Part shown: positions 1 to 43,070 of the stretch, one piece after another
Numbering within the stretch: the stretch's first letter is position 1
Layout of the letters: each line of letters starts with the position of its first letter
DNA from: Ignavibacterium sp.
GTDB lineage: Bacteria > Bacteroidota > Ignavibacteria > Ignavibacteriales > Ignavibacteriaceae
NCBI GenBank assembly: GCA_025056745.1
Contig: JANWVQ010000017.1
Span: 1 to 43,070 of the forward strand
Length of the DNA: 43,070 bases
Direction of reading: 5' to 3'
The notes under the pieces: generated by a model
The model's database searches: none
Told to the model about the DNA's origin: nothing
What the model saw: only the letters and a program-made list of their open reading frames with translations
Made by a program: the position numbers and the translations under genes

Positions 1-486
1 TCCACCTCTTTCAACAGTTGTGTATGGTTTGAAAAAAGGTTTATCAGTCTTTTCATCAATCGCATTTGCAGCTAACCAATCGAATTTTATATCACCTTTA
101 AATCTTTTGTAAACCTCAGGTCCCGGATCAATGTCGTGATTACCAACAGTTGCAGCATCATATTTCATATAATTCATAATATCAGCTAAGAGATGAACAC
201 CATCTTTTTTGTTAAAGTTAATGTAATAGATTGCTGGATTTCCTTGAAGTATGTCTCCATTATCCAAAATAAAAACAACTTGATTTGTATCAGCTCGTTG
301 CTCTTTGAGATAAGTCATTACTTGTGCCAAAGAAGTTCGTGCAGGTTTATCTTGAAGAAAATCATAAGGAAAAATTGCACCGTGAACATCACTAGTTTCA
401 ATTATTTTTACCTTAACAGTTTGTGCAAAAACAATATTAACTGCTAAAAGAACTAATATTATAAAGTTCTTAAAATATTTATACAT
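1..486 (-). CDS. 5'-nucleotidase / 2',3'-cyclic phosphodiesterase family, partial (C-terminus beyond window)
   Basis: I translated this from the minus strand; 162 codons are open to the window edge, so only the N-terminal part of a protein that is usually 500-650 residues is present. The start (ATG at 486) is preceded by AAAGGGA and followed by a signal peptide ending near VFAQ, so the product is exported. The metallophosphoesterase core is recognisable: TSDVHG (first metal motif, with V where many relatives have T or L), NGDILQGNP, and GNHDID. This is the pattern of the UshA/CpdB family, which strips phosphate from extracellular nucleotides. It lies 16 bp after the helicase stop codon, on the same strand, so it is probably the last gene of the floA-helicase run. 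The substrate (5'- versus 2',3'-cyclic nucleotide) cannot be decided from this part. Confidence 0.88.
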   Translation of the reverse strand, partial: MYKYFKNFIILVLLAVNIVFAQTVKVKIIETSDVHGAIFPYDFLQDKPARTSLAQVMTYLKEQRADTNQVVFILDNGDILQGNPAIYYINFNKKDGVHLLADIMNYMKYDAATVGNHDIDPGPEVYKRFKGDIKFDWLAANAIDEKTDKPFFKPYTTVERGG

Positions 487-502
487 TTATTATCCCTTTC
501 AA

Positions 503-2500
503 TTAAAAGTCTGATTCAAGTAAAAATCCTTCAGCGATATCCGAAGTTAATTCAGATAAAAACCGAGAAGGTTTTGAAAATGTTCTTCCTGCTTCACGGT
601 CAAATAAATTCATTGGATATAAAATAAACAAATTATTTTTAGCTCTCGTAACTGCAACATACATCAATCTTCTTTCTTCTTCAATTTGTTCAATCTTTTC
701 AGCATTTCTGCTTGAAGGGAAGTATCCTTCGACTGCGTGAATTATAAAAACTGTATGCCATTCAAGTCCTTTAGCAGAATGTATTGTTGATAAAGTTACA
801 AACTCGTTTTCTTTGCTTTCAGGTTCAATATCTACGACAGACTCAATTATTGGCTCGATTGCCAAATCTGAAAGCAGTGTTTCAATATCTTTATAGTTTT
901 CAACAATGTTTTGAAAAATATCTAAATCTTTTTGACGTTTATTCCAATCATCATAGTTAGCTTTGAATAATTCATCATAATAATACAAAACTTTCTTTAG
1001 AATTTCAGAAGGCAAGTATTTGGGTTTTGAAATTTCATAAATCAAGTAAAATAGCGGAGCTACTTTTTCATATTTTGATTTAATTTTCTCTTGAGGTTCT
1101 TGCTTTGAATTAAGTTTTCCAGCAGCAATATCATCAAGAATTCTCTGAGCAGTTTTAGGTCCGATGCCTTCGTGCAAAAGTAAAATTCTATACCAAGAAA
1201 TAACATCTTTAGGATTTTCTATTATTCGAAGAAAAGCGACAACATCTTTAATATGCGCTGACTCAATAAATTTCATCCCACCAAATTTTTGAAATGGAAT
1301 ATTTGCTTTTGATAATTCAAGTTCCAAATCAAATGAGTGAAAAGATGATCGAAAAAGAACAGCAATATCTTGTAGTTTAACACCTTCTTCTCTTAGTTCA
1401 AGAATCTTTTCAACAATAAATTTTGATTGAAGATTTTCAGTAACAGTGGCTATTATTTGTGGTAAATTTCCACTTCCTCTTTTTGAATAAAGATTTTTTT
1501 CGAACTTGAATAGTGCTGATTTATTAATTCTATTTGCAAGATCTAAAATAGATTGATAACTCCTATAATTTTCCTCTAGTTTGATAATCTTTACATTTTC
1601 AAAAAGTTTTGGGAATTCAATTATATTGTAAAAGTCAGCACCACGAAAAGAATATATTGACTGTGAATCATCTCCGACTACCATTACATTTTTATGATAT
1701 GAAGCTAAACCTTTTACAATTTCAGCTTGAATGTAATTAGTATCCTGATATTCATCAACCATAAGAAAACGAATTTCAGATGTTAATGATCTTGCAGCAG
1801 CTGATTCACTAAAAAGAAAATCTCTTAAATAAATCAGTAAATCATCATAATCTAATAGGTTATTTCTTTTTTTGTAATCGTTGTAAATTTTAAATACCTT
1901 TAAGATTTCATCTAAGTAAGTCAGAAAATGAGGGTAATCTAACTCTATAATTTCAGGAATTGTTTTTCTAGTATTTACTGAAAGACTATAAACTTTTGCA
2001 AGAGTTTGTTTATTTGGAAATCTTTTTTCGTTCGAAATGAATTTGCTTTTTGATCGAATAAGATTAATTACATCTTCGCTATCACCTTGATCAAGTATAG
2101 TAAAATTTGAATCGAGTCCAACTGCTTTATGATATTTCCTCAAGATTAAATTTGCGAACGAATGAAAAGTTCCACCTCTTATTTTAGAACATCTATCATC
2201 CAATAATAATGAAGCACGTTTCAACATCTCGTTTGCAGCTTTTCTCGTAAAAGTCAACAATAAAATTGAATTCGGGTCGAAACCCATCTCAATAAGTCTT
2301 GCAACACGATAAACTAAAGTTCTTGTTTTACCAGTTCCAGCACCAGCTATCAATAGATAAGCACCATCAATAGAGCTTACCGCCTCGTATTGAGAATTAT
2401 TGAGAACTTCTCTGTAATTAATTTTGAAGCGGGATTCATCGATTATTCTCGATGTTCCCGCTAAGGATATTTTCTTAAACTGAATTTTATTTTCAATCAT
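503..2500 (-). CDS. UvrD/PcrA-type superfamily 1 DNA helicase
   Basis: ATP-dependent 3'-5' DNA helicase of the UvrD/PcrA/Rep group, acting in repair and in clearing replication obstacles. All SF1A motifs are visible in order: Q-motif around LNNSQYEA (33-40), Walker A GAGTGKT (53-59), motif Ia LLTFTRKAANEM (81-92), Walker B VDEYQDTN (248-255), motif III GDDSQSIYSFRGA (276-288), motif IV LEENYRS (308-314), motif V STIHSAKGLEW (571-581) and motif VI RRLMYVAVTRAKN (610-622). At 665 residues it is a little shorter than typical PcrA/UvrD (about 720-750) and ends soon after motif VI, so the C-terminal polymerase-binding tail seen in PcrA is short or absent. Its ATG overlaps the stop of the upstream 184-residue gene by 4 bp, implying translational coupling. 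I leave the symbol empty because UvrD, PcrA and Rep cannot be separated by eye. Confidence 0.93.
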   Translation of the reverse strand: MIENKIQFKKISLAGTSRIIDESRFKINYREVLNNSQYEAVSSIDGAYLLIAGAGTGKTRTLVYRVARLIEMGFDPNSILLLTFTRKAANEMLKRASLLLDDRCSKIRGGTFHSFANLILRKYHKAVGLDSNFTILDQGDSEDVINLIRSKSKFISNEKRFPNKQTLAKVYSLSVNTRKTIPEIIELDYPHFLTYLDEILKVFKIYNDYKKRNNLLDYDDLLIYLRDFLFSESAAARSLTSEIRFLMVDEYQDTNYIQAEIVKGLASYHKNVMVVGDDSQSIYSFRGADFYNIIEFPKLFENVKIIKLEENYRSYQSILDLANRINKSALFKFEKNLYSKRGSGNLPQIIATVTENLQSKFIVEKILELREEGVKLQDIAVLFRSSFHSFDLELELSKANIPFQKFGGMKFIESAHIKDVVAFLRIIENPKDVISWYRILLLHEGIGPKTAQRILDDIAAGKLNSKQEPQEKIKSKYEKVAPLFYLIYEISKPKYLPSEILKKVLYYYDELFKANYDDWNKRQKDLDIFQNIVENYKDIETLLSDLAIEPIIESVVDIEPESKENEFVTLSTIHSAKGLEWHTVFIIHAVEGYFPSSRNAEKIEQIEEERRLMYVAVTRAKNNLFILYPMNLFDREAGRTFSKPSRFLSELTSDIAEGFLLESDF

Positions 2501-3051
2501 TTACGGAGAGCAAGAGGTTTATTAAGAATTTCTGAGACTATAATATAATCTTTAATTAACTGAGGATCTCTTATCTTTTTAATGATAGGATGCTTTTCTT
2601 TTTTCTTCGCACCTTGTTTCTTTAATAATTCCTCGAACATTTTGGCAGCAGTCTCAGTTTTAGAATCAATTGCAATTTCTTTTCTCTGAAATTTAGCTTG
2701 TGTTTCTAGGGCTACTTTTTTCTCTAAATCGAATTTATCATAACTAATACTTTCAGTTTCAAGTGAGCGTTCTGGAATTGTAGAAGGAGTTTGGAACTCG
2801 GGTTCTCTTTTTTGTTTGGGAACACCTAAGTCTTCATTAAATATTTTTTCAATCTCAGATAAAATGTCGTAGCTAGGAGCTTCAACCTCAATTTTTTCTG
2901 ATTCAAACTCAGAAAAACCATCCGAGGATTTTGTTTGCGTTGAACCTTCTGTCTTTTGAGTTGTTTTTGGTTTCTCCTTTTTCTGAAAAAGAGAGCTCAA
3001 AAAAGAGATAATAATTATTAAAAAAATTATTATATCAAATAGACTATCCAT
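2497..3051 (-). CDS. Hypothetical protein with one N-terminal membrane helix
   Basis: 184 residues, family not recognised. Residues 6-22 form a strongly hydrophobic segment rich in isoleucine, followed at once by KKEKPK, so the charged remainder should face the cytoplasm. Residues 25-130 are low in hydrophobics and rich in E, K, S and T, probably disordered; the last 50 residues (KMFEELLKKQGAKKKEKHPIIKK onward is the visible start, split here as KMFEELLKKQG then basic residues) look helical and end in a conserved-looking tail with YIIVSEILNKPLALRK. It sits 5 bp downstream of floA and overlaps the helicase start by 4 bp. The position next to floA suggests a membrane partner, but nothing in the sequence proves it. 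Confidence 0.7.
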   Translation of the reverse strand: MDSLFDIIIFLIIIISFLSSLFQKKEKPKTTQKTEGSTQTKSSDGFSEFESEKIEVEAPSYDILSEIEKIFNEDLGVPKQKREPEFQTPSTIPERSLETESISYDKFDLEKKVALETQAKFQRKEIAIDSKTETAAKMFEELLKKQGAKKKEKHPIIKKIRDPQLIKDYIIVSEILNKPLALRK

Positions 3052-3056
3052 TTTGA

Positions 3057-4049
3057 TTAACCATTTGTATTTGGTTTCTTTTCTTCAGGCTGAGCGATTG
3101 AAGTTCTCATTTCAGTATCAGCTTGGATGTTTTTTAGATGATAATAATCCATAACTCCAAGTCTTCCATTTCTGAAAGCTTCAGCAATAGCTTTTGGAAC
3201 TTCTGCTTCAGCTTCAACAACTTTTGCTCTTTGACGAGCTACTTCAGCAATCATTTCTTGTTCAGTTGCTACTGCTGCGGCTCTTCTCTCTTCTGCTTTT
3301 GCACGAGCAACTTTCAAATCTGCTTCAGCCTGGTCAGCTTGTAATATTGCACCAATATTTTGTCCAATATCAACGTCAGCAATATCAATAGAAAGTATTT
3401 CGAATGCTGTTCCAGAATCTAAACCTTTTGCCAAAACGCTTTTAGAGATTTTATCAGGGTTTTCTAAAACTTCTTTATGAGAATCACTTGAGCCGATTGT
3501 TGAAACTATACCTTCACCAACTCTTGCTAAAATAGTAGCTTCACCGGCACCACCAACAAGTCTATCAATATTTGCTCTTACAGTTACCCTTGCAATTGCT
3601 TTTAATTGAATACCATCTTTTGCAACTGCAGCAACCATTGGAGTTTCAATTACTTTGGGAACAACTGACATTTTAACTGCTTCTAAAACATCTCTTCCAG
3701 CTAAATCAATTGCAGTAGCGCGCTCAAATGTAAGTCCAATATTTGCTTTATCTGCTGAGACAAGAGCATTTATTACTTTTGTAACATTTCCACCAGCTAA
3801 ATAGTGCGCTTCGAGTTTTGCTTGATCAACTTTCAAACCTGCTTTTGTAGCAGTAATCATATTTCTAACAATCAAAACAGGGGGAACTTTTCTTAAACGC
3901 ATTCCAACTAAATCTCTGAAAATTTTTAGTTTTACACCAGAGAAGTAGGCCGTTATAAACAATCCTATTGGAATAAAGTAAAAGAAAAGTAAAAGAAAAA
4001 TTATTATAGCGATGATTATAAAAATGGATAATCCTGTTAAAGCATCCAT
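3057..4049 (-). CDS. floA: Flotillin-like protein FloA
   Basis: Membrane scaffold protein of the bacterial flotillin (YqfA/FloA) family, which organises functional membrane microdomains. The N-terminal 35 residues hold a long hydrophobic hairpin ([20 protein letters not shown]). The SPFH-like part follows with the family's GMRLRKVPP and [15 protein letters not shown] stretches, then the Ala/Glu-rich coiled coil around residues 235-300 ([34 protein letters not shown]). Length of 330 residues matches FloA. The start follows CGGAGAAAATT. In Bacillus the gene sits beside an nfeD-family gene; here there is none in the window, and a small single-helix protein follows instead. It is the first gene of a four-gene minus-strand run. 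Confidence 0.93.
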
Positions 4050-4316
4050 AATTTTCTCCGATTATTATTATGAATTTAGTGATGAAAGATAAAAATTATT
4101 AAGTAAATTAAAACTATATTTCGCAATAACAATTGAAAATCTATTTAACTAATTATTAAAGTTATTAAATTTATTTAGGCTTTTTTTTGATTCCCAAAGA
4201 CTTTAAATTATTAAAGTAACTTATGAGAAATTCTTAGTAATTCATTTATAAAAATAAACTTAAATTGAAACAAAAAGCATAAAAATTTTGTTTTAAAAGA
4301 AAAAAAGGAACAAAAA
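4050..4316. other. Divergent intergenic region between floA and clpC
   Basis: 267 bp, very AT-rich, with no ORF worth calling. It must hold the promoters of both floA (leftward) and clpC (rightward). I found no convincing -35/-10 pair or TAnnTTTG element correctly placed for either. A perfect-arm inverted repeat CTTTAA-ATTA-TTAAAG lies at 4201-4216, and a related AATTATTAAAGT occurs about 50 bp earlier; in such AT-rich DNA this may be chance. Confidence 0.6.
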
Positions 4317-6803
4317 ATGGATGGAAATTTTTCCGAAAGACTTCAAGATGTAATTAGATTAAGCCGAGAAGAAGCTTTACGATTAGGTCACGACTACATA
4401 GGAACCGAACATCTTCTTTTAGGAATGATTCGGGAAGGGCAAGGTATTGGAATTAAAATTTTAAGAAATCTTGATGTTGATCTTATCAAATTAAAAAAAG
4501 CCATTGAAGATACTGTAAGAACTTCTGGAGGAACCCTCACAATAGGTAATATTCCTCTAACAAAGCAAGCTGAAAAAGTTCTTAAAATTACTCAAATTGA
4601 AGCTAAAATATTTAAGTCTGATTTAATTGGAACTGAACATTTATTACTTTCTTTGTTAAGAGAAGAAGATAACATTGCAACTCAAATTTTACATCAATTC
4701 AATGTTACTTATGATTTAGCCAGAGCTGAATTGAACGATATTCTAAGTCAAAAGGTAAGTAAAGATCCAACTCCAAAGACATTTGCAGCAGATGTAAAAA
4801 AGGAAAAAACCAAAACTCCTGTACTCGATAACTTTGGAAGAGATTTAACAAAGCTCGCAATGGAAGATAAATTAGACCCAGTTGTCGGACGTGAAAAAGA
4901 AATAGAAAGAGTTGCCCAAATATTAAGTCGAAGAAAGAAAAATAACCCAGTTCTCATTGGTGAACCTGGTGTTGGAAAAACTGCAATCGCAGAAGGATTA
5001 GCATTAAGAATTGTTCAAAAGAAAGTTCCGAGAATTCTTCAAGATAAACGAGTTGTAACTTTAGATTTAGCTGGTTTAGTTGCGGGGACCAAATATCGTG
5101 GACAATTTGAAGAAAGAATGAAGGCATTAATGAACGAATTAGAAAAAGCTGACGACGTTATTCTCTTTATTGATGAATTACACACTATCGTTGGTGCTGG
5201 TGGCGCTTCAGGTTCATTAGATGCTTCAAATATGTTCAAACCTGCTTTAGCACGTGGTGATATTCAATGCATTGGTGCAACTACTCTTGATGAATATAGA
5301 AAATACATCGAAACTGATGGCGCTTTAGATAGAAGATTTCAAAAAGTAATGGTAGAACCTCCATCCTATGAAGAAACACTTCAAATACTCGAAAATATAA
5401 AGTTCAAGTACGAAGAACATCATAAAGTACGCTATACCAAGGAGGCTATCGAAGCAGCTGTTAAATTAAGTAGTAGATACATTACTGATCGTCATCTTCC
5501 TGATAAAGCTATTGATGTAATTGATGAAGCAGGTTCTAGAGTTCATATGGGAAATTTTGAAGTTCCAAAAGAAATCTTAGAGCTTGAAGAAAGCATTGAA
5601 GAAGTCAAAAGACAAAAAGCAAAAGTTGTAAAAATGCAGGATTTCGAAGAAGCTGCTCGATTGAGAGATAGAGAAAGACAACTTCAAGCTCAACTCGAAA
5701 TTGCTAAAAGGCAATGGGAAGAATCTTCAAAAGATATGGTGCACGATGTTACCGAAGATGATATTGCAACTGTAGTAGCTATGATGACAGGCATACCTGT
5801 TAATCGAATAGCTCAAACAGAATCTGAAAAGCTTCTTAAAATGGAAGAAGCTCTCAAACAAAGTATTGTTGGTCAAGATGAAGCCGTAAGTAAATTAGCT
5901 AAAGCAATTAGAAGAACAAGAGCTGGCCTTAAAAATCCAAATAGACCTATTGGAAGTTTTATATTTTTAGGTCCAACTGGAGTCGGAAAAACAGAGCTTT
6001 GCAAAGCACTAGCAAGATATTTGTTTGATTCAGAAGATGCTTTAATCAGAATTGATATGAGTGAGTATATGGAAAAATTCTCACTATCACGTCTTGTTGG
6101 TGCACCTCCGGGATATGTTGGTTATGAAGAGGGTGGTCAATTAACTGAAAAAGTTAGAAGACGTCCTTACTCAGTTGTACTTTTTGATGAAATTGAAAAA
6201 GCACATCCAGATATTTTCAATTTACTTCTTCAAGTTTTGGATGATGGAATGTTAACGGATAGTTTTGGTAGAAAAGTAGATTTTAAGAATACAATTATCA
6301 TAATGACTTCAAACATAGGTACAAAAGATTTGAAAAATGTCGGATCTTTTGGATTCAGCACAAAAGAAGAATCTGATAAATACACTAAAATGAAAGATAC
6401 TGTTGAAGATGCAATGAAAAAACTATTTAATCCCGAATTCCTCAACAGAATTGATGACACAATTGTTTTCAGAAATTTGAATAAAGATGATATTATGAAA
6501 ATAATTGATATTGAGTTGAAAGATTTAGTTCAAAATATTAAAGATCAAAAAATGGTTGTGTTGCTTGATGAAAGCGCAAAAAATTTCTTAGTCGAAAAAG
6601 GATTTGATGAAAAATATGGTGCACGACCTTTAAGAAGAGCAATTCAAAAATATGTAGAAGATCCATTAGCTGAAGAAATTCTAAGAGGTTCATTTAAAGA
6701 AGGTTCTACAATAGTAGCAAAGCACTTTGAAAATTCTGATGAGTTAGTCTTTATTGATGAAACTCCAGAAAAACCGATTCAAACAGAATCAAAAGAAGGC
6801 TAA
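4317..6803 (+). CDS. clpC: ATP-dependent Clp protease ATPase subunit ClpC
   Basis: Hexameric AAA+ unfoldase that feeds substrates to ClpP and helps with protein quality control. Domain order is complete: two Clp N-repeats (about 2-145), AAA+ module 1 with Walker A GEPGVGKT (215-222) and FIDELHT Walker B, a middle domain containing a UVR motif (about 435-460, MQDFEEAARLRDRE), AAA+ module 2 with Walker A GPTGVGKT (about 552-559), and the C-terminal ClpB-D2-like domain. The 828-residue length and UVR motif identify ClpC rather than ClpA or ClpB. The start is preceded by AAGGA. It is monocistronic: a strong terminator follows. No clpP or McsAB-like partner is in the window. Confidence 0.97.
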   Translation: MDGNFSERLQDVIRLSREEALRLGHDYIGTEHLLLGMIREGQGIGIKILRNLDVDLIKLKKAIEDTVRTSGGTLTIGNIPLTKQAEKVLKITQIEAKIFKSDLIGTEHLLLSLLREEDNIATQILHQFNVTYDLARAELNDILSQKVSKDPTPKTFAADVKKEKTKTPVLDNFGRDLTKLAMEDKLDPVVGREKEIERVAQILSRRKKNNPVLIGEPGVGKTAIAEGLALRIVQKKVPRILQDKRVVTLDLAGLVAGTKYRGQFEERMKALMNELEKADDVILFIDELHTIVGAGGASGSLDASNMFKPALARGDIQCIGATTLDEYRKYIETDGALDRRFQKVMVEPPSYEETLQILENIKFKYEEHHKVRYTKEAIEAAVKLSSRYITDRHLPDKAIDVIDEAGSRVHMGNFEVPKEILELEESIEEVKRQKAKVVKMQDFEEAARLRDRERQLQAQLEIAKRQWEESSKDMVHDVTEDDIATVVAMMTGIPVNRIAQTESEKLLKMEEALKQSIVGQDEAVSKLAKAIRRTRAGLKNPNRPIGSFIFLGPTGVGKTELCKALARYLFDSEDALIRIDMSEYMEKFSLSRLVGAPPGYVGYEEGGQLTEKVRRRPYSVVLFDEIEKAHPDIFNLLLQVLDDGMLTDSFGRKVDFKNTIIIMTSNIGTKDLKNVGSFGFSTKEESDKYTKMKDTVEDAMKKLFNPEFLNRIDDTIVFRNLNKDDIMKIIDIELKDLVQNIKDQKMVVLLDESAKNFLVEKGFDEKYGARPLRRAIQKYVEDPLAEEILRGSFKEGSTIVAKHFENSDELVFIDETPEKPIQTESKEG

Positions 6804-6821
6804 GAAATTAAAATTTTTATC

Positions 6822-6860
6822 AAGGCTGTCTCAATGATTTTTTGAGACAGCCTTTTTTTT
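6822..6860 (+). terminator. Rho-independent terminator of clpC
   Basis: A perfect 13-bp stem, AAGGCTGTCTCAA (6822-6834) paired with TTGAGACAGCCTT (6842-6854), with a 7-nt loop, followed by a run of T. It starts 18 bp after the clpC stop codon. Confidence 0.93.
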
Positions 6861-6872
6861 TGTTTAATTTTG
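6841..6872 (+). promoter_or_regulatory. Candidate Bacteroidota-type promoter for the pterin dehydratase-pyrE run
   Basis: TTTG at 6841-6844 and TAATTTTG at 6865-6872 are separated by 20 nt. This matches the published Bacteroidota primary-sigma consensus of TTTG near -33 and TAnnTTTG near -7. Transcription would start about 25 nt before the ATG at 6904. The upstream box lies inside the clpC terminator. Chance matches are likely in AT-rich DNA. Confidence 0.35.
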
Positions 6873-6903
6873 CAAATAAATATTTTCAATTAGAGGAGCA
6901 ATT

Positions 6904-7191
6904 ATGAGTGTGTTATCAAAAGAAGAAATCCAAGAGAATCTTCAAAATCTAAATGGTTGGAGTTTTTCAGATAATCAAATTGAAAAAACTTATCAATTTA
7001 AAGACTTTATAGATGCATTTTCTTTTGTTAGTTCTGTTGCTTTTGAATCTGAAAAATTAGATCATCATCCAGATATTTTTTTACATTCTTGGAATAAAGT
7101 TAAAATTTCTATTTCTACCCATTCAGTAGGTGGAGTTACAAGTAAGGATTTCCAGCTTGCTAATCTAATTGAGAAACGATTAAACAAATAA
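6904..7191 (+). CDS. phhB: 4a-hydroxytetrahydrobiopterin dehydratase (pterin-4a-carbinolamine dehydratase)
   Basis: Small enzyme (95 residues, typical length) that dehydrates the 4a-carbinolamine formed by aromatic amino acid hydroxylases, allowing the pterin cofactor to be recycled. The family signature is intact: EKLDHHPDIF, then a WNKVKISISTH strand and GGVTSKDFQLA, giving the His-His pair and second His of the active site. SD GAGGAG lies 7 nt before the ATG. Its metabolic partner, phenylalanine 4-hydroxylase, is in the same window at 30489-31304 but not in the same operon. pyrE follows 10 bp later. Confidence 0.92.
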   Translation: MSVLSKEEIQENLQNLNGWSFSDNQIEKTYQFKDFIDAFSFVSSVAFESEKLDHHPDIFLHSWNKVKISISTHSVGGVTSKDFQLANLIEKRLNK

Positions 7192-7201
7192 AGATTTTTA
7201 A

Positions 7202-7783
7202 GTGATTACCGAAGAAAAAATTTTACAAATTTTCATCCAAAGTGGTGCACTACTCAATGGTCATTTTCTCTTAACATCAGGTAGGCATAGTAATCAGTAT
7301 TTTCAATGTGCAAAAGTTTTACAATATCCAGATTTAACTTATCAAGTTTGTCTTCCTTTGGTAGAATATTTCAAAGAATTCGATTTCGATTGTGTCGTTT
7401 CACCTGCAATGGGAGGAATCATAGTTGGTTATGAAATTGCAAGACAACTTTCAAAAAAATCAATATTTACTGAAAGAGAAAACAATTTAATGACTTTGAG
7501 AAGAGGATTTTCTTTATCTGAGGATGAAAAAGTTCTGATTTGTGAAGATGTTGTCACCACTGGCGGTTCAGTATTTGAAGTTATTGATGTAGTAAAAAAT
7601 TTCGGAGCTAAGATTGTAGGTGTTGCTGCATTAGTTGATAGAAGTAATGGAAAAGTTGATTTTGGATATCCATTTAAAAGTTCATTAAAATTGGATGCAA
7701 TATCATTTACTGCTGATCAATGTCCTCTTTGCAAAGAAAATAAATTACCATTAATTAAGCCTGGTTCAAGAAAGATAGAATAA
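7202..7783 (+). CDS. pyrE: Orotate phosphoribosyltransferase
   Basis: Transfers the phosphoribosyl group of PRPP to orotate, giving OMP in de novo pyrimidine synthesis. The PRPP-binding motif VLICEDVVTTGGSVFEV is intact near residues 112-128, and SGRHSNQYFQCAKVLQ and SPAMGGIIVGYE match the conserved N-terminal parts. The C-terminal DQCPLCKENKLPLIKPGSR is typical of the longer, roughly 190-residue PyrE branch. The start is GTG at 7202, 10 bp after the preceding gene. Its TAA overlaps the next ATG (TAATG), so translation of the channel gene is probably coupled. Confidence 0.95.
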   Translation: MITEEKILQIFIQSGALLNGHFLLTSGRHSNQYFQCAKVLQYPDLTYQVCLPLVEYFKEFDFDCVVSPAMGGIIVGYEIARQLSKKSIFTERENNLMTLRRGFSLSEDEKVLICEDVVTTGGSVFEVIDVVKNFGAKIVGVAALVDRSNGKVDFGYPFKSSLKLDAISFTADQCPLCKENKLPLIKPGSRKIE

Positions 7784-8916
7784 TGGACTTTTTAATTGAA
7801 AAGCTTCGTGAACTATTAAAAGATGAACTGCTATTTAGATTATCTTTAATAATCATTACAATTGTTGCATCATACTTAGTTGCTAAAATCTTAAGTTATC
7901 TAATCAAAAAAATTATCAAACCGTTTGTTAAGAAAACTAAATCTGAATTAGATGACATTCTGCTAAACATCTCAGGAAATGCTATTTATAAGTTAGCTTT
8001 TCTGGGCGGTATTTATTTAGCAGTTTCGTTATTCGAAAAGGGAATTAAGAGCGAATCAAAATTTCTTGATAAACCTTTAATTAAATATTATCCATTCTTA
8101 GAGAATATAATTTTATATGTTGAGGTAATCCTATTTGTCATACTAATAATTATCATCTTGAATATCCTGTTCAAAGCAATAAATCTATTTTTTGATTGGT
8201 ATGAAGAAAAAATTAATGCAAAAGAAAATAGAAATCTAAGTGGAAGTTTATTCCCATTATTGAAGAAAGTTTCAAAAATTTTATTATTCTTACTTGCATT
8301 TGCCGTAGTTCTAGCAAAATTAAAAATTGATATAAGCGCATTTGTTGTTTCACTTGGAGTTGGTTCACTTGCAATTGCTTTAGCTGCTCAAGAATCAATA
8401 TCAAATATGATATCAGGATTTATTATAATGATCGATAGACCTTTTAGAATTGGTGATAGAATAAGATATGCAGATAATCAAGTAGGGGATGTAATTGAAA
8501 TTGGAATTCGTAGTACAAAAATTCAAGATTTTGATAATAATATCGTTGTCATTCCTAATAATGAAATTGTGAAATCAAGATTAGTTAATTTTACTTATCC
8601 AACAACATTAACACGCGTAGTTATCGATGTTGGTGTTGCTTACGGAACTGATTTGGAAAAAGTCAAAGAAGTACTTTTGAATATTGCTAAAGCTGATCCC
8701 GATTTATCAACTCAAAAAGAACCTGCAGTTTATCTTATAAATTTCGGCGCTTATTCTTTAGATTTTAGATTAGTTGCATTTACTGATCACTATTCAAAAG
8801 CTTGGGATATGCAATGTAGATTAAGAGAAAATATTTACAAGACTTTCGTTAGAGAAAATATTGAAATTCCATTTCCTCAAACAGTAATTCATAAAGCTAA
8901 CAATTCAACTAATTGA
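7783..8916 (+). CDS. MscS-family mechanosensitive ion channel
   Basis: Inner-membrane channel that opens under membrane tension to release solutes after osmotic downshock. 377 residues with about four to five hydrophobic helices in the first 210. The pore helix and following beta domain are recognisable: VVSLGVGSLAIALAAQES, then SNMISGFIIMIDRPFRIGD and NNIVVIPNNEIVKSRLVNF. This is longer than E. coli MscS (286), with additional N-terminal helices as in YnaI-like members. It shares one base with the pyrE stop codon. A 126-bp gap without a gene follows. Confidence 0.92.
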   Translation: MDFLIEKLRELLKDELLFRLSLIIITIVASYLVAKILSYLIKKIIKPFVKKTKSELDDILLNISGNAIYKLAFLGGIYLAVSLFEKGIKSESKFLDKPLIKYYPFLENIILYVEVILFVILIIIILNILFKAINLFFDWYEEKINAKENRNLSGSLFPLLKKVSKILLFLLAFAVVLAKLKIDISAFVVSLGVGSLAIALAAQESISNMISGFIIMIDRPFRIGDRIRYADNQVGDVIEIGIRSTKIQDFDNNIVVIPNNEIVKSRLVNFTYPTTLTRVVIDVGVAYGTDLEKVKEVLLNIAKADPDLSTQKEPAVYLINFGAYSLDFRLVAFTDHYSKAWDMQCRLRENIYKTFVRENIEIPFPQTVIHKANNSTN

Positions 8917-9042
8917 GTATAATGATATTCCATAAATTTTCTCCAATACACACAACGATGAAATCTAATTTTATTTATAATTTCTATACAACTTTTTTAT
9001 TTAAAGTTGAAATGACTAACTACTTTTGTTATAAGAGGTCAA

Positions 9043-10272
9043 ATGGATCAGAAAAAGCTTCATAGAACTATCGAGAATATAGCATCTCAAAAATTCGCAG
9101 ATGAACAAGAGATGTTAATCAGTGTTTTAGAACAAATTGTGTACGATAAAAGTTTTCACATTACTGGTGGAAGAATTTGGAAGTTAGAACCAGCTACACA
9201 ATCTTATAAGCTACTCTACCAAACCGGTGCAATGGAAAAAATAGACCCTAAATTCAAAATTAAACTAAAAAACTATCCAGAGTTTGATAGAATCGAAAAA
9301 GAAAGAACAATTCTTGCCGATGAAACTTTAACAGAGTTGAAAAAGAAAGGTATATTCAAGTATTCAGCTACTGGAGTTGGAAACAGAATAAAGCTTAACA
9401 ACAAGACTTATTATGAATATATCCTTGCATTAAATAGCGATTCTCTCAATGAAGAGTTTCGCTTAAATATGAGTATTATTGCTACCGCTTTAACTTCTCA
9501 AATAAAACAAAGAAGAATCTTAGCAAGTGCATCTAATCTCAAAGCTGATCTTGATAAAGCAAGACAACTTCAAAGAAGTATATTACCTGAACACGAATAT
9601 CACTTTCATTCTTTCGAAATTTTTGGCCTTACACACCCAGCTGAAATTGTAGGAGGAGATTTCTTTGACTATTTAGAAATTGGTGAAGATAAGGACAGAC
9701 TTGGAATAGCAGTTGGTGATGCCGCAAGCAAAGGAGTTGCAGCAGCTGCTGAAGCAATGTATATTTCCGGCGCTTTAAGAATGGCAAGTAATTTTGAAAT
9801 TAAAATATCTCCTTTAATGAAGAAAATGAATCAATTAGTTAATAAAATTTTCGAAGATGATAAATTTTCATCATTGTTTTATGGAGAAATTTCAATTGAC
9901 AAAAAAGGATTATTCCTCTATACAAATGCGGGACACAATCCACCTATTTTTTACAATAGTAGAAAAAACAAAATAGAATATCTCTTGGTAACCGGTCCAG
10001 TACTAGGACCTGTCCCTCACGCCAAATATGATATTGAAAGCATCAACATATATCCAAATGATATTCTTTTAATATTCACAGATGGGATAATTGATTCAAC
10101 AAACTCAAATGGAGAACAGTATCCTGAAATTCGTCTTGTTCAACTTTTGAAACAAAATAAAAATAAAACTCCAAAAGAAATTGCTTTAACTATTCTTGAA
10201 GATTCACTGAAGTTTACGAAGAATGGTACTTACAACGATGACAAAACAATAGTTGTAATAAAAAGAAATTAG
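9043..10272 (+). CDS. PP2C-type serine phosphatase (SpoIIE/RsbU family) with N-terminal GAF-like domain
   Basis: 409 residues. The C-terminal half is a SpoIIE-type phosphatase with the metal-binding aspartates in place: VGGDFFDYLEI (around 205), VGDAASKGVAAAAEA (around 225), TDGIIDSTN (around 347) and NDDKTIVVIK at the end. A short helix, DLDKARQLQRSILPE (169-183), is the usual linker between sensor and phosphatase. Residues 1-165 resemble a GAF domain by layout but are not clearly assignable. Such proteins dephosphorylate anti-sigma-factor antagonists; no STAS protein, anti-sigma kinase or sigma factor is in the window. A TACTTTTG element at 9021-9028 could be a -7 box. The ALDH gene follows 12 bp later. 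Confidence 0.9.
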   Translation: MDQKKLHRTIENIASQKFADEQEMLISVLEQIVYDKSFHITGGRIWKLEPATQSYKLLYQTGAMEKIDPKFKIKLKNYPEFDRIEKERTILADETLTELKKKGIFKYSATGVGNRIKLNNKTYYEYILALNSDSLNEEFRLNMSIIATALTSQIKQRRILASASNLKADLDKARQLQRSILPEHEYHFHSFEIFGLTHPAEIVGGDFFDYLEIGEDKDRLGIAVGDAASKGVAAAAEAMYISGALRMASNFEIKISPLMKKMNQLVNKIFEDDKFSSLFYGEISIDKKGLFLYTNAGHNPPIFYNSRKNKIEYLLVTGPVLGPVPHAKYDIESINIYPNDILLIFTDGIIDSTNSNGEQYPEIRLVQLLKQNKNKTPKEIALTILEDSLKFTKNGTYNDDKTIVVIKRN

Positions 10273-10284
10273 AGGAGCTTAACT

Positions 10285-11649
10285 ATGCTTTACTCAATAA
10301 ACCCAGCGAATAATAAATTAATCTCTTCTTATGAAGAATATGACAGTGAGCAAATAAAAACAATTATAAAAAAAGCTCATCAAAGATTTCTGCATTGGTC
10401 TGAGACTGATTTTAATTTAAGAAAAGAGTTGTTGGAAAATGTTGCTAAAATTTTAAGGAATGAAATAAAAAAATTCTCCGAACTAATAACTTTAGAAATG
10501 GGTAAACCAATTCAACAATCTTTTGCTGAAGTTGAAAAATGTGCTTGGGTATGTGAATATTATGCAGACAATGGCGAGAAATTTTTATCAGACGAAATTG
10601 TAAAAACTGATTTTAATAAAAGCTACATATCTTTTCAACCTCTTGGAATTGTTTTAGCAATTATGCCTTGGAATTTTCCATTCTGGCAAGTATTTAGATT
10701 TGCAGCACCCACTTTAATGGCTGGGAATACTTGTATTCTCAAACACGCATCAAACGTAAGTGGATGTGCTTTAACAATAGAAGAAATTTTTTTGAAAGCG
10801 GGTTTTCCAGAAAATTGTTTCAACACCGTTTTGATAAATTCTTCTCGAATTGAAGAAATTATATCAAGTCCCTTGGTTCAAGCAGTTTCATTGACTGGTA
10901 GTGTATTTGCGGGTGCCTCAGTTGCTCAATTATCTGGTAAATACATTAAAAAAACTCTATTAGAGCTTGGAGGAAGTGATCCGTATGTAGTTCTAAAAGA
11001 TGCTGATTTAGATTTAGCAGTTGAAACTTGCGTAAATTCAAGGTTAATAAATGGCGGGCAAAGTTGTATCGCAGCAAAAAGATTCATTGTTGAAGAAGAT
11101 ATTTATAATGATTTCGTTGAATTATACTCTGAGAAATTAAAATCAAAAAAGATGGGGGATCCATTTGATGAAAATAATGATTTAGGTCCTCAAGCAAATG
11201 TTAAATTAAGAGATGAGTTACATTCACAAGTTGTAGAGAGCATTTCAAAAGGTGCAGTTCTTAAAGTTGGTGGATATATTCCAGATGGAGAGGGAGCATT
11301 TTATCCTCCAACTTTGCTAATTGATGTTAAACCAGGAATGCCCGCTTTTGACGATGAGATATTTGGTCCTGTTGCTTCAGTAATTAAAGCAAAAGATGAA
11401 AATGATGCAATAAACTTGGCAAATCATAGTGTTTTCGGTTTAGGTGCTGCTATATTTACAAATGATGTGGAAAAAGGTGAGTTGATTGCAAAAAAGAAAC
11501 TAAGAGCTGGTTCTTGCTTTGTAAATGCTTTTGTCCGTTCAGACCCAAGATTACCTTTTGGTGGTATTCAACAATCCGGTTATGGTAGAGAACTTTCAAT
11601 CTTTGGTATTAGAGAATTTGTTAATATAAAAACAGTTGTAGTAAAATGA
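10285..11649 (+). CDS. NAD(P)-dependent aldehyde dehydrogenase, succinate-semialdehyde dehydrogenase type
   Basis: Oxidises an aldehyde to the acid; the closest recognisable group is the short succinate-semialdehyde dehydrogenase (Sad/YneI) branch, about 455-460 residues. Visible elements are IMPWNFPFWQVFRFAAPTLM (near 127-146), the Rossmann region SLTGSVFAGASVAQ, the general-base motif LLELGGSDPYVVL, the catalytic cysteine in GGQSCIAAKRF (about residue 258), and EIFGPVASVIKA. All catalytic residues are present. SD AGAGGAG precedes the ATG. It overlaps the following membrane gene by 4 bp (ATGA). Substrate cannot be fixed from sequence; succinate semialdehyde is the best guess. Confidence 0.9.
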   Translation: MLYSINPANNKLISSYEEYDSEQIKTIIKKAHQRFLHWSETDFNLRKELLENVAKILRNEIKKFSELITLEMGKPIQQSFAEVEKCAWVCEYYADNGEKFLSDEIVKTDFNKSYISFQPLGIVLAIMPWNFPFWQVFRFAAPTLMAGNTCILKHASNVSGCALTIEEIFLKAGFPENCFNTVLINSSRIEEIISSPLVQAVSLTGSVFAGASVAQLSGKYIKKTLLELGGSDPYVVLKDADLDLAVETCVNSRLINGGQSCIAAKRFIVEEDIYNDFVELYSEKLKSKKMGDPFDENNDLGPQANVKLRDELHSQVVESISKGAVLKVGGYIPDGEGAFYPPTLLIDVKPGMPAFDDEIFGPVASVIKAKDENDAINLANHSVFGLGAAIFTNDVEKGELIAKKKLRAGSCFVNAFVRSDPRLPFGGIQQSGYGRELSIFGIREFVNIKTVVVK

Positions 11650-13001
11650 ATCAAGATACATCAGTTGTAAAAAACGATTCAACAAATCTATCAAATGAAT
11701 TCATAAAGTTCATAGAAAGCCTGTTTCCTAACCCAAGACCATTAACAGGAGAAGTAGACCTTATCTCAATTTTACAAGGAATTGCCGTAGTTGTTTTTAT
11801 TGGATTACTTATAGGCTTAGAAAGAGAATATTCACGAAAAAAGACAGAGAAAATTTTCGCTGGAATAAGAACTTTTCCTTTGATCGGACTTTATGGTTTT
11901 ACTTCTGCAATGATATCATCAATAACAGTTCAATGGATTTATGCAGTTTTCTTTTTGGGATATTCAATACTATCAACAGCTTCATATTACTCAGCTGCAA
12001 TTAGAGGAAGAAGAGGGGGAACTTCTGAAATAGCTGGTTTTTTAGTATTCATATTAGGTTCGATGGTTTTTTGGGGATATATGCATTTGCCTGTAATTAT
12101 TGCCATTATAATCACACTTTTCCTTTCGTTGAAAATTCAACTTCATTCATTTGTTGGAAAAATAAATTCTGAAGACATCTATGCAACTTTGAAATTAGCT
12201 ATCATAACTTTAATAATACTACCAATTCTCCCTAATAGATATATCGGTCCGATGAATGTAATTAATCCGATTCAAGTTTGGTATATGGTGATTTTTGTAA
12301 GTGGATTAAGCTTTTTAGGATACATTTTGATGAAATTGTATGGAAGCAAAAAAGGTATATTGTTTACAAGTCTTTTGGGCGGTTTAGTTTCAAGCACAGC
12401 ATATACATTTTCAATTAGTAAAAAAAGTAAATTAGAAGAAAATCTTTCATTCAATTATGGTTTAGGAATAATTGCCGCATCATCAATGATGTTCATTCGG
12501 GCATTGATTATAATTTCAATTCTAAATTCTAATTTTGCGAAATTTATCCTCGTTCCATTTTTAATATTTTTTATGATTGGATTTTTAATCTACTTAATTT
12601 TCTATAAAAACAATTATCAAACTTCTGATGATAGTCTAATAATTAAAAACCCTTTTGAGCTCAAATCAGCATTTATGTTCGGTCTTGTATTTGGATTAAC
12701 AATATTTATTACAAAATTAGCACAAGTATATTTTGGTAACCAAGGTGTTTATGTAGCGAGTTCTCTGGCTGGATTTTCAAGTATTGATGCAATAATAATT
12801 TCACTTTCAAAATTCTTTAATGAATCAATATCTTCGATTGACGCCTCTAGAGCAATAGTTTTTGCAACTTCAACAAATACATTAGTAAAAATTATAATTT
12901 CAAATATCTGGGGTAGTTCTCAATTAAAGAAAATAGTTACAAAAGGTTTAGGCTTTGTTTTTATATCTCAAATAATCTATTTAATAATATTGTTCTTATA
13001 A
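11646..13001 (+). CDS. MgtC/SapB-family membrane protein with DUF4010 domain
   Basis: 451 residues with about a dozen hydrophobic segments. The N-terminal 150 residues carry the MgtC/SapB signature (IGLLIGLEREYSRKK, FAGIRTFPLIGLYGF, ISTASYYSAAIRGRRGGTSE region, of which the Arg/Glu positions are characteristic), and the rest matches the layout of DUF4010 membrane proteins (GLSFLGYILMKLYGSKKG; LGGLVSSTAYTFSISKKSK). Function is unknown; MgtC relatives are linked to magnesium limitation. It shares 4 bp with the ALDH stop and is followed after 1 bp by truA, so it lies inside one transcription unit of otherwise unrelated enzymes. Confidence 0.85.
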   Translation: MNQDTSVVKNDSTNLSNEFIKFIESLFPNPRPLTGEVDLISILQGIAVVVFIGLLIGLEREYSRKKTEKIFAGIRTFPLIGLYGFTSAMISSITVQWIYAVFFLGYSILSTASYYSAAIRGRRGGTSEIAGFLVFILGSMVFWGYMHLPVIIAIIITLFLSLKIQLHSFVGKINSEDIYATLKLAIITLIILPILPNRYIGPMNVINPIQVWYMVIFVSGLSFLGYILMKLYGSKKGILFTSLLGGLVSSTAYTFSISKKSKLEENLSFNYGLGIIAASSMMFIRALIIISILNSNFAKFILVPFLIFFMIGFLIYLIFYKNNYQTSDDSLIIKNPFELKSAFMFGLVFGLTIFITKLAQVYFGNQGVYVASSLAGFSSIDAIIISLSKFFNESISSIDASRAIVFATSTNTLVKIIISNIWGSSQLKKIVTKGLGFVFISQIIYLIILFL

Positions 13002-13002
13002 A

Positions 13003-13731
13003 ATGTTTAATTACTTATTATCGATTCAATACGATGGAACAAATTACCACGGCTGGCAGAGTCAAATAAGTGGAAGAACAATTCAACAAGAAATCGAAAA
13101 AGCAATTTTTACAATCATCAAAACCAACGTGAAAATTATTGGTGCAGGAAGAACTGATTCAGGTGTTCACGCATTAGATCAAAAAGCTAACTTTAGAGTT
13201 TTGGAACAAATTGATCTTTATAAATTCAAGTTTTCATTGAATTCTATTCTACCAAAAGACATTTCTATAAAAACTATAGTTGAAGTTCCAGAAAATTTTC
13301 ACGCCAGATTTGATGCTAAATCAAGAACTTATATTTATCTGATTTCAAGAGCAAAATCTCCCTTTTACAATCGTTATTCATTTTACTATCCAAAGGAGAT
13401 TAATATTTTTACTCTAAATGAATTATCAGAGAAATTAATAGGTGAAAAAGATTTTTCTGCATTCTGTAAAAAATCTGTTGAATATGAAAATAAGATTTGT
13501 AAAGTAACAAAAGTTAGATGGTTTCAAAAAAATGAATTAATAATCTTTAGAATAACTGCAAACAGATTTTTAAGAGGAATGGTAAGAGCAATAGTTGGGA
13601 CTTTGTTATTTTGTGAAAAAAATAAATTATCTAATGATGATTTTGAAAAAATCTTATTACAAAAAGACAGACAATTTGCTGGTGAAAATGTTCCAGCAAA
13701 TGGATTATTCTTATATAAAGTGGAGTATTAA
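13003..13731 (+). CDS. truA: tRNA pseudouridine(38-40) synthase TruA
   Basis: Converts uridines 38, 39 and 40 in the tRNA anticodon arm to pseudouridine. The catalytic aspartate lies in GAGRTDSGVHALDQ (D52), preceded by YDGTNYHGWQ (10-19), both diagnostic. Further family elements are FHARFDAKSRTYIYLI and FLRGMVRAIVGTLL near the C-terminus. Length 242 is normal. It is packed between the DUF4010 gene (1 bp) and the SDR gene (0 bp: TAA followed directly by ATG). Confidence 0.95.
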   Translation: MFNYLLSIQYDGTNYHGWQSQISGRTIQQEIEKAIFTIIKTNVKIIGAGRTDSGVHALDQKANFRVLEQIDLYKFKFSLNSILPKDISIKTIVEVPENFHARFDAKSRTYIYLISRAKSPFYNRYSFYYPKEINIFTLNELSEKLIGEKDFSAFCKKSVEYENKICKVTKVRWFQKNELIIFRITANRFLRGMVRAIVGTLLFCEKNKLSNDDFEKILLQKDRQFAGENVPANGLFLYKVEY

Positions 13732-14487
13732 ATGATAAACTTAAAATCAAAAGTTGTTTTAATAACTGGCGGAAGCCGTGGAATTGGTGCATCTTGTGTT
13801 AAATATTTTTCTATTGCAAATGCATCAGTTGCTTTCACTTACAACAATAGTTACTCAGATGCTCAGAAATTAGTAAAAAGATATTCTAAGCTTACAAATT
13901 GTAGAGCTTATAAAGTCAACCTTCAAAATGAAAATGAAATTCAAGAATGTGTTGAAAAAGTTATTAAAGATTTCGGCAGAATCGACATTTTAGTAAATAA
14001 CGCAGGCATCTGGAAAGAGGGTAAAATCGATAAAATGAATTTAGAAGATTGGAACGAAACAATTAAAATAAATTTAACCTCCGTATTTTTATTCACTAAA
14101 TTAGTAGTGCCATTTATGAAAAGGAAACGTTTTGGTAGAATAATAAATATTTCCTCAACTGCTGGTCAAAGAGGTGAAGCACGTTATTCACATTATGCCG
14201 CTTCAAAGGGTGGAATTATTTCATTCACTAAATCATTAGCTGATGAACTTGGAGAATATAATATTTTAGTAAATTGCGTTGCTCCTGGATGGGTTTGGAC
14301 TGATATGTCAATTCCGGCTTTAAGTGACAAAGAAAGATTAAACAAAGAAATTCAAAAAATTCCACTTAAGAAAATTCCAGCGCCTGATGATATTGCTGGA
14401 CCTGTTTTATTTTTAGCTTCAGATTTAGCAAAACATATCACTGGTGAAGTCATCAATGTTAATGGTGGATCAGTAATGTGTGGTTAG
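13732..14487 (+). CDS. Short-chain dehydrogenase/reductase, FabG-like
   Basis: Classical SDR of 251 residues: cofactor motif TGGSRGIG (12-19), VNNAG (88-92), the catalytic Ser pair at 141-142 (INISSTAG), Tyr155 and Lys159 (SHYAASK), and the C-terminal HITGEVINVNGG typical of 3-oxoacyl-ACP reductases. It reduces a 3-oxoacyl or similar ketone using NAD(P)H. No acpP, fabF or fabD lies nearby, so it may not be the housekeeping FabG; the neighbours (ALDH, enoyl-CoA hydratase) fit general acyl or ketone metabolism. The start codon directly follows the truA stop. Confidence 0.9.
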   Translation: MINLKSKVVLITGGSRGIGASCVKYFSIANASVAFTYNNSYSDAQKLVKRYSKLTNCRAYKVNLQNENEIQECVEKVIKDFGRIDILVNNAGIWKEGKIDKMNLEDWNETIKINLTSVFLFTKLVVPFMKRKRFGRIINISSTAGQRGEARYSHYAASKGGIISFTKSLADELGEYNILVNCVAPGWVWTDMSIPALSDKERLNKEIQKIPLKKIPAPDDIAGPVLFLASDLAKHITGEVINVNGGSVMCG

Positions 14488-14488
14488 T

Positions 14489-14941
14489 ATGATTGACTAT
14501 TCAACTCTACACGAAAAAGTGATTCATTTCCCCATTGCTTTTTTGGTGTTATATCCTTTTGTAGAAATTTTTTATTTAATAAAAAAAACAGAGTTAGGGG
14601 AGAAATTAAGTTTTATATTTTTGGTTATTGGATTACTTGGAATTTTCTTTGCATTATTTACTGGAAATATGACACTAAATAAATTCAGTCATTTATCAAT
14701 TAAAGAACTTGAAATTGTTAATTTACACATTGATTTTGCAACTTATTCAACATTTTTAGTAAGTATTATTTTTCTACTAAAAATTTATTTCAGGAGAAAA
14801 ATTCCAAATAAAATTTTTATTCACTTAACGATAGTTATATTATCAATAATAGTATTGATATTAATCTTCAAAGTAGGTGAATATGGTGGAAATTTGGAGG
14901 AGACTTTAATAAAACAAAATCAACAGCATCAATTAAAATAA
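14489..14941 (+). CDS. DUF2231-like four-helix membrane protein
   Basis: I choose ATG 14489, one base after the upstream stop codon; an in-frame GTG at 14480 would overlap that gene and adds only three residues. 150 residues with four hydrophobic helices. The opening LHEKVIHFPIAFLVLYP and the closing KVGEYGGNLEE match the HxxxVHFPIA...GxxGG pattern of DUF2231 membrane proteins, where the paired histidines have been proposed to bind metal or heme. Function is unknown. Five bases separate it from the next ORF. Confidence 0.7.
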   Translation: MIDYSTLHEKVIHFPIAFLVLYPFVEIFYLIKKTELGEKLSFIFLVIGLLGIFFALFTGNMTLNKFSHLSIKELEIVNLHIDFATYSTFLVSIIFLLKIYFRRKIPNKIFIHLTIVILSIIVLILIFKVGEYGGNLEETLIKQNQQHQLK

Positions 14942-14946
14942 CTTTT

Positions 14947-15537
14947 ATGAAGATATATTACTTGATTATTTGGATTTCACTGACTAGTTTAATTTTTGCG
15001 CAACCATTTTCGACGAGTAAAGCGGAAGGTTCGTTTTTAAGCTTTGGTGTTGGTCCTCGTATGCCTGTATTTGATTTTTTTAGAAATACTGATTTAGGAT
15101 ATGGGCTGAATGTAGAATTTTCATATACAAATACAGATATACTTCCAATATTTGTCTATGCATCTACAGGATTTGATCAGTTTCCAGGCTCTCAAAATTT
15201 TTATCAGGAATCTGATTATGCAAATTTTCATACGAACGCTTTAACATTTAATTTTGGTCTCAGGCATTACTTTTCACCTTTAGTTGAAAATATAGTTTTG
15301 TTTATGCCTTTTGTTCAGGGAAGTGTAAATTATACTTACTTTCAAAAGTTACACGAATTTAAGCTTGATCGAAATAAAACAAATTTTTTAGAAGAAAATT
15401 CTAAAATAGGATTGAGCGTCGGATTTGGATTTTCGATGTTTTTGATGGAGGTTCTTGGTTCTTATAATTTTATTAAATCCAACAACTTTTTATTATTCGA
15501 CTTTAAAGTTAGAATTCCAATATTTGTAAATTTTTAG
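14947..15537 (+). CDS. Small outer-membrane beta-barrel protein (hypothetical)
   Basis: 196 residues with a signal peptide (IIWISLTSLIFAQ, cleavage after about residue 19). The mature part alternates short hydrophobic strands with glycine and aromatic residues (SFLSFGVGPRMPVF; TFNFGLRHYFSP; IGLSVGFGFSMF) and ends in a phenylalanine (IPIFVNF), the usual C-terminal signal for BAM-dependent barrels. About eight strands would fit the length. No specific family recognised. It lies 8 bp before the enoyl-CoA hydratase gene. Confidence 0.72.
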   Translation: MKIYYLIIWISLTSLIFAQPFSTSKAEGSFLSFGVGPRMPVFDFFRNTDLGYGLNVEFSYTNTDILPIFVYASTGFDQFPGSQNFYQESDYANFHTNALTFNFGLRHYFSPLVENIVLFMPFVQGSVNYTYFQKLHEFKLDRNKTNFLEENSKIGLSVGFGFSMFLMEVLGSYNFIKSNNFLLFDFKVRIPIFVNF

Positions 15538-15545
15538 GAGAAAAT

Positions 15546-16328
15546 ATGAACTTTAATAATCTTTTATTCGAACAAATTGATAATATCGGAATTGTTAAAA
15601 TTAACCGCCCCGATAAACTAAATGCCTTAAACAGAGAAACATTAACTGAATTAAAAACTGTATTTGAAGTAATTCAGAATGATGATTCAATTTTTTCTGT
15701 AATCTTAACTGGAAGTGGTGAAAAAGCTTTTGTTGCTGGGGCAGATATATCTGAATTAAATAGACTTTCAATGTTGGAAGGTAAAAAGTTTGCAGAATTT
15801 GGTCAAGAAATTTTTAATTTCATTGAAAATATGGAGAAGCCAGTTTTAGCTGCTGTAAATGGTTTTGCCTTAGGGGGTGGATGTGAATTAGCTTTAGCTT
15901 GTCATTTCAGATATGCTTCTGAAAATGCAAAATTTGGACAACCAGAAGTAAATCTTGGAATAATTCCAGGTTATGGTGGAACACAAAGATTGCCAAGATT
16001 GGTTGGTAAAGGTCGTGCAATAGAAATGATTCTTACTGGTAATTTAATCTCAGCTGAAGAAGCTTTATCTATTGGACTTGTTAATAAAGTCTGGAAAAAA
16101 GAAGAGTTACTTGACAAATCAATTGAAACATTGAAAACAATAAATTCAAAAGGACAACAAGCAATAAGATTAGCAATAAAAGCAATTAATGCTGCGACAA
16201 CAGATAACCTAAATAGCGGATTGAATTATGAGGCAATCCTATTTGCCTTAGGATGCGGAACTAATGACTTCAAAGAAGGTACATCTGCATTTTTAGAAAA
16301 GAGAAAACCTAATTTTACAAACTCATAA
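15546..16328 (+). CDS. Enoyl-CoA hydratase (crotonase family)
   Basis: Adds water across the 2,3 double bond of enoyl-CoA. 260 residues, standard length. Both catalytic glutamates are present with the expected spacing of 20: E114 in GGGCELALA and E134 in FGQPEVNLG; the oxyanion-hole segments AFVAGADISEL (61-71) and NGFALGGGCE are intact, as is GIIPGYGGTQRLPRLVG. Having both glutamates favours hydratase over isomerase. SD TAGGAGAA lies 5 nt before the ATG. Its stop overlaps the next start (TAATG). It could serve fatty-acid or butyrate-type metabolism; partner thiolase or acyl-CoA dehydrogenase genes are not in the window. Confidence 0.92.
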   Translation: MNFNNLLFEQIDNIGIVKINRPDKLNALNRETLTELKTVFEVIQNDDSIFSVILTGSGEKAFVAGADISELNRLSMLEGKKFAEFGQEIFNFIENMEKPVLAAVNGFALGGGCELALACHFRYASENAKFGQPEVNLGIIPGYGGTQRLPRLVGKGRAIEMILTGNLISAEEALSIGLVNKVWKKEELLDKSIETLKTINSKGQQAIRLAIKAINAATTDNLNSGLNYEAILFALGCGTNDFKEGTSAFLEKRKPNFTNS

Positions 16329-17305
16329 TGCTCAAATCACAGAGATTTTTTTATATAATTACTTTTCTAATTATCGTTGTTTCAGTTATTAGAGTTGCTT
16401 TAGATAAATATTTTCTTGCAAATGTTAATAATGCCAAGACAGAGCCAATATCTCAAACTGAAGTGGAAAGAATTTTCTTAAACTCATTACAAGAATTCCA
16501 AATTGATAGTTCGATGTTTAATTTTACCACACAAAATGGTTATAAATCATTTGATGTTAAAGTGTTTCAAGATTTACCTATTGATTTAGTTTTACTCAAT
16601 TTGCAAAAAAAATTTTCAGGTAGAGATGTTATAATCTCATCAAGTGAGTTATCTAAAAATAAAAGGTCAATTACAAAAATCTCATCTAATAACAGAATTA
16701 TATTAAAATCTGAATTCATAATTGATACAAGTTTAACTAGGATAAAAAATAAAATTGGCTTTTTGATTAAAGTTTTTAAAGCTAATGAAATTTCAAAAGA
16801 ATTGTTGGAATCAACAGAACAAATTGCTTTTCTGTTTAACCCTAGCAAAATTTTTTATAAACCAATAAAAGATATCCTTAATTCAAATAAAAAATATTGT
16901 TTATTAGTTAACGAAGATATCGATGATTTGATCTACAAACTTGATAAAAGTTATTCAAAGATTTTAATAAAGAATACAATTAATAATATCATAAGAGATT
17001 TCGACCACTTCAATACAGTTATTGTTGATAATTCCCACGAATGGTTAACTCAGGATAAATTAAATCTAATTAAAAATGAGTTTCGTCGTAATAAAGTTAA
17101 CTTTGTTATTCAAAATACTTTAGTTGATATAAGTGAACTTGATGATGATATTTACAATGATTTATTAAACAAAATAATGAAAATGAAAAAAGATGAAGAT
17201 AAAATTTTTATAATCAATAGAGATCAATACTTAAACATTTACAGAAACTTTCCATACCTTAGAAAGATGGGATATAAAATCGTCAATCCAACACAACTCC
17301 TTTAA
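16328..17305 (+). CDS. Membrane-anchored protein resembling a degenerate divergent polysaccharide deacetylase
   Basis: 325 residues. Residues 6-26 form one hydrophobic helix (FFYIITFLIIVVSVIRVAL), so the rest is probably periplasmic. From about residue 165 the layout follows divergent polysaccharide deacetylases (DUF610/YibQ type): an opening strand IAFLFNPSK, a middle strand FNTVIVDNSHEWLTQDKLNL where the family has a metal-site NNHMGS-like stretch, and an ending FPYLRKMGYKIVNPTQLL that corresponds to the family's lPeLe.rGi.lVpvs.ll. The catalytic His/Asp cluster is not apparent, so an inactive relative is likely. This assignment rests on pattern only. It ends 2 bp from the stop of the converging phosphodiesterase gene. 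Confidence 0.5.
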   Translation: MLKSQRFFYIITFLIIVVSVIRVALDKYFLANVNNAKTEPISQTEVERIFLNSLQEFQIDSSMFNFTTQNGYKSFDVKVFQDLPIDLVLLNLQKKFSGRDVIISSSELSKNKRSITKISSNNRIILKSEFIIDTSLTRIKNKIGFLIKVFKANEISKELLESTEQIAFLFNPSKIFYKPIKDILNSNKKYCLLVNEDIDDLIYKLDKSYSKILIKNTINNIIRDFDHFNTVIVDNSHEWLTQDKLNLIKNEFRRNKVNFVIQNTLVDISELDDDIYNDLLNKIMKMKKDEDKIFIINRDQYLNIYRNFPYLRKMGYKIVNPTQLL

Positions 17306-17307
17306 AG

Positions 17308-18519
17308 TCATCTTAAAAGAATAAATTCTATTTCTTCAAGTTTACCATCAATATTTTGATTTGGAATTATATTTAATAATTCACACAAAAGTGGATAAAT
17401 GTTAACGTTCTTTATCGTTCCAACTTTATATCCTTTTTTAAACGATGGCCCCATAGCATAAAATATTCCGTGCATATCAATATTATTGTTGTCGTAGCCG
17501 TGATTCCCTTTAGTGTATTCTCTATCTTTTATTATGTCCTTATTTGTTAAAAGTGAGTAACCTAAATCAGCTAAAACGAAAATATCTCCTATCATAGGAT
17601 TGTTTTTGAAGTTAAAATATTCCGGAATTTCTGATTTATAATAAACTGAAAAATTTTTTTTACTATTTAATAATTTTTTATATGCGTCATCTAAATCATT
17701 CTTTTTACCATAAAGATGAACGAAAGGTCCTTTTCCAAATATTTTAATTTGTGGATTTGAAATTATCTCTTCAATGTTGATAACTTTAGTAGAAGGCGTA
17801 CTTGTCATACCGTGATCAGATAGAACAATTAAATTAACACTATCAGCAATTCCGATATCTTTTAATCCATTAATTAAATGACCTAAAATTGAATCAACAG
17901 TTTTTACAGCGTTATTAGTTTCTTCAGATTTAGGACCGTATTTATGACCGTATGTATCAACTATGTCAAAATATAGATTTATAAATCTTGGTCTTTTATC
18001 ATAAGGTAATTTTAACCACTCTAAAACGCCTTCGACTCTTGTTTTATAATCTCTACTGTGTTCATAAAACTCAAAATAATTTGGTCGACGATATTCCACG
18101 TTAATTTCAGAACCTGGCCAGAAATAACTTGCAGTAATGATTCCTTGCTTTCTCGCCGTCTCCCAGATCATCTCACCTTTATACCACTTTGGATTTCTTA
18201 CTGCGGAGGTATCACTGATAGAATAATAATTTCCTGTGAATTTGTCGTAAATATTATTTGATATGATATTGTGATTTTGAGGATATAATCCAGTAACAAT
18301 AGATATATGATTCGGAAATGTATTTGACGGAAAAGATGGTTGTAATGATAATGCTTTTACTCCATTTTCCTCAATGAAATTCAGATTTGGAGTCAATTCT
18401 TTTGAAGGATAATCCCAACGAAAACCATCAAATGACACTAATATCAAATAGTAATTTTGTGAATAAACATTAATTAAAAAGGTAAAAATCAAAATCAAAA
18501 GTTTGTAATGAAAATTCAT
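17308..18519 (-). CDS. Secreted nucleotide pyrophosphatase/phosphodiesterase (NPP family)
   Basis: 403 residues with a signal peptide (about 1-20, ending in VYSQ). Member of the alkaline-phosphatase superfamily, NPP branch, which hydrolyses nucleotide or lipid phosphodiesters outside the cytoplasm. The two-zinc site is complete: D31 (LVSFDGFRWDY), nucleophile T67 in PSNTFPNH, D188 and H192 (DIVDTYGH), D235 and H236 (SDHGMT), and H340 (KGNHGYD). A threonine nucleophile is typical of NPPs rather than phosphatases. Together with the 5'-nucleotidase at the start of the window it suggests extracellular nucleotide salvage, although the two are not linked. It is the last gene of a minus-strand run. 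Confidence 0.92.
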   Translation of the reverse strand: MNFHYKLLILIFTFLINVYSQNYYLILVSFDGFRWDYPSKELTPNLNFIEENGVKALSLQPSFPSNTFPNHISIVTGLYPQNHNIISNNIYDKFTGNYYSISDTSAVRNPKWYKGEMIWETARKQGIITASYFWPGSEINVEYRRPNYFEFYEHSRDYKTRVEGVLEWLKLPYDKRPRFINLYFDIVDTYGHKYGPKSEETNNAVKTVDSILGHLINGLKDIGIADSVNLIVLSDHGMTSTPSTKVINIEEIISNPQIKIFGKGPFVHLYGKKNDLDDAYKKLLNSKKNFSVYYKSEIPEYFNFKNNPMIGDIFVLADLGYSLLTNKDIIKDREYTKGNHGYDNNNIDMHGIFYAMGPSFKKGYKVGTIKNVNIYPLLCELLNIIPNQNIDGKLEEIEFILLR

Positions 18520-18570
18520 ATTATTTAACTCTTTGATTATTTATTGTCAAAAATAACTAAGATTAGATGA

Positions 18571-18987
18571 TTATAATTCAATTAAATCAGAATTGTTGAT
18601 CAAATTTCTTTTTCTGAAAATATCAAGGCGCTTAAACAAGCTATCTTTGTCAAATTTATTCAAGAAACGATCAATAAATTCTTCAAATTCTTTTGAATTG
18701 TAATTTGGGAATTTTTCAAAGAAATCTTTATCAAAAAATTTTTCTATACGATATTCTCTCTTGATTAAACTGTCTAAAATTGACAACTGATCATTTAGTT
18801 CCCTATGAAATTCAAAAAATTTTTTCTTTATTTTAGAAGTGTCTTGCGATGATGGAAACTCGAAAGTTCGAACACTTATAAATTCATTTGGGTGATTATC
18901 TAATTTCGATTTTGTTATATTAAAATACCCGTTAAAACTTGTATTACTTGATATAAATAAACTTATAAATATTAATAACGAAAACAT
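18571..18987 (-). CDS. Small secreted hypothetical protein
   Basis: 138 residues; family not recognised. The first 17 residues (MFSLLIFISLFISSNTS) look like a signal peptide. The mature part is highly charged, rich in Lys, Asp, Glu and Phe, and predicted mostly helical by eye (KKKFFEFHRELNDQLSILDS; FEEFIDRFLNKFDKDSLFKR). No cysteines and no evident motif. It sits 51 bp upstream of the phosphodiesterase and 48 bp downstream of rqcH. The single clear ORF of this length and the good spacing support it being real. Confidence 0.6.
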   Translation of the reverse strand: MFSLLIFISLFISSNTSFNGYFNITKSKLDNHPNEFISVRTFEFPSSQDTSKIKKKFFEFHRELNDQLSILDSLIKREYRIEKFFDKDFFEKFPNYNSKEFEEFIDRFLNKFDKDSLFKRLDIFRKRNLINNSDLIEL

Positions 18988-19035
18988 AGAAGTTTAAGTT
19001 TTTATCTATTTTGACTAAAAAAAATTTTAAATGTT

Positions 19036-20649
19036 TCAATCCTCTTTTTCAACGTAAACAGCTTCAGTTGGAATTTCAGGCTTTACTAAGATTGTTTCTT
19101 CTCGTAAAAGAGCAACTTGCCCAGGTTCCATACCTTTTCTTTTCACAACATATTTTCTAAATGTAAAGGAAACTGGAACCAGAGAAGATGTTTTTGCTTT
19201 ACTGTAAAATGCAGCAATACTTGCAACCTTTTTAATTACTGATTTTGGGATTGGTTCATTTTTATTCTCAACTTTTAACACTACGTGGGAGCCAGAAACT
19301 GCTCGAGCGTGAAACCAAAGATCATTTTGTCTGGAAAACTTTAATGTCAATAGGTCATTTGATTTGCTATCCTTTCCAACATAGACGTTATATTTATTAT
19401 CAATTTTGTAATGTCTGAATTTTATTTTGTCTTCAATTTTATCCATAGAATTTTGTTCCGTCTTTATACCTAATTTTTTCGCGATTGAGTATAATTCATT
19501 CAATTCTTTACAATTTATTATTTCGGATTTAATATTATTTAATTGTTGCAAACGATTCTCAATTTGCCCGATAATTTTTTCACTTCTTTCAAAAAATATT
19601 TTTTCTTCTTTTGCTTTCTTGAAATAATACTCGATATTTTCCTGTGGAGTTAATTTTTTGTTTAAGCTTATTTTCAATTCATTATTATCTGAAAAAATAT
19701 CATTTACAATTATCTCATTAAGTCCTGTGGTTAGTTTTGATTTATTTATAAGAAGTAACTCAGCAAGCTTTCTATAAAATTTTTCTTTACTACCTGATTT
19801 AATCCTTAATAACAAATTATCCTTTTTCTTTTCAAGATTGGATATTTCTCTAATTAAATGTTTATTAATTTCTTTTAATGTTGATTTACATTTTTCAAAA
19901 TAATCTAATTTGTGAAGATAAGTTATTAATATTTCAAGTGCAGAATTGAATTCTATAGAATTTGAATTTTTTATTTCTTTGTTGTAATTAAAATCTACCT
20001 CTAATTTACCTTCTTTTTCATCGATTGATAATAAAAAATTATCATAAAAAATTTTTTTAACAACCGATTCATATTCGTCAAGTGAAAAATTTTTGAAACT
20101 TTCAAATTTCGACGTAATCTCTTCAGAAATAAAAGGATAACGTTTTTTTAGCTCTTCAAAGTTTTGTATATCATTGATATTTATTTCAGGAATTGTCAGC
20201 GGTGAAACAAATTCAAGTTTTAAAAATTCCTCTTTGAGGTTGCTCAAATCATAATCTGGAACTTTCTTAAATGAAGTAAAATTTTCTCCGTTTAGTAAAT
20301 AAAGATTAGTAAACTTTCCTCTTACAGTGAAAAAAAGTGACATTTGATTTTCAATTTGAAAAAGAATTACTCTATCATTTTTTGCTATAAAAGTATTTGT
20401 GAATTTTAGATTTAATACCTCAGGAAAAATATCCTTTGAATTTCTTTTCTTTCTTGGTTGATAATTTCTTTTAATCACGTATGGTAAAGTATGATTTACA
20501 CAAAATTCCAAAGTAAACTCAGAGCTATTGAATAAATTAATTGTTAATTTATTTTTCTCTGCAGTATAAATATCCTGAATAAGTGCATCTTTAATTAAAG
20601 ATGAAATCTCTGCAGCTAATCTGCTTAAGAAGAAATAATTTTTAATCAA
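19036..20649 (-). CDS. rqcH: NFACT-family ribosome quality control protein RqcH
   Basis: Binds stalled 50S subunits carrying peptidyl-tRNA and recruits tRNA-Ala to add C-terminal alanine tails that mark nascent chains for degradation (known for Bacillus RqcH). 537 residues: NFACT-N domain (about 1-210) with the DR pair at 92-93 (AKNDRVILFQ) that appears to correspond to the tRNA-contacting Asp-Arg of Bacillus RqcH, a long coiled-coil middle (about 250-400), and the NFACT-R domain with LWFHARAVSGSHVVLK. The start is TTG at 20649; the resulting IKNYFFLSRLAAEI matches the usual family N-terminus, so the rare start is credible. ClpC, a possible downstream partner, is elsewhere in the window. Confidence 0.9.
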   Translation of the reverse strand: MIKNYFFLSRLAAEISSLIKDALIQDIYTAEKNKLTINLFNSSEFTLEFCVNHTLPYVIKRNYQPRKKRNSKDIFPEVLNLKFTNTFIAKNDRVILFQIENQMSLFFTVRGKFTNLYLLNGENFTSFKKVPDYDLSNLKEEFLKLEFVSPLTIPEININDIQNFEELKKRYPFISEEITSKFESFKNFSLDEYESVVKKIFYDNFLLSIDEKEGKLEVDFNYNKEIKNSNSIEFNSALEILITYLHKLDYFEKCKSTLKEINKHLIREISNLEKKKDNLLLRIKSGSKEKFYRKLAELLLINKSKLTTGLNEIIVNDIFSDNNELKISLNKKLTPQENIEYYFKKAKEEKIFFERSEKIIGQIENRLQQLNNIKSEIINCKELNELYSIAKKLGIKTEQNSMDKIEDKIKFRHYKIDNKYNVYVGKDSKSNDLLTLKFSRQNDLWFHARAVSGSHVVLKVENKNEPIPKSVIKKVASIAAFYSKAKTSSLVPVSFTFRKYVVKRKGMEPGQVALLREETILVKPEIPTEAVYVEKED

Positions 20650-20668
20650 AATAAATCCAAATGTTAAT

Positions 20669-21466
20669 TTGAATAAGAACCACTATGTAAATATATTTGG
20701 AATAGCAAAAAATCTAAACGGTATTTTCTTGAAAAAAAAAATTCTAATTACTTTTCTAGCAATTATAATTTTCTTTTTGTTAGTTGATAAAGTCCTAATG
20801 CCTCTTTATGTTTCTTCAGAGGAGGTCGTAATTCCTTCAGTAGTTGGCAAATCTGAAAAGGATGCTACAGAATTATTAAAATCTAAGGGTTTTGAAGTTG
20901 TTATTGCTGATACTTCTTTTGGGAATGAAGTTCCAGTTGGGAAAATTTTTATGCAAAGACCAGAAGCTGGAAAAATTGTAAAATCAGGAAGAACGATTTA
21001 TTTATTTGTCAGTGGAGGAGAAAAAACAGTCATAGTACCATCTTTGAAAGGAAAATCAATCATAGATTCTAAATTTACTTTGGAAAGAGTTGGACTCAAG
21101 TTAGGAAATGTTGAATATATGCAATCAAATTACCCAAAAGATATGGTGTTTGATCAACAATACATCGAAGGGACAAAACTGAAAAAGGGAAGCACAGTAA
21201 ATATTTTCGTTAGCTCTGGAAGTATTGCTGGAACAATTGTCGTTCCTGACTTGATTGGTAAATCGTTAACTGAAGCTCAACAAATACTCGCTGATAGTTC
21301 TTTGCAAGTCGGAAAAATAAATTACCTTATTTCAAATACTTTACTTCCGAATACTGTTTTAGATCAATATCCAGTTTATGGAAATAAATTAAATCCAGGC
21401 GATAAAGTTGACCTTTTCATTACAAAACACGGAAATATTCCTGAACAATCAGAGGAAATAAGATAA
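20669..21466 (+). CDS. Membrane-anchored PASTA-domain protein
   Basis: 265 residues: a short cytoplasmic N-terminus, one membrane helix (about 26-46, ILITFLAIIIFFLLVDKVL) and three PASTA repeats (about 53-120, 121-188, 191-258), each opening with a VP.l.GKs-type turn (IPSVVGKSEKDA; VPSLKGKSIIDS; VPDLIGKSLTEA). PASTA repeats bind peptidoglycan fragments or septal components, but here there is no kinase or penicillin-binding domain. The start is TTG at 20669; another in-frame TTG at 20729 would begin just before the helix. No ATG is available upstream of the helix. rpe follows 3 bp later. Confidence 0.85.
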   Translation: MNKNHYVNIFGIAKNLNGIFLKKKILITFLAIIIFFLLVDKVLMPLYVSSEEVVIPSVVGKSEKDATELLKSKGFEVVIADTSFGNEVPVGKIFMQRPEAGKIVKSGRTIYLFVSGGEKTVIVPSLKGKSIIDSKFTLERVGLKLGNVEYMQSNYPKDMVFDQQYIEGTKLKKGSTVNIFVSSGSIAGTIVVPDLIGKSLTEAQQILADSSLQVGKINYLISNTLLPNTVLDQYPVYGNKLNPGDKVDLFITKHGNIPEQSEEIR

Positions 21467-21469
21467 ATA

Positions 21470-22132
21470 ATGAAGTTATTAGCACCTTCAATTCTTTCAG
21501 CTGATTTCTTAAATCTTTCTCAGCAAATTAAAATTATAGAGGATGCAGGAGCTGATTTAATTCATTGTGATGTAATGGATGGTCAATTCGTTCCCAATAT
21601 AACTTTCGGCCCTTTTATAATAAGTTCAATAAAAAAAGTTTCTAAACTTCCACTCGATGTTCATTTGATGATTAAAAATCCTGAGAATTTCATTGATGTC
21701 TTTGCTGAATCTGGTGCTGATTATATCTCTGTTCATTATGAAGAGGTGATTCATCTAAATAGATTAATTAATAAAATAAAAGACTTGAACAAAAAGGCTG
21801 GTGTTGTATTAAATCCTTCCACTCCTGTGAGTTTATTGGTAAACATTATTGAATATGTTGATTTTGTCTTATTAATGTCCGTAAATCCAGGGTTTGGTGG
21901 ACAAAAGTTTATTGATTCGTCTCTAAGAAAAATTAAAGAATTAGTAAATCTTCGTGAAAAATTTGGATTAAATTTTCAAATCGAAATTGATGGAGGAATT
22001 TCTCAAGAGAACCTCAAAGATGTATTAGAAGCGGGGGCTGATATTATTGTTGCAGGTGCATCAATTTTTAACTCAAATGATATTTCATCAACAGTCTCTC
22101 AATTTAAGAAAATAATTTCTTCCTATAAGTAA
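21470..22132 (+). CDS. rpe: Ribulose-phosphate 3-epimerase
   Basis: Interconverts ribulose-5-phosphate and xylulose-5-phosphate in the pentose phosphate pathway. 220-residue TIM barrel with all family signatures: LAPSILSADFLNL at the N-terminus, HCDVMDGQFVPNITFGP (metal ligands His and Asp), DVHLMIKNPE, SVNPGFGGQKFI and EIDGGISQEN near the C-terminus. The gene is closely packed between the PASTA gene and folP (10 bp). Confidence 0.96.
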   Translation: MKLLAPSILSADFLNLSQQIKIIEDAGADLIHCDVMDGQFVPNITFGPFIISSIKKVSKLPLDVHLMIKNPENFIDVFAESGADYISVHYEEVIHLNRLINKIKDLNKKAGVVLNPSTPVSLLVNIIEYVDFVLLMSVNPGFGGQKFIDSSLRKIKELVNLREKFGLNFQIEIDGGISQENLKDVLEAGADIIVAGASIFNSNDISSTVSQFKKIISSYK

Positions 22133-22142
22133 ATTTTCTTTT

Positions 22143-23288
22143 ATGATTGCACACATTATTAAAGTTTCTGAATCGATCTTATCATTTATTAAAAAAAAGT
22201 ATAATCTTGAAAACTTATTTCACTTCGACGAATTAGTAGAAATTAGAAGCTTAAATAATTTTGAATATGATAATTTAATTCATTTACTACGAATAAATAA
22301 CATTCCATTCTATCCTAGAGATAATAAGATAGAAAATGATAAAAGTATATTAATAACAGACAATGTTTATAACTTATTAAATATCATTGAAACAAAAAAC
22401 TTTAACAAATTAAATGAGCTAGATTTACTCAAGAGTTTCCTCAAAAACTATTTGGGCAGAAATGAAACTATTTACAAGATCGGAGATGAATTATTTAACT
22501 TCCAAAAAGCATATTTGATGGGAATTCTTAATGTTACACCTGATTCATTCTCTGATGGAGGAAAATATTTAAGTATTAATGATGCAATAAAAAGAGCCAC
22601 AGAGATGATTGAACAGGGAGTTGATATAATTGATATAGGTGGAGAATCCTCTCGACCCGGTTCAGATTTTATCTCCGAAGATGAAGAAAAAAGAAGAGTG
22701 CTGCCAGTCATCGAAAAATTATTAAAACTAAAAAGTGATTTAATTATTTCAGTAGATACAACTAAAAGCTCTGTTGCAAAAGCATCTCTTGATTTGGGTG
22801 TAAAAATTATTAATGACATCAGTGCAATGACATTAGATTCAAATATGTTTTCAGTTTGCAAAGAAAAAAATGCAACGATTGTTTTAATGCATATGCAAGG
22901 AACTCCCAAAACTATGCAACTGAATCCTCAATATTCAGAAGTCGTATCAGATATTTTTGACTATTTACACAATAGAGTAATTCAAGCAAAAAATGTTGGC
23001 ATTCAAAATATTATTATAGATCCGGGTATTGGATTTGGAAAATCTGTTGAAGATAACTTCACAATCATAAAAAGACTTAAAGAATTCTCTTCAATCGGAT
23101 GTCCAATTTTAATTGGATTATCAAGAAAATCATTTATTGGAAAAACATTAAATTTAGACATTGAAAGTAGAGATTTTCCGACTGCTATTTTAGAAACAAT
23201 ATCATTAATCAATTCCGCCAGAATTATTCGAACTCATAATGTAAAAAATGGAAGAATGCTTGTTGATTTAATAAACAAAATTTTGTAA
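22143..23288 (+). CDS. folP: Dihydropteroate synthase with N-terminal extension
   Basis: Condenses p-aminobenzoate with dihydropterin pyrophosphate in folate synthesis. The catalytic TIM barrel begins near residue 123 with LMGILNVTPDSFSDGGKYL and continues with IDIGGESSRPGSD, ISVDTTKSSVAKA, INDISAM and IIDPGIGFGKS, all diagnostic. The full length of 381 residues exceeds the usual 260-290 because of about 115 extra N-terminal residues that I do not recognise; they are charged and partly helical. ATG 22143 is the only start that keeps the extension; an internal ATG at about 22518 (MGIL) would give a protein without the first beta-strand. cdaA follows 4 bp later, a pairing common in Bacteroidota. 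Confidence 0.94.
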   Translation: MIAHIIKVSESILSFIKKKYNLENLFHFDELVEIRSLNNFEYDNLIHLLRINNIPFYPRDNKIENDKSILITDNVYNLLNIIETKNFNKLNELDLLKSFLKNYLGRNETIYKIGDELFNFQKAYLMGILNVTPDSFSDGGKYLSINDAIKRATEMIEQGVDIIDIGGESSRPGSDFISEDEEKRRVLPVIEKLLKLKSDLIISVDTTKSSVAKASLDLGVKIINDISAMTLDSNMFSVCKEKNATIVLMHMQGTPKTMQLNPQYSEVVSDIFDYLHNRVIQAKNVGIQNIIIDPGIGFGKSVEDNFTIIKRLKEFSSIGCPILIGLSRKSFIGKTLNLDIESRDFPTAILETISLINSARIIRTHNVKNGRMLVDLINKIL

Positions 23289-23292
23289 CAAC

Positions 23293-24108
23293 GTGATTGA
23301 ACTTTTCAAAATTGGCTTTTTATCTGTAACCGTATCTGATATTATTGATATTTCAATAGTAGCATTTTTATTTTATAAACTTTATACAACTCTAAGAGCA
23401 ACTGTTGCAGCTCAGATTTTTGCCGGCTTACTAGTCATTCTTTTTATTTCTTTCATCGCACAGTTAATTCATCTACGTGCTGTAAGTTGGTTACTAAAAT
23501 TAATTACTGATGTTTGGGTTTTAGCTTTTGTAATTTTATTTCAACCTGAAATAAGAAGAATTCTTGTATTATTGGCTCGTAATCCAATTATCAAAAGTAT
23601 ATTCAGAGTTGAAGTAAAAATGCCAACTGACATTATTGTTGATTCAGCTTTCGAATTGTCACAACACCAACACGGAGCTTTAATAGTTCTAATTAAATCT
23701 TCCGGCATCAGAGGATACGCAGAAACTGGTGAAATTATAAATGCTAAACTTACAAAATCTCTTTTGACATCTATTTTTTTTCCGAGATCACCATTACACG
23801 ATGGAGCTGTTGTAATAAAAAATGATATAATTGAAGCTGCAAGAGTTACTTTGCCTTTATCTCAAATTACAAAGTGGAATGATGAAACATTAGGAATGAG
23901 ACATCGAGCTGGGCTGGGTATATCCGAACAGGCTGATGTTTTAAGTATTATTGTATCAGAGGAAACAGGCAGTATTTCAATTGCTGAAAATGGTATTTTA
24001 GAAAAGGGTTTTTCAAAACAATCTTTAAAAGAAAGAATAAATCAAAGTATTAATTACAACCAGATTCAAAATTGGAAAAATGTCTTTGATATCTTTAAGA
24101 AAAAATAA
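23293..24108 (+). CDS. cdaA: Diadenylate cyclase CdaA (c-di-AMP synthase)
   Basis: Makes cyclic di-AMP from two ATP at the inner membrane. 271 residues: two to three N-terminal hydrophobic helices (about 15-95) and a DisA_N (DAC) domain with both hallmark motifs, DGA (170-172, in SPLHDGAVVI) and RHR (203-205, in GMRHRAGLG). The start is GTG at 23293, 4 bp after folP. Its 3' end overlaps the glycosyltransferase start by 29 bp. No CdaR-type regulator or c-di-AMP phosphodiesterase is in the window. Confidence 0.95.
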   Translation: MIELFKIGFLSVTVSDIIDISIVAFLFYKLYTTLRATVAAQIFAGLLVILFISFIAQLIHLRAVSWLLKLITDVWVLAFVILFQPEIRRILVLLARNPIIKSIFRVEVKMPTDIIVDSAFELSQHQHGALIVLIKSSGIRGYAETGEIINAKLTKSLLTSIFFPRSPLHDGAVVIKNDIIEAARVTLPLSQITKWNDETLGMRHRAGLGISEQADVLSIIVSEETGSISIAENGILEKGFSKQSLKERINQSINYNQIQNWKNVFDIFKKK

Positions 24109-24751
24109 TGCTTGTGCTATAATTCCATTTTTCAATGAAGAGGAATTCATTACAAAAGTTATAAAGAAAACTCAGAAATATGTTGATTTAGTAATCGCTA
24201 TTGATGATGGTTCAACAGATAATTCTTTAAGTTTGGTAAAGAAAATTGAAAATGTTGAAGTAATAATTTTTGATAGAAATTATGGAAAGGGAACAGCTCT
24301 CAGGGCAGGATTTAGTTTAGCTCTTGAGCTAGATTTTGATAAAATAATAACGTTAGATGCGGATCTTCAACACGATCCTGATCTTATCCCATCATTTCTT
24401 ACAGCTTTGAAAAATTTTGATGTTGTAATTGGGAATAGGTTATCAAACACTAAGAGTATGCCTGTCCAAAGAATTTTGAGTAATTTTTTGACATCTTTTT
24501 TACTATCTATAAAACTAAGAAAAAAGATAAAAGATAGTCAATGCGGTTTTCGAGCTTATAGAAAAGAAGTATTAAGAAAAATATCAATTCATTCTCCCGG
24601 TTTTGAGGCTGAAAGTGAAATAATCGTAAAAGCAGTTAAAGAAGGCTTCAACATTGGTTTTATTGACATTCCAACAATTTATGGCTATGAGAAGAGTAAA
24701 ATGAAATCTTTTCAAACTATAAAAGGTTTTATAAAAGTTTTGAGGCTGTGA
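24080..24751 (+). CDS. Family 2 glycosyltransferase (dolichyl-phosphate-mannose-synthase-like)
   Basis: 223 residues of a GT-A fold enzyme: nucleotide-binding IIPFFNEEEFITKVI (14-28), AIDDGSTDNS, NYGKGTALRAGF, the DXD region ITLDADLQHDPDLIP, and the acceptor-side CGFRAYRKEVLRK. These features resemble GT2 enzymes that transfer a sugar to a polyprenyl phosphate, without a C-terminal membrane domain. The ATG at 24080 lies inside the cdaA 3' end (29-bp overlap); a TTG two codons later is the only close alternative. The CHAD gene begins 1 bp after its stop. The acceptor is unknown. Confidence 0.87.
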   Translation: MSLISLRKNNACAIIPFFNEEEFITKVIKKTQKYVDLVIAIDDGSTDNSLSLVKKIENVEVIIFDRNYGKGTALRAGFSLALELDFDKIITLDADLQHDPDLIPSFLTALKNFDVVIGNRLSNTKSMPVQRILSNFLTSFLLSIKLRKKIKDSQCGFRAYRKEVLRKISIHSPGFEAESEIIVKAVKEGFNIGFIDIPTIYGYEKSKMKSFQTIKGFIKVLRL

Positions 24752-24752
24752 T

Positions 24753-25229
24753 ATGAATAAGAAATGGAAAATATCAGGGTTAAAGTATTCCAAAAAGTTG
24801 AAATCAATCTCTGACAAAATTTTGTCTCAAAGAATTAATTTTCTAATTGAAGTAATAAATAGATATTTGAAAAAAAGAGATATTGAAAATTTACACGATG
24901 TTAGAATCGCATTAAGAAGAGTGAGGTATAATTTAGAATTATTTTTTGTCTGTTATGATGAATCAACTTTTAGTAAATTTTACAAAAAAATTGAAAAGCT
25001 TCAGGACTTATCAGGTGAGGTTAGAGATTTGGATGTTTTGTTACTTAATCTTGACAAACTAAACTCTGAAGGAATCGAAATACAAGAATCATTAAAGAAT
25101 AAAATTCAGGAGAACAGAATAAAATTAGAAAATAGTTTAATTGAATTATTAAATAATTTCAAAAAAGGTAAAACATTAAAACAATTCTTAAATGAAATAA
25201 AACTTGAAGGAGGGGAAAATGAAAATTAG
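24753..25229 (+). CDS. CHAD-domain protein
   Basis: 158 residues, single CHAD domain without a CYTH triphosphatase partner. The conserved His and Arg pattern is visible: LHDVRIALRRVRYNLELFF (48-66) and LQDLSGEVRDLDVLLLNL (around 87-104), both characteristic. CHAD domains bind polyphosphate and localise to polyphosphate granules. At 158 residues it is shorter than usual (200-300) but both histidine/arginine helices are there. It starts 1 bp after the GT2 gene and its end overlaps the following hydrolase start by 11 bp, so the three genes are probably cotranslated. Confidence 0.82.
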   Translation: MNKKWKISGLKYSKKLKSISDKILSQRINFLIEVINRYLKKRDIENLHDVRIALRRVRYNLELFFVCYDESTFSKFYKKIEKLQDLSGEVRDLDVLLLNLDKLNSEGIEIQESLKNKIQENRIKLENSLIELLNNFKKGKTLKQFLNEIKLEGGENEN

Positions 25230-25893
25230 ATATTTAGGACACAGTGCTTTTCAAATTAAAACAAATGGTTATGAAATACTAATTGATCCATTTTTAGATG
25301 ACAATCCTGTTAGTCCGATTAAATCAAAAGATGTCCATCCTGATTTTGTAATTTTAACTCACGCACACGGTGATCACTTGGGAGACTCAATAAAAATAGG
25401 AAATAAAAGTAATCCCTTATTTATATGTGTTAATGAGCTTGCCGAATGGTTAAAATCAAAAGGATTAAAAGCTCACAATATGCATATTGGTGGCAGTCGA
25501 AATTTTGAATTTGGAAAAGTCAAGTTTACTATTGCTCATCACGGGTCAATAACTCCAGATGGTAATTATGCAGGTGAACCTGCAGGAGTTATTTTGAATA
25601 TTGAAAATAAAACCATCTATCATACTGGAGATACAGGTTTGTTTTATGATATGAAATTAATAGGAGAGATAAATTCAATTGATTATATGTTCGTACCTAT
25701 AGGAGATAATTTTACAATGGGTATTGATGATGCTGTAAAAGCTGTTGAGTTTGTAAAACCAAAAATTGCAATACCAATCCACTACAATACATTTGAAATA
25801 ATTAAAGCAGATCCTGAGTTATTCAAGCAAAAGATCGAGGCAAATGGTTTCAATTGTAGAATAATGAAATTTGGAGAAGAAATTGAAGTTTAA
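25219..25893 (+). CDS. UPF0173 metal-dependent hydrolase (MBL fold)
   Basis: I choose ATG 25219 because AAGGAGGGG lies 4-5 nt upstream; an in-frame TTG at 25204 would include that ribosome site inside the gene. 224 residues. Metallo-beta-lactamase fold with THAHGDHLGD (HxHxDH metal motif), then AHHGSITPDG, YHTGDTGLFYDM and PIHYNTFEII for the remaining ligands. The opening MKIRYLGHSAFQIKT is the UPF0173 hallmark. Physiological substrate unknown. parA follows 28 bp later. Confidence 0.9.
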   Translation: MKIRYLGHSAFQIKTNGYEILIDPFLDDNPVSPIKSKDVHPDFVILTHAHGDHLGDSIKIGNKSNPLFICVNELAEWLKSKGLKAHNMHIGGSRNFEFGKVKFTIAHHGSITPDGNYAGEPAGVILNIENKTIYHTGDTGLFYDMKLIGEINSIDYMFVPIGDNFTMGIDDAVKAVEFVKPKIAIPIHYNTFEIIKADPELFKQKIEANGFNCRIMKFGEEIEV

Positions 25894-25921
25894 TTTATTT
25901 GCACTTTATTTTTAAGGAATT

Positions 25922-26707
25922 ATGGGAAAAATAATTGCAATAGCAAATCAAAAAGGAGGAGTGGGAAAAACTACTTCTGCTGTAAACCTCTCCTCTTCTT
26001 TAGCAAGTGCCGAGAAAAAAACCTTGCTAATAGATATAGATCCACAAGCCAATTCAACTAGTGGATTAGGAATCCATAATGTTTCGATTTCAGTTTATGA
26101 CTTATTAATAGGTGAGAAGAAAGCAGAGGAGGTTACATTAAATTCTTTTGTTCCTTTTTTAGATTTAATACCTTCACATATTAATCTCGTGGGAGCCGAG
26201 ATTGAACTGATAAATTTTCCTTCTAGAGAATTAATTCTCAAAAAAAGTCTTTTACCAATAATTGAAAAGTATGATTATATAATTATTGATTGTCCTCCAT
26301 CGCTTGGTTTATTGACTTTGAATGCACTCACAGCTGCTGATTCCGTTTTAATTCCTGTTCAATGTGAATATTACGCTTTAGAAGGCTTAGGTAAATTATT
26401 GAATACAATTAACATTGTTAAAAAACATTATAATAAAAATCTTATAGTAGAAGGTGTTTTACTCACTATGTTTGATGCACGGTTGAGACTTTCTCACCAA
26501 GTTGCTGAAGAAGTAAAAAAATATTTCGGTGATAAAGTTTTCAATACAATAATCCATAGAAATGTCAGAATATCAGAAGCACCGAGTTATGGAAAACCAA
26601 TTATTTACTATGATGCTATCTCATCCGGTGCAAAAAATTATATGTCTTTAGCCTCAGAAATTATAGAACGCAATTCTCAAAAAATAAATCAAGTTGCAAA
26701 TGTCTAA
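25922..26707 (+). CDS. parA: Chromosome-partitioning ATPase ParA (Soj)
   Basis: Walker-type ATPase that binds DNA nonspecifically and drives segregation of ParB-parS complexes. 261 residues with deviant Walker A KGGVGKTT (11-18), [14 protein letters not shown] (near 38-51), [16 protein letters not shown] and a C-terminal [14 protein letters not shown] that is typical of chromosomal ParA. SD AAGGA precedes the ATG. Its end overlaps parB by 8 bp. I saw no canonical parS palindrome in the window. Confidence 0.95.
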
Positions 26708-27638
26708 AGTAAGATCAAGTTTGGGTAGAGGATTGGATGCTCTTTTAAGTTCATCACTTAATGAAGAAAAAGAACTTAAAATAAATGAAGATCTTTCTAA
26801 TCTAAGATTGGATGATGGTAAGCAGGAAAATGTTCTTGTGAAAATTTCTGTGGATCTAATACAACCAAATCCTTTTCAACCGCGAATGACTTTTGATCCT
26901 GTCGCTTTAGAAGAACTTAAAAAATCAATTCTATTAAATGGTTTGATTCAACCAATTACTGTAAGAAGAACTCCAAATAATCAATATCAACTCGTCTCAG
27001 GTGAACGTAGATTAAGAGCATTCAAAGAATTAGGATTCAGAGAAATACCATCATATATAATTAAAGTTGAATCAGACGAAATTCTTCTCGCACTTGCTTT
27101 GATAGAAAACATTCAAAGAGAGAGACTGAATCCAATTGAAGTTGCGCAAGCATACAAAAGACTAATGAATGAGTGTCATTTGACTCAAGAAGAAATTGCA
27201 GAAAAAGTTGGCAAAGACCGTACTACAGTAGCTAACACGCTTAGATTACTAAAATTGCCCGAAATAGTTCAAAAAGCACTAATTGAAGAAAAAATCACGA
27301 TGGGACACGCTAGAGCTATTTTAAGCCTACCAAATGAAAAATTACAAATATTGGCTTTTCAAAAAGTAGTTGATGAAAGTTTATCTGTTCGTAAAATTGA
27401 AAAGCTCGCTAAATCTGTAAATAAATCAGGTGCCGCAGCTTTAGGACATCAAACCACCAGAAATCAAAACATTCATATAAATGAAATTGAAGATAGAATT
27501 CAAAAAGTATTAGGAACAAAAGTCATCTGCAATCAAAAATCAAATGGCTCAGGAGAATTAATAATTCATTTTTATTCAAATGATGAATTAGAAAGATTAC
27601 TCGAAATGATTGAATCATTAAATGATAAAATTAATTAA
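26700..27638 (+). CDS. parB: Chromosome-partitioning protein ParB (Spo0J)
   Basis: ATG 26700 gives [17 protein letters not shown], the typical ParB opening; an upstream in-frame TTG at 26694 adds two residues and is less likely. 312 residues. CTP-binding N-domain with [37 protein letters not shown] (box II) and [14 protein letters not shown], followed by a helix-turn-helix ([24 protein letters not shown]) and a C-terminal dimerisation part. It overlaps parA by 8 bp and the DUF5683 gene by 17 bp. Confidence 0.95.
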
Positions 27639-28095
27639 AATACTTTTCTTTTTAGTCTTACTCACGTCAAATTTATTTTGCCAAATAGATACAAATTCAA
27701 TTCAAATAAAAGAAGATACAATATTTGTAATGAGAAAATCTCCTTGGGGAGCTGTGTTAAGAAGTGCTATAATTCCTGGGTTAGGCCAAGTTTATAATGA
27801 ATCTTATTGGAAAGTTCCAATAATTTGGGGATTAGCTGGTTGGTTTATTTATAACTGGAATGATCTAAATGATTTATATGCAAACAATAATCAACTTTAC
27901 AGACAGACAAATCAAAATATTTATAAAATAAGACGTAATTTTTATCGTAAACAAAGAGATCTTTTCACGATTTATCTTGGATTATTATATTTCTTTAACT
28001 TAGTTGATGCTTATGTTGATGCTCATCTTTATGATTTTCAAATTGACTCAAATCAAATCAATGAACTGAAAATCAATATTGTAATTCGTTTTTAA
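27622..28095 (+). CDS. DUF5683 family protein
   Basis: 157 residues with a signal peptide or N-terminal membrane helix ([17 protein letters not shown]). The DUF5683 core is recognisable: KSPWGAVLRSAIIPGLGQVY, YNESYWKVPIIWGLAGW and a further hydrophobic segment FTIYLGLLYFFNLVDAYVD. Such proteins follow parAB in many Bacteroidota genomes; function is unknown. It begins 17 bp inside the parB 3' end and its stop overlaps the next start (TAATG). Confidence 0.82.
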   Translation: MIKLIKILFFLVLLTSNLFCQIDTNSIQIKEDTIFVMRKSPWGAVLRSAIIPGLGQVYNESYWKVPIIWGLAGWFIYNWNDLNDLYANNNQLYRQTNQNIYKIRRNFYRKQRDLFTIYLGLLYFFNLVDAYVDAHLYDFQIDSNQINELKINIVIRF

Positions 28096-28811
28096 TGAAT
28101 AAAAATACCTTTAATTGCCCGAATTGTCATCTTGAAAATCCTTTCTACAACTTTAAGTGTTATAATTGTAATTTCGTTTTAAGGGACAGAATTCCGAATA
28201 TCGATCTCGGAGAAATAATTTCGAAATTGATAGAGTCACCTAAAGAAGCATTTAATAAAATTATTCTATCAGAGAAAAAAAACTATTTAACACTTCTTAT
28301 TTTTTTTATCTCTTTAAGATTTTTAATAATATCGAGATTTATTTCAGTTCCTTACTCAGGAGATAAAATTCATTTTGATCTATTGACATCAATTCTTTAC
28401 TTCATTATTACTACTGGACTTCTGATTTTAATATTCTCATTCATACTTAAATTTTCATTTAAAGTTTTTAAGTTGAATTCAAGGTTAATTGATATTTATA
28501 GTACAGTTACTTATTCATTTATTCCACAAGTTTTTGCCGTAATTTTTATCTTTCCAGTTGAGGTAACAGTTTATGGAGAATTATTGTTTTCAAATAATCC
28601 ATATCCATATTCGGTCAAAGAAGGTGTTTTTTATGTTTTAGTTGGATTCGAAATTCTTACAGTAATTTGGTCAGTATTTTTAATGATTAAAGCAATATCA
28701 TCGTTCAAATTGAGTATAATTAAATCAATCGTCATAACATTAATATTAAACTCATTAACTGTCCTTTATTTAACAATTTCATCAAAAATTATTTTTCAAA
28801 ATGAATTATAA
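28095..28811 (+). CDS. Zinc-ribbon plus Yip1-like membrane protein
   Basis: 238 residues. An N-terminal treble-type zinc ribbon, C8-x2-C11 and C22-x2-C25 (NCPNCHLENPF; FKCYNCNF), is followed by a linker (DLGEIISKLIESPKEAFNKI, resembling the start of Yip1 domains) and five hydrophobic helices between about 60 and 235. Yip1-like membrane proteins in bacteria have no settled function. Overlaps of 1 bp with the upstream and 11 bp with the downstream gene place it firmly in the parAB-nadB run. Confidence 0.75.
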   Translation: MNKNTFNCPNCHLENPFYNFKCYNCNFVLRDRIPNIDLGEIISKLIESPKEAFNKIILSEKKNYLTLLIFFISLRFLIISRFISVPYSGDKIHFDLLTSILYFIITTGLLILIFSFILKFSFKVFKLNSRLIDIYSTVTYSFIPQVFAVIFIFPVEVTVYGELLFSNNPYPYSVKEGVFYVLVGFEILTVIWSVFLMIKAISSFKLSIIKSIVITLILNSLTVLYLTISSKIIFQNEL

Positions 28812-30423
28812 AACTGATGTTTTAATAATTGGCAGTGGAATTTCTGGATTATTTGCAGCACTGAAAATCTCAGAATTTGCTGAAGTAATATTAATCACAA
28901 AAAAAGATAAAACGGAATCAAACACTAATTATGCACAAGGTGGAATTGCATCTGTTATTGACACAAATGATTCTTTTGAAAAACACATAGAAGATACCTT
29001 GATTGCAGGAGCAGGATTATGTCATAGAGAAGCAGTTGAAATTATGGTAAAAGAAGGCCCTGAAAGAATTAGAGATCTAATAACAATTGGAACTCAATTC
29101 ACAAAAAAAGATGGCAAATTTGATTTAGTCAGAGAAGGTGGTCACTCACATTCGAGAATTTTACACGCAAAAGATTTCACGGGACAGGAAATTGAAAGAG
29201 CTTTAGTAAACGCTGTTATGAGTAAAACAAATATTCTGGTTTTAGAGAATATTACTGCAATCGACTTTCTGACAGAGCATAATTTATCAGAAATGAAAAA
29301 CAGTAAAATAGAAAACAAGAATTGTTGGGGAGCTTATGCTTTGGATAATCAAAAAAATCAAGTTATAAAAATTCAAGCAAAGGCAACTTTACTCGCCAGC
29401 GGCGGTTTAGGACAAGTTTATCTTCATACTACAAATCCTAAAATCGCTACTGGAGATGGTTTTGCAATGGCTTACAGAGCTGGAGTTAAAATTGCTAATA
29501 TGGAATTTATTCAATTTCATCCTACTTCACTTTATGGCTCATCCTCTTTGCCTGAATTTGAATCGAGGACATTTTTAATATCAGAGGCAGTTCGTGGATT
29601 TGGTGGTATTTTGAGAACGAAAGATGGTAACACTTTTATGGAAAAGTACGATCACCGAAGGGAATTAGCTCCCCGAGATATAGTTGCTCGTGCGATAGAT
29701 AATGAACTCAAGAAAAGGGGAGATGATTATATCTATTTAGATATTACATTCAAAGATAGTAATGAAATAATTGAACGATTTCCAAACATATACAATACCT
29801 GTAAAAAACTCGGAATAGATATTACTAAAGATTACATACCTGTCGTTCCCTCTGCACATTATGCCTGCGGCGGTGTTTTGATTGATCATTTCGCAAGAAC
29901 TTCATTAAATGGGTTATTTGCTTGTGGTGAGGTTTCTATGTCAGGAGTTCACGGTGCTAATAGACTTGCTAGTAACTCTCTTCTAGAAGCAATTGTTTTT
30001 GCTGAAAGAGCCTCTAAATCAATTAAAGAATTTTTGCTAAATGAGAATGTAAAAATTCCTGATATTCCTGATTGGGATGACTCAGGAACTTTAACACAAG
30101 ATGAAAAAATATTAGTTACGCATACTATCAAAGAAGTTAAACATACTATGTGGGATTATGTTGGAATTGTAAGATCAAACAAAAGACTCCAAAGAGCAAA
30201 AACAAGAATTTCAATTTTATATCAGGAAAATGAAAGTCTTTACAAAAAGACAAAAATTTATAATGATATTTTGGAAGCAAGAAACTTAATAGCTTGCGCT
30301 TATATGATTATCAAATGCGCAGAGATGAGAAAGGAGAGCAGAGGACTTCATTATATAATTGACTATCCTGAATCAGATCCTGATTTTCTTTCTGATACAA
30401 TTATCCAGAATAAATTTTACTAA
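28801..30423 (+). CDS. nadB: L-aspartate oxidase
   Basis: Flavoenzyme converting L-aspartate to iminoaspartate, the first step of de novo NAD synthesis. 540 residues. FAD-binding IIGSGISGLFAALK near the N-terminus, TNYAQGGIASVI, EGGHSHSRILHAKDFTG (active-site region distinguishing NadB), LASGGLGQVYLHTTNP, FIQFHPTSLY, and CGGVLIDHFARTSLNGLFACGE. The succinate dehydrogenase paralogue SdhA lies at 39414 and lacks the NadB-specific stretches. nadA and nadC are not in the window. It overlaps the Yip1-like gene by 11 bp. Confidence 0.95.
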   Translation: MNYKTDVLIIGSGISGLFAALKISEFAEVILITKKDKTESNTNYAQGGIASVIDTNDSFEKHIEDTLIAGAGLCHREAVEIMVKEGPERIRDLITIGTQFTKKDGKFDLVREGGHSHSRILHAKDFTGQEIERALVNAVMSKTNILVLENITAIDFLTEHNLSEMKNSKIENKNCWGAYALDNQKNQVIKIQAKATLLASGGLGQVYLHTTNPKIATGDGFAMAYRAGVKIANMEFIQFHPTSLYGSSSLPEFESRTFLISEAVRGFGGILRTKDGNTFMEKYDHRRELAPRDIVARAIDNELKKRGDDYIYLDITFKDSNEIIERFPNIYNTCKKLGIDITKDYIPVVPSAHYACGGVLIDHFARTSLNGLFACGEVSMSGVHGANRLASNSLLEAIVFAERASKSIKEFLLNENVKIPDIPDWDDSGTLTQDEKILVTHTIKEVKHTMWDYVGIVRSNKRLQRAKTRISILYQENESLYKKTKIYNDILEARNLIACAYMIIKCAEMRKESRGLHYIIDYPESDPDFLSDTIIQNKFY

Positions 30424-30488
30424 TTCAATTTTCTTGTTTTGTATAAGATTGATTATTTATAAATTTGATCTTAAAAGAAGGAGGGAAT

Positions 30489-31304
30489 ATGAACCTTAAT
30501 AATAATGAAGAATATCTTTCCGCCTATGAAAAAGCTGCAAAAGAAGGAATAGATCCAAGATGTATTCCTCAAAAATTAACAGGAGAAGTTCCGATTCACG
30601 ATAAAATTATATATCCAAACTATTCAGAAGAAGAACACGACATTTGGAAATTTCTTTATAACAGACAGATGAATTTCCTGCCGAATAGAGCAGCTGACGA
30701 ATACTTATTCGGTGTTGAGAAATTAAAATTAACAGAAGACAGAATTCCATCACTTAAAGAAATTAGTTACGTATTTTATGATACGACCGGGTGGAAAGTT
30801 GCCCGTGTGCCAGGACTAATTGATGTAGAGGATTTCTTTAAATTAATTAGTCAGCGAATATTTCCATCAACAGATTACATTCGTAAAAAGGAAGAATTAG
30901 ATTATACGCCTGCTCCTGATTTATTCCACGATATTTTTGGACATATGCCTATGCTTACTAATAATAGTTTTGCAAATTTCTATCAGAAATTTGGAATAGC
31001 TTCATTAAATGCTAATCCAATAGATAGAAAACAACTTGAAACATTTCATTGGTTTACGGTTGAATTCGGTTTAATAAAAACTGCCAAAGGAACTAGAATT
31101 TATGGTGCAGGAATTCTATCATCACTTGGTGAAGTTCAACACGCTCTTTCGGATGAGGTTGAAGTTAGAGAATTTGATCCTGATAAAATTGTAATGCAAG
31201 AATACGATGTATGGCACTTACAACCAATCTTATTTGCAATAGAATCTTTTGAGCAACTTGAAGAGGGATTTAATTATTGGTGCAATAAAAAGAAAATTTT
31301 ATAG
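30489..31304 (+). CDS. phhA: Phenylalanine 4-hydroxylase
   Basis: Iron- and tetrahydropterin-dependent enzyme converting phenylalanine to tyrosine. ATG 30489 is chosen because AAGGAGGG at 30478-30485 is well placed; an in-frame TTG at 30465 would swallow it. 271 residues, the compact bacterial form without regulatory domain. The 2-His-1-Glu iron site is complete: H147 and H152 in PDLFHDIFGHMPML and E192 in HWFTVEFGL, with spacings of 5 and 40 as in the human enzyme. The recycling enzyme PhhB is at 6904. It may form its own unit, since a 65-bp gap precedes it. Confidence 0.95.
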   Translation: MNLNNNEEYLSAYEKAAKEGIDPRCIPQKLTGEVPIHDKIIYPNYSEEEHDIWKFLYNRQMNFLPNRAADEYLFGVEKLKLTEDRIPSLKEISYVFYDTTGWKVARVPGLIDVEDFFKLISQRIFPSTDYIRKKEELDYTPAPDLFHDIFGHMPMLTNNSFANFYQKFGIASLNANPIDRKQLETFHWFTVEFGLIKTAKGTRIYGAGILSSLGEVQHALSDEVEVREFDPDKIVMQEYDVWHLQPILFAIESFEQLEEGFNYWCNKKKIL

Positions 31305-31305
31305 G

Positions 31306-31863
31306 TTATTTAATTATTCTTGAAATTTCTTTGAATTCATTTGTTCCACAAACTTCAAGTAATTCAAATAATACAGATTCCGTTGTTGTAACTTCAGCAC
31401 CTAAAGTTTGCATTCTTGATATTGCAATTTCATAATCGATTTGTTTTCTTGAAGATACTGCATCCGCAACAAGATTCACTTGAAATTCATTTGCAATTAA
31501 ATCAAGAACAGTTTGTTGAACACAAACGTGGGTCTCTATTCCACAAACAACTATTTGCTTTAAGTTTTTATTAACAAATTCATCAAATAGTCCTTCAGCA
31601 CCTGAACAACTAAAACTCATTTTTTGAAAAGCTGTGTATCCTTCCAATTCATCTAAAATAATTTTTGAAGTTTGACCAAGACCTTTGGGATATTGCTCTG
31701 TAAAAAAAATTGGTAGATTCAATGTCTTAAAACCTTTGATTAGTTTTATAGCATTTTGAAGAACATTTTCATAATTGTTTATAACAGGTAAAATTCTTTC
31801 CTGTAGATCAATTATTAAAAGTCCTGTTTTGTTTCTTTTGAGTATTAATGGATGTCTTTTCAT
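31306..31863 (-). CDS. Isochorismatase-family cysteine hydrolase
   Basis: 185 residues with the complete catalytic triad of the family: D19 (LLIIDLQERI), K81 (FQKMSF) and C114 (GIETHVCVQQT). The cis-peptide stretch CGIETH is typical of YcaC-like or nicotinamidase-like members. Substrate unknown. It lies 30 bp downstream of the C39-like peptidase gene on the same strand, so the two may be cotranscribed. It converges with phhA, with stops 1 bp apart. Confidence 0.88.
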   Translation of the reverse strand: MKRHPLILKRNKTGLLIIDLQERILPVINNYENVLQNAIKLIKGFKTLNLPIFFTEQYPKGLGQTSKIILDELEGYTAFQKMSFSCSGAEGLFDEFVNKNLKQIVVCGIETHVCVQQTVLDLIANEFQVNLVADAVSSRKQIDYEIAISRMQTLGAEVTTTESVLFELLEVCGTNEFKEISRIIK

Positions 31864-31893
31864 ATTTTCTCCAAAAGATTATAGATTAAAAAT

Positions 31894-32730
31894 TTAGTAG
31901 ATTTTTTCCATACCGTATTTTCCACAAGAATACATCATTAAAATCGAAGCTAAATCAATTAAAGCTTTTTTTTGTTCGTCAGCGTGAATTACAAGATCAT
32001 AAACCTCTGCCATAAATTGAAAATTTGTAAGAATCTTTTTAAGTTCTCTTAAGGAAGGTTCTCCGTGCCAATAAGCTACTTGTTTTACTAATAACTTTTC
32101 ATATCTTCTAAGAAAATCTTTGAATGAAATAAGATGAGTTGTATTTGCGTGTCGTGGATGACAAATTGAAATTAAATCATTAAAATACTTATCCCAATTT
32201 TTTGCAAGCTCTTTATTTCTTAGATCCATTATATAACGAACGGCATCCAAAGTAAATCTGGCTTTCGTAGTAACCTTGAATTGAGGAATGATCGCATAAC
32301 CATCAAAACTTATAGTATCAACATCTTCATCATAATATTTCCATCTTTTTAGAAGTTGATGAGGAGTCAGAATTGATATTACTTTATCCAATGAACTATC
32401 AGTAATAATAAATTTCTTTTGTTGAACATTAACTACTGTAAACCAATGTCCCCAATTATCAACACTAAGAATACAAGGGTAACCTTTTTTAATATGCTCT
32501 GTCAAAGATTTTATAGCTGTTTTTGGTTCTTCGCTTTTAAAGTATTTCATTTTGCAATCATAAAATTTAGCAGCTTTAGCAAGCCCAATTTCATCTGTAC
32601 CATACCACCAAGTACTACCAGCTTTTTGAGCAATTTTATATTCACTTTCAAATCTGCCTAACATAACTAAGGCATATTTAAGAGCAAAAGGACCACATTG
32701 ATATTTATTAGGTTGAGGATAGAAGCTCAT
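31894..32730 (-). CDS. C39-like cysteine peptidase with uncharacterised helical C-terminal domain
   Basis: 278 residues, no signal peptide or membrane helix, so probably cytoplasmic. The first 145 residues have the papain-like C39 arrangement: oxyanion Q11 and nucleophile C12 (NKYQCGPFALKYAL), H95 (DNWGHWFTVV) and D111 (FIITDSS). C39 peptidases cleave after Gly-Gly-type leaders when attached to transporters, but here no transporter is fused. Residues 150-278 are helical, with HPRH and YWHGEPSLRELKK, and match nothing I know. It is transcribed away from an ATP-grasp ligase with 73 bp between the start codons. Cleavage target is not predictable. Confidence 0.72.
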   Translation of the reverse strand: MSFYPQPNKYQCGPFALKYALVMLGRFESEYKIAQKAGSTWWYGTDEIGLAKAAKFYDCKMKYFKSEEPKTAIKSLTEHIKKGYPCILSVDNWGHWFTVVNVQQKKFIITDSSLDKVISILTPHQLLKRWKYYDEDVDTISFDGYAIIPQFKVTTKARFTLDAVRYIMDLRNKELAKNWDKYFNDLISICHPRHANTTHLISFKDFLRRYEKLLVKQVAYWHGEPSLRELKKILTNFQFMAEVYDLVIHADEQKKALIDLASILMMYSCGKYGMEKIY

Positions 32731-32803
32731 ATCTTTTGAATTTTTTCAATGCAAACATATAAAAACATACTATTATTTGTAATTCTTAAACTAAATTTGC
32801 ATT
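32731..32803. promoter_or_regulatory. Divergent promoter region of the C39 peptidase and ATP-grasp genes
   Basis: This 73-bp spacer contains one TAnnTTTG element for each direction: TATGTTTG on the minus strand (32752-32759) and TAAATTTG on the plus strand (32792-32799). Neither has a TTTG box at the expected 19-21 nt upstream. The plus-strand element lies only 4 nt before the ATP-grasp ATG, so if functional that mRNA would be leaderless or nearly so. Confidence 0.35.
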
Positions 32804-33874
32804 ATGAAAATTAAACAAAAATTAGTTGCTCTCTATTTCAATGAACCAAATCCAGAACTATACAGAAAAATAGATTTTAGTTCTGATAATCTGCATTTCG
32901 AGCCTTACTTCGAAATTGATAAATCAACTCCACTTGAAGAATATGATAAAATGGTTAATAAGTTAAAAAAATCTGGAATAGATGCTTACAGTCTAAATAT
33001 TAAGGATAACTTGAATACATTGTTGAATGATTACTTCACAAATAAACCAGATGTTGTTTTTAATTTTATAGAATTATTTCAAGAAAAAGTAGAATTAGAG
33101 TCAAATATCGTTGGTCTTTTTGAATTGCTTGATATTCCTTACACTGGTGCTCCAATGATGGCTTTGTTGAATTGTCAGAATAAATATTTATCAAAAAGAA
33201 TTCTTAGATATTATAACATTCCAACTCCAGATTTCTTTTTTGTTGATAAAAAAAATGGCAAGTTCAAAAACAATCTAAATTTTCCTCTTATTGTAAAGCC
33301 AGTTTGTGAAGATGCAAGTGTTGGAATTGACAATAATTCAATTGTTCATAATGAAAGAGAATTAAAAAAGAGATTAGAATATGTTTTTGAAAAAATAAAT
33401 CAATCTGCAATTGTTGAACAATACATAGATGGAAGGGAAGTAAATGTTTCAATATTGGGTGATAAATACCCGGTTGTTTTACCACTCAGTGAAATAGATT
33501 TTTCAGAAATGCCAGACCATCTATACGGTATTGTAAGTTATCAAGCCAAATGGGATCCATTGCACGAAGCATATCATAAGACGATTCCAATCTGTCCGGC
33601 TCAATTGCCCAAAAAGGTTGAGAAAAAAATTAAGGAAATTTCTATTTCAGCATTTAAGATTATGGGTGTGAGAGATTATGCAAGAGTTGATATTAGATTG
33701 GACAAGGCACTGAAGCCCTATGTATTGGAAGTTAATCCTAATCCAGATTTAACTGAAGATGCTGGTTTTATGCGTTCCGCAAAAGCTGCAGGATTTTCTT
33801 ATGTAAAAACTTTAAAGAAAATAATTCAATTTGCCATTGAGAGGAATAAAAAAAGGCTGCCAAAAAAATTTTAG
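32804..33874 (+). CDS. D-Ala-D-Ala-ligase-like ATP-grasp enzyme
   Basis: 356 residues. ATP-grasp carboxylate-amine ligase fold: substrate domain (about 1-115), then CQNKYLSKRILRYYNIPTPD, the ATP-binding FPLIVKPVCEDASVGID, EQYIDGREVNVSILGD, and the metal-binding ARVDIRLDKA...YVLEVNPNPDLT (Glu and Asn ligands present). It resembles Ddl but is longer and lacks the standard Ddl opening GGxSxEhevS, so it is probably not the cell-wall D-Ala-D-Ala ligase. No mur genes are near. The divergent C39-like peptidase neighbour suggests making and cutting a peptide-like product, which is inference. The stop codon lies in the loop of a hairpin terminator. Confidence 0.82.
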   Translation: MKIKQKLVALYFNEPNPELYRKIDFSSDNLHFEPYFEIDKSTPLEEYDKMVNKLKKSGIDAYSLNIKDNLNTLLNDYFTNKPDVVFNFIELFQEKVELESNIVGLFELLDIPYTGAPMMALLNCQNKYLSKRILRYYNIPTPDFFFVDKKNGKFKNNLNFPLIVKPVCEDASVGIDNNSIVHNERELKKRLEYVFEKINQSAIVEQYIDGREVNVSILGDKYPVVLPLSEIDFSEMPDHLYGIVSYQAKWDPLHEAYHKTIPICPAQLPKKVEKKIKEISISAFKIMGVRDYARVDIRLDKALKPYVLEVNPNPDLTEDAGFMRSAKAAGFSYVKTLKKIIQFAIERNKKRLPKKF

Positions 33875-33883
33875 CAGCCTTTC
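33851..33883. terminator. Hairpin terminator shared by converging transcripts
   Basis: Perfect 9-bp stem AAAGGCTGC (33852-33860) with GCAGCCTTT (33874-33882), 13-nt loop containing most of the ATP-grasp stop codon. On the minus strand the stem is followed by seven T residues, so it should stop transcripts of the B12 operon; in the plus direction the T-tract is short. Confidence 0.7.
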
Positions 33884-33905
33884 AATGAATTTTATCAAGA
33901 ACTTT

Positions 33906-34442
33906 TTACGTTTTCGATACTGCAGGAATTGGATTATAAATTTTTATTAACTCGTAAACACTAAACAAAAGCCCACTATACAATAAATCACCTAATACAT
34001 TATATGAGAAAAATGGTATTGCAGCTACATAACATTGAATAAGCCCATTTATATTTTGTGGATAAAACTTACTACCTAACCAAACACCAAAATTAGTTAT
34101 GATAAAAAAACTTATAGAAGATAATAGAGCAGCAATTAACACTCTATTAAAAGAAATTTGCTTCAACAAAAGAATTCCTATCCCAACTATCAAAGCAAAA
34201 CATAAGTAAACCAACCAACTTAGAGAATGAAAACCTATAATAGCATCAGTTAAAAACATAGCTGATATAGGTACTAAAAATGCATATTGTTTTTTGCTAA
34301 AATATGCACCACCAAATAAAGCAACAGCAGCTATAGGAGTAAAGTTTGGTGGATGTGGAATTAATCTTAGTAAAGAAGCAAAAAATACCATCAAAGTAAG
34401 TGTAAGAAATCCCGGTTTTATTTTTTTAACAATTTCAGTCAT
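33906..34442 (-). CDS. DUF6580-like membrane protein, possible vitamin-uptake component
   Basis: 178 residues with five to six hydrophobic helices. The segment HPPNFTPIAAVALFGGAYF and the following LVPISAMFLTDAIIGFH match the DUF6580 pattern, and the overall size and layout resemble substrate-binding S components of ECF transporters. It ends the minus-strand run that begins with the cobalamin riboswitch, so a role in cobalamin or precursor handling is plausible, but no substrate is shown by the sequence. SD AAAGGGA precedes the ATG. A 64-bp gap separates it from the CWC gene and contains a possible separate promoter. Confidence 0.75.
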   Translation of the reverse strand: MTEIVKKIKPGFLTLTLMVFFASLLRLIPHPPNFTPIAAVALFGGAYFSKKQYAFLVPISAMFLTDAIIGFHSLSWLVYLCFALIVGIGILLLKQISFNRVLIAALLSSISFFIITNFGVWLGSKFYPQNINGLIQCYVAAIPFFSYNVLGDLLYSGLLFSVYELIKIYNPIPAVSKT

Positions 34443-34473
34443 TTGAATCCCTTTCTAGATGAATTTTTATTGA

Positions 34474-34504
34474 CAAAAATAAAATTTTATAGCATCCTAA
34501 ACAA
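34474..34504 (-). promoter_or_regulatory. Candidate internal promoter for the DUF6580 gene
   Basis: On the minus strand TTG (34504-34502) is followed after 20 nt by TATTTTTG (34481-34474), matching a weak -33 and a full -7 (TAnnTTTG) Bacteroidota promoter. It lies about 32 nt before the ATG, within the gap after the CWC gene. Confidence 0.3.
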
Positions 34505-34506
34505 TT

Positions 34507-34761
34507 TTATTTGAATTTGGGTTTTATTTTTTCAAAAGATTTTAATACTCTGTTTTCATTATAAAGCTGTTTCATTTTTTTTAAACAATTAACACAAATA
34601 CAATCTTCATAAATACTCTTTATAAAATCAATTTCATTTTTTGATAATTTAACTGTAAAACATTCGCATTGAGTAATATTTCCAACTTTACACTCAAATT
34701 TAGCTCCACATCTTGGGCATTTTTTTATTTCATATTTATTAATTGATTGATCAACGTTCAT
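34507..34761 (-). CDS. Cysteine-rich CWC-type small protein
   Basis: 84 residues. The N-terminal half contains KKCPRCGAKFECKVGN and ITQCECFTVKL, matching the C-x2-C...C...C-x-C arrangement of the cysteine-rich CWC family (here CEC instead of CWC), and a further CVNC pair (DCICVNCLKKM) that could complete a second metal site. It is probably a small zinc- or metal-binding cytoplasmic protein. Function unknown. It overlaps the upstream 61-residue ORF by 11 bp and belongs to the B12-riboswitch run. Confidence 0.72.
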   Translation of the reverse strand: MNVDQSINKYEIKKCPRCGAKFECKVGNITQCECFTVKLSKNEIDFIKSIYEDCICVNCLKKMKQLYNENRVLKSFEKIKPKFK

Positions 34762-34936
34762 ACAAAAAATACATTTTTGTGCGATTGATTGCCTCTTCTA
34801 TTCCATATTTGAATTTAATAGCTGAAAATATTCTTAGAAATTCTTCTTGTTTGATTTCTTTTCCACCTAATAAAAATTTGCCATCTTTATAAATGATGTT
34901 ATGCTTTTTACAGTTTTTTATTATGTCTTTTAACAT
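34751..34936 (-). CDS. Very small hypothetical protein in the cobalamin locus
   Basis: 61 residues, family not recognised. Sequence is basic and probably folded: a helix (LKDIIKNCKKHN), a beta hairpin (IIYKDGKFLLGGKEI) and two helices (QEEFLRIFSAIKFKYG; EEAINRTKMYFLYER). It starts 6 bp after the propeller gene and its end overlaps the CWC gene by 11 bp, spacing that argues for a real gene. Confidence 0.6.
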   Translation of the reverse strand: MLKDIIKNCKKHNIIYKDGKFLLGGKEIKQEEFLRIFSAIKFKYGIEEAINRTKMYFLYER

Positions 34937-34942
34937 TTTTAT

Positions 34943-36304
34943 TCACTTTCTTATTATCATCTTCTTTACTTGGCTTTCAGAACCAATTGTTAATCTATAG
35001 AAATAAATACCACTTGCTAAAGTATTTAGTTTGGAACTCAATGAATTATTGTCATTAACATAAAAATCTATCTCGTGATAGCCTGCTGGTTTGTAATCAT
35101 CGAGTAAAGTTGCAACTTCATTTCCAAGAATATCATAAATTTTCAATGTTGTATGTCCAGATAAGGAAGAATTCCAGCTAATTTTTGTACTCGACCCTGA
35201 ACTTTCACTAATTATGAATGGGTTGGGATAATTTTGATTTAGTGTAAAATTATCACTGATTAATTTCTCTTCATAATTCGATGATGGATTTACATACTTA
35301 AATAAAACTCTTCTTGGTGCGACACTTGTTTGAAATGTATTTAACACAGTTCCTGTTGAATCTGTAATTATTAAAGTTCCATTGACTGTAAAATTTTTTG
35401 CATCAAGAATGTAGTGCCTTTTATTTATGTAATCGTAAGCATAGCCGTAGTAAAAATTATTTGGAAATGTAGATGTAAAAATTGATGTCACGGTTCTGTT
35501 TAATAGATCTAATGAGACAATATTATTTGTATTAGAAATGAAGAAAATTTTATTTGAACGTCTATCAACTGAAATATCTTTATCAAATCCATAAACTGGC
35601 ACTCTGAAAGAATCAACTATCTGATAGTTATTAATATTTACTTTATATATGATTCCCTTTGATGCATCGCCTGGACAGCCTATAAGTAAATGATTATCAT
35701 TTGTTATTGCTAAAGAAGACGGATCTTTTTTTACAATTATTTTAAAGACAACAGAATCGGTATTTGCATCAATGACACTAACAGTAGAATCCGAGTTTCC
35801 ACCAAATAAACTATTATTCGCAACGAATATTTTATTACCTACAGCGAGAATTTCTTGTGGATATACTCCTACATTAATATTACGTATAAAACTAAGATTG
35901 TTTAAGTTTAGTACTGTAACTTTTGAGGCAGGTCCATTAGTGATATAGATTTTATTATTTGCAATAGCAAGCGAGTATGGATTTATTCCTGCTGTGGCTG
36001 AACTGATCACTGTGCCTAATGTATCAAGTCTATAAATCTTACCATTACTTCCATAATTACCTTGCTCTGTTACGAAAAGATTATCTTGATGTAAAATAAT
36101 ACCATCAGGATATAAGCCCAGATTACCGGGGTTAAAAATGTTTGGTGTAAAAGTGTTGTTAATGTTATTAAAAAGCGACAGAGCAGAGGTATTTGGTGAA
36201 AATCCTCCTTCTGAAAGTATATAAACTTTTGAAAGAATTTGTGAAAAAGAAATATTAAATGCTATAGCCCAAAAAACGGCAATAAAAAAGAAAAATTTTT
36301 TCAT
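34943..36304 (-). CDS. T9SS-exported beta-propeller surface protein, candidate BtuG-like cobalamin-binding protein
   Basis: 453 residues. Signal peptide 1-22 (ending ISFSQ). Residues 25-340 are YncE/NHL-type propeller repeats, for example NPYSLAIANNKIYITNG, YPQEILAVGNKIFVANN and DPSSLAITNDNHLLIGC, enough for about seven blades. The last 95 residues are a type A T9SS sorting domain: LNQNYPNPF, LKIYDILGNEVATLLD, LASGIYFYRL and the terminal KKMIIRK. It follows the BtuB-like receptor by 11 bp under the same riboswitch. In Bacteroides the B12-binding surface propeller BtuG is a lipoprotein next to BtuB; here the export signal would be T9SS. B12 binding is inferred from context and fold. Confidence 0.8.
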   Translation of the reverse strand: MKKFFFFIAVFWAIAFNISFSQILSKVYILSEGGFSPNTSALSLFNNINNTFTPNIFNPGNLGLYPDGIILHQDNLFVTEQGNYGSNGKIYRLDTLGTVISSATAGINPYSLAIANNKIYITNGPASKVTVLNLNNLSFIRNINVGVYPQEILAVGNKIFVANNSLFGGNSDSTVSVIDANTDSVVFKIIVKKDPSSLAITNDNHLLIGCPGDASKGIIYKVNINNYQIVDSFRVPVYGFDKDISVDRRSNKIFFISNTNNIVSLDLLNRTVTSIFTSTFPNNFYYGYAYDYINKRHYILDAKNFTVNGTLIITDSTGTVLNTFQTSVAPRRVLFKYVNPSSNYEEKLISDNFTLNQNYPNPFIISESSGSSTKISWNSSLSGHTTLKIYDILGNEVATLLDDYKPAGYHEIDFYVNDNNSLSSKLNTLASGIYFYRLTIGSESQVKKMIIRK

Positions 36305-36315
36305 ATTTACTCCTT

Positions 36316-38250
36316 TTAATTATTGAATAATAAAGTTAGTTTATAGTTTCTGAGAGGCATTGGATATCCCGATATTATTTGATAATCAAAGTTTAATAGA
36401 TTATTTACTTCAAACTTGAATTTCAGCTCTATATCGAAAAGGTTTAAATCAAAAATTATATTCCCATCAATTAAGTTTATGGGATTTACAGGCTTCAAGT
36501 TTTCAAAATCTGAGAATCTTTTATAATTATGAGAGTAAAACAAATTCAATGTTATTAAATCATATTTGAAAGAAAGGTTGGATTTAAACGAATGTTTTGG
36601 TAAATGAGGAAATTGCTTACCTTTTGTTGGATCATTTGTAAAATCTTCGCTTGTTTTTATTGAGTTAATCATATTATAACCAATATCAAAATCTAAATTT
36701 ATTTTGTCATCAATTTTTTTCTGAATTGATAATGTTATCAAAAAATTTTCTGAAGTTGATGATGCAATATTTACGGGCTTCCAAATGAAATTTCTTGCAG
36801 GGAGCCAAACAATTTTATTATCAGCTTTTATATGAGTATATGTAATGTCAAATGAAATATCGAATAGGTAATTGAATTTGTAAAGAATACCTAATTCTTT
36901 ATTAACAGATTTTTCAGGTAGTAAATTTTTGTTTCCCGCTTCTTTCCAATATAAGTCATTAAAAGTTGGTGCTCTGAAATTATTTCCAATGTTACTTCTT
37001 AATCTAAGATCATTATCATCAAATGGTTTTATATTTACACCGAACTTAAAAGTCAAAACATTTTTCTCGATATCTGAAATAAAATCATACCTAATAGATG
37101 GAAATAAACTTATTTGAGTGATTGGATTTAGGTTTCCACTAATATAAAACGCGTGTAATTCTCTTAACGCTTTAGACTCAATCTGATTACTTGACAATGT
37201 TGCAAATGAGTAATTGTATCCAACAGTGCTTGAAAACTTTTCTTCAACTAGTGTTAAATTCTGTGATAATGAAAGAACAATGTTTTTATAATAACTATTA
37301 ACATTTGGCTTTAGCCTATAATTCATCAAGTTATTTTGAAAGTTAAATGAAGTATTCGATGTGAGCTTTTTGCTAATCTTATTTTCAAGTGATATTAAAT
37401 TATTCCAATTCCTATCTCTCTGATCTGAGTCTGTGGGAGGAGTTCCAATTTCTATTCCGGGAATTCTTTTAAAGTGGTTTATAAAACTAGAATTAATCTT
37501 AATTAAATTGTAATCATTAAAAAAATATTCACTTATAAAACCAATATCATAAAATTCGTGATTTGCATTTTGCCTTTGTTTTTTTATTCTTTGATTACCT
37601 GAATGAAAATAGTAATCATAATCACCATCAGATTTCTCCCGAGTAAGATAGAATTTAGAACTAATTGATTTTATTTGATTAGATAATGCAAAATGATATC
37701 TAAATGTATTATAAGATCCATAAGAAACTGAACCATTGAATCCAAAGGGTAGTGGATAATTGGATTTGTAACTACTTTTTGTTATTAAATTAATTACACC
37801 GCTTATTGCATCACTTCCATAAACAGAACTTAAACCGTTATTAATAATCTCTATTCGTTCTATATTTTCGATAGGTATTAATGATAAATCAACAGTTGAA
37901 TTTTGATAGGAATTTAACTTTACACCATCAATAAGAATTAGAGAATGTTCAGAGCCTAAACCATTAATTGATATTGTTTGTAAAGAAGAGACATTTCCGT
38001 AAGATTTTATAAAAGTCAAAGGCGAGGTTTTTAACTTATCTGATAAAGAAAAGCCATTAGTGTTTTTTAATTTTTCAATATCTAAAATTTCTACCTTTGT
38101 GAATAAGTCGGAGGTTTTAGTTTTTATTCTATTTGCAACAACAGTAACTTCATCCAAAGAATAAAATTTTACTGAGTCTGTTACTTGAGAGAATGTTAAC
38201 AGACTTAATAAATAGAAGTTTATTAAAAACTTACTAATAAAATTTAACAA
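36316..38250 (-). CDS. btuB: TonB-dependent outer-membrane receptor, BtuB-like
   Basis: 644 residues, 22-stranded receptor size. Signal peptide ending LLTFSQ, TonB-box-like DEVTVVANR, plug domain with TISINGLGSEHSLILIDGVK and IERIEIINNGLSSVYGSDA, GVINLITK, then barrel strands. The cobalamin riboswitch directly upstream makes vitamin B12 the likely substrate; the assignment to BtuB rests on that and on receptor size. The start is TTG at 38250 with AGGAG 7 nt upstream; the leader hairpin described below covers this ribosome site. No BtuCDF transporter is in the window. Confidence 0.86.
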   Translation of the reverse strand: MLNFISKFLINFYLLSLLTFSQVTDSVKFYSLDEVTVVANRIKTKTSDLFTKVEILDIEKLKNTNGFSLSDKLKTSPLTFIKSYGNVSSLQTISINGLGSEHSLILIDGVKLNSYQNSTVDLSLIPIENIERIEIINNGLSSVYGSDAISGVINLITKSSYKSNYPLPFGFNGSVSYGSYNTFRYHFALSNQIKSISSKFYLTREKSDGDYDYYFHSGNQRIKKQRQNANHEFYDIGFISEYFFNDYNLIKINSSFINHFKRIPGIEIGTPPTDSDQRDRNWNNLISLENKISKKLTSNTSFNFQNNLMNYRLKPNVNSYYKNIVLSLSQNLTLVEEKFSSTVGYNYSFATLSSNQIESKALRELHAFYISGNLNPITQISLFPSIRYDFISDIEKNVLTFKFGVNIKPFDDNDLRLRSNIGNNFRAPTFNDLYWKEAGNKNLLPEKSVNKELGILYKFNYLFDISFDITYTHIKADNKIVWLPARNFIWKPVNIASSTSENFLITLSIQKKIDDKINLDFDIGYNMINSIKTSEDFTNDPTKGKQFPHLPKHSFKSNLSFKYDLITLNLFYSHNYKRFSDFENLKPVNPINLIDGNIIFDLNLFDIELKFKFEVNNLLNFDYQIISGYPMPLRNYKLTLLFNN

Positions 38251-38289
38251 GAAGTTACTCCTAAGTTTTTATCAACTAAAAGTAACTTC
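38251..38289 (-). promoter_or_regulatory. Ribosome-site-masking hairpin of the btuB leader
   Basis: On the minus strand GAAGTTACT (38289-38281) can pair perfectly with AGTAACTTC (38259-38251), with a 21-nt loop. The stem touches the TTG start codon and takes up the last two bases of the AGGAG ribosome site; the rest lies at the loop edge. It is a credible translational expression platform for the riboswitch. Confidence 0.6.
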
Positions 38290-38329
38290 GCAATTAAAAG
38301 TTGTGAGAAACGACAGAAGAGTTCTATCG

Positions 38330-38537
38330 TTAATCAAACCTTTGACGCGAAGGTTGATTAAAAAGATTTTTACAGCAGGTCTCCTGGCTTATTGAAGTTG
38401 CGAAATACAACTTCAAATCACAGTTGCGCGACAGCGTCGGATTTTCACCGAACTTCCCTATAATTTCCCTTGTCCATTTACTGAGTTTTCTATTTTACAA
38501 TCAAACGTCAATAAGTGGATGGGAACACTGTAAAAAT
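38330..38537 (-). ncRNA. Cobalamin riboswitch
   Basis: Read on the minus strand. The B12 box AGCCAGGAGACCTGCTGT lies at 38389-38372. The core GGGAAGTTCGGTGAAAATCC and the following GCGCAACTGT match the conserved aptamer core. A 10-bp P1 stem pairs ATTTTTACAG (38537-38528) with CTGTAAAAAT (38375-38366). A further hairpin at 38361-38330, TTAATCAACCTT with AAAGGTTTGATTAA, has loop CGCGTCA; its GCGTC can pair with GACGC in the aptamer (the L5-L13 kissing contact known for this class). This accounts for most of the gap between btuB and sdhC. It should switch off the btuB run when cobalamin is plentiful. Confidence 0.95.
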
Positions 38538-38742
38538 TTTGAAAGAACTATTCTAATATAGTTTTTGTTTGATAATTATACAAATGAATCAAAAATTTTA
38601 ACAAAAAATTTTTTTTAATAAGTTTGAATTAGAAATATTGATTTTTATTAATCATAAAGGTTGTTGCATTCATAATGAAAAAATTTATTCTGGATCTTAA
38701 AACACTTCACTTAACCAATTTAACTCAACAAAGGAGTGGTAA
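38538..38742. other. Remainder of the btuB/sdhC divergent intergenic region
   Basis: About 205 bp, AT-rich, without a gene. Besides the leftward promoter it holds TAAGTTTG (38619-38626, plus strand), a possible -7 element for sdhC without a good upstream partner, and the sdhC ribosome site AAAGGAG just before 38743. Confidence 0.5.
38575..38604 (-). promoter_or_regulatory. Promoter of the btuB riboswitch transcript
   Basis: Minus strand: TTGTTA (38604-38599), 18-nt spacer, TATAAT (38580-38575). The -10 is a perfect sigma70-type consensus, and the start would fall about 30 nt before the riboswitch P1 stem. Confidence 0.55.
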
Positions 38743-39417
38743 ATGGACTGGTTAAAAACTTTTCTAAACTCATCAATAGGTAAAAAGTTTCTAATGGCTT
38801 TAACAGGCAGTTTTTTAATCATTTTTTTAATAATTCATTTAATTGGTAATATTACATTATTTTTTGGACCTGAGGCTTTTAATGGATATGTAAAAAAATT
38901 AGCCTCAATAAAACCTTTAATTAGAGTAATTGAAGTAGTCTTATTTTCTGCTTTTCTATTGCATATATTTAATGGGGTTCGTCTATGGATTGAAAATAAA
39001 AAAGCAAGACCTGTCGAATACAAAATCAATGGCTCAGATAAAAATAGCTCTATTTTTTCAAGAACAATGTTTGTTTCAGGTTCAATAGTTTTTATTTTCT
39101 TAGTTTTACACTTAGGGACATTCTTTTGGAGATTCAATATTCACGACCCTATGAACCTTGCAAGTCAACATAAATATTATGAGATCGTAACTCATTTTTT
39201 CTCTTACTGGTGGTATGTTTTGGTGTATGTAATCGCAATGATACTACTTGGTTTTCATCTTAACCACGGTTTTCAAAGTGCTTTTCAGACTTTTGGATTG
39301 AATAATAAAAAATACACTCCATTTATAAAGAAGCTCGGAACAATTTATGCCATAATTATGGCGGTTGGTTTCGCTTCAATGCCTATTTACTTTTTTCTGA
39401 TAGGAGGTGCTAAATGA
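38743..39417 (+). CDS. sdhC: Succinate dehydrogenase/fumarate reductase cytochrome b subunit
   Basis: Membrane anchor that carries heme and the quinone site of complex II. 224 residues with five hydrophobic helices and the Bacteroidota/b558-type layout: [32 protein letters not shown] (first heme-ligand region), [32 protein letters not shown] and [18 protein letters not shown]. Single fused cytochrome b subunit, so no sdhD is expected. SD AAAGGAG precedes the ATG; its stop overlaps sdhA by 4 bp (ATGA). Confidence 0.94.
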
Positions 39418-41324
39418 TAAAATTAGACTCTAAAATCCCTTCGGGTAATATTTCTGAAAAATGGACAAATCATAAATTCAACTTAAAACTTGTCAATCCA
39501 GCAAATAAAAGAAAATATACGATAATTGTCGTCGGAACTGGTTTAGCTGGTGCTTCAGCATCAGCAACCTTAGGCGAATTAGGTTATAATGTTTTAACTT
39601 TTACATTTCACGATAGTGCAAGAAGAGCACATTCTATTGCAGCTCAAGGTGGAATAAACGCAGCAAAAAATTATCAAAACGATGGAGATTCAATATTTAG
39701 ACTTTTTTATGACACAATTAAAGGTGGAGATTTCAGAGCTCGAGAAGCTAATGTCTATAGACTTGCTGAAGTCAGTGGAAATATAATTGATCAATGTGTG
39801 TCACAAGGAGTTCCTTTTGCAAGAGAATACGGTGGACTTTTAGATAATCGTTCGTTTGGTGGTGCACAAGTCTCTAGAACTTTTTATGCAAAAGGTCAAA
39901 CTGGTCAACAGCTTTTGCTTGGAGCTGTTGCCTCAATGAACCGACAAATTGATCTTGGAAATGTTAAGTTGTTCACAAGAAGAGAAATGTTAGATTTAGT
40001 AGTGATCGATGGTCAAGCTAAAGGAATTGTTGTAAGAAATTTGATCACTGGTGAAATTGAAAAATACTCTGCACACGCAGTTGTATTAGCAACAGGTGGA
40101 TATTCTAATGTATTTTTCCTATCAACTAATGCAATGAATTGTAACGCCACAGCTATTTGGAGAGCTCATAAAAGAGGGGCTTTGTTTGCTAATCCTTGCT
40201 TTACTCAAATACATCCTACTTGCTTACCAATTCACGGTGAATCGCAATCAAAGCTAACTCTGATGAGTGAGTCGCTTAGAAATGATGGAAGAGTTTGGGT
40301 ATCAAAATTCAAAAATGATATGAGACATCCTAATGATATTCCTGAAGAGGAAAGAGATTATTATTTAGAGAGAAAATATCCATCGTTTGGTAATTTATCT
40401 CCAAGAGATATATCATCACGAGCAGCGAAAGAAGTTTGTGATGAAGGTAGAGGCGTTCACGGAGGCGATGCCGTTTATTTGGACTTTAGAGATGCAATTA
40501 AAAGACTTGGGAAAAAAGTAATCGAAGAAAGATATGGTAATCTATTCGAAATATATCAAACTATTACAGGCGAAAATCCTTATGAAGTTCCAATGAAAAT
40601 TTATCCGGCTCCACATTACACGATGGGTGGATTGTGGGTTGATTATAATTTAATGAGCAACATACCTGGATTATTTGTTATAGGAGAAGCCAATTTTTCA
40701 GATCACGGAGCTAATAGATTAGGAGCTTCTGCTCTGATGCAAGGTTTAGCAGATGGGTATTTTATTATCCCTTACACTATGGGTGATTATCTTGCTTCAT
40801 ATAAACCTTCATTAGTTGAAACTTCTCATCCAGAATTTGAAAAAGTTAAGAATGATGTTGAAGATTTGACAAAAAGATTGTTATCAATTAAAGGAAAAAG
40901 AACAGTTGATGATATACACAAGCAATTAGGTAGAATTATGTGGGATAAAGTTGGAATGTCAAGAAATGAAAAAGGTCTTAAAGAAGCTATTTCACAAATT
41001 AGAGAATTAAGAGATGAATTCTGGTCAAATGTAAACGTACCCGGTAGTGGTAACGACGTAAATCAAACATTAGAACGAGCTGGTAGAGTTGCTGATTATC
41101 TTGAACTCGGTGAGTTGATGGCCATTGATGCACTTCACAGAAATGAATCTTGCGGTGGACATTTTAGAGAAGAATACCAATATGAAGATGGAGAAGCAAA
41201 AAGAGATGATGAAAATTATTCTTATGTTGCCGCTTGGGAAATGAAAGATAACTTTAATTGGGAACTACACAAGGAAAATTTAACTTTTGAATATGTAAAA
41301 CCAACAGTCAGGAGTTACAAATAA
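39414..41324 (+). CDS. sdhA: Succinate dehydrogenase/fumarate reductase flavoprotein subunit
   Basis: FAD-containing catalytic subunit that interconverts succinate and fumarate. 636 residues. FAD motif [19 protein letters not shown] (near 41-59), the covalent-FAD histidine region [51 protein letters not shown], the active-site HPTCLP region and [34 protein letters not shown]. This matches the longer Bacteroidota type (about 640). The stop overlaps sdhB by one base (TAATG). Confidence 0.96.
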
Positions 41325-42097
41325 TGGAATCAAAAAAGTTAAATCTTAAACTCAAAATTTGGAGACAGAAAAATTCTAATTCAGTTGGAAGCTTCGTTGA
41401 TTACAATGTAACTGTCTCACCTGATGCATCGTTTTTAGAAATGTTAGATGAATTAAATAATAATTTAGAATCTCAAGGACTTGAACCGATAGCTTTTGAA
41501 AGTGATTGTCGTGAAGGTATTTGCGGAACTTGCGGTTTAGTAATAAACGGACAACCACACGGACCTATTCCAAGAATAGCTACTTGCCAGCTTCATATGA
41601 GAAATTTCAAAGATGGCGACACAATTTGGGTTGAACCATTCAGAGCAAAAGCTTTTCCAGTTATAAAAGATTTAATGGTTGATCGCTCAGCATTTGATAA
41701 AATTCTTCAGGCTGGGGGTTACATTTCATCGAATGTTGGTGGTGCACCCGACGCAAATTCAATATTAATTCCAAAAGAGGTAGCATCAGAAGCTTTCGAT
41801 GCTGCATCTTGTATTGGATGTGGTGCTTGTGTAGCAGCTTGCAAGAATGCTTCAGCAATGTTATTTGTATCAGCCAAAATATCTCATCTTGGACTTTTGC
41901 CTCAAGGTCAACCAGAAAGATATAGAAGAGTTGAAAGAATGATTAAAGTAATGGATGAACTTGGTTTTGGAAGTTGTACAAATACCTATGCTTGCGAAGC
42001 TGAATGCCCTAAAGGTATATCAGTTAAATTTATTGCACGAATGAATAGAGATTATCTCGCTGCAAAATTAAAAGCATCAAAAAGTGAAGTTGCATAA
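41324..42097 (+). CDS. sdhB: Succinate dehydrogenase/fumarate reductase iron-sulfur subunit
   Basis: Carries electrons from the flavoprotein to the quinone site. 257 residues with three clusters: [2Fe-2S] ligands in [18 protein letters not shown] (about 63-80) plus the later TCQ cysteine, and two C-rich motifs [13 protein letters not shown] and [15 protein letters not shown] for the [4Fe-4S] and [3Fe-4S] clusters. The ligand set is complete. Another gene begins 12 bp after its stop. Confidence 0.96.
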
Positions 42098-42109
42098 TCA
42101 CAACCTTAA

Positions 42110-43070
42110 ATGCTTAAAGAATTAGTTTTCAATTTATTAAACTTAAACTTCGAAAAATTAAATTTTAAGAATGATTTTCTGAGCTATAAAGATATAATTG
42201 ATTCAAATGTTCATCCTGCAATAAAAAATTATATCCAAGCTGAGACTAAAATTCTCTTTCAAAAAGATTTATACACTCTAAAGAAAAAATCTATATTTAA
42301 TTATTCTTCGAAAAAAATTTATTTCTTATTTGATGAGATTTTCAAAGAGACTATAAAATCGACTTTTTTAAATCAAGAGGATATAAAAAATCTATTTCTT
42401 CAAGCTATATCCTTTAATATTAGTCATTTGATAAAACCTAATTGGTCTCTTAAAAAATTAATTTTCAACGATAAAAAAAATATTGGGATAAATGACTTCT
42501 ATTATTTTTTAGACTATGCTTTTTTCTATCCTTATCAAAAAAAAATAATTCAAAATTATTTCGGCAAAAAAGATTTAATCTCTGTTGATGCTGATGATTT
42601 TGAGAAATTATTACAAAAAATAGATCAAAAACTTTTTTCTGAATATAAGAAAGAGATAATACTAGATTTCATAAATAATTCAATAGAATTTCTTGAATTA
42701 GTTTCAAATAAATTGATACCAAATGAAGTTGTTTATAGTTTTCTAAATGATAAATCACTAAATGAAGAAGCTAAAATTTTCAAAGATTACATCTCAAATA
42801 AAAATGATAATGTAATTAACGAAGCAGAACTTCTGGAATTATTTTCACTCAATTTTTCTCCAGATAAAGAATTATCTTCTCAAATGAATGATAAAAATAA
42901 GTCAGAATTTGAAGAAGAATCAGAAACTGAAAAAATAAAATCTTACGAAAACTTGAAAGTAAATCATAAGAAAATTGAGGACACAATCACCAAGCAAGAA
43001 ACTCTATCTCTTTTTGATGATATCAAAGAATCAAATGAAATTGAACTTGAAAAAGAAATAAAATATTCGA
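42110..43070 (+). CDS. Unrecognised protein, partial (C-terminus beyond window)
   Basis: I translated this myself: ATG 42110 opens a frame of 320 codons that runs off the window. No signal peptide or membrane helix. The sequence is rich in Lys, Asn, Phe, Ile and Glu and looks helical; the segment NLFLQAISFNISHLIKPNWS and FYYFLDYAFFYPYQKKIIQN are the most structured. From about residue 255 it becomes acidic and repetitive (EFEEESETEKIKS), probably disordered. It starts 12 bp after sdhB and is probably cotranscribed, but I see no link to complex II. Codon use is as AT-rich as its neighbours. Confidence 0.65.
   Translation, partial: MLKELVFNLLNLNFEKLNFKNDFLSYKDIIDSNVHPAIKNYIQAETKILFQKDLYTLKKKSIFNYSSKKIYFLFDEIFKETIKSTFLNQEDIKNLFLQAISFNISHLIKPNWSLKKLIFNDKKNIGINDFYYFLDYAFFYPYQKKIIQNYFGKKDLISVDADDFEKLLQKIDQKLFSEYKKEIILDFINNSIEFLELVSNKLIPNEVVYSFLNDKSLNEEAKIFKDYISNKNDNVINEAELLELFSLNFSPDKELSSQMNDKNKSEFEEESETEKIKSYENLKVNHKKIEDTITKQETLSLFDDIKESNEIELEKEIKYS

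Follow-up and report, generated by a model that had tools for sequence, protein, structure and literature searches.

Layout of the cobalamin riboswitch operon

The window, i.e., the whole stretch of 43,070 nucleotides analysed here, comes from an Ignavibacterium sp. genome. The features of the operon lie on its minus strand, where positions 34943-38250 hold a gene for a BtuB-like receptor and then a gene for a propeller protein, 11 bases apart. Upstream of both is a cobalamin riboswitch (38357-38497), a full-length match to RF00174 at 56.7 bits (gathering score 31.5); it is the sole cobalamin riboswitch detected across the genome. The receptor gene (36316-38250) has a TTG start and encodes 644 residues with plug and barrel domains. 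The closest solved relative of this receptor is BtuB1 of Bacteroides thetaiotaomicron (8blw_A, E 6e-38). With the BtuB equivalog model TIGR01779 it reaches 158.5 bits, far below the cut-off of 599.7; "BtuB-like" is therefore the correct term.

The propeller gene (34943-36304, ATG start) encodes 453 residues. A signal peptide (residues 1-22; 36239-36304), read from the sequence and without a lipobox Cys, is followed by a seven-bladed propeller (residues about 24-337; 35294-36235), delimited by AF2 strands 2-315 of 323 modelled residues, and by a type A sorting domain of the type IX secretion system (T9SS; 34949-35230). The tail matches Por_Secre_tail (PF18962, residues 359-451) at 30.8 bits (cut-off 27) and TIGR04183 at 34 bits (cut-off 23), the two spanning residues 359-452; in the genome search, TIGR04183 scored 38.5 bits. 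The propeller, sorting tail, 11-bp spacing and riboswitch described in an earlier, sequence-only reading of this DNA are all present. The interval 34943-38250 omits the riboswitch and three downstream ORFs on the same strand. These encode a 61-aa product (34751-34936; its ORF overlaps the start of the next gene, and ORFs 44-45% identical to it occur in L032, L072, L073 and L082), a Cys-rich CWC protein of 84 aa (34507-34761; PF14375, 53.9 bits) and a DUF6580 membrane protein (33906-34442; PF20221, 196.3 bits).

The linkage to the riboswitch, which the same reading proposed to check in relatives, recurs across the class. A propeller match at E 0.001 was found in 97 of 149 genomes and a cobalamin riboswitch in 136 of 149. 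From 40 of those 97 genomes, one locus each was fetched, picked among the stronger matches; weaker matches, many of them probably paralogues, stand outside this set. A riboswitch lies upstream on the same strand, 112-3197 bases off, in 35 of the 40 loci; the other five have 3 to 1747 bases of contig left in front of the gene. Three of these five genomes carry a riboswitch on another contig, and the search found none in G116 and G060. Riboswitches also precede all 10 scanned T9SS-type loci from Ignavibacteria and all 10 scanned (of 14) from other families. The 33 named loci of the genome scan comprise 27 with Ignavibacteri- names, one Melioribacteraceae, four "Bacteroidetes bacterium" and one "Bacterium BMS3Abin04".

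Gene order is riboswitch-btuB-btuG or, chiefly in family f14, riboswitch-btuG-btuB. Given linkage in many families, the view of the propeller gene as a chance neighbour of btuB is rejected. Furthermore, receptor and propeller identities are correlated (r 0.73 over 90 pairs, with none of 1000 permutations as high), a value to which shared species history contributes. Nine loci, lipoprotein-type or mixed, have a BtuR/CobO-like gene, recognised by eye, after btuB or, in L099, after the first btuG; the one tested against Pfam matches PF02572 at 155.9 bits. In F. psychrophilum, a cobalamin riboswitch has been reported before a TonB receptor.

Identity of the propeller

Against domain models, the propeller scores 28.3 bits with DUF5074, barely over the cut-off of 27.2, and 40.7 bits with beta_rpt_yvtn (cut-off 27.85). 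The sequence-only reading had suggested comparing the predicted structure of residues 23-345 with BtuG, and this comparison bears out the expected fold. Built with 39 relatives, the AF2 model has 28 strands, a mean pLDDT of 92.3 and a pTM of 0.91. In Foldseek, the best 16 PDB chains all belong to BtuG1, BtuG2, BtuG3 or 3dsm, the homologue from B. uniformis, with E between 1.8e-19 and 1.2e-16 and a TM (by query) of 0.80-0.84; the same set fills the top 11 entries of VIA-align (Z 36.8-33.2). An archaeal YVTN propeller, 1l0q, is close behind in VIA-align with a Z of 32.8, and so is a 6-phosphogluconolactonase with 32.1. Since unrelated propellers score nearly as high, the fold alone is not specific for BtuG.

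More specific evidence comes from a family profile, built from the window propeller and 39 relatives and searched against PDB sequences. Twelve sequences come first, at 177.8-180.7 bits (E 3.7e-52 to 2.9e-51), followed by 1l0q at 164.8 bits (E 2.5e-47), with all others at or below 65 bits. Ten of the 12 are titled BtuG or BtuG homologue; of the other two, 8puj aligns exactly as BtuG3, and 8baz is labelled just "surface layer protein". On these grounds the propeller is taken as a BtuG homologue, at 15-22% identity to the BtuG structures. Like BtuG1, BtuG2 and BtuG3 of B. thetaiotaomicron, it is a seven-bladed propeller encoded next to btuB in a B12-riboswitch locus, and the proposal that a BtuB-like receptor and an equivalent of BtuG form a pair behind a B12 riboswitch is upheld. 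The further suggestion that it might be a separate origin of the same solution fails: a separate origin is excluded by the family profile together with lipoprotein-type homologues 44-52% identical to the window propeller. Two motif counts, both weak and unused as evidence, were also made: xEG occurs in 20 of 30 T9SS rows and 62 of 69 lipoprotein rows, and a second motif in 19 of 30 and 36 of 69, respectively.

BtuG binds B12 very tightly and is stably complexed with BtuB. Homology to BtuG does not by itself settle the ligand. That the protein is a generic YncE/lactonase-type propeller, placed here by chance and without a role in B12 uptake, would fit the breadth of the superfamily and the weak single-sequence search, in which 1l0q (E 4.8e-7) comes ahead of BtuG1 (E 1.8e-4); the recurrent linkage and correlated divergence make this very improbable. 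Charge also counts against a B12 role. In BtuG2, the face turned to B12 has been found to carry negative charge (PMC10404256), whereas the window propeller has an overall net charge of +3; the median of the other T9SS homologues is -14.5.

A lid for another ligand is conceivable as well. The siderophore-binding lipoprotein XusB is a propeller lid encoded beside its TonB receptor (PMC13142918), and given such a precedent and the generic fold, the window pair might serve, for example, a siderophore and be B12-regulated by happenstance. Three lines of evidence render this quite improbable, namely riboswitch linkage over many families, BtuR in sister operons, and best matches to BtuG rather than to XusB, which is annotated DUF4374. 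A B12-binding role is thus the preferred reading for the homologue described here.

Anchor types and their exchange

In BtuG itself, a lipobox Cys and an export signal mark a lipoprotein of the cell surface (PMC6143338), and a structural study describes it as a lipid-anchored lid over BtuB (PMC10404256). According to Wexler et al., BtuG occurs solely in Bacteroidetes among 313 human gut genomes, and nearly all BtuG homologues are predicted from their Cys to be surface lipoproteins (PMC6143338). The window protein has no N-terminal Cys, the mark by which BtuG is recognised as a surface lipoprotein; unlike in BtuG, a few residues at most lie between its signal peptide and the propeller, and the T9SS tail comes after the propeller. 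A different anchoring route is therefore predicted, as had been supposed from the sequence, and the protein is classed as a homologue of BtuG with another kind of anchor rather than as a BtuG lipoprotein. A signal peptide combined with a C-terminal TIGR04183/PF18962 domain is the arrangement of T9SS type A cargo.

The distribution of the two anchors was surveyed in 101 distinct propellers, with signal peptides and lipoboxes called by pattern. This census excludes nine exact duplicates, the fragments L103 and L104, the further propeller-like ORF that L155 and L156 each have (54 and 58 bits), and the weakly scoring second copies (102-145 bits) in L040, L050, L054 and L057. Two rows are unclassified: L043 is cut by its contig, and the ORF of L078 stops before any tail. 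L080 was set as T9SS and L157 as lipoprotein by eye, against the script's flag, and full-length checks agreed with both. Among the 99 classifiable propellers, 69 are of the lipoprotein type (Cys, no tail) and 30 of the T9SS type (tail, no Cys); none bears both marks. Alignments of the full-length proteins show an invariant N-terminal Cys in the 69 lipoprotein rows and an invariant YPNPF motif in the 30 T9SS rows. TIGR04183 matches all 30 T9SS rows; at E 0.01, 18 families have a match in at least one of the 69 lipoprotein rows, and TIGR04183 is not among them. The tails do not all reach each cut-off, e.g., that of L150 at just 20.8 bits with PF18962 (cut-off 27).

Spacing follows the anchor. 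In the lipoprotein forms, the stretch from the Cys to the propeller has a median length of 18 residues (15-52, n=68) and a median of two residues follows the propeller, L162 with its 293-residue extension being the exception. T9SS forms have a median of five residues before the propeller (0-8) and of 23 between the propeller and the sorting motif (22-26, n=29). Among BtuG homologues, the tether has shifted between the N- and C-terminus.

How often this happened was estimated from a quick tree of the 101 rows and from careful trees of sub-samples of 37 and 44 of these rows. The quick tree needs six anchor changes when unclassified rows are omitted. Its table gives seven changes, five of them forced by starred branches, but counts the unclassified L078 as non-T9SS, so that four forced changes is the safer figure for this tree. 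The careful 44-row tree needs five changes, three of them forced. These counts do not separate gain from loss of the T9SS anchor. A single clade of all T9SS rows (17 of the 44 in the tree) is rejected by the AU test (p 7.4e-7), and the anchor has therefore changed more than once. In the same tree, a single clade of the 11 T9SS rows outside Ignavibacteria is rejected as well (p 2.9e-5), for a group chosen after the first tree had been seen. Within Ignavibacteria, two T9SS origins are not shown: one clade (16 rows of 37) is unrejected at p 0.296. The recurrent event is thus an anchor switch, not an origin of the propeller.

Outside Ignavibacteria, T9SS forms occur at 14 loci in five families (f35, f36, f37, f47 and f48). 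One operon, L099, contains both forms, in the order btuB, T9SS-BtuG, btuR-like gene, BFD-type ferredoxin and lipoprotein-BtuG. Such a pair suggests duplication, followed by loss of one copy, as one possible switching route.

The window's own family (f1) shows variation on a smaller scale. Three of the nine genomes covered have the T9SS form (G000, G119 and G314), two the lipoprotein form (G140 and G288), and four (G125, G130, G135 and G331) no BtuG in the riboswitch operon; in these four, weaker matches to the propeller occur at other places (best E 8e-17 to 2e-4). As these relatives have the riboswitch, a btuB and DUF6580 with no BtuG there, BtuG is not indispensable. G331 belongs to the same genus as the window, and its equivalent site has a DUF6580 gene product 59% identical to the window's and, by eye, genes that correspond to those at 31894-32730 and 32804-33874 of the window. 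It also has a riboswitch and a btuB, the latter just 25% identical to the window's; neither the 61-aa ORF nor the CWC protein nor the propeller has a match there. In a FastTree tree, the receptors of the four BtuG-free operons group together in a single starred clade. It looks as if the receptor and BtuG were exchanged as a unit for a BtuG-free receptor. A much broader view would be that the BtuG anchor is freely exchanged between an N-terminal lipid and a C-terminal T9SS domain, that cassettes of receptor plus BtuG replace BtuG-free receptors at one chromosomal site, and that some T9SS lineages shed a diffusible B12 scavenger, which would be a common resource instead of a lid that serves its owner alone; as a whole, this is doubtful.

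Proposed uptake route and its significance

The genome is equipped for T9SS export. It encodes 88 type A tails over the cut-off, SprA (808.4 bits, or 997.4 including a neighbour in frame) and PorU (971.6 bits), and its completeness is rated at 99.83%. Five B12-binding domains were found and CbiC was not (positive in 7 of 14 controls), as expected for a B12 user dependent on import; a single marker family is no proof of auxotrophy. Searches of the genome for FecCD permease (the BtuC family; 13 of 14 controls positive) and CbiQ/EcfT (10 of 14) likewise gave no match.

An S-component-like predicted fold, in a genome with no detected BtuC or EcfT family, makes the DUF6580 protein a candidate inner-membrane B12 importer. 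In VIA-align, the best 21 entries for its model (pLDDT 88.0) are ECF S-components or their metal-transport counterparts, led by BtuM with bound cobalamin (Z 13.8), level with FolT (Z 13.7); helical bundles can reach such Z values by arrangement alone. The best S-component match in Foldseek has an E of just 0.065, and no solved structure matches by sequence up to E 1. BtuM, a solitary B12 S-component of Thiobacillus denitrificans, thus offers a likeness in predicted fold, and the DUF6580 gene sits in a B12 operon with btuB. The BtuM family, however, has an invariant cobalt-ligating Cys (PMC6072759), whereas no invariant or near-invariant Cys occurs among 20 DUF6580 homologues, in which His30 is invariant. 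The window protein has no NCBIfam name, and no mention of DUF6580 was found in the openly licensed PMC literature. In L052 and L058, the DUF6580 gene has its own, second cobalamin riboswitch directly in front of it, which backs a B12 role independently of the fold.

From this evidence, the locus is probably a B12 uptake operon, in which a surface BtuG-type propeller, exported by T9SS, would capture a corrinoid and pass it to the receptor as a lid, with DUF6580 as the candidate for the subsequent import. When B12 is scarce, the riboswitch would permit expression, and the BtuB-like outer-membrane receptor and the propeller would be co-produced. The propeller would pass Sec and then cross the outer membrane via T9SS, with no N-terminal lipid anchor; its C-terminal sorting domain would be expected to mediate its retention (or its release). 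At the surface it may bind the corrinoid and deliver it, lid-like, to the receptor; DUF6580 would then probably carry B12 over the inner membrane.

The tail of T9SS type A cargo is cleaved, and the protein may either stay attached to the cell or be set free. The release of such cargo leaves room for a propeller that binds B12 as a free scavenger rather than as a lid on the receptor, and the L099 operon, with its T9SS and lipoprotein copies, looks as if the two had different jobs. Against such a scavenger stands the position of btuB. In 30 of 31 T9SS rows it is the immediate upstream neighbour, at a distance of -4 to 154 bases; in the 31st, which is cut by a contig end, the end of btuB is still visible. 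All 14 T9SS loci outside Ignavibacteria have btuB upstream. That receptor and propeller diverge together also favours a physical pair, and a freed scavenger is accordingly considered unlikely. A lid held at the receptor is the reading preferred here.

In the openly licensed PMC literature, no report was found of a T9SS-exported BtuG or of a B12-uptake protein among T9SS cargo, and excerpts of PMC13398666, PMC8941943 and PMC11109136 contain nothing on T9SS export of BtuG. The present findings extend BtuG homologues through Ignavibacteria metagenome-assembled genomes and further families of the phylum, with 30 of the 99 examined using another export machine. They also predict T9SS cargo that serves vitamin uptake, and DUF6580 may represent a B12 importer in bacteria without BtuCD. 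Moreover, the two anchor types constitute a natural experiment, as the same propeller, receptor type and regulation are combined with a tether at the opposite end. With such pairs one could ask whether BtuG acts as a hinged lid, whose function should depend on which end is tied, or as a device for capture, whose function should not.

Additional propellers and neighbouring RNA matches

Locus L099 (6932-10202) carries T9SS-tailed and lipoprotein BtuG copies within a single operon, separated by a btuR-like gene and a BFD-type ferredoxin gene. At L155 (5602-7287) and L156 (5235-6920), a weakly propeller-like ORF, in a 562-residue frame and ending in a T9SS tail, lies immediately 3' of a lipoprotein BtuG. 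Four loci of family f14 (L040, L050, L054 and L057) possess a divergent second propeller of the lipoprotein type near the B12 operon, about 6-7.5 kb 3' of btuB, scoring 102-145 bits against the BtuG-family profile. Immediately 3' of the T9SS-BtuG gene of L141, two matches to Acido-Lenti-1 RNA were found on opposite strands (6242-6466).

The operon site in a congener

In G331, a genome of the same genus, the window's chromosomal site (L182, 3922-6622) holds a riboswitch, btuB and DUF6580; this btuB is BtuG-free and belongs to a different clade, an apparent cassette replacement.

DUF6580 and the small ORF

The window's 61-aa ORF (34751-34936), which overlaps the CWC gene, has counterparts of 44-45% identity at four related loci. 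The DUF6580 membrane protein gene (33906-34442), with an S-component-like predicted fold, recurs in B12-riboswitch operons. At L052 (11747-12229) and L058 (10997-11500), it immediately follows a second cobalamin riboswitch of its own, upstream of the btuB riboswitch. His30 is invariant in DUF6580, which has no invariant Cys. DUF6580 is a candidate solitary B12 importer.
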